Below are positions 1-47,605 of a stretch of DNA of 47,605 bases, in pieces. The first letter of the stretch is position 1, and each line of letters opens with the position of its first letter. The translations under genes were made by a program, and so were the position numbers. The notes under the pieces were generated by a model that worked only from the letters and a program-made list of their open reading frames with translations, ran no database searches and was not told where the DNA came from. Origin of the DNA: an uncultured Pelagibacteraceae bacterium (lineage in GTDB: Bacteria; Pseudomonadota; Alphaproteobacteria; Pelagibacterales; Pelagibacteraceae); assembly GCA_902562205.1 (NCBI GenBank), contig CACESO010000008.1, positions 1-47,605 of the forward strand, in the 5' to 3' direction.

Positions 1-1
1 T

Positions 2-700
2 GAGTATAATTCTGGAATTTGTGAAGGAATGAATACAGCATCAAAAAAGTCGAAGTTTAAATATATATTATACTCCCATGACGACTTTTATTTTTGTCCA
101 GGTTGGGACGTAGTTTTAAAAAATGAAATTGATGCTATTGGCCACAATAACTTTTATTTATCTGGGGTTATGATGAATAATGGACCAATCAGATTCAATG
201 CTGGATCAGATATTAAAAGCTTTGATGAAAATAAAGTTTTAAATGAATACCTAAATTATAATCATTATGATTTTCAGGGATCGACATGGGCACCACATCT
301 TTTACATAGAGACTTATGGGAAAAGGTAGGGGGTTTTAGTGAAGAATTTTTTCCTGGCACTGGTTCAGATCCTGATTTAAATATGAAGTTATGGAAAGAA
401 GGGGTAAGAATTTTTAAAGGAGTTAATAATTGTAAAGTTTATCATTTTGGATCAATAGTCACACGAAAATATAAAAATCATCCAACAATTATCACAGAAT
501 CTGGCAGTAAAGGTGGAAAAATTTTTCTTTTAAAATGGGGTATAACAATTAAGTTTTTTAAAAAATTTTATTTAAGATCGGACCAAAAATATGATGGGCC
601 TTTAAATAAACCAGTTAAAAATTTAAACTTTTTTATTAAACTTATGTTATGTAAATTAAACTATATATATCTTAAATTAATTAGTAGTTTTAAAAAATGA
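2..700 (+). CDS. Glycosyltransferase (GT-A, family 2-like), 5' truncated by window edge
   Basis: Likely transfers a sugar from a nucleotide-sugar to a growing surface glycan at the cytoplasmic face of the membrane. The frame is open back to base 2, and the residues before the first ATG (base 29) read like family sequence, so the gene begins outside the window; about 232 codons are visible. Seen: a hydrophobic strand ending in SHDD (the acidic donor/metal motif) just before PGWD, then VGGFSEEFFPGTGSDPDLN, the usual C-terminal GT-A acceptor/base motif. The last ~60 residues are basic and hydrophobic, possibly a membrane-associating tail. It overlaps the next gene by four bases (ATGA), so the two are probably translated together. 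Donor and acceptor cannot be told from the sequence. Confidence 0.85.
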   Translation, partial: EYNSGICEGMNTASKKSKFKYILYSHDDFYFCPGWDVVLKNEIDAIGHNNFYLSGVMMNNGPIRFNAGSDIKSFDENKVLNEYLNYNHYDFQGSTWAPHLLHRDLWEKVGGFSEEFFPGTGSDPDLNMKLWKEGVRIFKGVNNCKVYHFGSIVTRKYKNHPTIITESGSKGGKIFLLKWGITIKFFKKFYLRSDQKYDGPLNKPVKNLNFFIKLMLCKLNYIYLKLISSFKK

Positions 701-1506
701 GCGATCTATATATCTACTGTCTTACGTCAAAAAAATATAATCTTTTTAAATATTTACCATCTAATATAATTCCTTTAGGACTTGGGGATAATCTTTATCC
801 CAAAGATTTTTTGAATGAAAAATTAGGTATAAATATTTCAAAACATAATAAATATCTTGCTGAAATGACTGGAATATATTGGGTCTACAAAAACCAAATA
901 AACAAATTTAAAAATGATGATTGGATTGGTTTTTGTCATTATAGAAGGTTTTGGCTTAATGATTTTTATAATCAAAATCACAAAATAAAATCATCCCTGT
1001 ACTCCAAATTACTCACAGATAATGGAAAATTTAAAATAACAGATGTTATACTTGCCCAGCCAACAAAACTTAAGAGAGAAACAATCATGAATCATTTCAT
1101 CAATAATCATGGTGACAAAATGATTTTTGAAGCAATAAACATTTTAGATGAACAAACTGCGAAAGATTTTAAAGATTATCTTAATAATAGAGAATTTAGT
1201 TGTTGTAATATGTTTATCACAAAGCCGAAAATTCTAATAGATTACTGCGAATTTGTTTTTCCATACCTACTTAAGATACTTAAATATTGCGAAGATAATA
1301 ATCTATGCACTGGCAAAAATACCAAGTTACCAGCTTATTTTATTGAGAGATTTACTTCTTTTTGGTTTCATAAAAATACAAATGTTAGTTATTTATCATA
1401 TGCTCAATTAAATAATTTTTTTGCTTCTGATTTTTTAAATAAATTTATAAATACATTTAAGTTACCTGGAACTTTTATGTTTTATCCGACAGTTTTAGAT
1501 ATATAG
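697..1506 (+). CDS. DUF4422 capsular polysaccharide/glycosyltransferase-like protein
   Basis: 269 aa. I recognise the DUF4422 family, found in capsule and LPS loci and thought to be a glycosyltransferase. Visible family features are an N-terminal IYCLTSKKYN strand, LAEMTGIYWVYKN near residue 55-70, and the signature DDWIGFCHYRRFW near residue 75-90. A second conserved block, CCNMFITKP, lies around residue 170, and a C-terminal ERFTSFW segment follows. No signal peptide or membrane segment is evident, so it probably acts in the cytosol. The start overlaps the upstream glycosyltransferase stop (ATGA), and UDP-galactopyranose mutase follows after eight bases, suggesting one glycan operon. Exact sugar specificity is unknown. 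Confidence 0.85.
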   Translation: MSDLYIYCLTSKKYNLFKYLPSNIIPLGLGDNLYPKDFLNEKLGINISKHNKYLAEMTGIYWVYKNQINKFKNDDWIGFCHYRRFWLNDFYNQNHKIKSSLYSKLLTDNGKFKITDVILAQPTKLKRETIMNHFINNHGDKMIFEAINILDEQTAKDFKDYLNNREFSCCNMFITKPKILIDYCEFVFPYLLKILKYCEDNNLCTGKNTKLPAYFIERFTSFWFHKNTNVSYLSYAQLNNFFASDFLNKFINTFKLPGTFMFYPTVLDI

Positions 1507-1514
1507 TGTGAGAG

Positions 1515-2642
1515 ATGATTGAATCTGATGTGATTATTGTTGGAGGAGGGCCTGTAGGATGCGTTTTAGCTAATAAGTTATCAAATGAATTGAATTTAAA
1601 ATGTTTGATAATTGAAAAAAGAAACCATATTGCCGGAAATTGTTACGATGAATACAATAAAAAAGGATTGTTATACCACAAATATGGTCCTCATTATTTG
1701 AGATTCAAAAATCGAAAGACTCTAAATTATTTATCTAAATTTACAAAATGGATACCTGGAGAATATATAGTCAAATCATATGTAAATAAAAAATTATATC
1801 CTATACCAATAAATCTTGAAACTTTGGAAATGTTTTTTAACAAAAAATTTAATTCAAAAAAAGATGTTGTTGATTTCTTGGATAAAAAAAGAATAAAACT
1901 AAAAAAAATTAAGAACGCAGAAGATTTTATTCTATCAAAGTTAGGTAAAGAAATTTATGAGAATTTTTATAAAAACTATACTATTAAACAATGGGGCATA
2001 CATCCTAGAAATCTATCTAAAACCATAACGGGAAGACTTCCCATTAGAATAAATCGTAATCCGTACTATGTTAAGGAAAAATTGAGATTAATGCCCAAAA
2101 AAGGTTTTACCGAAATGTTTAAAAAGATGATTAATAATAAAAACATTACAGTTAGATTAAATACTGATTTTAATAAAATTAAAAAAAATTTACGATTTAA
2201 GCATTTTCTTATTTATACCGGAGAACCAGATAGGTATTTTAATTATAAGTATGGAAAGTTAAATTGGAGATCTTTAATTTTTAAATTTAAGAACCATAAA
2301 AAGAAACTTTTACAAAAATGTGTTCAGTATAATTATCCCAATGATCATAAGTACACCAGAACTGTTGAAATAAAACATGTGACCAAGCAAAAAAGCAACT
2401 ATACAGTGATTTCAAAGGAATACCCAACCAACAAAGGCGATCCTTATTATCCCATAATAAATGATAAGAACATAAGATTATTCAAAAAATATGAAAATTT
2501 GATGAATAAAGAGGCTAAGAATAATATTTTTTTTGAGGGTAGGTTAGCCAGATACACATATTATAATACCGACGAAGTGATCGAAAGAGCTCTAGAACTA
2601 TATTTAAATTTAAAAAAAAAATTCAAAAAGATTAAAAATTAA
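1515..2642 (+). CDS. glf: UDP-galactopyranose mutase
   Basis: 375 aa, a usual length for the family (about 370-390). This cytosolic flavoenzyme converts UDP-galactopyranose to UDP-galactofuranose, the donor for galactofuranose in surface glycans. Seen: an N-terminal Rossmann FAD motif (VIIVGGGPVGCVLANKL) followed by IEKRNHIAGNCYD, the family's FAD/uridine region; YGPHYLRF near residue 58; the YTIKQWG substrate-binding block near residue 155; and a C-terminal FEGRLARYTYY, matching the family's G(R)..Y.Y.(D) region. It lies in tandem with two probable glycosyltransferases, implying a galactofuranose-containing glycan (inference). Its stop codon overlaps the stop of the opposing glycosyltransferase through the shared palindrome TTAA. 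Confidence 0.93.
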   Translation: MIESDVIIVGGGPVGCVLANKLSNELNLKCLIIEKRNHIAGNCYDEYNKKGLLYHKYGPHYLRFKNRKTLNYLSKFTKWIPGEYIVKSYVNKKLYPIPINLETLEMFFNKKFNSKKDVVDFLDKKRIKLKKIKNAEDFILSKLGKEIYENFYKNYTIKQWGIHPRNLSKTITGRLPIRINRNPYYVKEKLRLMPKKGFTEMFKKMINNKNITVRLNTDFNKIKKNLRFKHFLIYTGEPDRYFNYKYGKLNWRSLIFKFKNHKKKLLQKCVQYNYPNDHKYTRTVEIKHVTKQKSNYTVISKEYPTNKGDPYYPIINDKNIRLFKKYENLMNKEAKNNIFFEGRLARYTYYNTDEVIERALELYLNLKKKFKKIKN

Positions 2643-3502
2643 AAATCTTCAATACGTTTGAATGATTTGTTATTCTTTATTGAGTTTATTAAACCATTTA
2701 ATCTAATTTGGTATTTTGATTTAGTAACTTTATTACCAGAAATAGTATTAAGACAGATCCTAAAGATTATTCTTAATAAAGCAGGCAAAAATAAAATTAG
2801 AGCTGTTAATTTGCCGTATCTTTTTCTATAATAATAAAACTTTGACCAAATGAAATGCCATGAATACAGACTCTTAAGTTTTCTAAGTTCTTCTTCATTT
2901 TTTGTTTCAACAGATGTACCTATATCATGATATACTTTTTGAGAGTTTACTTGGTAAATCTTAAAGTTATTTTTATTTGATCTAAAACAATAATCAGTTT
3001 CCTCAAAATAAAGGAAGAAATTTTCATCAAATCCTCTATTTTTATCAAATATCTCAGAACAAAAAAACATTGCAGATCCACTTATTGACTCTATCAATCC
3101 ATATTTTTCATTTATATTCGATTGCTTATGTGATTTCTTACTTACATTTTCAAATCTAGGTCCCAAAGCTCCAAAATTATCATTTAATTCTTTTGCTGAC
3201 TCATAAAAAACACTGATTAATTTATCATCAATTTTCCGCATATCTGGATTCAAAACAAAAAAGTATTTCGTAGAAACATGTGTCCTTGCTAGATTTATTG
3301 CACTTCCATATCCATTATTTTCAGAAAATATTATTTCTATTTCTTTTCCTAGTTTAGAAAGCTCAATTTCTATTGATCTGTCTAAAGAGTTTTCAACTAT
3401 TATTATTTTAATATTATTTGAAATATCCTTAATTAAATTAGTTAATTTCTTTTTACTTTTATGTGAAACTATGACTATTGTAATATTATTAGCAAAATTC
3501 AT
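2639..3502 (-). CDS. Family 2 glycosyltransferase (rhamnosyltransferase-like)
   Basis: 287 aa. A GT-A fold glycosyltransferase, probably adding a deoxysugar or hexose to a surface polysaccharide. Seen: an N-terminal IVIVSHKS strand, an IIIVENS strand, the FSENNGYGSAINLA donor-binding block near residue 60-70, and VLNPDMR near residue 83-89, where NPD stands in the DXD position as is common in rhamnosyltransferases. GFDENFFLYFEETDYCFR near residue 158-175 is the catalytic/acceptor motif. The C-terminal 70 residues carry a hydrophobic stretch (LTALILFLPALLRIIFR) that could be a membrane anchor. It is convergent with glf, and the stops overlap in TTAA. Upstream on the same strand, about a dozen bases away, is the integrase gene. 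Confidence 0.88.
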   Translation of the reverse strand: MNFANNITIVIVSHKSKKKLTNLIKDISNNIKIIIVENSLDRSIEIELSKLGKEIEIIFSENNGYGSAINLARTHVSTKYFFVLNPDMRKIDDKLISVFYESAKELNDNFGALGPRFENVSKKSHKQSNINEKYGLIESISGSAMFFCSEIFDKNRGFDENFFLYFEETDYCFRSNKNNFKIYQVNSQKVYHDIGTSVETKNEEELRKLKSLYSWHFIWSKFYYYRKRYGKLTALILFLPALLRIIFRICLNTISGNKVTKSKYQIRLNGLINSIKNNKSFKRIEDF

Positions 3503-3514
3503 TATATTTTTCTT

Positions 3515-4468
3515 TTATACCTTTATCTTATTCAGAGCATTATTCTTAAAGATATTTGCTTCTTTAATATATCTTCTTACCATTTGAGTTGTTTTATGAC
3601 CTGTCATAGCCATTATGCTTCTTTCATCAGCGCCAGATTCAGCAGCTACCGTAGCAAATCCTGATCTTAAGCTATGCCCTGCAAAGTTTTTATTTTCGAT
3701 ACCTGCTAAATTTAAATATTCTTTCATTAATAAAACTACTGATTGATCTGTTAATCTTTTATCCGTTAATATTGAGCCTTTGGAAAATCTTCTAAAAATA
3801 GGTCCTGATTTTACTTTTGATATTTCCAACCATTTTTTTAAACTGGTTACAGGGCAATAAGTTTCATTAGTAAAGTAGGGTAGGCCTTTAGTCATTCCTT
3901 CTCCAAATTGATCTGTTTTTGATCTTCTAATGGAAATTTTAAGACCTTCAGGAACAAATTCTAAGTCCTCATGATCAATTGAAATCAACTCAGTTCTTCT
4001 AAAACCACCTCCAAACCCTACTAATATAATTGATCTATCTCTTAATTTTTTTATTTCTTCGATTTTTTGTTGATCAATTACATTAACTATTGATTTTAAA
4101 TGATTGATTAATATAGGTTTTTTTCCTTTCTGATAGCTTCCTTTAACCCTTTTTATTCCTAATAAATTTTCAGTAATTATTGGATGTTTTGTATCTAAAT
4201 AATGCCCTTTTAACTTATGAACCATACTTATTGATACTAATCTTCTTCTTAAAGTGCTTATTTTTGAATTTTTGGATAGATGGGTTAAGTAAATAGAGAC
4301 TATCTTAGGCTCTGTTGGTAAAGAATTTAACCCATGTTTAGTACAAAAAGCTCCAAAGTCTTTAAAATCTGACTTATAAGCTCTTAATGTATTATTTGCT
4401 TTTGAGCTTTTAAGATTATTTAAAGTTGCTTCATGAAGCGATTTAAGATCTGTTGTTAATTTATTCAT
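3515..4468 (-). CDS. Tyrosine recombinase / phage-type integrase
   Basis: 317 aa from the chosen ATG at 4468; an in-frame ATG 18 bases upstream (4486) is also possible, but MNKL... is the more natural start. It catalyses site-specific DNA strand exchange through a covalent phosphotyrosine. Seen: an N-terminal SAM-like core-binding domain (residues ~1-110), then the catalytic domain with RRTEL (Arg ~157), a Lys in RRSKTDQ (~184), HSLR (His 265, Arg 268), the TGH box (His 291) and Tyr 300 in VRRYI. All catalytic residues are present, so it looks active. It sits at the end of a glycan gene block and 0.3 kb from a GC-rich RNA-like segment, as expected of an island integrase. No duplicated att core was identified by eye. 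Confidence 0.92.
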   Translation of the reverse strand: MNKLTTDLKSLHEATLNNLKSSKANNTLRAYKSDFKDFGAFCTKHGLNSLPTEPKIVSIYLTHLSKNSKISTLRRRLVSISMVHKLKGHYLDTKHPIITENLLGIKRVKGSYQKGKKPILINHLKSIVNVIDQQKIEEIKKLRDRSIILVGFGGGFRRTELISIDHEDLEFVPEGLKISIRRSKTDQFGEGMTKGLPYFTNETYCPVTSLKKWLEISKVKSGPIFRRFSKGSILTDKRLTDQSVVLLMKEYLNLAGIENKNFAGHSLRSGFATVAAESGADERSIMAMTGHKTTQMVRRYIKEANIFKNNALNKIKV

Positions 4469-4550
4469 AATTACTATTGATAACAATTAATTATCATTAG
4501 TAATAATATAAGTCATTTAAGATGTCAAGTAAATAAGTTAATTTGTTTTT

Positions 4551-4715
4551 ATGTTAAAATATATAATTTTAGCTTTAGCTTTTATTGGAATAGTTTTCTT
4601 TGTGCTGTTTAAATTTGAAAAATTGGATAAGCCTGAGAAAAAGAAATCCATATATATTTTGATAGCAGTATTAATTTTAAGCTTAGCTGGAATTGTTTCA
4701 TTATTGTACTTTTAG
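4551..4715 (+). CDS. Small two-segment membrane protein, unknown function
   Basis: 54 aa, start ATG at 4551, stop TAG at 4713. Two hydrophobic segments (about residues 4-20 and 34-53) flank a charged loop with KFEKLDKPEKKK, so it probably forms a helical hairpin in the inner membrane. The loop is strongly charged and the ORF has no internal disruption, which supports real coding, but I recognise no family and there is no clear Shine-Dalgarno site. It is divergent from the integrase, and the GC-rich RNA-like element starts about 85 bases downstream. It could be a small accessory membrane protein or a chance ORF; the two clean hydrophobic helices favour a gene. Confidence 0.55.
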   Translation: MLKYIILALAFIGIVFFVLFKFEKLDKPEKKKSIYILIAVLILSLAGIVSLLYF

Positions 4716-4800
4716 AGTTATTAACGTTATTCACACCTATCCTATTTAATCGCTTAAAAAGTGATACATTCAACCTAAGTAGTTTGTTATTGTGAAATGA

Positions 4801-4986
4801 ATTAAGGGGCAACCCTTAACTGGCCGACTGGGGAAAGGCCGAGAGGACCAAGCCCAGGGGGCAGAAAGTCTTGCGGAGTAGCGCTAAAATCGTAGGGCGG
4901 AAGGCATGGCGGTAGCGCATACAACGACGTGCCAAAACTACTGTTCTTTGCACCGTAAAAAGTGCAAGGAAACAGGGGTTTTTTCT
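4801..4986 (+). ncRNA. GC-rich structured RNA candidate, family unknown
   Basis: Bases 4801-4980 contain 98 G/C of 180, far above the AT-rich surroundings. Helices visible on the plus strand: TTAAGGG 4802-4808 with CCCTTAA 4813-4819 closed by a GCAA tetraloop; GGCC 4822-4825 with 4837-4840 (or the alternative CTGGG 4828-4832 with CCCAG 4853-4857); AGTAG 4877-4881 with CTACT 4938-4942; GGCATG 4903-4908 with CGTGCC 4928-4933; and CGCTA 4882-4886 with TAGCG 4913-4917 in the previous hairpin's loop, which would form a pseudoknot. A final hairpin (CTGTT 4941-4945 / AACAG 4971-4975, inner TTGCAC 4948-4953 / GTGCAA 4962-4967) is followed by GGGG and six Ts. The GNRA loop and the T-run both favour the plus strand. 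It could be a free RNA of about 185 nt or a regulatory leader of the next gene. I found none of the conserved sequences of tmRNA, SRP RNA, RNase P RNA or 5S rRNA. Confidence 0.65.
4941..4985 (+). terminator. Hairpin plus T-run ending the GC-rich RNA
   Basis: A two-part stem (CTGTT/AACAG outside TTGCAC/GTGCAA, loop of eight) is followed by GGG and TTTTTT at 4979-4984. It resembles an intrinsic terminator and ends four bases before the ATG of the methyltransferase gene. It would therefore either end a free RNA or attenuate expression of that gene. The three Gs between stem and T-run make it imperfect. Confidence 0.5.
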
Positions 4987-4988
4987 TC

Positions 4989-5258
4989 ATGAAAGGCACT
5001 AAATTTCAATTACAAGTGTGGAATTATCTCAAAAAGATACCTAAAGGTTCTGTAAAAACATATAAACAAGTAGCTATAGCAATAAATAAGCCAAAATCAG
5101 CTCGTGCGGTTGCTAATGCTTGTGCTGCGAACCCATATGCCCCAAATATACCATGTCATAGGGTTATTAGGTCTGATGGAGGCCTTGGAGGTTACTCCGG
5201 AAGAGGTGGAGTTAATCAAAAATTGAAATTATTGAGGTCAGAAAAGGTTGATATTTAG
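4989..5258 (+). CDS. O6-alkylguanine-DNA alkyltransferase, C-terminal domain only
   Basis: 89 aa from ATG 4989. DNA repair protein that moves alkyl groups from O6-alkylguanine to its own cysteine in a single-turnover reaction. Seen: FQLQVWNYLKKIPKG at the N-terminus, the helix-turn-helix with SARAVANACAANP near residue 38-49 (the Arg finger), and PCHRVI with the acceptor Cys 56, then GGLGGYSGG-like and KLKLLRSE. The active cysteine is present, so it is not an alkyltransferase-like (ATL) protein, which has Trp there. Length matches the minimal C-terminal domain (Ada-C/Ogt core without the N-terminal domain). An upstream in-frame GTG at 4962 lies inside the preceding RNA hairpin and is a less likely start; no good Shine-Dalgarno precedes 4989. 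Confidence 0.88.
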   Translation: MKGTKFQLQVWNYLKKIPKGSVKTYKQVAIAINKPKSARAVANACAANPYAPNIPCHRVIRSDGGLGGYSGRGGVNQKLKLLRSEKVDI

Positions 5259-5281
5259 GGCTTTTTTTCACTCAAAAACCC
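5258..5281 (+). terminator. Weak terminator-like hairpin at end of the methyltransferase gene
   Basis: GGG 5258-5260 and a run of Ts pair with AAAAA plus CCC 5274-5281 around a TTCACTC-like loop, with one bulged C. It begins inside the stop codon of the alkyltransferase gene. There is no T-run directly after it, so termination is uncertain. Confidence 0.3.
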
Positions 5282-5666
5282 AACTAAATCAACATTTTTT
5301 TAATATTCAGGCTATAAATTGATATTATTTATAGATTCAACGATTAGTTGCACCATTCAGAGGGTAATTCTTAAAATTGACCCCTCTATGGCCGTTTAAA
5401 TAGCATATTCAATATCTGCATTGGTCTAAAATTATTTAATAACAATAGTTTTAGACACCCCCTTTTTTTTGATTTTTCACAGTCTTTGATCTAATATTAA
5501 TGGCTATTTTAAAGGTTTTTTTCATTTTTATCATTAATTTACGGTTTTTTTAGTTTTTTTCCCAAAAATATTCCTTCAAAAATACTAATAATATTTAATA
5601 ATAACAATGGTTTACGATAATATATTAAAGTATTACTTAACTAATTAGTAAACTTATATTACCTAT
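5259..5666. other. 408-base gene-free stretch with three inverted repeats
   Basis: No ORF with coding character was seen on either strand. The stretch holds an AT-rich inverted repeat (CTATAAA 5312-5318 / TTTATAG 5328-5334), a GC hairpin (AGAGGG 5359-5364 / CCCTCT 5382-5387) and a third hairpin with a T-run at 5424-5470. In a genome whose gaps are usually under 50 bases this is unusually long. It could hold a small RNA of roughly 100-150 nt, or be a scar of the accessory region. Confidence 0.5.
5424..5471 (+). terminator. Intrinsic terminator-like inverted repeat
   Basis: GTCTAAAA 5424-5431 pairs exactly with TTTTAGAC 5449-5456 around a 17-base loop, and ACCCCC followed by eight or more Ts comes next. 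Orientation fits plus-strand transcription, because no T-run lies on the other side. The stem is AT-rich and the loop long, so strength is doubtful. Confidence 0.35.
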
Positions 5667-6518
5667 TTATTTAAGTCTTTTAACGATGTTCTCTCGTCTT
5701 GATATATAGATACCACTAAGAATAATAATAAATAAACCTAGGAAAGTCCATTTATCAGGGAAATCGCTAAAGAAGTAATATCCTATTATAATATTTGTAA
5801 CTATCTCAAAGTAACTAAATGGAGCTAATTTCGAAGCATCTGCATATTTAAGAGACAATATAATAAATAAATGACCTACACATGCAAATATTCCAATAGC
5901 CGCCATCATAGACCATTGATTTAAGGTAGGTTTAATCCATACGAAAGGCATAACAAATGAGATTATTATGGCCCCTACTACACCAGTTAATAATAAAGTT
6001 AATAATGGATTATCAGATGAACTTAGTTTTCGTGTAATTATTAAATAAAAACCATACATAACCCCAGTTCCTAAAGCTGCTAAACTTGCTAAGTTTATTT
6101 CTACAAATCCTGGTCTAATTACTACCATTGATCCAATAAAACCAATTATAACTGCAGACCATCTTCTAAAACCAACTTTCTCACCTAAAAAAATTGGAGA
6201 AAATGCTGTAACAATTAAAGGGGCAATGAATGCTAATGTAAGAGCCTTTGCTAACGAAATTATTGAAATTGAATAAAAAAAACAAACATTTGCGGTTAAT
6301 AAAATTAAACCTCTAATAAGTTGTAGTTTAGGTTTATCAGTCCAAACAAGATTTTTTCTAAAAAAGAAAAACATTATTGGTAATGTAAATGCCACAGTGA
6401 AAAAGTATCGTGCCCACGTAATTTGTAAAACTGGAAGATCAGAACTGAGATATTTAGCAAAACCATCCATTATGGGGAGCATTACCCACGCTAATAGATT
6501 AAAAGTTATAGCTTTCAC
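5667..6518 (-). CDS. EamA/DMT-superfamily transporter
   Basis: 283 aa, about ten membrane helices in two EamA repeats (roughly residues 1-135 and 140-275), the standard architecture of the drug/metabolite transporter superfamily. It would act in the inner membrane, exporting or importing a small metabolite that cannot be named from sequence. Seen: IMDGFAKYL in helix 1, ITWARYFF, a GEKVGFRRWSAVIIGFIGS block closing repeat 1, and SYFEIVTNIIIGYYFF near the end, matching the repeat-2 counterpart. It follows the AEC-family permease by 13 bases on the same strand and is probably the last gene of the rplM-hom run. Confidence 0.9.
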   Translation of the reverse strand: MKAITFNLLAWVMLPIMDGFAKYLSSDLPVLQITWARYFFTVAFTLPIMFFFFRKNLVWTDKPKLQLIRGLILLTANVCFFYSISIISLAKALTLAFIAPLIVTAFSPIFLGEKVGFRRWSAVIIGFIGSMVVIRPGFVEINLASLAALGTGVMYGFYLIITRKLSSSDNPLLTLLLTGVVGAIIISFVMPFVWIKPTLNQWSMMAAIGIFACVGHLFIILSLKYADASKLAPFSYFEIVTNIIIGYYFFSDFPDKWTFLGLFIIILSGIYISRRENIVKRLK

Positions 6519-6531
6519 TTATATATTATAT

Positions 6532-7428
6532 TTAATTGAAATATCTTAAAGCAAAGAATACCACAATAGGAATAGTGATAAATGACATTAAGGTTGATGT
6601 AACAATTGTGCTTGCAATACTATCAACAATTTTTTTGGGAGAATACATGCTTCCAACTAAATAGTTCAATATAGCACTTGGCATTGCACTTTGTATTAAA
6701 AGTACGCCTGCAGGAAATCCTGAAAGATCAAAATAATAAATAACAGCAAAGCCTATAATGGGACCTATTATAATTCTTAAAAATGAAAATATGATTGAGT
6801 CTCGAAAAGAAAATTTAAACCTTGTTAATGCAATACCCAAAGACATCAATACTAAAAAAATAGTTGCATAAGTCAGAAGAAAAGTTGTGTTTTCAAGAAA
6901 TAAAGGTGTTTTGATATCAAAAAATAGAAAAAAAACAGAGACTATAATTGCGTATACAGGTGGACTTTTAATAAGTATATCAAATGAAAATTTTTTTTTT
7001 GCTAAAAAAACACCTAATGTGAAATGAAATAGAATAATTACGGAAGCAACAGCAGAAGCTACTCCTAAACCTTGAGTTCCATAGGCAAATAAACAAATTG
7101 GAACACCCATATTCCCAGTATTTGGAAGAATTAATGGTGGAAGTTCCATACTAAGATCTTTTTTAAGGAGAAAAAGTACTATAAGTCCAACTATTGCAAA
7201 ACCACCAATCATTAAAATAGCATATGCAAAGTAATGAACAAAAATACTTAGAGTTATACCTGTTGTCGTAACAGTATAAAAGATCATCGCTGGTGTACCA
7301 ATATTTCCAGCAAAATTTGTTATAAAATTAGTGTCAAATTTTGGATTTTTTTTACCTAAATAGTAACCAATACCTATGACAAAAAAAACTGGAAAAATAA
7401 CTTCAAATATCTTTACGTATATTTCCAT
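6532..7428 (-). CDS. AEC (auxin efflux carrier) family permease
   Basis: 298 aa with about ten predicted membrane helices. The AEC family covers secondary carriers for organic acids and related compounds; the substrate here is unknown. Seen: an N-terminal helix with FFVIGIGYYLGKK, the conserved N-proximal NFAGNIGTPAMIF, LPNTGNMGVPICLFAYG near residue 100-117 (the broken-helix NxGN.G.P motif), and a C-terminal QSAMPSAILNYLV mirroring it near residue 245-257. It starts two bases after the hom stop and precedes the DMT permease, all on the minus strand, which suggests a shared transcript. Confidence 0.9.
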   Translation of the reverse strand: MEIYVKIFEVIFPVFFVIGIGYYLGKKNPKFDTNFITNFAGNIGTPAMIFYTVTTTGITLSIFVHYFAYAILMIGGFAIVGLIVLFLLKKDLSMELPPLILPNTGNMGVPICLFAYGTQGLGVASAVASVIILFHFTLGVFLAKKKFSFDILIKSPPVYAIIVSVFFLFFDIKTPLFLENTTFLLTYATIFLVLMSLGIALTRFKFSFRDSIIFSFLRIIIGPIIGFAVIYYFDLSGFPAGVLLIQSAMPSAILNYLVGSMYSPKKIVDSIASTIVTSTLMSFITIPIVVFFALRYFN

Positions 7429-7430
7429 TA

Positions 7431-8720
7431 CTAAAAAAGCCTTAATAAAACAGGCTTTTTAAGCACATTTTTGTTTTTTTGTAACGATCTAACACATTTA
7501 TCTGAATTTATTTGTTTAGTTGCATGTGTAATAATAACAATTGAAGCTGTTTTGTTTTTATTATTCGGAATTTGTATTAATCTTTGAATAGAAATTTTAT
7601 TATTAGCTAAGTTTTTTGTGATTTGAGATAATACACCCTGTTTGTCTTTTACTTCAAATCGAATATACAGAGAATTTTCATAATTATTAAGATCATAACT
7701 TCTAATTTTATTTCGTTTTGCATTAGGAATGCCAAAAGGATATTTAATATTTCCTCTCAAAATTGACATTAAATCTGACATTAGTGCCGATGATGTAGGT
7801 TCAGGCCCTGCCCCTTCACCTTGCAAAACACTCTCTCCAACTGGTTTTCCCTCTAATATTACTGCGTTCATTACGCCGCCTACATTTCCAATATATGTAT
7901 TCTTTTTGACCAAACATGGGTGAACCCTTTCAAAAAGCTTATTATTGATGATTTCTGTAATACCTAATAGTTTTATTCTTAGATTTAATTGATCTGCTAT
8001 TTCAAAATCCTTTGGTTCGACATTTTCTATTCCTTCCATCAAAGAAACCGAATTCGACAAACGTTTATTAAATGCTAAGGCAGATAGAATTTTAACTTTA
8101 GCAAGTGCGTCATACCCATTTAAATCTAATTTTGGATTACCTAGTTCCGCATAGCCCAATTTTTGGGCTTTAGTTAGTACATTTTTAAAATTATCTTTTG
8201 TTTTTTCCATCTCAGATAATATGTAATTACATGTTCCGTTCAATATTCCATAAACTTTTGTAATGTGATTAGTTGCAAGGCTATCTTTTATTGTCCTAAG
8301 AATTGGAATACCACCTCCAACTGATGCTTCAAACTCCAAATTTACTCTTTTATTTTCAGCAATTGAAGAAAGTTTGTCACCATGTTTTGATATTAAGGCT
8401 TTGTTGGGTGTTATAACATGAATTTTCCTATTTAAAGCAAACTCAACACATCTTTTTGACATTCCATCTGATAACCCAATACATTCAAATAAAATATCAA
8501 CTTGTTTACTCTTAAGCATTTTAATTGGATCTTTAAAAAAGATTTTTTTATTTATTGGATATCTTCTTTTTTTATTTTTATTTCTTGCTGACAAACCAAC
8601 AATTTTTATTTTTTTTCCTGTTAAAAGCTGAATAGTTTTTTGATTTCTTTTAAGCTCATTATAAAGAAAAATTCCTATTTGTCCTAAACCTACAATTGCT
8701 ATATTAAATTCTTTTTTCAT
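7431..8720 (-). CDS. hom: Homoserine dehydrogenase
   Basis: 429 aa, typical for the monofunctional enzyme with a C-terminal ACT domain. It reduces aspartate semialdehyde to homoserine with NAD(P)H, at the branch to threonine and methionine. Seen: the Rossmann motif GLGQIGIFLY near residue 11-20; TPNKALISKHG near residue 104-114; ILNGTCNYIL (NGTxN) near residue 160; LDLNGYDALAKVKILSALAF with the catalytic Asp/Lys near residue 198-217; and VQGEGAGPEPTSSAL-like sequence near residue 300. The ACT domain (residues ~350-429) suggests feedback control by threonine. Its ATG overlaps the TAA of the small lipoprotein gene (TAATG), so it is probably translationally coupled to it. Confidence 0.96.
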   Translation of the reverse strand: MKKEFNIAIVGLGQIGIFLYNELKRNQKTIQLLTGKKIKIVGLSARNKNKKRRYPINKKIFFKDPIKMLKSKQVDILFECIGLSDGMSKRCVEFALNRKIHVITPNKALISKHGDKLSSIAENKRVNLEFEASVGGGIPILRTIKDSLATNHITKVYGILNGTCNYILSEMEKTKDNFKNVLTKAQKLGYAELGNPKLDLNGYDALAKVKILSALAFNKRLSNSVSLMEGIENVEPKDFEIADQLNLRIKLLGITEIINNKLFERVHPCLVKKNTYIGNVGGVMNAVILEGKPVGESVLQGEGAGPEPTSSALMSDLMSILRGNIKYPFGIPNAKRNKIRSYDLNNYENSLYIRFEVKDKQGVLSQITKNLANNKISIQRLIQIPNNKNKTASIVIITHATKQINSDKCVRSLQKNKNVLKKPVLLRLF

Positions 8721-8881
8721 TAGTCTATATTTGGGTAATCTTTAATGTTTCCATTATTTTCAATCAAAACTCTAAACTCTTCGAAAGTCATTTTTTTATT
8801 AATATCGATAACCTCTGTCTTAAGATCTTGTTTAGTGCATGAAGTTATAAAAATGAATATTGTTATTAAAAAATATCTCAT
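8720..8881 (-). CDS. Small lipoprotein between argC and hom
   Basis: 53 aa, not long enough for routine calling. The ATG at 8879-8881 overlaps the argC stop (ATGA), and the TAA overlaps the hom ATG (TAATG). Seen: a basic start (MRYF), a hydrophobic core, and a lipobox ending in FITSC with Cys 15, so after processing a ~39-residue lipidated, charged peptide would remain (KQDLKTEVIDINKK...). The perfectly nested start and stop overlaps and the clean signal sequence strongly suggest a translated gene. I recognise no family. Function is unknown; location is probably the inner or outer membrane, facing the periplasm. Confidence 0.75.
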   Translation of the reverse strand: MRYFLITIFIFITSCTKQDLKTEVIDINKKMTFEEFRVLIENNGNIKDYPNID

Positions 8882-9894
8882 TTTAAACCCTCGTTTAATT
8901 TAAAATTAAAGATAAGATTTAAATTTTGAACAGCTTGCCCTGCTCCACCTTTTATCAAATTGTCTATGCTGCTAAGAATTATTAATTTTTTTTTATCTTT
9001 AGATTTACAAACTGATATCTGACAACTATTTGTGTTAATAACATCATTTGTGCTTAGAGCTTTATTCTTTAATATTTTTATAAATTTATGGCTCATATAA
9101 AATCTTCTTAATTCATTGTATATCTTATTCAAATTTGCTTTGCTTTTATAATTTAAATAAATAGTTGATAAAATCCCACGAAACATAGGTAGTATATGAG
9201 GAGTGAAAGTAAATTCTATGCTCTTTTTAATATAACTCAATTCCTGCTGAATTTCTGCATTATGTCTATGATAACCTATTCCATAAGCGCTTGTTGAACC
9301 ATATAGATTTTTATTTTTAAATTTTTTATGAACGCCACGACCAGCTCCAGAAAAACCTGATTTTGAGTCAATAACAATATTCTTAAAATCAATTAAATTT
9401 TTTTTGATTAAAGGAAATAGCGGCAAAAGTATAGATGTAGGGTAACAGCCTGGACAAGCTATAATTTTTGCTTTTGATAAATTTTTCTTATTAATTTCAG
9501 ATAAGCCATAAACACTTTTCTTAAGATTATCTAAAGATTTATGTTTAATCCCATAATATTTGTTATAAATTTTTGGATTCTTTAATCTAAAATCAGCTGA
9601 TAGATCAATCATGATATTTTTTTTTAATAGTTTGTTAGCAATTTTTTGAGACTCACCATTGGGTAATGATGTAAATATAACATCCACATCTTTAAATAGT
9701 TTATAATTAATCTTAGTTATCTTTGGTAGCTTATATTTCTTTAAATCTTTATCATAAGATGAAATATTCTTACCAACAGATGTATTGCCACAAAGATATT
9801 TTATTTTAATATTTTTGTGTTTACATAAAAGTTTTACTAACTGAGTTCCGATATAACCCGTTGAGCCAGCAATTAATACATTAAGTTTATCCAT
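8878..9894 (-). CDS. argC: N-acetyl-gamma-glutamyl-phosphate reductase
   Basis: 338 aa. It carries out the NADPH-dependent reduction of N-acetylglutamyl phosphate to the semialdehyde in arginine synthesis. Seen: the N-terminal AGSTGYIGTQLVKLL nucleotide-binding motif; FTSLPNGESQKIA near residue 70-82; DLSADFRL near residue 97-104; the active-site ACPGCYPTS (catalytic Cys) near residue 146-154; SGFSGAGRG near residue 180; and HRHNAEIQQEL near residue 207-217. All catalytic elements are present and the length matches the long argC type. It sits 33 bases downstream of rpsI, an unusual but strand-consistent neighbour, and its stop overlaps the start of the small lipoprotein gene. Confidence 0.96.
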   Translation of the reverse strand: MDKLNVLIAGSTGYIGTQLVKLLCKHKNIKIKYLCGNTSVGKNISSYDKDLKKYKLPKITKINYKLFKDVDVIFTSLPNGESQKIANKLLKKNIMIDLSADFRLKNPKIYNKYYGIKHKSLDNLKKSVYGLSEINKKNLSKAKIIACPGCYPTSILLPLFPLIKKNLIDFKNIVIDSKSGFSGAGRGVHKKFKNKNLYGSTSAYGIGYHRHNAEIQQELSYIKKSIEFTFTPHILPMFRGILSTIYLNYKSKANLNKIYNELRRFYMSHKFIKILKNKALSTNDVINTNSCQISVCKSKDKKKLIILSSIDNLIKGGAGQAVQNLNLIFNFKLNEGLK

Positions 9895-9927
9895 AAATTA
9901 TTATAACAGTTGATTGTAAAAAAGTAA

Positions 9928-10350
9928 TTATCTTTTAGAAAACTGAAAGCTTCTTCTTGCTTTTCTATGACCGTATTTTTTACGCTCAACAGAACGAGAA
10001 TCTCTCGTGGTAAGTTTTTCTTTTTTTAAAGGAGCTTTAAATGAAGCATCGAACAACAATAAAGCTTTAGAAATACCATGTATCATGGCTCCAACTTGAC
10101 CGCTATGTCCACCACCCTTCACAGAACATCTTACATCGTAAGAAGTAGATTGTTCAATAAGTTCAAAAGGACGTAACAATTGATTCACATGATTTGATCT
10201 TTTAAAATATTCATCATATTTTTTTCCATTAACAAAAATATTTCCACTTCCCTTTTTAAGCCAAACTTTCGCAATTGACTTTTTTCTTCTTCCAGTAGCA
10301 TATTTGCTGTCTGTAAAATTACCCATATTTTGTATATTTTCTGTGGCCAT
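9928..10350 (-). CDS. rpsI: 30S ribosomal protein S9
   Basis: 140 aa. Small-subunit ribosomal protein whose basic tail reaches the P-site tRNA. Seen: YATGRRKKSIAKVWL at residues ~18-32, GSGNIFVNGKKYDEYF, VKGGGHSGQVGAMIHGISKAL near residue 78-98, and the C-terminal KKYGHRKARRSFQFSKR, ending in the SKR sequence typical of S9. It starts two bases after rplM, the usual L13-S9 pairing, so both come from one transcript. Confidence 0.98.
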   Translation of the reverse strand: MATENIQNMGNFTDSKYATGRRKKSIAKVWLKKGSGNIFVNGKKYDEYFKRSNHVNQLLRPFELIEQSTSYDVRCSVKGGGHSGQVGAMIHGISKALLLFDASFKAPLKKEKLTTRDSRSVERKKYGHRKARRSFQFSKR

Positions 10351-10352
10351 AA

Positions 10353-10811
10353 TTAATTTCTGACGATATTTTTATTATTTAATTTTGAGACATCAATTAA
10401 CACTGGGTTTTGAGACTCATGAGGATGTTTTTCTCCAACATAAACTTTTAGTTTTGATAATTGTTTTTTTCCTAGAGGTCCACCTGGCAACATTCTTTTA
10501 ACAGCCAATTTTAAAACTTCCTCTGGCTTTTTTTGATGTAATTTTTCAGGTGTTGTTTCTTTAATACCACCCGGATAACCTGTATGTCGGTAATACTTTT
10601 TATTTTCAAATTTATTTCCCGTAAATTTTACGTGTTCTATATTTTTTACTACTACAAAATCACCATGATCCATGTGAGGTGAGAATTTAGGGCTATTTTT
10701 ACCTCTAATTATTTTTGTAATTATAGTAGCTAATCTACCTACAACAGCATTTTTGGCATCAATTTCATACCACTTACAGTTTATTTCACTTTTTTTAACG
10801 AATTTAGTCAT
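10353..10811 (-). CDS. rplM: 50S ribosomal protein L13
   Basis: 152 aa. Early-assembling large-subunit protein. Seen: WYEIDAKNAVVGRLATII at residues ~14-31, the HMDHGDFVVVKN block near residue 47-57, YYRHTGYPGG near residue 73-82, and the AVKRMLPGGPLGKKQLSKLKVY motif near residue 104-125. It heads the rplM-rpsI-argC-lipoprotein-hom run on the minus strand. The 164 bases upstream, shared with divergent metY, must carry its promoter. I see no obvious L13 autoregulatory leader. Confidence 0.98.
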   Translation of the reverse strand: MTKFVKKSEINCKWYEIDAKNAVVGRLATIITKIIRGKNSPKFSPHMDHGDFVVVKNIEHVKFTGNKFENKKYYRHTGYPGGIKETTPEKLHQKKPEEVLKLAVKRMLPGGPLGKKQLSKLKVYVGEKHPHESQNPVLIDVSKLNNKNIVRN

Positions 10812-10902
10812 GTTTGCGGGGATTAATACTTAGAAATAGCTTATTGTCAAATTATTATATTTATCTTGTTTTTTCCAATTATCTTATGATAGCCTAAATA
10901 AT

Positions 10903-10975
10903 TATATGAAAGTAGTGCATAATTCACAATTTCTACTGATCAAAAAACACAAATCATCAACGAAGGGAGAAAAAA
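10903..10975 (+). promoter_or_regulatory. Leader of metY with hairpin and strong ribosome binding site; possible SAM-responsive element
   Basis: AGTAG 10911-10915 pairs with CTACT 10933-10937 (the inner GTG/CAC can add pairs), an A-rich stretch follows, and GAAGGGAG 10962-10969 is a near-ideal Shine-Dalgarno seven bases before the ATG. SAM-II/SAM-V riboswitches are known upstream of O-acetylhomoserine sulfhydrylase genes in SAR11 and marine metagenomes, so a SAM-controlled leader is expected here. I could not pair the hairpin loop convincingly with the Shine-Dalgarno region as an H-type pseudoknot, so the assignment rests mainly on context. Confidence 0.35.
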
Positions 10976-12301
10976 ATGAGTAAATCAAAGAATCCAGAGA
11001 CTATTGCTCTACATGGTGGTGAATATAGAAGTGATCCAGCAACTACAGCAGTTGCCGTTCCGATTTATAGAACAACATCATATCAGTTTAATAATACTGG
11101 ACATGCAGCAAATCTATTTGCGCTTAAAGAGTTTGGAAATATCTATACAAGGATCATGAACCCAACAAATGATGTCTTAGAAAAAAGAGTTGCGGCTATT
11201 GAAAACGGACTAGCTTGTGTGACTGTTGGTTCTGGTCAAGCAGCTTCTACTTTTGCAATTCTAAACGTATGTCAGTCAGGTGATAACTTTGTTAGTTCAA
11301 CAGATCTATATGGTGGCACAGTAAACTTATTTACACATACATTAAAAAAACTTGGTATTGAAGTAAGGTACGCTGATCCATCTGATCCAAAAAATTTTGA
11401 AAAAGCAATTGATGACAGAACTAGATGTTTCTATGCAGAAACATTGCCTAATCCTGCTTTAAGAGTTTTTCCAATTAAAGAAGTTTCAGATATTGGAAGA
11501 AAGCACAATATACCTCTAATAATGGATAATACTGCAGCACCAGTTATATGTAAGCCATTAGACCATGGTGCAGCTGTTGTTGTTCATTCTTTAACTAAAT
11601 TCATTGGAGGTCATGGTACAGTAATTGGTGGATGTTTAGTTGATGGAGGAAATTTTGACTGGACAGCTGATCCAAAAAGACAACCATTGTTTAATGAACC
11701 AGATATGAGTTACGGTGGAGCAAAATGGGGTGAAGTCGTACCTCAATTGACTGGAGCTAATGTATCTTTTGCCGTAAGAGCAAGAGTATGTTTATTAAGG
11801 GACTTGGGAGCACCTTTAGCTCCTGACAACGCTTGGGGTATCATTCAAGGTCTAGAAACAGCACCTTTAAGAATGAAACAACACTGTTCAAATGCAGAAA
11901 AGGCTGTTGATTTTTTAACTAAACACAAAAATGTTGAGAGAGTTATATATCCAACACTTCACAAAGGAGCGGTTGGCGATAGAACTAAGAAATATTTTTC
12001 TGGAGGTAACGGCGCTCTAGTAGGTATTGAAGTTAAAGGTGGTGTAGAAGCTGGTAAAAAGTTTATTGAGGCTTTAAAAATGTTTTATCATGTAGCAAAT
12101 ATTGGAGATGCTAGAAGTTTAGCTATCCACCCTGCTACAACTACACATAGTCAGCTTACTGAAGAAGAATTATTAGCAGCTGGAGTTACACCTGGATACA
12201 TAAGACTATCAATAGGTATTGAGCATCCAGATGATATTATTGCAGACTTAAAGCAGGCACTTGATGCTTCAGGTAAACCAAGTCTGAAGGCTGTAAGTTA
12301 A
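10976..12301 (+). CDS. metY: O-acetylhomoserine sulfhydrylase (PLP-dependent)
   Basis: 441 aa, the length of the O-acetylhomoserine/O-acetylserine sulfhydrylase branch of the Cys/Met-metabolism PLP family (cystathionine gamma-synthases are shorter, about 380-390). It makes homocysteine from O-acetylhomoserine and sulfide. Seen: PIYRTTSYQF near residue 28-37, YTRIMNPTNDVLEKR, the phosphate-binding VGSGQAASTFA, DNTAAPVICKPLDHGAAVVVHS leading to the Schiff-base Lys 208 in SLTKFIGGHG, and HPATTTHSQLTEEEL near residue 380-395. A GAAGGGAG ribosome binding site supports the start. Convergent with ctaA, sharing TTAA at the stops. It connects with homoserine made by hom about 2 kb away. Thiol substrate (sulfide versus methanethiol) cannot be decided from sequence. 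Confidence 0.94.
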   Translation: MSKSKNPETIALHGGEYRSDPATTAVAVPIYRTTSYQFNNTGHAANLFALKEFGNIYTRIMNPTNDVLEKRVAAIENGLACVTVGSGQAASTFAILNVCQSGDNFVSSTDLYGGTVNLFTHTLKKLGIEVRYADPSDPKNFEKAIDDRTRCFYAETLPNPALRVFPIKEVSDIGRKHNIPLIMDNTAAPVICKPLDHGAAVVVHSLTKFIGGHGTVIGGCLVDGGNFDWTADPKRQPLFNEPDMSYGGAKWGEVVPQLTGANVSFAVRARVCLLRDLGAPLAPDNAWGIIQGLETAPLRMKQHCSNAEKAVDFLTKHKNVERVIYPTLHKGAVGDRTKKYFSGGNGALVGIEVKGGVEAGKKFIEALKMFYHVANIGDARSLAIHPATTTHSQLTEEELLAAGVTPGYIRLSIGIEHPDDIIADLKQALDASGKPSLKAVS

Positions 12302-13314
12302 TTTTTCTTAGTGTTTATAAATAAAAAATAAACACTAAAGCTTACAAGTAGAATTGAACTAATTTGGTGCATAGATGCTATAAACATTTGTGCACCACTA
12401 GTTACTGTCAAAATTCCTAACACTATTTGAAGCAATAATATTAAACCTAAAACTATAACTGTTTTATTAAACTTTATTAATTTATTCGAAATTACCAAAT
12501 AAAGAGTAATCAAATATACAGACATTATAATGTATGCAAGATTTCGATGCATAAATTGAACAAGAGACGGTTCACTAAAAGCTGAAATCTTAAACAAGTT
12601 GTAGATATTATTGTCATTTGGAAAAAACGTTGATCCCATTAATGGCCATGAATTATAAATTTTTCCAGCATCCATACCCGAAACAAAAGCACCAACAATT
12701 ATTTGTAAAAAAATCAAGAAAATGAAGATCTCAGGTAATTTAAATTTTATATACCCATAGTTAGAATTTAATTTTATTTTAAGATTAAAAATTTGCCAAA
12801 GTATGAGTGTTAAGATTATAAAGGCAGTTGTTAAGTGAAGAGATAACCTAAAATGGCTTACATCAACTTTGTTTACTAATCCGCTCATAACCATATACCA
12901 ACCTATAAAACCTTGAACACATATGAGTACAAATATAAATATATATGATTTAGTTTTTTTTAAACCTAGTCTGAAAATAAAATATATTAATGGTATTAGA
13001 AAAAATAAACCTATTATTCTACCCAAAAATCTATGAGCCCACTCCCACCAGAAAATTACTTTAAATTCATCTAGTGACATATTGAAGTTTTGTAATTTAT
13101 ATTCAGGTATTTCCTTATATAGATTAAAATAAACAACCCATTCAGTATTTGAAAAAGGCGGTAAAAATCCCTTAAATAATTCCCATTCAGTAATTGATAG
13201 ACCTGAGTCAGTTAATCTTGTAAGTCCACCAACAACTATTATTGATGAAACTAAGATAAACATAATGATTAACCAAAAAGACAGTAAATTTTCGATACTT
13301 TTATTTATGTACAT
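12298..13314 (-). CDS. ctaA: Heme A synthase (COX15/CtaA)
   Basis: 338 aa, about eight membrane helices, as usual for the alphaproteobacterial (COX15) type. It oxidises the C8 methyl of heme O to give heme A for aa3-type cytochrome oxidase. Seen: VVGGLTRLTDSGLSITEWE near residue 27-45, the heme-binding His in WEWAHRFLGR near residue 90-100, HFRLSLHLTTAF near residue 155-166, and the second-half His residues in FMHRNLAY and SMHQISS near residues 255 and 315. All four conserved His are present. Its end overlaps the end of metY by four bases. It is divergent from the chorismate mutase gene, with a 43-base gap that must hold both promoters. Confidence 0.96.
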   Translation of the reverse strand: MYINKSIENLLSFWLIIMFILVSSIIVVGGLTRLTDSGLSITEWELFKGFLPPFSNTEWVVYFNLYKEIPEYKLQNFNMSLDEFKVIFWWEWAHRFLGRIIGLFFLIPLIYFIFRLGLKKTKSYIFIFVLICVQGFIGWYMVMSGLVNKVDVSHFRLSLHLTTAFIILTLILWQIFNLKIKLNSNYGYIKFKLPEIFIFLIFLQIIVGAFVSGMDAGKIYNSWPLMGSTFFPNDNNIYNLFKISAFSEPSLVQFMHRNLAYIIMSVYLITLYLVISNKLIKFNKTVIVLGLILLLQIVLGILTVTSGAQMFIASMHQISSILLVSFSVYFLFINTKKN

Positions 13315-13357
13315 ATATGAATAAATATAATAATTATAATTAAATCCAAAAGATTAA

Positions 13358-13651
13358 ATGTCGCCTAATAATAGAAAAAAATTAATTGTTTTAAGAAAAA
13401 AACTAGATTTACTTGATAATCAACTAATCAAAATATTAAAAAAGAGATTTAATGTTGTTCAAAATGTCCTAAAACTTAAAGAAAAAAAGAGTGAAATAAT
13501 TGATAGAAAAAGAATTAATGTAATTTTAAATAATATTAAGAAAAAATCCAAAAAGAATAAAATAGATACTAGGATTACTCTAAAGGTATGGAAAAGTATG
13601 ATTAACGCTTTTATTCAATACGAATTTAGAAATTTTAAGAAAAAAAGATAA
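13358..13651 (+). CDS. Chorismate mutase (AroQ type, monofunctional)
   Basis: 97 aa. It rearranges chorismate to prephenate on the way to phenylalanine and tyrosine. Seen: LRKKLDLLDNQLIKILKKRFNVV with the helix-1 pattern (Leu-Asp-x-x-Asp...Leu...R), LKEKKSEIIDRKR near residue 42-55 (the Lys/Asp-x-x-R active-site segment), and a C-terminal helix with WKSMINAFIQYE supplying the conserved Glu/Gln region. All-helical and about 90-100 residues, as for AroQ-alpha. Very Lys-rich. Convergent with rpmG, with only four bases between stop codons. Confidence 0.88.
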   Translation: MSPNNRKKLIVLRKKLDLLDNQLIKILKKRFNVVQNVLKLKEKKSEIIDRKRINVILNNIKKKSKKNKIDTRITLKVWKSMINAFIQYEFRNFKKKR

Positions 13652-13655
13652 GTTA

Positions 13656-13847
13656 TTATTTACTATGTGGAGGTAGTTTTTTTTCAACAAAAACTTCATG
13701 CTTCCTTGTAGAAGGATTATACTTTTTTGCTTTTAGCTTTATCTTAGCCTTTTCACCACCGGCTGGTTTTTTCACATAATAAAAAAATGGACTATCTGGT
13801 TTAGCCTCTGGAACTAATCTTACTTTAACGTGTGTTTTTTTTGCCAT
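13656..13847 (-). CDS. rpmG: 50S ribosomal protein L33
   Basis: 63 aa, slightly longer than the usual ~55. Seen: an N-terminal MAKKTHVKVRL, the SPFFYYVKK strand, and AKKYNPSTRKHEVFVEKKL, matching the family's KY(D/N)P..RKH..F.E.K block. It lacks the four zinc cysteines, as in the Cys-minus type common in alphaproteobacteria. An extra EAKPDSP/GGEKAKIK segment accounts for the added length. The start overlaps the end of the MerR-family gene by 23 bases, so it is translated from within that gene's end. Confidence 0.93.
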   Translation of the reverse strand: MAKKTHVKVRLVPEAKPDSPFFYYVKKPAGGEKAKIKLKAKKYNPSTRKHEVFVEKKLPPHSK

Positions 13848-14205
13848 TTGAAGTTTTTAAATTTTTTACTAATTTATTTATTTTATTAAGTTTAAATCTT
13901 AAATTTAGAGCATTTATAGTTTGATTTTCTTTACCGTCAATATTAAAAAAATCTTCATTTAGGTGTTTTTTTACACCTGATATAGTCATTCCTTTATCTT
14001 TAAGTAAAAATTTTATTTTCTTAAGAAGATCTATATTTTTTTCATCATAATGCCTCCTTTTATTTATTATGATTGGTTTTATCTGTTTAAACTCATTCTC
14101 CCAATATCGTATTGTATGAGTATTCTTTCTATCTCTAGTCGATACTAATTCCAATATTTCCGCAACTTCGCCAATAGTTTTATAGGCTTTCAAATTTTTT
14201 TTCAT
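13825..14205 (-). CDS. MerR-family transcriptional regulator
   Basis: 126 aa. Seen: a winged helix-turn-helix of MerR type, AYKTIGEVAEILEL at residues ~7-20 and HTIRYWENEF near residue 30-40, then RRHYDEKNIDLLKKIKFLLKDKGMTISGVKKHL near residue 51-84. The rest is a short charged helix with no Cys-based metal site. It sits directly after ihfA (26-base overlap), the standard alphaproteobacterial plsX-ihfA-merR arrangement, where the regulator's target is generally unknown. Overlap with rpmG at the 3' end. Confidence 0.92.
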   Translation of the reverse strand: MKKNLKAYKTIGEVAEILELVSTRDRKNTHTIRYWENEFKQIKPIIINKRRHYDEKNIDLLKKIKFLLKDKGMTISGVKKHLNEDFFNIDGKENQTINALNLRFKLNKINKLVKNLKTSNGKKNTR

Positions 14206-14494
14206 TTTTAGTATTAATAAATTTTTTAAATTCTTTAGATGGTTTAAATAATACTACATTTCTTTCTTTAATAATTTTTTCTTCTTTTGTCCTAGGGTTC
14301 CTTCCAACACGGCTTTTTTTAAAACGTATATGAAAAGTTCCAAAATTGGATATTTTAACAACTTTGTGTTTTTTAAGATTTTTAACAATATCAGACAAAA
14401 TATCTTCAAGAATGCTTTCGGACATTTTTTTTGAGTAGCCTATTTGCATAAATACTGAATTTATAATCTCTTTTTTTGTAAGATTTACTCTCAT
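14180..14494 (-). CDS. ihfA: Integration host factor alpha subunit
   Basis: 104 aa. DNA-bending protein of the HU/IHF family, acting as a heterodimer with IHF-beta in nucleoid structure and recombination. Seen: LTKKEIINSVFMQIGYSKK (helices 1-2), VVKISNFGTFHIRFKKSRVGRNPRT near residue 44-68 (the beta arm with the conserved Pro), and VVLFKPSKEFKKFIN at the end. Its ATG overlaps the plsX stop by one base. The neighbouring order (plsX before, merR after) favours ihfA over HU. In most alphaproteobacteria fabH stands between plsX and ihfA; here it does not. Confidence 0.93.
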   Translation of the reverse strand: MRVNLTKKEIINSVFMQIGYSKKMSESILEDILSDIVKNLKKHKVVKISNFGTFHIRFKKSRVGRNPRTKEEKIIKERNVVLFKPSKEFKKFINTKNEKKFESL

Positions 14495-15498
14495 TAAGTA
14501 ATGATATTATATTTAATTTTATCTATCAAATTTCCGTTGACTATTTTTTCACAAACTTTTAGTGAATTAGAAAAACCAATATAATCGGTCGAACCATGAC
14601 TTTTAACTACAGGAGAGTTAAGGCCTATAAGGATTGCTCCATTGTAAAGTCTAGGGTCTAATTTATCCTTAACTTTTTTTAAATTTTTTATATTTAAAAA
14701 AGATAGAACTTTTCCATATAGATTTGATGTCATTGAATTCTTAACTTCCTTCATTATAAAATTTGCAGTTCCCTCAGCTGTTTTAAGAGCAATGTTTCCA
14801 GTAAAACCATCTGTCACGATAACATTTACATCGCCAGACATAATGTTATTACCTTCAATATAGCCAGCGAAATTAAATTCGTTACTTTTTTTTTCACTTA
14901 AAATTTTGTAGGCACCTTTTATTGTTTCGTTACCTTTTATGTCTTCAGATCCAATATTTAACAGCGCTACTCTTGGTTGTTCTTTGGGAAAAAGAGATTT
15001 AAATAAAGATGAGCCCATTATTGCAAAATCAGTTAAATTTTTTTCACTACACTCTATGTTTGCGCCAAGATCTAGTACGACATTCATACCTAATTTATTT
15101 GGCCATAACGCGGATAAAGCTGGCTTATCAATATTTTCTATCATTTCTAAATTCATTTTTGCAATAACGAAGAGTGCCCCTGTATTTCCTGCAGATATTA
15201 TTATATCCGACTCTTTGGATTTGACGCTTTCAATTGCTTTCCACATACTAGAATTTCTTCCTTTTCTAGCCGCTGATAATGGAGAGTCAGTATCAAGTAT
15301 TTTATCTTTTGTATCAAAAATCTTAAAAGAGTTTCCTTCTAAATCTTTTATTAATTCACTTACTTCTTTCTCATTGCCAAATATATTATAATTTATGTTG
15401 TTTGATGATTTAGAATGATGAATAATTCCATCAATAGTTTTTTTGGGTGAACCTTCCCCACCCATTGCATCAACTGCAATATTTAAGATTTTGGTCAT
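14494..15498 (-). CDS. plsX: Phosphate acyltransferase PlsX
   Basis: 334 aa. It makes acyl-phosphate from acyl-ACP, the acyl donor for PlsY in glycerophospholipid synthesis, acting at the inner face of the membrane. Seen: an N-terminal IAVDAMGGEGSPKKTIDG (the family usually shows GGD.AP), SAARKGRNSSM near residue 76-86, ISAGNTGAL near residue 100-108, VVLDLGANIEC near residue 135-145, ALLNIGSEDIKGN near residue 178-190, and VIVTDGFTGNIALKTAEG near residue 228-245. Preceded by rpmF (gap of nine bases), the standard pairing. Confidence 0.96.
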   Translation of the reverse strand: MTKILNIAVDAMGGEGSPKKTIDGIIHHSKSSNNINYNIFGNEKEVSELIKDLEGNSFKIFDTKDKILDTDSPLSAARKGRNSSMWKAIESVKSKESDIIISAGNTGALFVIAKMNLEMIENIDKPALSALWPNKLGMNVVLDLGANIECSEKNLTDFAIMGSSLFKSLFPKEQPRVALLNIGSEDIKGNETIKGAYKILSEKKSNEFNFAGYIEGNNIMSGDVNVIVTDGFTGNIALKTAEGTANFIMKEVKNSMTSNLYGKVLSFLNIKNLKKVKDKLDPRLYNGAILIGLNSPVVKSHGSTDYIGFSNSLKVCEKIVNGNLIDKIKYNIIT

Positions 15499-15507
15499 AT
15501 AGAAAAT

Positions 15508-15687
15508 TTATTCCTTAGGATCTAGTACCTGTCTACCTTTGTAAGTACCACTTTTTAAATCTAAATGATGTGAAAGACGGTACTCACCAGATTTTTTATC
15601 CTCAATTACATTTTTTGTAGAAAATTGTATATGAGATCTTCTTTTTCCAGCTCTAGATTTAGTTGTTTTACGTTTTGGTACAGCCAT
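15508..15687 (-). CDS. rpmF: 50S ribosomal protein L32
   Basis: 59 aa, normal for L32. Start ATG at 15685-15687, stop TAA at 15508-15510. Seen: the diagnostic N-terminus [19 protein letters not shown] and a C-terminal [17 protein letters not shown], as in the Cys-free alphaproteobacterial L32. It sits two bases after the cyt bc1 chaperone gene and nine bases before plsX. The DUF177 (YceD) gene that often precedes rpmF in other bacteria is not here. Confidence 0.96.
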
Positions 15688-15689
15688 AA

Positions 15690-16163
15690 TTAAAATCTAT
15701 AATTTATTACACTCTTTGTAAATGATTTTAAAGAAGTTTTTGATAAATAAATCTCAAAGTTATTAAAATAATTAACAATTTTAAGATGATTATCTTTTAA
15801 TTTGTAGTAAAAACTTAAAATTTCACCTTTTTGAATATTATCTAGATTATTCCAATCATTAATTTTATCCAAAATTGAATAAAAGATATTTACATAATCT
15901 TTCATCTTTTTATTAATTGACACATCGCCATAGCCAATTTCTCTTAAACTAAGCTCAATTTGTCTAAAAAAATAATCATAGAATTTTTGAAGATAATCTT
16001 TGTCAGTATTATTTTTATATTGTCGTAAAAAAAATGCAAAATGAAACAACAGAATTAGTATTCTATCAGAAAAGGTGTCTTTATCGGTAAAAAAGGAAAA
16101 AAGATTTTTATTTCTAGAGAGTTTTACCAAATTATTATATAAACTTATAAATTCATTAGTCAT
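15690..16163 (-). CDS. Ubiquinol-cytochrome c chaperone family protein (CBP3-like)
   Basis: 157 aa. The Ubiq_cyt_C_chap family is related to mitochondrial Cbp3, an assembly factor for the cytochrome bc1 complex. Seen: [18 protein letters not shown] near residue 33-50 and [30 protein letters not shown] near residue 66-95, the family's core block (F.DM...LRE.G.GD..V.K.MK). Gene context (bamE divergent, plsX cluster downstream) is the one typical of alphaproteobacteria. Its ATG shares two bases with the ATG of bamE (CATG at 16161-16164), so neither gene has upstream space outside the other. Confidence 0.85.
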
Positions 16164-16632
16164 GAGAAATATATTTCTTATATCCCTATTCTTAATTTTT
16201 TCAAATTGTTCTTTTAATCTCGTAGATGATCATCACGGTGTTTATTTTCTTGAAAAAAAAATAAAGAAAATACAAGTTAATACAACTAATAAAAACGATT
16301 TAGTAAAAATTTTTGGTGAACCCTCTACAAAAAGTTCTTTTGATAATGATGTATGGATATATATAGAGAGAAAAATAACAAATACACATTTTATGGGAAG
16401 AAGGGATCTAATCGTAAACAATGTTCTTGTACTTGAAATAGATCAAAGAGGGTTGTTGGCAAAAATTGAATTTTACGATATTGATGATATGAACAAACTT
16501 AAAATTGACTCAGATATTACCGATGTCGGATATAATAAAAAAAGCTTTGTATACGATTTTTTAGCCAGCATGAGACAAAAAATTAATGACCCTTTAGGAG
16601 TTAGAAAGAAAAGGAGAGAACAAGGTCAGTAA
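16162..16632 (+). CDS. bamE: Outer membrane assembly lipoprotein BamE
   Basis: 156 aa from ATG 16162; an ATG at 16075 is in frame, but the chosen start puts a lipoprotein signal peptide at the N-terminus. Seen: [16 protein letters not shown] with lipobox Cys 16, then the SmpA/BamE fold: KKIQVNTTNKNDLVKIFGEPS near residue 35-55 and DVWIYIERK near residue 64-72, with LEIDQRGLLAKIEFYD near residue 93-108. It is the small lipoprotein of the BAM complex that inserts beta-barrel proteins. The C-terminal ~40 residues (up to RKKRREQGQ) are an alphaproteobacterial extension. Convergent with hppA, with four bases between stops. Confidence 0.92.
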   Translation: MRNIFLISLFLIFSNCSFNLVDDHHGVYFLEKKIKKIQVNTTNKNDLVKIFGEPSTKSSFDNDVWIYIERKITNTHFMGRRDLIVNNVLVLEIDQRGLLAKIEFYDIDDMNKLKIDSDITDVGYNKKSFVYDFLASMRQKINDPLGVRKKRREQGQ

Positions 16633-16636
16633 ACTT

Positions 16637-18742
16637 TTATCCAGCAATCACAGCCAAAAGTAATAATGCAACAATATTAGTTATCTTTATCATCGGATTA
16701 ACTGCTGGACCAGCTGTATCTTTATATGGATCTCCAACTGTATCGCCAGTTACTGCTGCTTTGTGAGCCTCAGATCCTTTTCCCCCATGATTTCCATCTT
16801 CAATATATTTTTTTGCATTATCCCAGGCACCGCCACCTGCTGTCATAGAAATTGCAACAAAGAGACCAGTTATAATTACTCCGAGCAACATTGCACCCAC
16901 AGACGATAATGCTGCTACCTGACCACCAATTTGATAAATTATTAAATATAAAACTATTGGAGATAAAACGGGTAATAGAGAAGGTATAATCATTTCCTTT
17001 ATTGCAGCTTTAGTTAATAAATCAACTAACTTTCCATAGTCTGGCTTAGCTTTTCTTTTCATTATACCAGGTATCTTTTTAAATTGTCTTCTAACCTCAA
17101 TTACAACTGCACCCCCTGCTCTTCCTACAGCTTGCATACCCATAGATCCAAAGAGGTAAGGCAACATACCACCAACCAAAAGACCCACAACTACAAATGG
17201 GTTTGAAAGATCAAAGCTTACAACAACATTTTCAAGTTTTGATCCTGGAAGATCTGAAAAAAATTTAATATCTTCTGTGTATGCTGCAAATAAAACTAAA
17301 GCTCCTAATCCAGCCGAACCAATTGCATATCCTTTAGTTACAGCTTTTGTAGTATTACCAACAGCATCCAAAGCATCAGTAGTCTTTCTTACATTTTTAG
17401 GTAAGTTTGACATTTCAGCTATTCCACCAGCGTTATCTGTTACCGGTCCATAAGCATCTAATGCTACTACCATTCCAGCAAGAGCTAACATAGCAGTTAC
17501 CGCAATAGCTATTCCATATAACCCAGCAATATAATTTGTTAATAAAATTCCACCAACAATAATTAATGCTGGGATTGCTGTTGCTTCCATAGAAACAGCA
17601 AGTCCTTGGATCACATTTGTACCATGACCAGTAGTAGATGAAGATGCAACGCTTTTTACTGGTCTATAATTTGTACCAGTATAATATTCTGTTACCCATA
17701 TAAGAAGACCTGTGATTATTAATCCTATCACACTGCAATAATAAAGACTTAAGCCAGAAAATTGCTTATCATCTATAGAATATACTTTATCTAAACCTAA
17801 AACATAATCAGTAAGTGGATATAAAATTAGAAGAGATGTAATTGCAGTAACAATAAAACCTTTATAAAGAGCAAGCATAATATTTTTTGACGAACCTAAT
17901 CTTACAAAAAAAGTACCAAGAATTGAGGTAACTATACAAGCTCCTCCAATTGTAAGAGGATAAACCATCATCATTAAATCATTTTGGAAAAAGATTGATG
18001 ATAAAACCATTGTAGCAACAATAGTTACTGCATAAGTTTCGAATAAATCAGCCGCCATCCCTGCACAGTCACCAACGTTATCTCCAACGTTGTCTGCTAT
18101 TACTGCTGGGTTTCTTGGATCATCTTCTGGAATTCCTGCTTCTACTTTTCCAACTAAATCTGCGCCAACATCGGCTCCTTTTGTAAAAATTCCACCACCT
18201 AGTCGTGCAAATATAGAAATAAGTGAAGCGCCAAATCCTAATGCAATAAGTGCATTGATTAATTCTCTTTTATCAACATTAAATTTTAAAAGTAAATAAT
18301 AGTATACTGCTATTGATAATAGAGCTAATCCAGCCACCAACATCCCGGTCACTGCACCAGACTTAAACGCAATTGATAAACCTTTTGACAAACCTTTTCT
18401 AGATGCTTCAGCAGTTCTAACATTAGCTTGAACTGAAACCAGCATTCCTACATATCCTGCAATACCAGATAATGCAGCACCAATTAAGTAACCTAAACCC
18501 ACTAAGAAGCTAAATGAAAAACTTATAATAACAAGAACTACCAAACCAACAATTGCGATAGTTTTATACTGCCTATTTAAATACGCCTTTGCACCAATTT
18601 GAATTGCAGATGCAATTTCTTGCATCTTTGAGTTTCCAGTACTTGAAGCTAAAATATTTTTTCCTGTAAAATATCCGTAAACTATTGATAAGATACCTGC
18701 TAAAATTGTGTAGATTAGTATTGTTTCAACATTATAGTTCAT
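16637..18742 (-). CDS. hppA: H+-translocating membrane pyrophosphatase (K+-independent type)
   Basis: 701 aa, about 16 membrane helices. It hydrolyses pyrophosphate and pumps protons out of the cytosol, recovering energy from biosynthesis. Seen: [20 protein letters not shown] near residue 182-201 (pyrophosphate site), [19 protein letters not shown] near residue 207-225 with the acidic Mg ligands, and a C-terminal [10 protein letters not shown]...[19 protein letters not shown] block. In [13 protein letters not shown] (near residue 460-470) there is a Lys and, three residues later, a Thr at the positions that are Ala and Gly in K+-dependent enzymes, so it should be K+-independent. Last gene of the long minus-strand run starting with the dioxygenase. 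Confidence 0.97.
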
Positions 18743-18822
18743 AAATTCCTTATGTATTAAAAGTTTCTATTTAAAAAAAATGGACATTACAAAAATAAGT
18801 ATAAAAGGCAATATAATATTAA

Positions 18823-19785
18823 TCAAAATTGATGAGTATAACCAAGGTTTTTATTTATCCTTAACTTCTTATTTCCTTTTAAAATACAAGAATCTTGGTG
18901 TTTTTTTAAGATTTTGCCGATTCTTTGAATTTTAAGTTTTTTATTTTTAGCGTACTTATCAATTAAAGATCGGTTTTTTTTATGAGAGGTAAAAATAATT
19001 TCATAATCGTCACCATTAAAAACTATATTTTCAACTTTATATCTTTTATTATTACTTAAAACTTTTTTGAGTTGATTTGATAATTTAATGTCATCCAATT
19101 TAATTGAAAAACCATGTTTCTGTTGTCTTATCATTTTTTTCAAGTCAATCAACAAACCATCGGATATATCAATAGAAGTATTTGCAAATTTTTGTAAGAA
19201 ATTTACCATCTTTAAATTTATAGATGGCATATAAAATTTAGAAATGAAGTATTTTTTTAATAATTTTGGTATTGAAATTTTTTTTTTTAAAATTTGAAGA
19301 CCTATGAAACTATCACCTAAATGACCAGTAATGTATATATCATCTCCGATTATTGAGTTATGTCTTTTTACTATCTTATTGGAAAATCCTATAACACAAC
19401 ATGTAAAAGAGTTGGTATTTGAATAAACGGTATCACCACCAGATAATTCAATATCAAATTGTTTCTGTTCCAGCAATAAAGAGTTTGAAATTTTTCTTAA
19501 GTTTTTGTTTGAAAAAAATTTTGAGTTACCACTCGCTGATATAAAATAATATTTTGGTTTAACACCTTTACAAATTAAATCTGATAGTGATGATCTTAAA
19601 ATCTTTTTAATTACAAGATCAGGTGCTTTAAAATTAGGAAAGTGTACTTTTTCAACATAAGTATCAACTGATACTGCTAATTTGTTGGATTTATCAAAAA
19701 AAATATCATCGTTTAGACCTTGAGATGAACTTTTTTTTTTGGTTAATCTTTTAAGGAATTTGTCAATTAATTGAACTTCATTCAT
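18823..19785 (-). CDS. thiL: Thiamine-monophosphate kinase
   Basis: 320 aa. It phosphorylates thiamine monophosphate to thiamine diphosphate. Seen: AVSVDTYVEKVHF near residue 33-45 (the D-T metal site), LSLSDLICKGVKPKYYFIS-like block near residue 68-85, SGGDTVYSN near residue 116-124, GDDIYITGHLGDS near residue 146-158, TSIDISDGLLIDL near residue 204-216, and NGDDYEIIFTS near residue 258-268. All ATP and metal motifs are present. Its start directly follows the nusB stop. SAR11 usually depends on external thiamine precursors, but ThiL is still needed to make the diphosphate. Confidence 0.95.
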   Translation of the reverse strand: MNEVQLIDKFLKRLTKKKSSSQGLNDDIFFDKSNKLAVSVDTYVEKVHFPNFKAPDLVIKKILRSSLSDLICKGVKPKYYFISASGNSKFFSNKNLRKISNSLLLEQKQFDIELSGGDTVYSNTNSFTCCVIGFSNKIVKRHNSIIGDDIYITGHLGDSFIGLQILKKKISIPKLLKKYFISKFYMPSINLKMVNFLQKFANTSIDISDGLLIDLKKMIRQQKHGFSIKLDDIKLSNQLKKVLSNNKRYKVENIVFNGDDYEIIFTSHKKNRSLIDKYAKNKKLKIQRIGKILKKHQDSCILKGNKKLRINKNLGYTHQF

Positions 19786-20181
19786 TTAAGCTCTGATTTT
19801 ATTTGATATTTTATCTAATAATGCATTAAGATACTTCGTTTGTGATAAATCTATAAAATAATTAGATGCATTTAGATATTCTTTGATAATTATTTTTGAA
19901 GAAACATTCGGTTTATATAAAAATTCAAAAATAGCACTTTTAATTATTATTATGAAAATTTTATCAAGTTTTTTAAGTTTAATATCATTTTCTAAATGTA
20001 TTTGAATTTCATTATCAATTACTTCGTTTCGTTCAATTGTTCCCTTTACAACATCCTTTATAAATTTTTTAAATCTGTGTTTAGGAAATGTTAATTCCTC
20101 TTCTTTATTAAAAAATTTTCCATATAATTTTTGAATTATAATTACTCTTGGATTATTTTTTGGACTGTATTGTGGCTGCAT
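19786..20181 (-). CDS. nusB: Transcription antitermination factor NusB
   Basis: 131 aa, all-helical. It binds boxA RNA with S10 to support rRNA antitermination. Seen: NPRVIIIQKLYGKFFNKEEE at the N-terminus, KLDKIFIIIIKSAIFEFLYKPNVSSKIIIKEYLNASNYF near residue 70-110, and a C-terminal KYLNALLDKISNKI, matching the family's EL...D.P..V.INE.v...k.....s..fvNgvLdki pattern in a diverged form. Position between ribH and thiL is the standard one. The spacing to ribH is four bases and the stop abuts thiL. Confidence 0.92.
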   Translation of the reverse strand: MQPQYSPKNNPRVIIIQKLYGKFFNKEEELTFPKHRFKKFIKDVVKGTIERNEVIDNEIQIHLENDIKLKKLDKIFIIIIKSAIFEFLYKPNVSSKIIIKEYLNASNYFIDLSQTKYLNALLDKISNKIRA

Positions 20182-20185
20182 CTTT

Positions 20186-20599
20186 TTAGTTGTCGTTAAT
20201 CAAAAGTTCAATTGCTGCATTTGCAGCTTCTTTACCTTTGTTTTTATTTGATTTATCAGCACGTTCAATTGCTTGGTCTTTATTTAAGCAAGTTAAAATT
20301 CCATTTCCAATAGGTTTTTTACTTTCAATTGATAATTTCATTATTGCATCTATTGAAGATTTGCTGATAAAATCAAAATGAGGCGTTTCACCTTTGATGA
20401 CACATCCTAAGGCTATAAAAGCATCATATTTTTTTAAATTTTTTGATATCGAATATGGTATTTCGAAAACACCTGGAACATAAATAATCTTTGTTTTAAT
20501 CTTTTTTTTATGATTGTTTAGTACATCATTTGCACCACTAACTAGCATATTGATGATATCTTCATAATATTTTGATGCGACTATACAAATTTTTTTCAT
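20186..20599 (-). CDS. ribH: 6,7-dimethyl-8-ribityllumazine synthase
   Basis: 137 aa. It condenses the ribityl-aminouracil with dihydroxybutanone phosphate, the second-last step to riboflavin; probably an icosahedral or pentameric assembly. Seen: ICIVASKYYEDI at the N-terminus, YVPGVFEIPYSISK near residue 40-53, and ALGCVIKGETPHFDFISKS near residue 63-81 with the catalytic His, then PIGNGILTCLNKDQAIERAD near residue 95-115. All substrate residues are recognisable. It overlaps ribBA by four bases (ATGA). Confidence 0.96.
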   Translation of the reverse strand: MKKICIVASKYYEDIINMLVSGANDVLNNHKKKIKTKIIYVPGVFEIPYSISKNLKKYDAFIALGCVIKGETPHFDFISKSSIDAIMKLSIESKKPIGNGILTCLNKDQAIERADKSNKNKGKEAANAAIELLINDN

Positions 20600-21699
20600 T
20601 TTATAATTTCTTGTTTAGTAATTCTAATTCCAAAACCTTCTAAGCCAATAACTTTTTTTGGTGATCTGGTAACTAATATCATATTTTTAACTTTTAAAGC
20701 TTTAATTATTTGTGCACCAATACCATAGTTTCTAATTAGTTTATCAGCGCCTATTTTATTCTTTTTATCATATTTAAAGTCTCTTAAAGTAGAAGAAACA
20801 GATTTTAAATTAGAGTCTCTTATAAAAACTAATATACAATTATTATAATCTTTAAAATAATCTAATGTATTATTAAATGAATTAGGCAATCTCTTTCCTA
20901 GTAAATAACTTTCAACCAAATTAGAAGATATAACTCGTACTCTAGTATTTTTACTGGGACTGATTTTACCTTTTATTAACGCAAAATGTTCAGAACCATC
21001 AAGTTGATTTTCAAAAATTTTAATTTGATATTTTTTATTTTTTATCACAATTTTATCAGTTTTTTTTAGCTTAACTAATTTTTCATTCTTTAGTCTATAA
21101 GAAATTAAATCTTCTATTTTTGCTATAGCCAATTTATGTTTATTAGCAAATTCAAAAAGCTCTTTGCCTTTTGTCATTACTCCTTTATCGTTCATTATTT
21201 CACATATAACCGCGGAAGGATTTTTTTTGGCCAGTTTTGATATATCAACTGATGCTTCCGTATGACCTGCTCTTACTAAAACTCCACCGTCTTTTGAGAT
21301 AATTGGAAATATATGTCCTGGTGAAACTATATCTTTTTTTTTAACATTTGTTTTTATTGCTGTTTTAATTGTTAAAGATCTGTCTTTTGCAGAAATACCG
21401 GTTGTAACTCCCCTTCTTGCCTCTATTGATACCGTAAAAGCTGTTTGGTTCCTTGATTTATTTATTGGAGACATGAGAGAAAGATTCAATCTTTTAGCTT
21501 GTTTATTTGTTAGCGCTAAACAAATTAATCCCCTTCCATATTTTGCCATGAAATTAATTTTCTTTGGAGAGACATTTGAAGCTGGTATTACTAAATCTCC
21601 TTCATTTTCTCTATTTTCATCATCTACAAGAATATACATTTCACCTTTTTTGGCTTTACGAATAATGTTTTCTACAGAGCTAAACTTTTTTGTTTTCAT
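20596..21699 (-). CDS. ribB: RibBA-like: active DHBP synthase fused to a degenerate GTP cyclohydrolase II domain
   Basis: 367 aa. Residues ~1-205 are 3,4-dihydroxy-2-butanone-4-phosphate synthase, making the four-carbon donor for ribH: DDENRENEGDLVIPA near residue 25-40, GRGLICLALT, ARRGVTTGISAKDRS near residue 94-108, and SPGHIFPI...GVLVRAGHTEASVDI near residue 126-150 are all intact. The C-terminal half (~205-367) resembles GTP cyclohydrolase II at its end (RNYGIGAQIIKALKV and GLEGFGIRI), but the three zinc cysteines of the C..G....S..C.C motif are missing, replaced by the region around VRVISSNLVES. So the second domain is probably not a GTP cyclohydrolase. Start overlaps ribE by 20 bases. 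Confidence 0.93.
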   Translation of the reverse strand: MKTKKFSSVENIIRKAKKGEMYILVDDENRENEGDLVIPASNVSPKKINFMAKYGRGLICLALTNKQAKRLNLSLMSPINKSRNQTAFTVSIEARRGVTTGISAKDRSLTIKTAIKTNVKKKDIVSPGHIFPIISKDGGVLVRAGHTEASVDISKLAKKNPSAVICEIMNDKGVMTKGKELFEFANKHKLAIAKIEDLISYRLKNEKLVKLKKTDKIVIKNKKYQIKIFENQLDGSEHFALIKGKISPSKNTRVRVISSNLVESYLLGKRLPNSFNNTLDYFKDYNNCILVFIRDSNLKSVSSTLRDFKYDKKNKIGADKLIRNYGIGAQIIKALKVKNMILVTRSPKKVIGLEGFGIRITKQEIIK

Positions 21700-22276
21700 A
21701 AAATTTTTTTACATATTTTGAGAGAATATCTATTTCAATATTGACAATATCATTAACTTTTAAACTTGATAAATTAGTCAGTTTTAAGGTATGCGGAATG
21801 CACCAAATTTGAAAGTTATTACCTTTTATTTTTGATATTGTAAGCGAAACTCCGTTTATAAGTATTGAAGCTTTAGGTATTAAATATTTTGAAAATTTAT
21901 TTTCAATTTTAAATTCTAATACAATTGATTTACCCACTTTTTTAATTTTTTTTAGTAAAGAAGTACAATCAACATGGCCTTGGCATATATGACCTGAAAT
22001 ATCTTGACCATATTTTAAAGGCAGTTCAAGATTTATCTTTTGACCAATTTTGAGATGCTTAAACTTTGATTTGTTAATACTTTCTTTGGATAGATAAAAT
22101 TCTAACAAATCTTTTTTTTTTGAAACCAATGTAAGGCAAACACCATCACATGCGATGGATGAACCAATATCCTTTTTGTCTAATTTAAGTTTGCTCTTTA
22201 TATATATTTTTGTCCCTGCGTTTAACTTCGAAAATTTCGATACAGTTCCCTGTTGATATATAATTCCGTTAAACAT
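21680..22276 (-). CDS. ribE: Riboflavin synthase alpha chain
   Basis: 198 aa. Dismutates two lumazine molecules to riboflavin and the ribityl-aminouracil. Seen: an N-terminal MFNGIIYQQGTVSKF; the duplicated lumazine-binding domains, each with a G-V-[CS]-L-T motif: IACDGVCLTLVSK near residue 41-53 and LINGVSLTISKI near residue 140-151; and QDISGHICQGHVDCTS near residue 92-107. The C-terminal trimerisation helix (VNIEIDILSKYVKKFYENKK) is present. Follows ribD by three bases. The overlap with ribB suggests coupled translation. Confidence 0.95.
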   Translation of the reverse strand: MFNGIIYQQGTVSKFSKLNAGTKIYIKSKLKLDKKDIGSSIACDGVCLTLVSKKKDLLEFYLSKESINKSKFKHLKIGQKINLELPLKYGQDISGHICQGHVDCTSLLKKIKKVGKSIVLEFKIENKFSKYLIPKASILINGVSLTISKIKGNNFQIWCIPHTLKLTNLSSLKVNDIVNIEIDILSKYVKKFYENKKV

Positions 22277-22279
22277 TTT

Positions 22280-23362
22280 TTAATTAAATCTTGTAATTCT
22301 ATTTTTATCAAAATACTGATTGATATTACTCTTGATTTTAAATTTTTTTGATAATTTATAAACTATTTTTTTAATGTTTAATTTACCAGATTGTCTCAAT
22401 TTATTATCTGTTTTTATTAAATAAAATTCATTAAACAAATTTTTATCCAACATTTTGTTTGTAAGCTGATTTCCACCCTCAACTAATAAAAAACGAATAT
22501 TGTTTTGGTATAAAATTGACATAACTTTTTTTAAGTCAAAGTCACCATTTTTTTTGAGTTTAACATTGATTAGTTTTGCTTTTTTACTCTTCAGAAACTT
22601 TATCTTTTTTTTATCACCTGAGTTATAAAGAATAATTATTTTAGTATTCTTTGATTTGAAAATATTTGCATTTTTTTTTACTTTTAAATTTTTGTCTATA
22701 ATAACTTTTATTGGTGAATACTCATTTAAACCAGATAATCTACAATCCAATAATGGATTGTCTTCATTAATCGTCTTGTAAGTGACTAATATAGCTTGAT
22801 TCTTATATCTGAGATGATGAGTAAAATATTGAGTATATGTATTAGAAATATATTTTGATTTAGAACTTTTAATAAAAAAATCTTTTGAGCATGCTATTTT
22901 TCCTACTATATAAGGTTGTTTATATTTTCTTTGAAAAATATAAGGTTTATAAAATTCATTAATCTTAGGTACATTAATATATTTAACTTTAATTTTTTTT
23001 GATTTCAGAATTTGTTTAGCTCTTTTTGAGGATCTTTCATCAATGTCATGAGCTCCAAAAACAAGTCTGGAAATCTTTTTATCTATTATAATGTTAGTGC
23101 AAGGCGGTGTTTTTCCATAATGACTACAAGGTTCTAAAGTTACGTAAAGAGATGAACCCTTGGTTATTTTTTTGTCAATTTTATTTAATAAACTAAACTC
23201 AGAGTGAGGTGTTCCATTATAACCTGTGGAAGCTAACGAAACAATCTCATCATTTTTAACAAGAACACTTCCGACAGAAGGATTTGTCCCTGTTAAACCC
23301 TCCATATTTTTTGCTAAATTCAAAGCTAAATTTAAATAGAGCTTATCTTTTTTTGAAGACAT
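22280..23362 (-). CDS. ribD: Bifunctional pyrimidine deaminase / reductase RibD
   Basis: 360 aa. It performs the deamination and then the NADPH reduction of the GTP-derived pyrimidine in riboflavin synthesis. The N-terminal deaminase (residues ~1-145) shows [12 protein letters not shown] near residue 21-32, the zinc His in [11 protein letters not shown] (HSE instead of the common HAE), and [18 protein letters not shown] with two zinc Cys near residue 77-94. The reductase (~150-360) shows [19 protein letters not shown], and [13 protein letters not shown] near residue 294-306. The ATG at 23362 overlaps the nrdR stop by 20 bases. Confidence 0.95.
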
Positions 23363-23801
23363 CTATTTTGTCTACAAATTGTACAAAGTCTTTTTCTTCT
23401 CTGAAATTTCTATAAACAGATGCAAATCTTACATAAGCTACTGGGTCTAAATTTTTTAAACCATCCATAACCATTTTTCCAATTGCATTGGATGAAATTT
23501 CATTTTGCCCTAACTCTTCAAGTGACCTTGAAATATTAGTAATAAATTTTTCAACAGTTTCAGTATCAATTGGTCTTTTTTTAAGAGCAATGTAAATTGA
23601 CTTTGATAATTTATCTCTATCAAATGGTGATTTTCTTCCACTCTTTTTAACAACCATTAATTCTCTAAATTGGATTCTTTCAAAAGTAGTAAATCTTTCT
23701 CCACAAGTGCAAAGTCTTCTTCTTCTTATTGCTGTACCATCTTCAGTTGGACGTGAGTCCACAACCGATGTTTCACCTTTTTTTTCACATGGACAAATCA
23801 T
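23343..23801 (-). CDS. nrdR: Transcriptional repressor NrdR with altered zinc ribbon
   Basis: 152 aa, the usual length. NrdR represses ribonucleotide reductase genes in response to (d)ATP. The ATP-cone domain (residues ~49-139) looks normal: [22 protein letters not shown], and a C-terminal [19 protein letters not shown]. The N-terminal zinc ribbon is unusual: the first pair is C3-P-C5 where the family has CPFC, and the second is C31-T-C33 where it has CxxC, so both knuckles are Cx[17 protein letters not shown] and [15 protein letters not shown] are otherwise standard. Placed between glyA and ribD, a common alphaproteobacterial order. Four cysteines remain. Confidence 0.94.
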
Positions 23802-23804
23802 TTA

Positions 23805-25115
23805 CTATTTTAAATTTTTATAAATCGGAAATTTTGAGCACAGTGAAATTACTTCTTCTCTTACTTCTGCTTCAACTTTCGCATTATCGTCTGGATTTGC
23901 TGATAAACCTTTTATTGTTTTAGTTATTAATTCACCTACTTTTTTAAATTCATCTAGTCCGAAACCCCTCGTAGTTGCAGCTTGTGTTCCTAATCTTATT
24001 CCAGATGTTATCATTGGACTTTCTGTGTCATATGGAATTCCATTTTTATTACATGTTATGTTAGCTCTACATAAACTGTCGGCTGCAATATTTCCTTTTA
24101 CATTGAATGGTCTTAAGTCCACTAACATTAAATGAGTGTCAGTTCCGCCTGAATATATTTTAAAACCATTATTTTTTAATGTCTCAGCTAAAATTTTTGC
24201 ATTTGCCATTACATTCGAAATATAATTTCTAAATTCAGGTTTTAATGCTTCAAGGAACCCAACTGCTTTTGCAGCAATTATGTGCATCAAAGGTCCACCT
24301 TGATAACCTGGGAAAACTGCAGAATTAAATTTTTTAGACAAAGCTTCATTATTAGTTAAAATAATTCCACCACGTGCACTTCTAAAAACTTTATGAGTTG
24401 TTGAAGTAACAACATCAGCATATTCTACTGGATTTGGATAACCTTTGCCTGCAACTAAACCAGAAAAGTGCGCCATATCTACCATAAAATATGCACCTAC
24501 TTTATCTGCGATCTCTCTAAATTTTTTAAAATCTATTTGTCTAGAATACGCACTTCCACCTGCAATTATAAGTTTTGGTTTATTCTCAACTGCAAGTTTC
24601 TCTATAGATTCATAATCTAATAATTCAGTTTTTTTATCTACATCATATGCAATAGCATTAAACCACTTTCCTGATACAGAAGCTTTAGATCCATGAGTAA
24701 GGTGACCACCAGAATTTAAACTCATTCCCATTATAGTATCACCTGGTTTTAGTAATGCTAAGAAGACTGCACCATTAGCTTGAGCTCCAGAGTGAGGTTG
24801 GCTGTTAGCAAATTTACAATTAAATAATTTCTTTAGTCTTTCGTTAGCTAAGTTTTCCGCCACATCAACATGATCGCATCCGTTATAGTATCTTTTTCCT
24901 GGATAACCTTCAGCATACTTATTAGTTAATACAGATCCTTGAGCTTCAAGAAGAGCATTAGAAACAATATTCTCTGATGCAATTAGTTCAATATGTTGTT
25001 GTTGCCTAGCTAATTCATCATTAATAGCTTTATAAATTTCCGGATCAGTATCTGATAAGTTTTTTTCAAAAAAATTTTGATACTCTATATTTGTATATTT
25101 ACCTTCACTAGACAT
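23805..25115 (-). CDS. glyA: Serine hydroxymethyltransferase
   Basis: 436 aa. PLP enzyme interconverting serine and glycine with tetrahydrofolate C1 transfer. Seen: [15 protein letters not shown] near residue 37-51, [15 protein letters not shown] near residue 63-77, [21 protein letters not shown] near residue 115-135, [17 protein letters not shown] near residue 205-221, and [20 protein letters not shown] near residue 232-251 with the Schiff-base Lys. It lies between rpiB (three bases upstream on the transcript) and nrdR. Given SAR11's reliance on glycine and serine from outside, it is a central enzyme, but no glycine riboswitch was found next to it. Confidence 0.97.
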
Positions 25116-25118
25116 AAT

Positions 25119-25547
25119 TTATTTTATTTTTTTAACCCTTCTCAAGTGTCTACCACTTTCGAATCTAGTTTTCAAAAAAATATTAACACAATTTAAAGCT
25201 AATTTTGCGCTAATAAGTCTCGATCCTAAAGCGATTATATTGGCATCATTATGTAATCTTGATAATTTGGTATTTTCAATGCTATAGCACAATGCAGCCC
25301 TTATATTTTTAACCTTGTTTGCGACCATTGACATTCCAACACCTGAGCCACAAACCAAAATCCCACGATTTTTTTTACTTTTTGCAACACTTTTTGCTAA
25401 TTTTTTTGCAAAATCTGGATAATCTACTGAATTATCATTACTGGGTCCCAAGTCGAAAATTTTTAATTTTTTCTTTTTTAATGAATTTTTTATTTTTTCT
25501 TTTAGTTTAAATCCAGCGTGGTCTGAAGATATATAAATTTTATTCAA
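25119..25547 (-). CDS. rpiB: Ribose 5-phosphate isomerase B
   Basis: 142 aa from a TTG start at 25547, one base after the stop of the upstream dioxygenase gene. An ATG-initiated frame would have to reach back to 25658, inside that gene, so I prefer the TTG. It interconverts ribose and ribulose 5-phosphate. Seen: IYISSDHAGFKLKEK with the Asp-His pair near residue 8-9, VDYPDFAKK near residue 40-48, GILVCGSGVGMSMVANK near residue 60-76 with the catalytic Cys, LHNDANIIALGSRLI near residue 94-108, and a C-terminal FESGRHLRRV. The length matches the family (about 140-150). Confidence 0.92.
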   Translation of the reverse strand: MNKIYISSDHAGFKLKEKIKNSLKKKKLKIFDLGPSNDNSVDYPDFAKKLAKSVAKSKKNRGILVCGSGVGMSMVANKVKNIRAALCYSIENTKLSRLHNDANIIALGSRLISAKLALNCVNIFLKTRFESGRHLRRVKKIK

Positions 25548-25548
25548 A

Positions 25549-26139
25549 TTAATTAAATTTGTAATTAAGTACACAAGCAACAAGATGAATTCTATTCTCT
25601 TCGCCACCATTAAATGCATTGTGATACTTTTTATTATTCGTAACCCAAACCGATCCATCAGCTGGCATGTGCTTAGCTACATTATCTATTACCATTATAC
25701 ATCCAGGGTTTGTAATAATTGGAATATGTAGTCTAGGCTCTGGATCACGATGCCAACTTAAAGTAGATCTTGGTTCCTTCAATAATAATCTTACTCTGCC
25801 TAATTTATATTTTTTTGATAATTCTTCATAAACAGTTTTAAAATAAGTATCTTTATATTCATCTATGAACTGTGTGTACTTTTCTTCGTCAATCATTTTG
25901 TCTCTTGAAACTTCTTTTCCATCGCTGCTTGGTTTCGTCCAAAATACTCCACGAACATTATTTCCTTTAATTGACTCTGGGTCTCCTGGTATTTGATTTA
26001 ATGAAATTCCGGCAAAGTGAGGAATTCCTAGACTTGTGTCAAAACCTTTTAGGTTTAAAACTTTTGTACAAGCTTCTCGAAGTTTAGTAATATCGAATTT
26101 GATATCTTGTTTTTGAAAATCGTTAAATGATAGTGACAT
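25549..26139 (-). CDS. Aspartyl/asparaginyl beta-hydroxylase-like 2-oxoglutarate dioxygenase
   Basis: 196 aa. It resembles the Asp/Asn beta-hydroxylase fold, a 2-oxoglutarate-Fe(II) oxygenase. Seen: the iron HxD in SWHRDPEPRLHIPI (His 130, Asp 132), a distal His 173 in KYHNAFNGG, and the 2-oxoglutarate-binding Arg 183 in EENRIHLV. No signal peptide, so cytosolic. It heads the run rpiB-glyA-nrdR-rib and is divergent from hemB across a 69-base gap. The first 120 residues have no recognised domain. Substrate unknown; it might be a free amino acid or a protein side chain. Confidence 0.85.
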   Translation of the reverse strand: MSLSFNDFQKQDIKFDITKLREACTKVLNLKGFDTSLGIPHFAGISLNQIPGDPESIKGNNVRGVFWTKPSSDGKEVSRDKMIDEEKYTQFIDEYKDTYFKTVYEELSKKYKLGRVRLLLKEPRSTLSWHRDPEPRLHIPIITNPGCIMVIDNVAKHMPADGSVWVTNNKKYHNAFNGGEENRIHLVACVLNYKFN

Positions 26140-26214
26140 TTTATAACTTTTTTATTAATAGCTTATAAACTATTTTTATATATATTACTATTGTCGCATT
26201 AAAAAACATTGAGA

Positions 26215-27210
26215 ATGATTATCACTGGTAAATACCCCAAATTGAGAATGAGAAGATCAAGAAAAACTGATTGGATGAGAAGATTAGTTAGAGAGAATTC
26301 TCTTTCTAGCAATGATTTTATATTACCAATCTTTGTAACAGAGGGAAAAAATAAAAAGATTCCAGTTAAAACAATGCCTGAAGTTTTTAGATATAGTGTC
26401 GATAAACTTGGCCAGATTGTTGATAGAGCGCTAAAGCTTAAAATTCCAATGGTAGCAATTTTTCCTCAAACAAACAGTAGTTTAAAAGACTCTTATGGTA
26501 GTGAAGCTTTAAATGAAAACAATTTAGTTTGTAAGGCTATTAGAAAAATTAAAGATAAATACGAAAATGAAATCGGTATAATGACTGATGTCGCTTTAGA
26601 TCCTTATACATCTCATGGACATGATGGAATTTTAAGAAATAAAAGAATACTTAATGATGAAACGATAGAAATATTAATTCAACAATCTCTTTTACAAGCT
26701 CAAATGGGTAGTGATGTTATAGCGCCATCAGATATGATGGATGGGCGTATTGGTGAGATTAGACAAGAACTTGATAATAATTCGCTTAAAGATATTAAAA
26801 TATTATCTTATGCTGTAAAATACGCATCTTCTTTTTATGGACCTTTTAGAGATGCGGTTGGATCAAAAAAATCTTTAAAAGGCGACAAGAAAACATACCA
26901 GATGGACTTCAGTAATTCCGAAGAAGCTTTAAGAGAAGTAGCATTAGATATTAAAGAAGGAGCGGATCTTGTGATGGTGAAACCTGGTCTTCCATACCTC
27001 GATATAATAAAAAAAGTGAAAGAAAATTTTAAAATACCAGTTTTGGCCTACCAGGTTTCAGGTGAATATAGTTTGTTAATGAATGGTATTAACAAGGGAT
27101 TAATAAATGAAAACTCTATTTATGAAACACTTATGTCATTTAAAAGAGCTGGTGCTAATGCAATTATTTCATATTTTGCAGATAGAATAGACAAAATTAT
27201 TAAAAATTAA
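26215..27210 (+). CDS. hemB: Delta-aminolevulinic acid dehydratase (porphobilinogen synthase), magnesium type
   Basis: 331 aa from ATG 26215; a TTG at 26209 in the same frame is an alternative. It joins two 5-aminolevulinates into porphobilinogen for heme synthesis. Seen: RRSRKTDWMRRLVREN at the N-terminus, FILPIFVTEG, DVALDPYTSHGHDGIL near residue 121-136 (where zinc enzymes have Cys-rich DVCLCEYTSHGHCG, so this one lacks the zinc ligands and should be Mg-dependent), and the two Schiff-base lysines in AVKYASSFYGPF near residue 202 and VMVKPGLPYL near residue 255. Convergent with recO, sharing TTAA. Confidence 0.97.
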   Translation: MIITGKYPKLRMRRSRKTDWMRRLVRENSLSSNDFILPIFVTEGKNKKIPVKTMPEVFRYSVDKLGQIVDRALKLKIPMVAIFPQTNSSLKDSYGSEALNENNLVCKAIRKIKDKYENEIGIMTDVALDPYTSHGHDGILRNKRILNDETIEILIQQSLLQAQMGSDVIAPSDMMDGRIGEIRQELDNNSLKDIKILSYAVKYASSFYGPFRDAVGSKKSLKGDKKTYQMDFSNSEEALREVALDIKEGADLVMVKPGLPYLDIIKKVKENFKIPVLAYQVSGEYSLLMNGINKGLINENSIYETLMSFKRAGANAIISYFADRIDKIIKN

Positions 27211-27887
27211 GATTTAAAATCCTCTATGAATTTTTTTCTTTGATGAGGAAAATTAATACTGTTAGGTAAAAAAAGATTTGTTTGTAAATACTCACTTATA
27301 AGATTCAAGCCGTCTATAATATCTTGATTATTTACATTATCCCCACTTTTGGAAATAAGAAAATTAGGAACTTTAATTTTTTTTAGATTTGTAGTAATAA
27401 AAAATTCGTCTTTTCCATTAGATTCTTGTTTTGCATATTTCTTTACATCTAAGTCAAAACCAATCAACCTTAAAAAATCAAGTTCCCAGAAAATATAATT
27501 TATATACCAATCTTCTTTTTCTAAAATTGAAAATAACTTATGAAACAGCTCATAAATTGATGAATTCTCTTGATTTTCTACAGTTAGTAATTTTACTAAA
27601 TTTAATGCTGCATTAATGCAATACATAGATCTTTTTTGGGAAAAAAATATTGGGGTGTTTACTTTTAAAATTTCAACTTTAAAATATCCAAAACTGTCAT
27701 CACTTTTTGAATTATAATTTAAATGAAGTTCATTGCCAATTTGTAAATAGTTTTTGATTTTTTTTGATGATGCTCCAAAAATAATACCTGAGCACTTTCC
27801 ATGATTTTTAGTATAGAAATTAACAATGGTTGAATTTTCTTGGAATTTATTCTTTGACAACAAAATACCTGTATCTGTCCAATTCAT
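27207..27887 (-). CDS. recO: DNA repair protein RecO
   Basis: 226 aa. It helps load RecA on SSB-coated single-stranded DNA. Seen: an N-terminal OB-fold domain (WTDTGILLSKNKFQENSTIVN, then GKCSGIIFGASS near residue 31-42), a helical middle with SMYCINAALNLVKLL, and a C-terminal half with WELDFLRLIGFDLD near residue 124-137. The cysteine zinc cluster of some RecO proteins is absent. Its start overlaps the end of rnc by four bases. In many bacteria era lies between rnc and recO; it does not here. Confidence 0.9.
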   Translation of the reverse strand: MNWTDTGILLSKNKFQENSTIVNFYTKNHGKCSGIIFGASSKKIKNYLQIGNELHLNYNSKSDDSFGYFKVEILKVNTPIFFSQKRSMYCINAALNLVKLLTVENQENSSIYELFHKLFSILEKEDWYINYIFWELDFLRLIGFDLDVKKYAKQESNGKDEFFITTNLKKIKVPNFLISKSGDNVNNQDIIDGLNLISEYLQTNLFLPNSINFPHQRKKFIEDFKS

Positions 27888-28546
27888 TTTTTAAAAGTAT
27901 CCAATAATTTTAAGGCCGCTTTCTGTTCAGCTTCTTTTTTAGAATTACCAATTCCCAAATATTTTTTTGAATTTTTTATTTTGACTGAAACTTTTATAAC
28001 AGGTTTATGTCTTGGGCCTTTGTTTTCTATTACATTATAAATTGGGAGGGTTTTATACAATTTTAGAGAATATTCTTGAAGCATTGTTTTTGGATCTCTA
28101 TATATTGTTAATTTTTCATTTAAAAATCTTTTCCAGTAATTTAAAATGAATTTTTCAGTTACTTCTAATCCTTGATCTATATACAAGGCACCAACAATTG
28201 ACTCAACTGTATCTGCTAAAATTTTATTCTCTATCTTTGAATTTTCTTTATTGTCTCCTACTAAAACATAATCCTTTAAAGATAAATAATTAGAAATTTC
28301 AACACATCTTTTCCTGTTAACTAATGATGCCAATTTTTTATCAAGATCTCCTTCTTTATCATTTGGAAATAATTTATATAAATTCTTTGATATAATTAAT
28401 CCTAATACTCTATCACCTAAAAATTCTAATTTTTCATTATTATTTAGTGGATTATTACTTTTATGTGTTAGGCTTTGTAACAAGAGATTTTGATTTTTAA
28501 ATTTAACACCTATTATTTTTTCAAAAGAACTTATATTTTTTTTCAT
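27884..28546 (-). CDS. rnc: Ribonuclease III
   Basis: 220 aa. Cleaves double-stranded RNA in rRNA and mRNA processing. Seen: the RNase III signature NEKLEFLGDRVLGLII at residues ~37-52 with catalytic Glu and Asp, LADTVESIVGALYIDQG near residue 108-124 with the second acidic pair, and a C-terminal dsRNA-binding domain (~150-220) with GPRHKPVIKVSVKI and NSKKEAEQKAALKLL. All catalytic residues are present. Its start overlaps the lepB stop by one base. Confidence 0.96.
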   Translation of the reverse strand: MKKNISSFEKIIGVKFKNQNLLLQSLTHKSNNPLNNNEKLEFLGDRVLGLIISKNLYKLFPNDKEGDLDKKLASLVNRKRCVEISNYLSLKDYVLVGDNKENSKIENKILADTVESIVGALYIDQGLEVTEKFILNYWKRFLNEKLTIYRDPKTMLQEYSLKLYKTLPIYNVIENKGPRHKPVIKVSVKIKNSKKYLGIGNSKKEAEQKAALKLLDTFKK

Positions 28547-29271
28547 TATTTAATTTTTTTAAAGAATCTGTCCAATCTAAAACTATTATTCCATTTCCAA
28601 AATTCAATAAATCTTCCTATTTTTTTGTCGGTTGAAAAAAAAATAAATCTAGCCTTACCAACAATATTATCACGGTGTACATAACCGACACTTGTTAAAA
28701 ATCGACTATCCTTTGAACAATCTCTATTGTCGCCTAAAAAAAAATAATGATTATCAGGTACAACAAATTCATCTGAATTTTGATACGATCCAAAATTATT
28801 ATAAGCAGTTAAATATTTTTTATTTTCTATTTTTTCTTCAAAAAGATTTGTTTTTAAAACTTCACCACCACAATATATTTCCATTTCTGACTTCAATTTA
28901 GATTTAAGGATTTCAACGTTGTTAAGATATATATTACCGTCTATAAATTGAATCTTATCTCCCGGTCCACCCATGAGTCTTTTAATGTAATCGGTTCTGT
29001 TATCCGCAGGAGTTTTGAATACAATAATGTCTCCTCTTTCTGGTTCATCAAAAAAAATACGTTTTTTAATGGGACCTAAACTAAAAGGAAATGAATGCTT
29101 GCTATATCCATAAGTATATTTAGTTACAAAAATCCTATCTCCTACTAATAAAGTAGGCTCCATTGATGATGACGGAATATAAAAAGGTTGAATTAATAAA
29201 GACCTAATTACAATAGCAATTACTAAAGCATAAAAAATAGTTTTGATATTATCTATAATTTTTTGTTTCAT
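28546..29271 (-). CDS. lepB: Signal peptidase I
   Basis: 241 aa. Inner-membrane serine protease that removes signal peptides from exported proteins. Seen: one N-terminal membrane helix (residues ~8-25), IQPFYIPSSSMEPTLLVGDR with catalytic Ser 36, RGDIIVFKTPADNRTDYIKRLMG-type box with Lys 97, GGPGDKI near residue 101-107, and VPDNHYFFLGDNRDCSKDSR near residue 185-204 (box E). Complete catalytic dyad. It overlaps acpS by four bases and rnc by one. Confidence 0.97.
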   Translation of the reverse strand: MKQKIIDNIKTIFYALVIAIVIRSLLIQPFYIPSSSMEPTLLVGDRIFVTKYTYGYSKHSFPFSLGPIKKRIFFDEPERGDIIVFKTPADNRTDYIKRLMGGPGDKIQFIDGNIYLNNVEILKSKLKSEMEIYCGGEVLKTNLFEEKIENKKYLTAYNNFGSYQNSDEFVVPDNHYFFLGDNRDCSKDSRFLTSVGYVHRDNIVGKARFIFFSTDKKIGRFIEFWKWNNSFRLDRFFKKIK

Positions 29272-29663
29272 TTAATCTTTTGAGTTACAACGTATGCAAC
29301 TGAATATTCTCTTTCATCTGATAATGACAGAAAAATTTTAACTTTTTTCAATTTAAGTTTTTTTTTTAATATTTTTTTTAACTTATTGCTTAAAGTAAGG
29401 TGGGGTTTACCACTTCTTTTTTTTGATACATTTATATCTTTAAAATTAATATTATAAGCAAAACCAGTACCAAGAGATTTTACAAAAGCTTCCTTAGCAG
29501 CGAATCTTTTTGAAAAAAACAAAACTTTCTGATTAATTTTTTTTGAGTCTTTAATTTCATTAGATGTGAATATTCTATTAATAAATTTTTTGTTTTTAAT
29601 AAGTTTTTTTATACGGCTATTTTTAACAATGTCTGTCCCTACACCAAAAATATTTAAAGTCAT
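29268..29663 (-). CDS. acpS: Holo-[acyl-carrier-protein] synthase
   Basis: 131 aa. It transfers 4'-phosphopantetheine from CoA to acyl carrier protein, activating fatty-acid synthesis. Seen: FGVGTDIVKNSRI with the metal Asp 11, FFSKRFAAKEAFVKSLGTG near residue 48-68 with the metal Glu, and FKDINVSKKRSGKPHL near residue 74-90. The C-terminal SLSDEREYSVAYV is the family end. Lies between pdxJ (four-base overlap) and lepB (four-base overlap), the common alphaproteobacterial order. Confidence 0.95.
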   Translation of the reverse strand: MTLNIFGVGTDIVKNSRIKKLIKNKKFINRIFTSNEIKDSKKINQKVLFFSKRFAAKEAFVKSLGTGFAYNINFKDINVSKKRSGKPHLTLSNKLKKILKKKLKLKKVKIFLSLSDEREYSVAYVVTQKIK

Positions 29664-30373
29664 CTCACGATCTTTTTGAATTTTTTAATAATACTGGGCA
29701 TACCAGAATCTAAACTTTCACCTATGATAAAGTGACCAATATTAAATTCTTTAATGTATGGAATTTTTCTCAAAATTTTTGTTGTTTTGTAATCTAAGCC
29801 GTGTCCTGCATGTACATCAATTTCATAATCAAATGCTAATTTACTTGCATCTTTAATTCTCTTTAGTTCATTTGAAAATTTTGCACCTTTTTTAACTAAA
29901 ATTGATATTTTTCCTGTGTGCAGTTCAACGCAATTCGTTCCTATTTTTTTCGAGATTTCAATATTTTGTTTTGAAGGGTCTATAAATAAACTTGTTCTTA
30001 TTTTAGCTTTATTAAGTCTGGATATAATTTTTTTTAAATTATGAAAATTTTTTTTTAAATCTATTCCCCCTTCTGTGGTAATTTCTTTTCTTTTTTCTGG
30101 TACTATACAAACATAATTAGGCATGTTTCTAAGAGCAATTTTTAACATTTTGTTATTACATGCCATCTCTAAGTTTATTTTAATTTTTTTTTTACAAAGT
30201 TTTTTTAAATCTAAATCTTTAATATGTCTTCTGTCTTCTCTAAGATGAACTGTAATAGAGTCTGCTCCAGAATTAATTGCAATATCTGCAAATTTTAGAA
30301 TATTTGGATGATTTTCTCCTCTAGCATTTCTTAATGTAGCCACATGGTCAATGTTAACACCGAGTTTAGACAT
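29660..30373 (-). CDS. pdxJ: Pyridoxine 5'-phosphate synthase
   Basis: 237 aa. It closes the pyridine ring from 1-deoxyxylulose 5-phosphate and 3-amino-2-oxopropyl phosphate to make vitamin B6. Seen: KLGVNIDHVATLRNARGENHP at the start (His of the active site), SITVHLREDRRHI near residue 39-51, LEMACNNKM near residue 67-75, VPEKRKEITTEGG near residue 95-107, and a C-terminal VHAGHGLDYKT with the second His and IGHFIIGES. TIM-barrel fold. The ATG shares one base with the pyrE stop. Confidence 0.97.
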   Translation of the reverse strand: MSKLGVNIDHVATLRNARGENHPNILKFADIAINSGADSITVHLREDRRHIKDLDLKKLCKKKIKINLEMACNNKMLKIALRNMPNYVCIVPEKRKEITTEGGIDLKKNFHNLKKIISRLNKAKIRTSLFIDPSKQNIEISKKIGTNCVELHTGKISILVKKGAKFSNELKRIKDASKLAFDYEIDVHAGHGLDYKTTKILRKIPYIKEFNIGHFIIGESLDSGMPSIIKKFKKIVR

Positions 30374-30954
30374 TATCTTAGATATCTACTTCCTGGTTTT
30401 GTAATTTGGATATTTTTTAAAGAAGTTGGCAATTTATTTTTCTTATAAACAGGAATATCTAATTTTACTTGAGATATAATTTTTTTGGACATTTTTAATT
30501 TTTTCGACCTATCTATTAAGCAAGCAATCCCAACAAACTTTCCACCAAACTTTTTAATAAGTCTTACACACTCCAATGAAGATTTTCCTGTAGTTATTAC
30601 GTCTTCTACTATTAATATTTTTGCTTTTTTTTTGATATTAAAACCTCTTCTAAGTTTAAATTTTTTATCTACTCTTTCACAAAAAATAGTCTCTTTATTT
30701 AACAATCTTCCTATTTCATAACCAATAATTACACCTCCCATTGCTGGGGATAGAATGATATCAAAAGTTTTAATATTTCTTTTAATTTTTGTTGCCAAGG
30801 AACTTATAAATTTTTTAGCTTGAGTTGGTTTACTTAAAAGCTTAGCACATTGAACATATTGGGGTGAATGTAGACCAGATGAAAGTACGAAGTGTCCCTC
30901 TAAAAGAGCGTCAGTTTTTTTTAAAACTGCCAAAGAATTTTTTAAAGAAAGCAT
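30373..30954 (-). CDS. pyrE: Orotate phosphoribosyltransferase
   Basis: 193 aa. It joins orotate and PRPP to orotidine monophosphate in pyrimidine synthesis. Seen: an N-terminal ALLEGHFVLSSGLHSPQYVQCAKLL block at residues ~16-40, IILSPAMGGVIIGYEIGR-type sequence near residue 63-80, FCERVDKKFKLRRGF near residue 91-105, and the PRPP motif ILIVEDVITTGKSS near residue 112-125. The start at 30954 lies 44 bases inside rsh; it is kept because the family begins 12-15 residues before ALLEGHF and no closer ATG exists. Confidence 0.95.
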   Translation of the reverse strand: MLSLKNSLAVLKKTDALLEGHFVLSSGLHSPQYVQCAKLLSKPTQAKKFISSLATKIKRNIKTFDIILSPAMGGVIIGYEIGRLLNKETIFCERVDKKFKLRRGFNIKKKAKILIVEDVITTGKSSLECVRLIKKFGGKFVGIACLIDRSKKLKMSKKIISQVKLDIPVYKKNKLPTSLKNIQITKPGSRYLR

Positions 30955-32653
30955 ATTTTTTGTTTTTGTGTCTAATAATTTTAAATTTATACTCTCTTTG
31001 TTTTAACTCACTTATTAATTTTGTAAAGTTTTTGAGATCAGAAATAATTAGATTAAATCTAAAATTAATGGAGGTTTTAGTTTTTTCTACCATTTCAACA
31101 CTAGAAATGTTTACATGATTTTCTCCAATCATCGTTGTCACTGTTCCAAGAACACCCGGTTTATCAGGTAACGAGATCCAAAGAGTAGTATTATATATTT
31201 TATCAGTTGGTTTAGAATTTTCTCTATATAACCAATATCTCCTAATTGCGGCTCTCGCTTTACCTGTTTTAGCTGAGCTTAACCAATGTAAAGATGGTGA
31301 CTCTTTCTTTGATGTTATAATCTTAACTACATCACCATTTCTTAGGATACTTTGTAAATGACTGTCTTTACCATTAATTTCTGATCCAATAGCTGTATCT
31401 CCAACTTGTGTATGTACAGCATAAGCAAAATCTATTGGAGTAGCATCTTTTGGAAGTTTAATCACAGATCCCTTTGGTGTAAAGCAAAATACATTTTCTT
31501 GAAACATCTGAAGTTTAGTATATTCATAAAAATCCTCTGGATTTTCATTTCTCTCAATTATTTCAACTAGATCTTTCAACCAATCGTATTCTTTCCAAGT
31601 TAAAGAATTAAATTTTTCAGAAGATTTATATTTCCAATGAGAAGCAATTCCTCTTTGAGCGTATTCATGCATCTGCATTGTTCTTAATTGAATTTCAATA
31701 GGTCTTTTGTTTGGACCAATTATAGCGGTATGTAATGATTGATATTTGTTTATTTTTGGAGATGAAATATAATCTTTAAATCTTCCTGGTATACAATTCC
31801 ACTTTTTGTGGAATACACCTAAAGTCTTATAGCAATCTGATACATCGTCAACAATTACCCTAAATCCGATTATATCTGTGATTTGCTCTAGTGAAGTTCT
31901 TTTTTTTTGAATTTTTCTCCAAATAGAAAAAGGAGTTTTCTCTCTACCAAATATTTTAACATTTAATCCTTCTTCTTTTAAAATTTTTTGAAACTCCTCA
32001 GAAATCAAATTAAAATTTGAAATATTATTTTCTTTTATTTCATCAAGTCTTTTCTTAACGAGATGTCTTGCTTCAGGATTTAAAATTTCAAAAGAAAGAT
32101 CTTCCAACTCATCTCTAATTCTATTCATGCCCATTCTGTCTGCTAATGGAGCATATATTTCCATCGTTTCTTTGGCTTTTCTAATTTGCTTTTCTTTGAG
32201 TTTTACAAATTTAATTGTTCTCATGTTATGAAGTCTGTCAGCTAATTTTACAAGAAGGACTCTTATATCTTTAGAGGTTGCTATAATTAATTTTCTAAAA
32301 TTTTCAGCTTTAGAATCTTCAGCTGCTTGATTTTCAAATGCAGAGATTTTTGTTACACCTTCCACTAAATCAGCAACTTCTTGACCAAATTCTTCCTTGA
32401 TTGTTTTATAAGTAGCTCTAGTATCTTCAATCGTATCGTGTAATAATCCAGTTGCGATAGTTGCACTATCAAGTTTTAAATCTGAAAGAATACTTGCTAC
32501 AGCTATTGGGTGAATAATATAAGGCACACCTTCATCCCTTTTTTGTTTCTTGTGAGCCTCAAGAGCAAAATTATAAGCTTTAGTTAAAGTTGTCGGGTTT
32601 AAAAACTTATTATATTCCCTTACCTTATTTATTAATTCTTCAGATTTAAGCAT
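30911..32653 (-). CDS. Bifunctional (p)ppGpp synthase/hydrolase (Rel/SpoT homologue)
   Basis: 580 aa, shorter than the usual ~700-750 long Rsh proteins. It makes and degrades the alarmone (p)ppGpp. Domains: HD hydrolase (residues ~20-180) with HKKQKRDEGVPYIIHPIAV and HDTIEDT; synthetase (~210-330) with GRFKDYI (the RxKD form seen in bifunctional enzymes), INKYQSLHTAI and EIQLRTMQMH; a TGS domain (~360-430) with VFCFTPKGSVIKLP; and a C-terminal ACT domain (~485-555) with LPDKPGVLGTV. The usual helical/CC region between TGS and ACT looks reduced. Start abuts the folK gene, and its 3' end overlaps pyrE by 44 bases. No rpoZ gene precedes it, unlike the usual order. Confidence 0.95.
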   Translation of the reverse strand: MLKSEELINKVREYNKFLNPTTLTKAYNFALEAHKKQKRDEGVPYIIHPIAVASILSDLKLDSATIATGLLHDTIEDTRATYKTIKEEFGQEVADLVEGVTKISAFENQAAEDSKAENFRKLIIATSKDIRVLLVKLADRLHNMRTIKFVKLKEKQIRKAKETMEIYAPLADRMGMNRIRDELEDLSFEILNPEARHLVKKRLDEIKENNISNFNLISEEFQKILKEEGLNVKIFGREKTPFSIWRKIQKKRTSLEQITDIIGFRVIVDDVSDCYKTLGVFHKKWNCIPGRFKDYISSPKINKYQSLHTAIIGPNKRPIEIQLRTMQMHEYAQRGIASHWKYKSSEKFNSLTWKEYDWLKDLVEIIERNENPEDFYEYTKLQMFQENVFCFTPKGSVIKLPKDATPIDFAYAVHTQVGDTAIGSEINGKDSHLQSILRNGDVVKIITSKKESPSLHWLSSAKTGKARAAIRRYWLYRENSKPTDKIYNTTLWISLPDKPGVLGTVTTMIGENHVNISSVEMVEKTKTSINFRFNLIISDLKNFTKLISELKQREYKFKIIRHKNKKYAFFKKFFGSFKKN

Positions 32654-33197
32654 ATTTAATTATACCATTACTTTGATAAATCTTTATATCACTAATTGAT
32701 TTGGGGTTTAATTTTTTTATCAAAATGTCTATTTTTTGCTTATTTTTTGGATGTATCCAGTTTTTTTTTATTTCATATAATGGAATTAAAGTAAAATTTC
32801 TTTGATGCATTCTTGGGTGTGGAGTAATAATTTTTTCTCCTTTATGAATAATGCTTTTACAAGTATTGTTGAAATCAATAATATCAATATCGCAAGTTCG
32901 TGGTGCGTTTTTTATACTTTTTTTTCTTCCTAATAATGTTTCTATTTTTTTTATTTTTTCAAATAAATCGATTATTGTTAAATCTGTTTTACATTCAATA
33001 ATGAGGTTTAAAAATTTTGGATTCGATTGATTTGGCCACGATGGTGTTTCATAAAGTTTTGAAACTTTAAGAAAGTAACAAAAATGTGATAAATGAAACT
33101 TAGTTTTTTCAATATTATAAGCTCTATTTCCCAAATTTGATCCAAGTGCCAGTATGATTGTATTATGAGGATCTTCTGAAATATCTTGCTTTATCAC
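32646..33197 (-). CDS. folK: HPPK (2-amino-4-hydroxy-6-hydroxymethyldihydropteridine pyrophosphokinase)
   Basis: 183 aa from a GTG at 33197, which overlaps the smpB end by 35 bases; longer ATG starts at 33341 or 33323 would lie deep in smpB and add non-family residues, so I reject them. Transfers pyrophosphate from ATP to the pterin in folate synthesis. Seen: [16 protein letters not shown] near residue 14-29, [10 protein letters not shown] near residue 45-54, and [20 protein letters not shown] near residue 87-106, with the metal Asp pair in the signature RTCDIDI, then [16 protein letters not shown] near residue 124-140. Stop overlaps the rsh start. Confidence 0.92.
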
Positions 33198-33630
33198 GGT
33201 TCCAGTCCCTTGTTTTTTTTGTTTGTCGTTTATCAAATCTTTTTTTACCTTTTGCGACGGCAATCTCCAACTTTGCTCTCCCTTTTTTAAAATACATTTT
33301 AAGAGGAATAAGTGACAATCCATCTCTATTAACTTTACCAATTAATTTTTTTATCTCTCTTTTATTTAACAACAGCTTCCTCTCTTCTCTAGGATTATGG
33401 TTAGTAAAACTTGCCTCTTTATAAATTGGAATGTGTGAATTTACTAAATAAAACTCACCATCTTTTTCAATAGCATAAGACTCTGCTATATTTACTTTTC
33501 CTGCTCTTACAGACTTAATCTCAGATCCTTTTAATACAATTCCCGCCTCTAAAATTTCTTGGAAAAAAAAATCAAAGGATGCTTTTCTATTTAAACAGAT
33601 TATTTTTTGTCCAGGTTCTTTTTTTATCAT
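33163..33630 (-). CDS. smpB: SsrA-binding protein SmpB
   Basis: 155 aa. It binds tmRNA and delivers it to stalled ribosomes. Seen: [15 protein letters not shown] at residues ~10-24, [23 protein letters not shown] near residue 29-51 (typical L.G.E.KS.R.G...), [12 protein letters not shown] near residue 77-88, [29 protein letters not shown] near residue 105-133, and a C-terminal basic helix to ARYFRRSS. All family motifs are present. It follows dapA by one base; its tail overlaps folK. The partner tmRNA gene is not in the window. Confidence 0.96.
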
Positions 33631-33631
33631 G

Positions 33632-34513
33632 CTACAATAATTTTGCAGATAATAACGCGTCTTTAACTTTTTCCTTTGTAGATTCTTGGATCTTTACTAA
33701 CGGTAGTCTAACATCATCGCTACATAGACCTAATAGTTTAGCTGCATATTTTGCAGGCGCTGGATTGCTTTCGATAAATAATGCTTTATGAAGTGGTTGA
33801 AGAAGACCATCAATTCTTGCAGCTTCTTTAATTTCTTTATCTGAAGTTGATTTTGAAAATTTTTGAAAATCAGAACATAGTTTTGGGGCTATATTAGCTG
33901 TAACTGAAATTATACCAACGCCTCCTCTTTTGTTAAATTCTAAAGCAAGACCATCTTCACCAGTCAACTGGATAAAATCAGGGCCTAATTTTTTTAAAGT
34001 TTGATCAAGTCTATTTAAATCTCCAGTCGCATCTTTTACACCAGCTATATTCTTAAGTTCATAAAGTCTTGCCATTGTATCAACTGACATATCAATTACG
34101 CATCTGCTCGGTATATTATAAATTATAATTGGTAGGCTAGTATTATCATTAATTGATTTGTAGTGTTGATATAAACCTTCTTGAGTTGGTTTGTTATAAT
34201 ATGGAGTTACCACTAGTACACCATCAGCTCCTGCTTTCTCTGCATGTTTTGTTAATGCTACAGCTTCGGTAGTAGAATTTGATCCAGTGCCTGCAATTAC
34301 TGGAATTTTGCCTTTTGCTTCTTTAATACAAAGCTCAATGACTTTTTCATGTTCTTCATGGCTCAATGTGGGCGATTCACCCGTTGTTCCTGCAGGAACT
34401 AAACCATTTGTGCCATTTTCAATATGAAAATTTATTAGTTTGATATAACAATCTTCGTCTAATTTATTATTTTTAAACGGAGTTAATAATGCAACATTTG
34501 ATCCTTTAAACAT
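33632..34513 (-). CDS. dapA: 4-hydroxy-tetrahydrodipicolinate synthase
   Basis: 293 aa. Condenses pyruvate with aspartate semialdehyde, the first committed step to lysine and meso-diaminopimelate for peptidoglycan. Seen: [13 protein letters not shown] near residue 8-20, [19 protein letters not shown] near residue 36-54, [18 protein letters not shown] near residue 100-117, [11 protein letters not shown] near residue 134-144 with the active Tyr, and [11 protein letters not shown] near residue 157-167 with the Schiff-base Lys. First gene of the packed minus-strand block; divergent from slt across 40 bases. Confidence 0.97.
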
Positions 34514-34553
34514 ATAACTTTATAACATAGATTATCGATTCATTTACAAAAAT

Positions 34554-36803
34554 ATGATCTTTTTTAAAATATTTATCAAATTTATTTTAATCTTTCTGTT
34601 AATTTTAGGCTCATATTCATTTTCAAGTGAGTTAATTATTCCACCAAAAAAACCAGCATTATCTGCTGAGGTTAAAAAAAAGATTATATCAAAAAAGAAT
34701 ATTATACCTCCAATAAAACCTACAGTTAAAAAAGAGAAAGAAATTCAAGAAGAAAAAAAAGAAAAAGTTAAAAAAGTGGAAACTGATAAGGATTTTCAAA
34801 ATATAGGAATTTTGCTACCTAAAAAGAAACCAACAATAATTGTTAAAAAGACAGAGCCAAAAAAGGAAAAAGTTAAAAAATCAAAATACTATAGTAAAAA
34901 AGACGTAAAAATAGCTCAACAATCTTTAGATTTAATTAAGAGAAAAAAGTGGCAAAGTGCAATCAAAATTGCTTCTCGTGCAAAAGATAAGTCAATTTAT
35001 GACTTCACAATGTGGAGATACCTATTAGAAAGAAATAATAATGCAAATTATTCTGACTATAGTTCATTTTTAAAAAGAAATGAAACTTATCCTCGTCGTG
35101 GTAGAATTGAATATCTATCTGAAAAGAAATTATCAGTTAAAAAAATTGGTCACAGAAAAATAATAGATTTATTCGAGGATAAAAAACCATTAAGTGGATA
35201 CGGAGAGATAGTTTTGGGGGAAAGTTTATTACAAGATGGGCAAAATGTAGACGGTATAAAGTTGATAAAAAAAGGTTGGATTACTGCCGATTTATCTAAA
35301 GCAGAACTTAGACCTACATACAAACGAATAAAAAAATATTTATCATCAGAAGACCATATTAAAAGGGCTGATTACCTAGCTTGGGAAAATAAATATTGGG
35401 ATTTAAAAAGAATGTTGAGATATTTACCGAAAGATTATCAGCTTCTTTATACTGCGAGGCAATTGTTAATGAGTAAGTCATATGGTGTTGACAATGCAAT
35501 TTCAAAAGTGCCTGAAAGTTTCAGAAATGACCCAGGTCTTAACTATGACAGATTAAAATGGAGAAGAAAAAGAGGTCGAGTAGATAGCTCATTAGAAATT
35601 TTGTTAAAAATTAAGAATACTAAGGGTTATATGGTAAGACCAGACAAATGGTGGGTGGAAAGGTCTATTATTGGAAGATCGTTAATTTATAAAAAGAAAT
35701 ATCAAACAGCCTACAAAATTGTCAATAACCACTCATTAGAACAAGGAACTCCGGAATACGCTGAGGCAGAATGGTTTAGTGGATGGATCGCTTTAAGTTT
35801 CTTAAATGATCCAATTTTAGCAAGAGAACACTTTAAATCTTTTTATCAAAATGTTGGTTATCCAATAAGTTTATCTAGAGGAGCATTTTGGTTAGGAAGA
35901 ACGTATGAAAAACTGGGTGACCCCGTAACAGCCGATAAATATTACAGTGAAGCGTCTAAATTTCCGACTACATATTATGGGCAACTTGCACATATGAAAA
36001 TTAAACCAGACGAAACATTTTCTTTAAATGAAACTATGAAAGCAAACGATAAATACAAAAAAGAATTTAAGGACAAGAAATTATATAAACTCGTTTATTT
36101 ACTTTATGAGATAGAAAGAGATAAATATACAAAACATATTTTACGTCATTTAGCTCTTGATAATATAGATCAAGGAAGTGAAGTTCTAGCTGCAGAACTT
36201 GCTACTGAAATTTCAAGATATGATTTTGCGATTCAAATATCTAAATTGGCATCTTATGAAAAAAGATTTCACAATCAATATAACTATCCTGTTATCAGCA
36301 CACCAACTATGGTTGGGGGAAGAAAAATTCCTAACCCTGCATTGATACTTGCAGTTATAAGACAAGAGAGTGAATTTGATAGTAAAGCAAATAGTTACGC
36401 TGGTGCGAGAGGTATGATGCAACTTATGACTTACACAGCTAAGATTGTTGCAAAGCAAGCTAAGCTACCATATTCAAAATCAAGATTAACTTCAGATCCT
36501 GAATACAATATTAATTTAGGGTCTCATTATTTAGCAGGATTAATTTTAGAATATGATGGTGCCTACCCTTTTGCTATTGCCGCTTATAATGCGGGACCTA
36601 AAAGAGTAAGATATTGGAAAAAAATAAATAAAAATCCTCAAAAGGATCAAGTGGATTATGTTGATTGGATTGAACTTATTAAATTTAAAGAAACAAGAAA
36701 TTATGTTCAAAGAGTTTTGGAAAATTATAACGTTTATCGATACGTGCTAGAGCAAAAGCCTATCAAAATGAAAGATTTTTTCGCTAATTACCCACTATAC
36801 TAA
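34554..36803 (+). CDS. slt: Soluble lytic murein transglycosylase
   Basis: 749 aa. Cleaves peptidoglycan glycan strands with 1,6-anhydro product formation in the periplasm. Seen: an N-terminal signal segment (residues 1-~24), then a Lys/Pro/Glu-rich linker to ~115 with three similar motifs (IPPKKP 29-34, IPPIKP 51-56, LPKKKP 88-93), a long superhelical U domain (~115-560), and a C-terminal SLT catalytic domain with ILAVIRQESEFDSKANSYAGARGMM-type motif in which Glu 605 is the catalytic acid; AAYNAGPKRVRYW near residue 679-691. Lipobox absent. Length is longer than E. coli Slt70 because of the linker. Confidence 0.93.
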   Translation: MIFFKIFIKFILIFLLILGSYSFSSELIIPPKKPALSAEVKKKIISKKNIIPPIKPTVKKEKEIQEEKKEKVKKVETDKDFQNIGILLPKKKPTIIVKKTEPKKEKVKKSKYYSKKDVKIAQQSLDLIKRKKWQSAIKIASRAKDKSIYDFTMWRYLLERNNNANYSDYSSFLKRNETYPRRGRIEYLSEKKLSVKKIGHRKIIDLFEDKKPLSGYGEIVLGESLLQDGQNVDGIKLIKKGWITADLSKAELRPTYKRIKKYLSSEDHIKRADYLAWENKYWDLKRMLRYLPKDYQLLYTARQLLMSKSYGVDNAISKVPESFRNDPGLNYDRLKWRRKRGRVDSSLEILLKIKNTKGYMVRPDKWWVERSIIGRSLIYKKKYQTAYKIVNNHSLEQGTPEYAEAEWFSGWIALSFLNDPILAREHFKSFYQNVGYPISLSRGAFWLGRTYEKLGDPVTADKYYSEASKFPTTYYGQLAHMKIKPDETFSLNETMKANDKYKKEFKDKKLYKLVYLLYEIERDKYTKHILRHLALDNIDQGSEVLAAELATEISRYDFAIQISKLASYEKRFHNQYNYPVISTPTMVGGRKIPNPALILAVIRQESEFDSKANSYAGARGMMQLMTYTAKIVAKQAKLPYSKSRLTSDPEYNINLGSHYLAGLILEYDGAYPFAIAAYNAGPKRVRYWKKINKNPQKDQVDYVDWIELIKFKETRNYVQRVLENYNVYRYVLEQKPIKMKDFFANYPLY

Positions 36804-36814
36804 TTTCTGAAAAA

Positions 36815-36909
36815 TGGCGGAAGGAGAGGGATTCGAACCCTCGGTACACCTTTTCAAGCGTACGGCGGTTTAGCAAACCGCTGGTTTAAACCAGCTCACC
36901 CATCCTTCC
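36815..36909 (-). tRNA. tRNA-Ser (anticodon GCU)
   Basis: 95 bases including encoded CCA (36815-36817 on the opposite strand). Acceptor stem GGAAGGA pairs with TCCTTCC, discriminator G. The anticodon arm (GGTTT-GCT-AAACC) gives GCU, reading AGC/AGU. A long variable arm and a GGTTCGAATCC T-arm confirm a class II tRNA. It lies between slt and soxB. Confidence 0.97.
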
Positions 36910-36971
36910 TTATATACTGTGTAACTTGAAATCATTGAATATTCAATATTTATCAAGTAATTTCTCAAAAA

Positions 36972-38225
36972 ATGAAAAATAAATATTCTATATTTTCTTT
37001 AATAAAGAATGCTTTTAGCAACCATGAAAATTGGCAAAGAGCATGGAGAGATCCTGAACCTAAAAAAGAGTATGATGCTGTAATTGTTGGTGGCGGCGGT
37101 CACGGTCTAGCCACTGCATATTATTTAGCGAAAAAACATAATTTAACAAACATTGCTGTTGTTGAGAAAGGTTGGATTGGTGGAGGTAACACTGGAAGAA
37201 ACACTACAATTATCAGATCAAATTATTTATGGGACGCCAGCGCAGGTTTATATGATCACGCATTAAAGATTTGGGAAGGTTTGTCCCAAGAACTTAATTA
37301 CAATGTAATGTTCAGCCAAAGAGGAGTTATGAATTTAGCTCATAATTTACAAGACGTAAGAGATCTAAAAAGAAGAACTCACGCAAATAGATTAAATGGT
37401 ATTGATGCTGTTTGGTTGGAAACAGATGAAGTAAAAAAGTTTTGTCCGATAATAAATACTTCTCAAGATATTAGGTATCCAGTATTAGGTGGTACATTAC
37501 AAAAAAGAGCTGGTACAGCTAGACATGATGCTGTTGCTTGGGGTTATGCAAGAGGCGCTGATGAAATGGGAGTTGATATAATTCAAAATTGCGAAGTTAA
37601 AGGGATTAAAAGAAATGGAGATACAGTTGAAGGTCTAGAAACAACAAAAGGATTTATCAAAACAAAAAAGATTGGTGTTGTTGCTGCAGGACATTCAAGC
37701 GTAATAGCAAATATGGCGGGACTTAAGTTGCCACTCGAAAGTAAACCTTTACAAGCGCTTGTATCAGAGCCAGTAAAACCAATAATCGATACTGTTGTAA
37801 TGTCAAATGCTGTTCATGCTTATGTGAGTCAATCAGATAAAGGTGAATTAGTGATTGGTGCAGGAACTGACTCATATGTTTCTTACACACAAAAGGGAAG
37901 CTTTAATATTGTAGAAGAAACACTTAAAGCTATATTAGAATTATATCCAATTTTTAGTAGAATGAAGATGTTAAGACAATGGGGTGGAATTGTTGACATT
38001 TGTCCAGATGCAAGCCCGATAATTAGTAAAACATCAATCAAAGGTCTTTATTTTAATTGTGGTTGGGGAACTGGTGGATTTAAAGCAACACCTGGTTCGG
38101 GTGATTTATTTGCTCATACAATCGCTAATGATGAACCTCATAAATTAAATGCTGCATTTAACATTAATAGATTTGTAAGTGGTGATCTAGTAGATGAACA
38201 TGGAGCAGCAGCTGTTGCCCACTAA
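36972..38225 (+). CDS. soxB: Sarcosine oxidase beta subunit
   Basis: 417 aa. Heterotetrameric sarcosine oxidase (with soxA, D, G) oxidatively demethylates sarcosine to glycine with C1 transfer to tetrahydrofolate. This subunit binds FAD and carries covalent FMN. Seen: an N-terminal [25 protein letters not shown] motif near residue 35-56, [17 protein letters not shown] near residue 71-87, the FMN-anchoring His in [18 protein letters not shown] near residue 180-197, and a C-terminal [17 protein letters not shown] with the usual FAD end. It leads the plus-strand soxBDAG operon with one-base overlaps. Confidence 0.96.
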
Positions 38226-38500
38226 TGTTTTTAATTAATTGTCCATATTGTGGTGAAAGAGATCAATCAGAATTTGTTTCTGGTGGTGAAGCTCATATAG
38301 CAAGACCCAAACAACCTACCGAATTAAATGATGATCAATGGGCAGAATATTTGTTTATGAGAAAAAATATTAAGGGTATCCAATTTGAAAGATGGAATCA
38401 TGCACATGGATGTAGAAAATGGTTTAATGTAGCTCGTGACACCTCAAATGATAAAATAGAAATAATATACAAAATGGGTGAACAACCACCAAAATTATAA
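38225..38500 (+). CDS. soxD: Sarcosine oxidase delta subunit
   Basis: 91 aa. Small zinc-binding subunit of the heterotetramer. Seen: LINCPYCGERDQSEF with Cys 5 and Cys 8, then GEAHIARPKQP near residue 22-32, ERWNHAHGCRKWFNVARDT near residue 54-72 with His and Cys ligands. Its ATG shares one base with the soxB stop, and its TAA shares one base with soxA. Length is normal. Confidence 0.95.
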   Translation: MFLINCPYCGERDQSEFVSGGEAHIARPKQPTELNDDQWAEYLFMRKNIKGIQFERWNHAHGCRKWFNVARDTSNDKIEIIYKMGEQPPKL

Positions 38501-41500
38501 TGTCCAAAAATCTAAGAATAAATAATAAACAATTTGTAGACGAAACTAGAAAACTATCTTTTGTTTTTAATGGAAAAAAATTATACGGATATAAAGGCGA
38601 TACACTAGCCTCTGCCCTACTTTCAAATGATATTCATCTTGTGGGAAGAAGTTTTAAGTACCATAGACCAAGAGGAATAATGACTTCCGGTTCTGAGGAA
38701 CCAAATGCAATTCTTCAAATAGGAAATGACGATGCTTTAACAGAGCCTAACGTACGAGCTACTGAAATCGAGTTATATGATGGTTTAATTTGTAACAGTC
38801 AGAATTGTTGGCCAAGTGTAAACTTTGATATAGGTGGAATAAATAATTTTTTATCACCTCTCCTTCCTGCAGGTTTTTATTATAAAACATTTATGTGGCC
38901 AGCAAGTTTTTGGGAAAAGTACGAATACTTTATTCGTAAGTCTGCTGGCTTAGGAAAATCCCCAACGAAACAAGATCCGGATATGTACGACCATAGATAT
39001 ATGCACTGTGATATCTTAATAGTTGGAGGTGGTGTTTCTGGTTTAATAGCGGCTAAAATAGCTTCTGATGATAATAAAAAGGTTTTATTGTTAGAGGATA
39101 AGGAATTACTGGGAGGTTCATTAATTTATGATGATAATGATATCTCTAAAATTGATAATCAAAAAAGCAGTGAATGGTTAAAAAAGCTCATTGAAAACAT
39201 TAAAAATGATAAAAATATCATTATTAAAACTAGAACAAGTCTTGCTGCTTATCATAATTATAACTTTTTACTAGCAAGGCAAAATTTAACTGATCATTTA
39301 AGTGTTAATGACCGTAATAATAAAATCAGACAAAGGCTTTACAAAATAAGAGCAAAAAAAGTAATTATCTCCACTGGGGCTATAGAAAGACCTCAAGTTT
39401 TTCATAACAACGACAGACCCGGTATAATGTTGGCATCTGCTGTAAAAAAATACATAGATTATTATGGTGTTAGATGTGGTTTAGAAAATGTTATATTTAC
39501 CAATAACGACAGTGCTTATGAAACAGCTTTATCTTTACATAAATCAGGCACAAAATTAAATGCAATAGTAGATATTAGAGAAAATTCATCTTCAGAAATA
39601 GTAAATAAAGTAAAAAGTTTAGGAATACAAATATATTGGAACCATACAATAGCAAACACCAAAGGTTATAAAAGAATTAACAAAGTAGCAATAATGAAGC
39701 TAAATGATAAAGGCAATGACGTTATCGGAAAAAAGATTGAATTAAATTGCGATTGCTTAGCAATTTCTGGTGGCTGGACCCCTATGGTTCATCTATTTAC
39801 ACAATCTGGTGGTAAACTTAAGTTTGATAATAAAGATAATATTTTTGTTCCAGATAAAACAAATTTGAATCAATTAAGTATTGGTTCTGCAAAAGGAGAT
39901 TTTGAATTAGATGATGTTTTAAAAAACTCAATAAAAGATACAAAAAAGTTTTTGCAGATTGAAAATTCTAATTATGATAAAATTGACGTTCAATGCTCTA
40001 AGGAAAAAGAGAAAAAAAATATATGGTTACTTCCATCAGATAAACCGTTAAGTAAAACAAAACCATTTTTAGATTATCAAAATGATAGCACTGCAAAAGA
40101 TATAAAATTAGCTTTACGAGAAGGCTTTAAATCAATTGAACATGTAAAAAGATATACAACGACTGGCATGGGTACTGATCAAGGTAAACTTGCTAACATG
40201 CATGCCTTAGGTATAGTTGCTGATACAACTAATACTAATATGGGTGATCTAGGTACGACAACGTTTAGACCTCCATATACTCCACTCACTTTTGGAACCA
40301 TAGTAGGTAGAAACGTTGGACAATTTTTTGATATTTTTAGAAAAACTCCTATGCATGAGTGGCACGTTGATAATAATGCAAAGTTTGAAAATGTCGGCCA
40401 ATGGAAACGTGCTTGGTATTATCCAAAAGATGGTGAAACAATGCATGATGCTGTGCAAAGGGAAAGTAAAGCTGCAAGAGAGTCTAGTGGAATATTAGAT
40501 GCTTCAACACTCGGTAAAATCGACATTCAAGGAACTGATGCAAATGAGTTTCTTAATAGAGTTTACACAAATGCTTGGTCAAAATTACAAATAGGTAAAT
40601 GTAGATATGGTTTAATGTTGAATGAAGATGGTATGGTTTACGATGATGGAGTGACAACAAAACTAGGTGAAAATCACTATTTAATGACAACAACAACTGG
40701 CGGTGCTGCAAATGTCATGTCCAAACTTGAAGATTATTTACAAACAGAATGGCCAGAATTAGATGTATTTTTAACATCAGTTACGGATCATTATGCAACA
40801 GCGAGTGTATGTGGTCCAAACGCAAAAAAAATCATTAATAAAATTTTTAAAAATTTAGATTTATCTGATGAAAGTTTCCCACATATGTCATTTAAAGAGG
40901 TAAAGCTAGGTAATATAAACTGTAGAATCATGCGGATAAGTTTTACAGGTGAACTAAGTTATGAAATTAATGTGGAAGCATCATACGGTAAATATATTTG
41001 GGAAAAATGTATTGAAGCTGGAAAAGAATTTAAAATTACTCCTTATGGAACCGAAACTATGCACCTTTTAAGGGCTGAAAAAGGATTTATCATTGTTGGC
41101 CAAGATACTGATGGAACAATGACACCAGTAGATCTTCAAATGGATTGGATAATTAGTAAAAAAAAATATGACTTTATTGGTAAACGATCTCTATATAGAA
41201 GCGATACTATTAGAGAAGATAGAAAACAATTAGTCGGACTTTTAACTGATGACCCTAATGAAATTTTAGAAGAAGGTGCTCAAATTGTTAAAGACGAAAA
41301 TAAAAAGCCTGTGAATATGCTTGGACATGTAACTTCAAGCTATTTCAGTCCAACTTTAAAAAAATCTATTGCTTTAGCCGTTTTGAAAGAAGGTAAAAAA
41401 CTCAAGGGACAAAAACTCTTGGTTCCAATGATAGATAAAACAATTAAAGTAACTGTATCAGACACAGTCTTCTTAGATAAAGAAAATGAGAGAATAAATG

Positions 41501-41505
41501 GATAA
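38500..41505 (+). CDS. soxA: Sarcosine oxidase alpha subunit
   Basis: 1001 aa, as expected. Domains: an N-terminal 2Fe-2S-like fold without the cluster (residues ~1-100; GRSFKYHRPRGIMTSGSEEPN near 48-68), an NAD-binding domain starting with CDILIVGGGVSGLIAAKIASD near residue 170-190 and VIISTGAIERPQVFHNNDRPG near residue 288-308, then a glycine-cleavage T-protein-like folate domain (~600-1001) with GILDASTLGKIDIQGTDA and SFTGELSYEINV. The folate domain would trap formaldehyde as methylene-THF. The 3' end overlaps soxG by eight bases. Confidence 0.96.
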   Translation: MSKNLRINNKQFVDETRKLSFVFNGKKLYGYKGDTLASALLSNDIHLVGRSFKYHRPRGIMTSGSEEPNAILQIGNDDALTEPNVRATEIELYDGLICNSQNCWPSVNFDIGGINNFLSPLLPAGFYYKTFMWPASFWEKYEYFIRKSAGLGKSPTKQDPDMYDHRYMHCDILIVGGGVSGLIAAKIASDDNKKVLLLEDKELLGGSLIYDDNDISKIDNQKSSEWLKKLIENIKNDKNIIIKTRTSLAAYHNYNFLLARQNLTDHLSVNDRNNKIRQRLYKIRAKKVIISTGAIERPQVFHNNDRPGIMLASAVKKYIDYYGVRCGLENVIFTNNDSAYETALSLHKSGTKLNAIVDIRENSSSEIVNKVKSLGIQIYWNHTIANTKGYKRINKVAIMKLNDKGNDVIGKKIELNCDCLAISGGWTPMVHLFTQSGGKLKFDNKDNIFVPDKTNLNQLSIGSAKGDFELDDVLKNSIKDTKKFLQIENSNYDKIDVQCSKEKEKKNIWLLPSDKPLSKTKPFLDYQNDSTAKDIKLALREGFKSIEHVKRYTTTGMGTDQGKLANMHALGIVADTTNTNMGDLGTTTFRPPYTPLTFGTIVGRNVGQFFDIFRKTPMHEWHVDNNAKFENVGQWKRAWYYPKDGETMHDAVQRESKAARESSGILDASTLGKIDIQGTDANEFLNRVYTNAWSKLQIGKCRYGLMLNEDGMVYDDGVTTKLGENHYLMTTTTGGAANVMSKLEDYLQTEWPELDVFLTSVTDHYATASVCGPNAKKIINKIFKNLDLSDESFPHMSFKEVKLGNINCRIMRISFTGELSYEINVEASYGKYIWEKCIEAGKEFKITPYGTETMHLLRAEKGFIIVGQDTDGTMTPVDLQMDWIISKKKYDFIGKRSLYRSDTIREDRKQLVGLLTDDPNEILEEGAQIVKDENKKPVNMLGHVTSSYFSPTLKKSIALAVLKEGKKLKGQKLLVPMIDKTIKVTVSDTVFLDKENERING

Positions 41506-42043
41506 TATTAATACAGCTATTAAAGACAAAAGAGAATATTCAGATTTAAATCTAAAAGAGGTAGAACCAATTACTAAAATTAACTTACGTGGAAAAAAAA
41601 GAGAGTTCTTTACAAAAGTTGGCCAACTACTCTCTGTTATTTTGCCAACGGAAAGTAATACTTCTACAAGTAACCAAGAATTAAGCGCTTTATGGCTAAG
41701 TCCAGATGAATGGATGGTTTATACAAATAGCATGAATAAAGAAATTTTTGATAGAGTTTTTAAAGAAATTTCATCACTTAACTACGGAGCAGTTACAAAT
41801 GTAAGTGACCAATGGGTGTGTATTAATATTTCTGGGGATAAATTATACGAATTGCTCTCAATGAGTTGTCCATTTGATTTCTCAAAATTTAAAGATACTA
41901 AAGGATCCACAACCCAAACTATAATTAATCATATTGATGTAATCATTCATAACCTGGGTGATAACAATATAAATTTATTTGTAAGACGATCATTTTCTAA
42001 CCATTTATGGGATTGGCTTAATGACGGGGCGAATTTATTGTAA
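41498..42043 (+). CDS. soxG: Sarcosine oxidase gamma subunit
   Basis: 181 aa. Structural fourth subunit of heterotetrameric sarcosine oxidase, resembling the T-protein/YgfZ fold. Seen: KINLRGKKREFFTKVGQLLSVILPTES near residue 28-54, ALWLSPDEWMVYT near residue 64-76, TNVSDQWVCINISGDKLYELLSMSCPFDFS near residue 97-126, and FVRRSFSNHLWDWL near residue 161-174. Diverged but typical for this subunit. The start overlaps soxA by eight bases; the amino-acid transport genes follow after 58 bases. Confidence 0.92.
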   Translation: MDNINTAIKDKREYSDLNLKEVEPITKINLRGKKREFFTKVGQLLSVILPTESNTSTSNQELSALWLSPDEWMVYTNSMNKEIFDRVFKEISSLNYGAVTNVSDQWVCINISGDKLYELLSMSCPFDFSKFKDTKGSTTQTIINHIDVIIHNLGDNNINLFVRRSFSNHLWDWLNDGANLL

Positions 42044-42101
42044 AATTTAACTGCGTCAAGGTTAGCATAGAAAAATATCTTAAATTATCTTATTAACACT
42101 T

Positions 42102-42866
42102 ATGAAAAAAATTATCATATTATTATTTACTTTATTATTCTCATTTTCAGCAAACGCTTCTTCTTTAGACAAAATTCTTTCAAATGGAGAGTTAAGAGTT
42201 GGTACAACCGGAGACTGGGATCCAATGACTATAAAGGATCCTTCTACAAATACCTATAAAGGTTTCGACATTGATGTCATGAACGAACTTGCAAAAGACA
42301 TGGGTGTAAAAATTAAGTTTGTTCCCGCTGAATGGAAAACTATAGTTTCTGGAATAACTTCAAACAGATATGATATTTCAACAAGTGTAACAAAAACTCC
42401 TAAAAGAGCAGAAGTAGCAGGTTTCACAGAAACTTATTACAAATATGGAACTGTTCCACTGGTTTTAAAGAAAAATTTAAGTAAATTTTCAACTTGGGAT
42501 TCTCTAAACAATAAAGATGTTACAATCGCTACAACACTTGGAACTTCACAAGAAGAAAAAGCTAAAGAATTCTTCCCTAAATCAAAATTAAATTCAGTAG
42601 AGGCACCGGCAAGAGACTTCCAGGAAGTACTTGCAGGAAGAGCTGATGGTAATATTACAAGTTCAACGGAAGCCAACAAATTAGTTATTAAATATCCACA
42701 ATTAGCAATTGTTCCAGATGGCGAAAAAAATCCAGCTTTCTTAGCTATGATGGTTGGTAAAAATGATGATAAGTGGAGAAAGTACGTTAACGATTGGATC
42801 AATAAGAAAAAGAAATCTGGTTTCTTCAAAGAACTTTTAGCAAAATACAATCTTAAAAGCTTATAA
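42102..42866 (+). CDS. Amino-acid ABC transporter substrate-binding protein (family 3)
   Basis: 254 aa. Periplasmic ligand-binding protein of the polar amino acid/cyclohexadienyl dehydratase-like family 3. Seen: a signal peptide (residues 1-~19, cleavage after ANA), [19 protein letters not shown] near residue 29-47, [23 protein letters not shown] near residue 52-74, the [13 protein letters not shown] block near residue 90-102, and [15 protein letters not shown] near residue 207-221. The next gene is a matching permease, so this is its likely partner. The ligand cannot be read from sequence; the nearby sarcosine oxidase may mean an N-methylated or related amino acid, but that is a guess. Confidence 0.9.
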
Positions 42867-42906
42867 TAAATTAGCTATTAATAATTAATTCTTTATAAAT
42901 ATAAGT

Positions 42907-43641
42907 GTGAAAAACTTATTTTTATTATTCTCACTGTTATTCCTATTATCATGTGGAAAGCAGGAATTAGATTGGTTAATATTATCTCCCAACAATGTTA
43001 ACGGTTTAACAAATCTAAAATTTTTATTAAGTGGATTTACAACAACTATCTTTATATCTATCGTATCAATATCTCTATCAATAATATTGGGATTAATAGT
43101 TGCCATCCCCTCCCTAGCCAAAAATAAATTTTTAACATACTTAAATATAGGTTATGTCGAAATAGTAAGGGCTATACCTTTGTTGGTTTTGATTTTATGG
43201 ATTTATTATGGATTACCTATTATGACAGGAATTAGTTTTAGTCCATTTGTATCTGGTATTATAGCTTTATCTATAAGTGAAAGCGCATTTCAGGCTGAAA
43301 TTTTTAGAGCTGGAATAAATTCAATTAGAAAACATCAATGGGAAGCTGGAAGTTCCTTAGGGCTTAATTTTTTTAGAAAATTAAGACTTGTCATTCTTCC
43401 TCAAGCTATAAGAAATATACTACCTGCTATTGGAAATCAGTTTGTATACGTTTTAAAAATGTCTTCTTTAGTTTCGATTATTGGTATCGGAGACTTAACT
43501 AGAAAGGCGAATGAGCTTGTTGTTACTACATACAGACCTCTAGAAATATATACGTTTTTAATTTTAGAGTATCTTATATTAATTTTAATTGTATCATTCT
43601 TAGTAAGACGGCTTGAAAAAAAAATGAAAAAGGATAGTTAA
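42907..43641 (+). CDS. Amino-acid ABC transporter permease with N-terminal lipobox-like segment
   Basis: 244 aa from a GTG start, HisM/GlnP-type. Five membrane helices follow, and the cytoplasmic EAA loop reads EAGSSLGLNFFRKLRLVILPQ near residue 143-163, with EIVRAIPLLVLI near residue 81-92. Odd feature: the first 16 residues (MKNLFLLFSLLFLLSC) look like a lipoprotein signal with Cys 16 followed by Gly-Lys, and the permease proper begins near residue 38. Either the segment is an extra N-terminal helix or the mature permease is lipidated. No ATP-binding subunit gene follows; the next gene is the MATE protein on the other strand. Confidence 0.9.
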   Translation: MKNLFLLFSLLFLLSCGKQELDWLILSPNNVNGLTNLKFLLSGFTTTIFISIVSISLSIILGLIVAIPSLAKNKFLTYLNIGYVEIVRAIPLLVLILWIYYGLPIMTGISFSPFVSGIIALSISESAFQAEIFRAGINSIRKHQWEAGSSLGLNFFRKLRLVILPQAIRNILPAIGNQFVYVLKMSSLVSIIGIGDLTRKANELVVTTYRPLEIYTFLILEYLILILIVSFLVRRLEKKMKKDS

Positions 43642-43642
43642 T

Positions 43643-45019
43643 CTAATTTTTTATAAAAAAATATTTTTTATTATCTTTAAACATATAATTAAAAAAAGAT
43701 CCTATAAAAAATAGTACTACTAATCCCATTAACCAATTTGTAACTAATATTGTATAAAAGATATCGCTGTAACCCCCTCCTTTAATATTAATAACGTACC
43801 ACAAACATAAAAAAGGAATTGCAGTGAGCCTTAATATACTCAAATACAAACTAAAAATGGGTCTTTTAAGAGCCTGAAATACAGCAGTAGTAATAAAAAA
43901 AGTTGGATATATAGGGCCTATCAATGCTGCAATCTTTAAGTATAAAGATCCAAATTTAATAGTTTCTGGATCGTCAGTAATTAATCCAAGAAGATTTTCT
44001 GCCCCAAAATACAGAATAAAGCCAGCCATGATCATAAATGAACAACCAAATATTAATGCTTTTTTATAAAGATCTCTTATTCTTTCAAAATTTCTAGCTC
44101 CAAAGTTTTGACCTCCGATTGATAATACAGCCGTATTCAATGCTATGACTGGTAATAAGAAAACTTGTTCTATTCTAAGTGCAGCTCCATAACCAGCTGC
44201 AGCAATATCTCCAAATTTTCCTACAAAGTATAATACATTAAATATACCAACACCAATTAACAACATGCTAAACATGATTGGTACAGATTGAAAAGTAAGA
44301 TTACTTAAAAAGTTAATTTTTGGAATAAAACACTTTGCATATAAATACTCTTTAAGTTTACAACAATAAACTTTTTGCGCTAAATAGATTGTTCCAATAA
44401 GTTGGCAAATAACTGTAGCAATTGCAATACCTGAAATTCCAAAAGCAGGTATTATTGAAAAACCAAAAATAAAAATTGGATTAAGTATGATGTTTAAAAA
44501 AAAAGTAAATATAAGGACGTTTCTATAACTTTTTGTATCACCTTGAGCGTTTAATGTTCCATTTAAAGATATTTGGATCAATACTATTACTGTGCAATAA
44601 AAAATTATATCTAAATATTCCCTGGTCAAAATAATATTTTCTGGAGAGGACCCTAATAATTGAAGCAGATAATTGGATGAATTAATTCCTACAAATGTAA
44701 CTAATAATGAAATGATTATTGCAAAAATTATTGATTGAGCAACATATAATGAAGCGACTTTTTCTTTTTTTTCACCTATGGAATTTCCTATAAGTGTATT
44801 AGTACCAGCTCCAACCCCAACACCTATTGCGATAATGATGAAGTAAATTGGAAACGATTTTGCTAAAGCACTTAGTGCATCAGGTGATATCTTTCCAGCA
44901 AAAAAAGTATCAGCCAGATTATAGAAAGTTTGAAATAACGATCCAATACTGGCGGGGAATGTAACTCTTCTTAGAAGTTGCCACATTGGATCCGCTGTTA
45001 AATTAATCTTCTTAACCAT
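43643..45019 (-). CDS. MATE family efflux transporter
   Basis: 458 aa with about 12 membrane helices in two repeats. Multidrug and toxin extrusion type secondary transporter of the inner membrane, driven by H+ or Na+. Seen: an N-terminal MWQLLRRVTFPASIGSLFQTFYNLADTFFAGKISPDALSALA-type start near residue 12-48, IAIGVGVGAGTNTLIGNSIG near residue 56-75, and GTLNAQGDTKSYRN near residue 148-161; repeat 2 begins near residue 235 with GYGAALRIEQVFLLPVIALNTAVLSIGGQNFGA-like sequence near residue 275. Substrate unknown. Follows trhO directly. Confidence 0.92.
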   Translation of the reverse strand: MVKKINLTADPMWQLLRRVTFPASIGSLFQTFYNLADTFFAGKISPDALSALAKSFPIYFIIIAIGVGVGAGTNTLIGNSIGEKKEKVASLYVAQSIIFAIIISLLVTFVGINSSNYLLQLLGSSPENIILTREYLDIIFYCTVIVLIQISLNGTLNAQGDTKSYRNVLIFTFFLNIILNPIFIFGFSIIPAFGISGIAIATVICQLIGTIYLAQKVYCCKLKEYLYAKCFIPKINFLSNLTFQSVPIMFSMLLIGVGIFNVLYFVGKFGDIAAAGYGAALRIEQVFLLPVIALNTAVLSIGGQNFGARNFERIRDLYKKALIFGCSFMIMAGFILYFGAENLLGLITDDPETIKFGSLYLKIAALIGPIYPTFFITTAVFQALKRPIFSLYLSILRLTAIPFLCLWYVINIKGGGYSDIFYTILVTNWLMGLVVLFFIGSFFNYMFKDNKKYFFIKN

Positions 45020-45922
45020 CTATTTGTAAATTTTTTTAAACATGTAATTTTTTTTTTCTTTTTTTGCTTTATCAATTTGACTTTGTCTCATTCTAAATCG
45101 TTTTTTTTGTTCTATGCTTGATTTATTATAACAATTAGGACATGAAACACCTTCTTCAAATTTCACAGATTTCTTATCTATAACAGAAATAGGTTCTCTA
45201 CATCCAGCACAAATTGAATATTTGCCTCTATTTAATCTATGGTTCACAGAAACACGATTATCAAATACAAAACATTCCCCTTTCCATAAGCTTTTTTTTC
45301 TGTCGATTTTTGACAAATAATTAATAATGCCGCCCTTTAACTGAAAAACATTTTTATAACCTTTGTTATATAAATAATCGCTAGCCTTTTCGCATCGAAT
45401 ACCTCCTGTACAAAACATTCCGATTTTCGAATTTTTATTAAACTTTTTAAAATATTTAGAAAAATCTCTAAAGTTATTTAATTTTGGATTTATAGATCTC
45501 TTGAAAGTCCCAATCCTAAACTCAAAATCTTTTCTAGTATCAATTATATAGGTGTCTTTGTTTAAAACGAAATTATTCCATTCCTTTGGAGAAAGATGAT
45601 TATCTTTAATTTTTTTTTTAAGTCTTTTTCCAATTGGAACAACTTCCTTTTTAACCTTCACCCTCCCTTTATGAAAAGGAATGAATCTATTAAAAGAAAT
45701 ATTTTCATTATCAAATTTTGTAATGGCAAAGATTTTTTTAAGATTGATTTTTATTTGTTTAGTATTTTTTTTTAGGAAAGAAATTGATCCATTAATCCCC
45801 TCAGGTGAGATAATTATAGTTCCTTTAATTTTGTAATCATCTATGAAATTTTGAAGTTTGTCTTTGAGTTTACTGATCTTTTTTAATTGTTTAAATTTAT
45901 AAAAACCAAAGATGGTATACAT
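45020..45922 (-). CDS. trhO: tRNA uridine(34) hydroxylase (TrhO/YceA family rhodanese)
   Basis: 300 aa. Oxygen-dependent formation of 5-hydroxyuridine at the wobble position of tRNA. Seen: an N-terminal acylphosphatase-like domain (residues ~1-95) with IKGTIIISPEGINGSIS near residue 33-49, a rhodanese domain (~115-215) with YIIDTRKDFEFRIGTF near residue 124-139, and GMFCTGGIRCEKASDYL near residue 167-183 with the catalytic Cys. C-terminal Cys pairs (SICAGCREP and VSCPNCYNKSS) form a probable zinc site, as in YceA. It starts at the O-methyltransferase stop and is followed immediately by the MATE gene. Confidence 0.92.
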   Translation of the reverse strand: MYTIFGFYKFKQLKKISKLKDKLQNFIDDYKIKGTIIISPEGINGSISFLKKNTKQIKINLKKIFAITKFDNENISFNRFIPFHKGRVKVKKEVVPIGKRLKKKIKDNHLSPKEWNNFVLNKDTYIIDTRKDFEFRIGTFKRSINPKLNNFRDFSKYFKKFNKNSKIGMFCTGGIRCEKASDYLYNKGYKNVFQLKGGIINYLSKIDRKKSLWKGECFVFDNRVSVNHRLNRGKYSICAGCREPISVIDKKSVKFEEGVSCPNCYNKSSIEQKKRFRMRQSQIDKAKKEKKNYMFKKIYK

Positions 45923-46578
45923 TATAATTTTCTACAAATTGAAAAACCATCACCTATTGGGATAATCATATTTTCAACTCTTATATCGTTATTTACATAA
46001 GTATTAAAATCTCGAATTATCTCAGTTAAGTGTTCTTTATTGTTTTTATCTACAACTTCGCCATGCCACAAAACATTATCAATGATTATAAAACCATCTC
46101 TTTTTAATAAGTTAAAAGACAGTTCATAATATTTTTTGTAATTTTCTTTATCAGCATCTATAAAAATCAAATCAAACAATTTTTTTTGGCTTATTAATTT
46201 ATTAATTCCATTGATAGCTTCATCAATAATAATATCAATTTTTTCTGAAACTTTTGCCTTTTCAAAGAAATTTTTCGCTACTAATGAAGTATCTTTGTTT
46301 TTATCGATAGTGGTAATCTTAGAGTCGTTTTCTAGACCAATGCCCATACTTAATGAGCTAAGACCAGTAAAAGTACCAATTTCTAAAATTTCTTTAGGTT
46401 TAAACAATTTTGTGACTAAATATAAAAAATGACATTGGTTGATTGAAATTTGTAATTTCTTTTTTTTTCCAAGGGTATCGTTATACTTTATAATTTCATC
46501 TTGTACTGGATGTAATTTTAAAGAGTGCTCATCAATATATTTTTCTATTAGCTTATTAATAGGTAGATTTGAACTCAT
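45922..46578 (-). CDS. Class I SAM-dependent O-methyltransferase (caffeoyl-CoA OMT-like)
   Basis: 218 aa. Probable O-methyltransferase of the catechol/caffeoyl-CoA OMT family. Seen: the SAM-binding EILEIGTFTGLSSLSMGIGL near residue 60-79, ITTIDKNKD near residue 86-94, the metal-binding LIFIDADKENYKKYYE near residue 136-151, and FIIIDNVLWHGEVVDK near residue 162-177, with the usual GDGFSICRK end. Cytosolic. It follows gatB by one base. The acceptor is unknown; catechol-like and small hydroxylated compounds are usual for the family. Confidence 0.92.
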   Translation of the reverse strand: MSSNLPINKLIEKYIDEHSLKLHPVQDEIIKYNDTLGKKKKLQISINQCHFLYLVTKLFKPKEILEIGTFTGLSSLSMGIGLENDSKITTIDKNKDTSLVAKNFFEKAKVSEKIDIIIDEAINGINKLISQKKLFDLIFIDADKENYKKYYELSFNLLKRDGFIIIDNVLWHGEVVDKNNKEHLTEIIRDFNTYVNNDIRVENMIIPIGDGFSICRKL

Positions 46579-46579
46579 G

Positions 46580-47605
46580 CTAGTTCAATTTTTTCTTTAA
46601 GATATCATTTACTAACTTAGGATTGGCTTTGCCATCTGTCTTTTTCATAACTTGACCAACAAAAAAACCAAACAATTTATCTTTACCGGATTTAAATAAT
46701 TCAACATTTTTAGGATTTTCTTTAATTACATCATCTACAATTTTTTCAATTTCTTTAGGGTCGCTTTGTTGTTTCAATCCCTTTTCGTCAATAATGCTTT
46801 TTGGATCTTTGCTTTCATTTGCCATTATTTCAAAAACTGTTTTTGCAATTTTGCCAGAAATAGTACCATCTTTAATCAAGTTAATTAAAGATGATAAATT
46901 TTTAGATGAAATAGGACTTTGTGATATTTCTAAATTTCTATCATTAAGTAATGCAAATAATTCACCTGTTATCCAGTTTGTTGCTAGCTTAATATCTGAA
47001 TTTTTAATTACATCTTCAAAATATTTTGATGTTTCAATATCAGATACCAATATATTTGCCTCGTATGGAGTTAATTTAAACTTATCTACAAATCTTTTTT
47101 TCTTTTCATCGGGAAGTTCAGGTATTTCTTTTTTAATTTTTGATATAAAATCTTCAGTTAATTCAAGGGGTAATAAGTCAGGATCAGGAAAGTATCTATA
47201 ATCATGAGCATCTTCTTTTGACCTCATAGATCTAGTTTCATTTTTTTTTGTATCAAATAAACGAGTTTCTTGATCAATGGAGCCTCCCTCTTCTAATATG
47301 TCAGCCTGACGATTTGCTTCATATTCGATTGCCATTTGCATAAACTTTATAGAATTAACATTTTTAATTTCACATCTTGTGCCTAATTTCTTTTCCCCTG
47401 TCTTTCTGATTGAAACATTCACATCAGCTCTTAAAGATCCTTCTTGCATATTTCCATCACAAGTTCCTAGATATCTCATAATTGATCTAAGTTTTTTTAT
47501 GTATAAGTTTACTTCCTCTGGAGATCTTAAGTCTGGTTTGCTTACTATTTCCATAAGAGCAACTCCAGATCTATTTAAGTCAACGAGAGTATTTTGGGGA
47601 TCAAT
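46580..47605 (-). CDS. gatB: Aspartyl/glutamyl-tRNA amidotransferase subunit B, 5' truncated by window edge
   Basis: 341 codons visible, open to the right edge; full-length GatB is about 480 aa, so roughly the first 140 residues are outside. GatB is the kinase/tRNA-binding subunit of the GatCAB complex that turns Glu-tRNA(Gln) and Asp-tRNA(Asn) into the amidated forms. Seen: [23 protein letters not shown]-type block at the visible start, [26 protein letters not shown] near the Mg site, [14 protein letters not shown], and a C-terminal YqeY-like helical domain with [21 protein letters not shown]. The visible gene's N-terminal ATG-like Met is internal. Confidence 0.97.

Follow-up and report, generated by a model that had tools for sequence, protein, structure and literature searches.

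A copy of the marine IMES-2 RNA in a Pelagibacteraceae genome, with likely gene borders and a loop-loop pseudoknot

Few kinds of cell are as common in the ocean as SAR11 bacteria. Transcription as an abundant small RNA would be expected of a member of the IMES-2 RNA family (RF02035). Among autonomous structured RNAs of a length similar to the IMES-2 gene, 6S RNA is built as a single long hairpin that opens into a bubble at its centre. No function of the IMES RNAs is given among the matches listed in the literature searched; the exact term IMES-2 occurs in one listed paper, on the giant squid genome, where it is given as possible contamination from the sea. Another RNA of SAR11, the SAR11_0636 sRNA (RF01827), is held to be a separate transcript (Meyer 2009, PMC2704228).

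The stretch of DNA analysed here (the window) comprises 47,605 nucleotides of an uncultured Pelagibacteraceae bacterium, with a GC content of 28.8%. Its GC-richest 180-nt stretch has 99 G or C among 180 bases, against 81/180 in the next non-overlapping one, and is located where a first-pass annotation had counted 98/180 at 4801-4980, a count that is exact, and had proposed a functional RNA, either one of the IMES motifs or new. A cmscan search against Rfam, which that annotation had suggested with the IMES motifs, 6S RNA and tmRNA included, identifies 4795-4935 (+) as IMES-2 with 157.2 bits (gathering cut-off 54.7; E 2.2e-41), the match spanning the whole model, positions 1-141 of 141. The first of the two proposals is thus borne out, and the RNA is not new, since the family is already catalogued as RF02035. 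No other family matched within 4700-5060 at E <= 10, tmRNA, SRP RNA, RNase P RNA and 6S RNA (RF00013) included, in agreement with the earlier impression that signatures of tmRNA, SRP RNA, RNase P RNA and 5S rRNA were missing. A separate match to SRP RNA was seen at G000 C3 (38 bits, below the 40-bit cut-off). The segment 4797-4986 folds at -73 kcal/mol (z = -4.2), and 0/200 shuffles were equally stable; its opposite strand gives z = -2.8, with 1/200 shuffles as stable. Both strands had been described as devoid of coding character, and the 65-aa open frame on the minus strand (4802-4999) has no Pfam match. The patch is therefore a GC-rich structured non-coding RNA within an AT-rich genome, and it represents a marine RNA that had been catalogued before. 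To the Rfam model as printed we add the likely borders of the gene, a predicted promoter and a terminator, and a loop-loop pseudoknot.

Within the order, 139 of the 297 genomes searched yielded IMES-2, with one match in each (75 of the 150 nearly complete genomes), although some carriers among the remaining genomes may be missed because the first look acted as a filter. The carriers belong to four of the 11 genera, g1 (the genus of the window), g2, g5 and g6. From them 91 sequences were analysed, 45 of them non-redundant; alignment A3 holds all 45, and alignments A2 and A4 leave out four (G001, G007, G191 and G142). The consensus helices of RF02035 form and covary in this copy and its relatives. 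In the model-based alignment of 45 rows, which was fitted to nested helices and so leans towards them, 96.2% of the paired cells are complementary; the value falls to 85.0% under shuffling and to 34-40% once the helices are slid. Two-sided changes are seen at 32 of 44 pairs. Without any fitting to structure, 41 rows aligned with MAFFT give 94.4% paired cells and two-sided changes in 26 of 45 pairs, and RNAalifold recovers the arms unaided. Because the alignment rows are related, these shuffle counts are not to be read as probabilities. Chance is excluded by this covariation taken with the cmscan E of 2e-41.

Four arms make up the body, all on the forward strand. Arm P1 (4802-4808/4813-4819) has 7 bp and a GCAA tetraloop, with two-sided changes in 5/7 pairs and 100% paired cells, and corresponds to the GCAA-capped hairpin drawn at first pass. 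P2 (4820-4864), supported by covariation and by RNAalifold, contains a 4x4 internal loop and ends in the GNRA tetraloop GAGA, replaced in one relative by GCAA and in another by GCGA. P3 (4868-4898) consists of 8 bp and a 15-nt loop (two-sided changes in 8/8 pairs, 96.1% paired cells), and P4 (4903-4911/4925-4933) carries a 13-nt loop (5/8 pairs, 99.7%). The P4 stem was already recognized in the initial drawing as a GGCATG/CGTGCC hairpin; P2 and P3 were missed there. The AGTAG/CTACT helix proposed to enclose P4 can be drawn in this copy, but the relatives lend it no support: 74.1% of its cells are paired, a level no higher than the 74.3% of shuffles, and its pairs never change on both sides. 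The comparison of relatives for compensatory changes, which the same annotation had called for, thus supports P1 to P4 and the pseudoknot described below.

The loops of P3 and P4 contain the complementary strands GCGCUA (4881-4886) and UAGCGC (4913-4918). The first-pass annotation had paired the P4 loop back to 4882-4886, and the relatives uphold this pairing, extended to 4881: compensatory changes occur in 5/45 rows of an alignment fitted to a model from which the pseudoknot is absent. The core GCGCU/AGCGC becomes GCACU/AGUGC in three rows, G164 (g6) and G001 and G007 (both g2), and GUACU/AGUAC in two, G216 (g6) and G191 (g5). The outer pair is broken in 9/45 rows, the innermost in 2/45 and one other pair in 1/45. 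A further outer pair was considered and fails in 39/41 rows. The strand in loop 3 is the palindrome AGCGCU in 30/45 rows, so that pairing between molecules is also possible. The GCACU/AGUGC variants favour pairing of loop 3 with loop 4 over self-pairing of loop 3, and fit contact within a molecule and between molecules equally. The pattern of substitutions indicates that the arms and the loop-loop pseudoknot are under selection.

The IMES-2 gene seems to extend beyond the Rfam model on both sides, by upstream elements at about 4717-4794 and, after the 141-nt body, by an intrinsic terminator reaching to about 4984. The block directly upstream of the RNA is conserved in the 45-row alignment and is kept across all four carrier genera although the flanking genes change. 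It begins with tandem DnaA-box-like repeats, GTTATTAACG and TTATTCACA, at 4717-4735 (+), for which the relatives give the consensus TTATCCaCA-nn-ATTcACAg; the better copy in the window is the second, at 4727-4735. A predicted promoter follows at 4758-4794 (+), with a -35-like AAAGTGATAC at 4758-4767, a spacer and a TATTGT-type -10-like box at about 4788-4793. The terminator, read from the sequence at 4941-4984 (+), is a hairpin (4941-4953/4962-4975) with a T-run to 4984, as had been noticed from the start, and hairpins of differing sequence occupy this position in other genera.

The tandem DnaA-box-like element may control the transcription of IMES-2, possibly by binding DnaA. Allowing one mismatch, the 9-mer TTATCCACA occurs upstream in 37/45 non-redundant sequences against 1.3% in mononucleotide shuffles, the motif having been picked from the same alignment that was later scored, whose rows are related. 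As a general promoter motif of SAR11 the element is rejected, a pattern for the tandem motif having matched 16 times across 10 genomes, fewer than the 27 matches of the reversed control; four of the 16 are IMES-2 loci, and the pattern missed three of seven carriers, the window included. In the hemE/PpsR intergenic region, which we take to be the likely origin from alphaproteobacterial organisation, one or two box-like 9-mers (within one mismatch) were found in 7/11 loci and none in 4/11. The pattern search and the origin comparison thus lend little support to the DnaA reading. It is improbable that IMES-2 is an accessory DnaA-controlled gene whose transcription would be coupled to the replication state and whose working particle would be loop-loop dimers or higher assemblies, the palindrome of loop 3 and the conserved boxes notwithstanding.

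The integrase and the DNA-repair gene reported beside the RNA at first pass are both real, but they are not tied to its function, as the loci examined in g2, g5 and g6 have other neighbours. The window has a tyrosine recombinase/integrase at 3515-4486 (-; PF00589), a hydrophobic 54-aa reading frame at 4551-4715 (+) with no NCBIfam or Pfam match, and, outside the RNA gene, the downstream neighbour ogt, a methylated-DNA cysteine methyltransferase, at 4989-5258 (+; PF01035, TIGR00589). Short frames resembling the 54-aa one precede ogt in G003, G066 and G064, and integrase-type sequence upstream of ogt is present in the same three genomes, all of which lack IMES-2.

In all nine g1 carriers examined, ogt lies directly downstream on the same strand with a gap of 51-64 nt, an arrangement that would suit a cis-regulatory, riboswitch-like leader of ogt. 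The constant association with a regulated gene expected of such a leader breaks down outside g1, where 0/5 carriers have IMES-2 beside ogt (14 carriers examined in all). In the six g5/g6 loci examined IMES-2 follows a reading frame, mnmA in the one profiled case, and in the single g2 locus examined it is flanked by an SNase-like gene on one side and an SRAP gene on the other; all seven loci have a convergent gene downstream. The terminator moreover ends, with its T-run, just ahead of the ogt start at 4989, and relatives without the RNA keep ogt. Since it stands beside other genes in three other genera, IMES-2 is not an ogt leader, and we regard that role as extremely unlikely. The gene orders compared indicate that IMES-2 has no constant neighbouring gene.

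The ogt locus has further features of its own. An element conserved over about 100 bp lies 3' of ogt (5334-5430 in the window), with the core CTATGGCCGTTTAAA at 5386-5400, and was recognized by eye in 25/28 ogt loci of g1 and g5, whether or not IMES-2 is present. In four of the 25 the 15-nt core has four mismatches, but the flanking letters are kept. Neither an Rfam match over the cut-off nor, for the strand examined, a consensus RNA structure was obtained for the element, which is possibly a DNA site. In the complete g1 genomes G003, G011, G013 and G015 the ogt locus is 0.47-0.53 of the genome length from the hemE/PpsR region, which places it near the expected terminus if that region is the origin.

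The hosts of IMES-2 are SAR11 bacteria. A pattern scan of named genomes returned at least 120 stretches; among the 80 listed, IMES-2 is present in 78, all titled Pelagibacteraceae, Pelagibacter or Pelagibacterales, and absent from two that are titled Leptolyngbyaceae and Clostridia. Many genomes belonging to the genus of the window are without it, so that it is not generally essential. G011, taken as HTCC1062, has no IMES-2 match, and no region at its ogt locus figures in the published GC-ranked list of intergenic regions. Model R1, applied to 32 genomes to look for divergent copies where Rfam had found none, recovered G191, which is a known carrier, and otherwise 10 weak places spread over nine genomes (E 0.07-4.8); as divergent copies of IMES-2 these were discounted, the seven examined appearing by eye to be within coding sequence. 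Very divergent copies may remain, because the first look of R1 missed the known divergent carrier G001. That IMES-1 or the SAR11_0636 sRNA might take the place of IMES-2 where it is lacking was not borne out by the searches of 297 genomes.

Close relatives differ sharply in this respect. Between the same small frame and ogt, the whole cassette from box to terminator is present in G040 and absent in G003, and likewise present in G266 and absent in G066 and G064, so that in these two comparisons it is present or absent as a whole. G266 and G066 have near-identical homoserine dehydrogenases, yet the flanks of the locus diverge between them more than this would predict, which makes regional exchange as possible as plain loss. 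On a homoserine dehydrogenase tree of 29 genomes, the presence of IMES-2 requires at least four changes (five at the fewest) and is clustered, with 1/500 shuffles as low; the tree represents one protein and genomes picked for presence or absence, with G094 on a long branch and G090 left out for lack of a match. A selfish or mobile cassette, recombining within a variable region that adjoins an integrase, could account for the sharp differences among close relatives, the changes forced on the tree, the adjoining integrase of the window and the divergent flanks of G266. Such a cassette would sit poorly with the single copy in each of the 139 carriers, the clustering on the tree, a neighbour that is constant in 9/9 g1 and 6/6 g5/g6 loci examined, and the lack of direct repeats of at least 12 nt within 4650-5050. 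Carriage by phages was not found either, with no match in phage records and no IMES-2 in two viral contigs retrieved by pattern. We consider mobility as the explanation very unlikely.

We propose that IMES-2 is an independent RNA gene, to which we assign a probability of roughly 55% in the following form. The RNA would be transcribed as drawn, at about 190 nt, from its own putative promoter to its own terminator, and would fold into a compact body held by the pseudoknot and two GNRA tetraloops. This body might act in trans by binding a protein, which it would scaffold or titrate, and not through antisense pairing aided by Hfq; a trans-acting, protein-binding RNA is our best guess from the sequence comparisons. 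Hfq (PF17209) was found in 0/30 SAR11 genomes against 5/14 control genomes, in a search that divergent versions could escape, and a conserved tertiary fold without Hfq makes a protein-binding RNA likelier than an antisense one. Antisense pairing of a small RNA with mRNAs, by way of its loops or linkers, is unlikely: the intrinsic terminator and conserved unpaired stretches such as CAGAAAG would be in keeping with it, but besides the failure to detect Hfq the loop motifs are taken up by the pseudoknot, and conservation is spread across the entire fold.

Among protein-binding roles, a functional stand-in for 6S RNA, binding RNA polymerase, might be suggested by the failure to find 6S RNA in any of 15 SAR11 genomes, against matches over the cut-off in 4/14 controls, although divergent versions could escape this search as well. 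IMES-2, with several short arms and a pseudoknot, is unlike the single long hairpin of 6S RNA, and genomes without a 6S match, such as G011, also lack IMES-2, which thus is no general replacement; we hold this role to be unlikely. The likely gene borders, a testable pseudoknot, the upstream element, the named hosts and the existence of close relatives that either carry or lack the RNA open a route to experiments on its function. The RNA belongs to a known family, to which anatomy and a natural comparison are added here, and is a modest discovery and a useful handle.

Compared with the known systems, the locus is set apart from 6S RNA (RF00013) by the lack of any match at 4700-5060 and in the SAR11 genomes searched. 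IMES-1 (RF02034), a sister IMES motif by name, has no match over the cut-off in the 297 genomes and weak matches below it in two. The SAR11_0636 sRNA resembles IMES-2 in belonging to the same host group, but its model has 90 nt and another fold; it occurs in 222 of the 297 genomes, many of which carry both RNAs. IMES-2 itself is matched over its full length and with the same arms, and to its 141-nt model, printed without a pseudoknot, the present analysis adds the likely promoter, the terminator and the loop-loop pairing.
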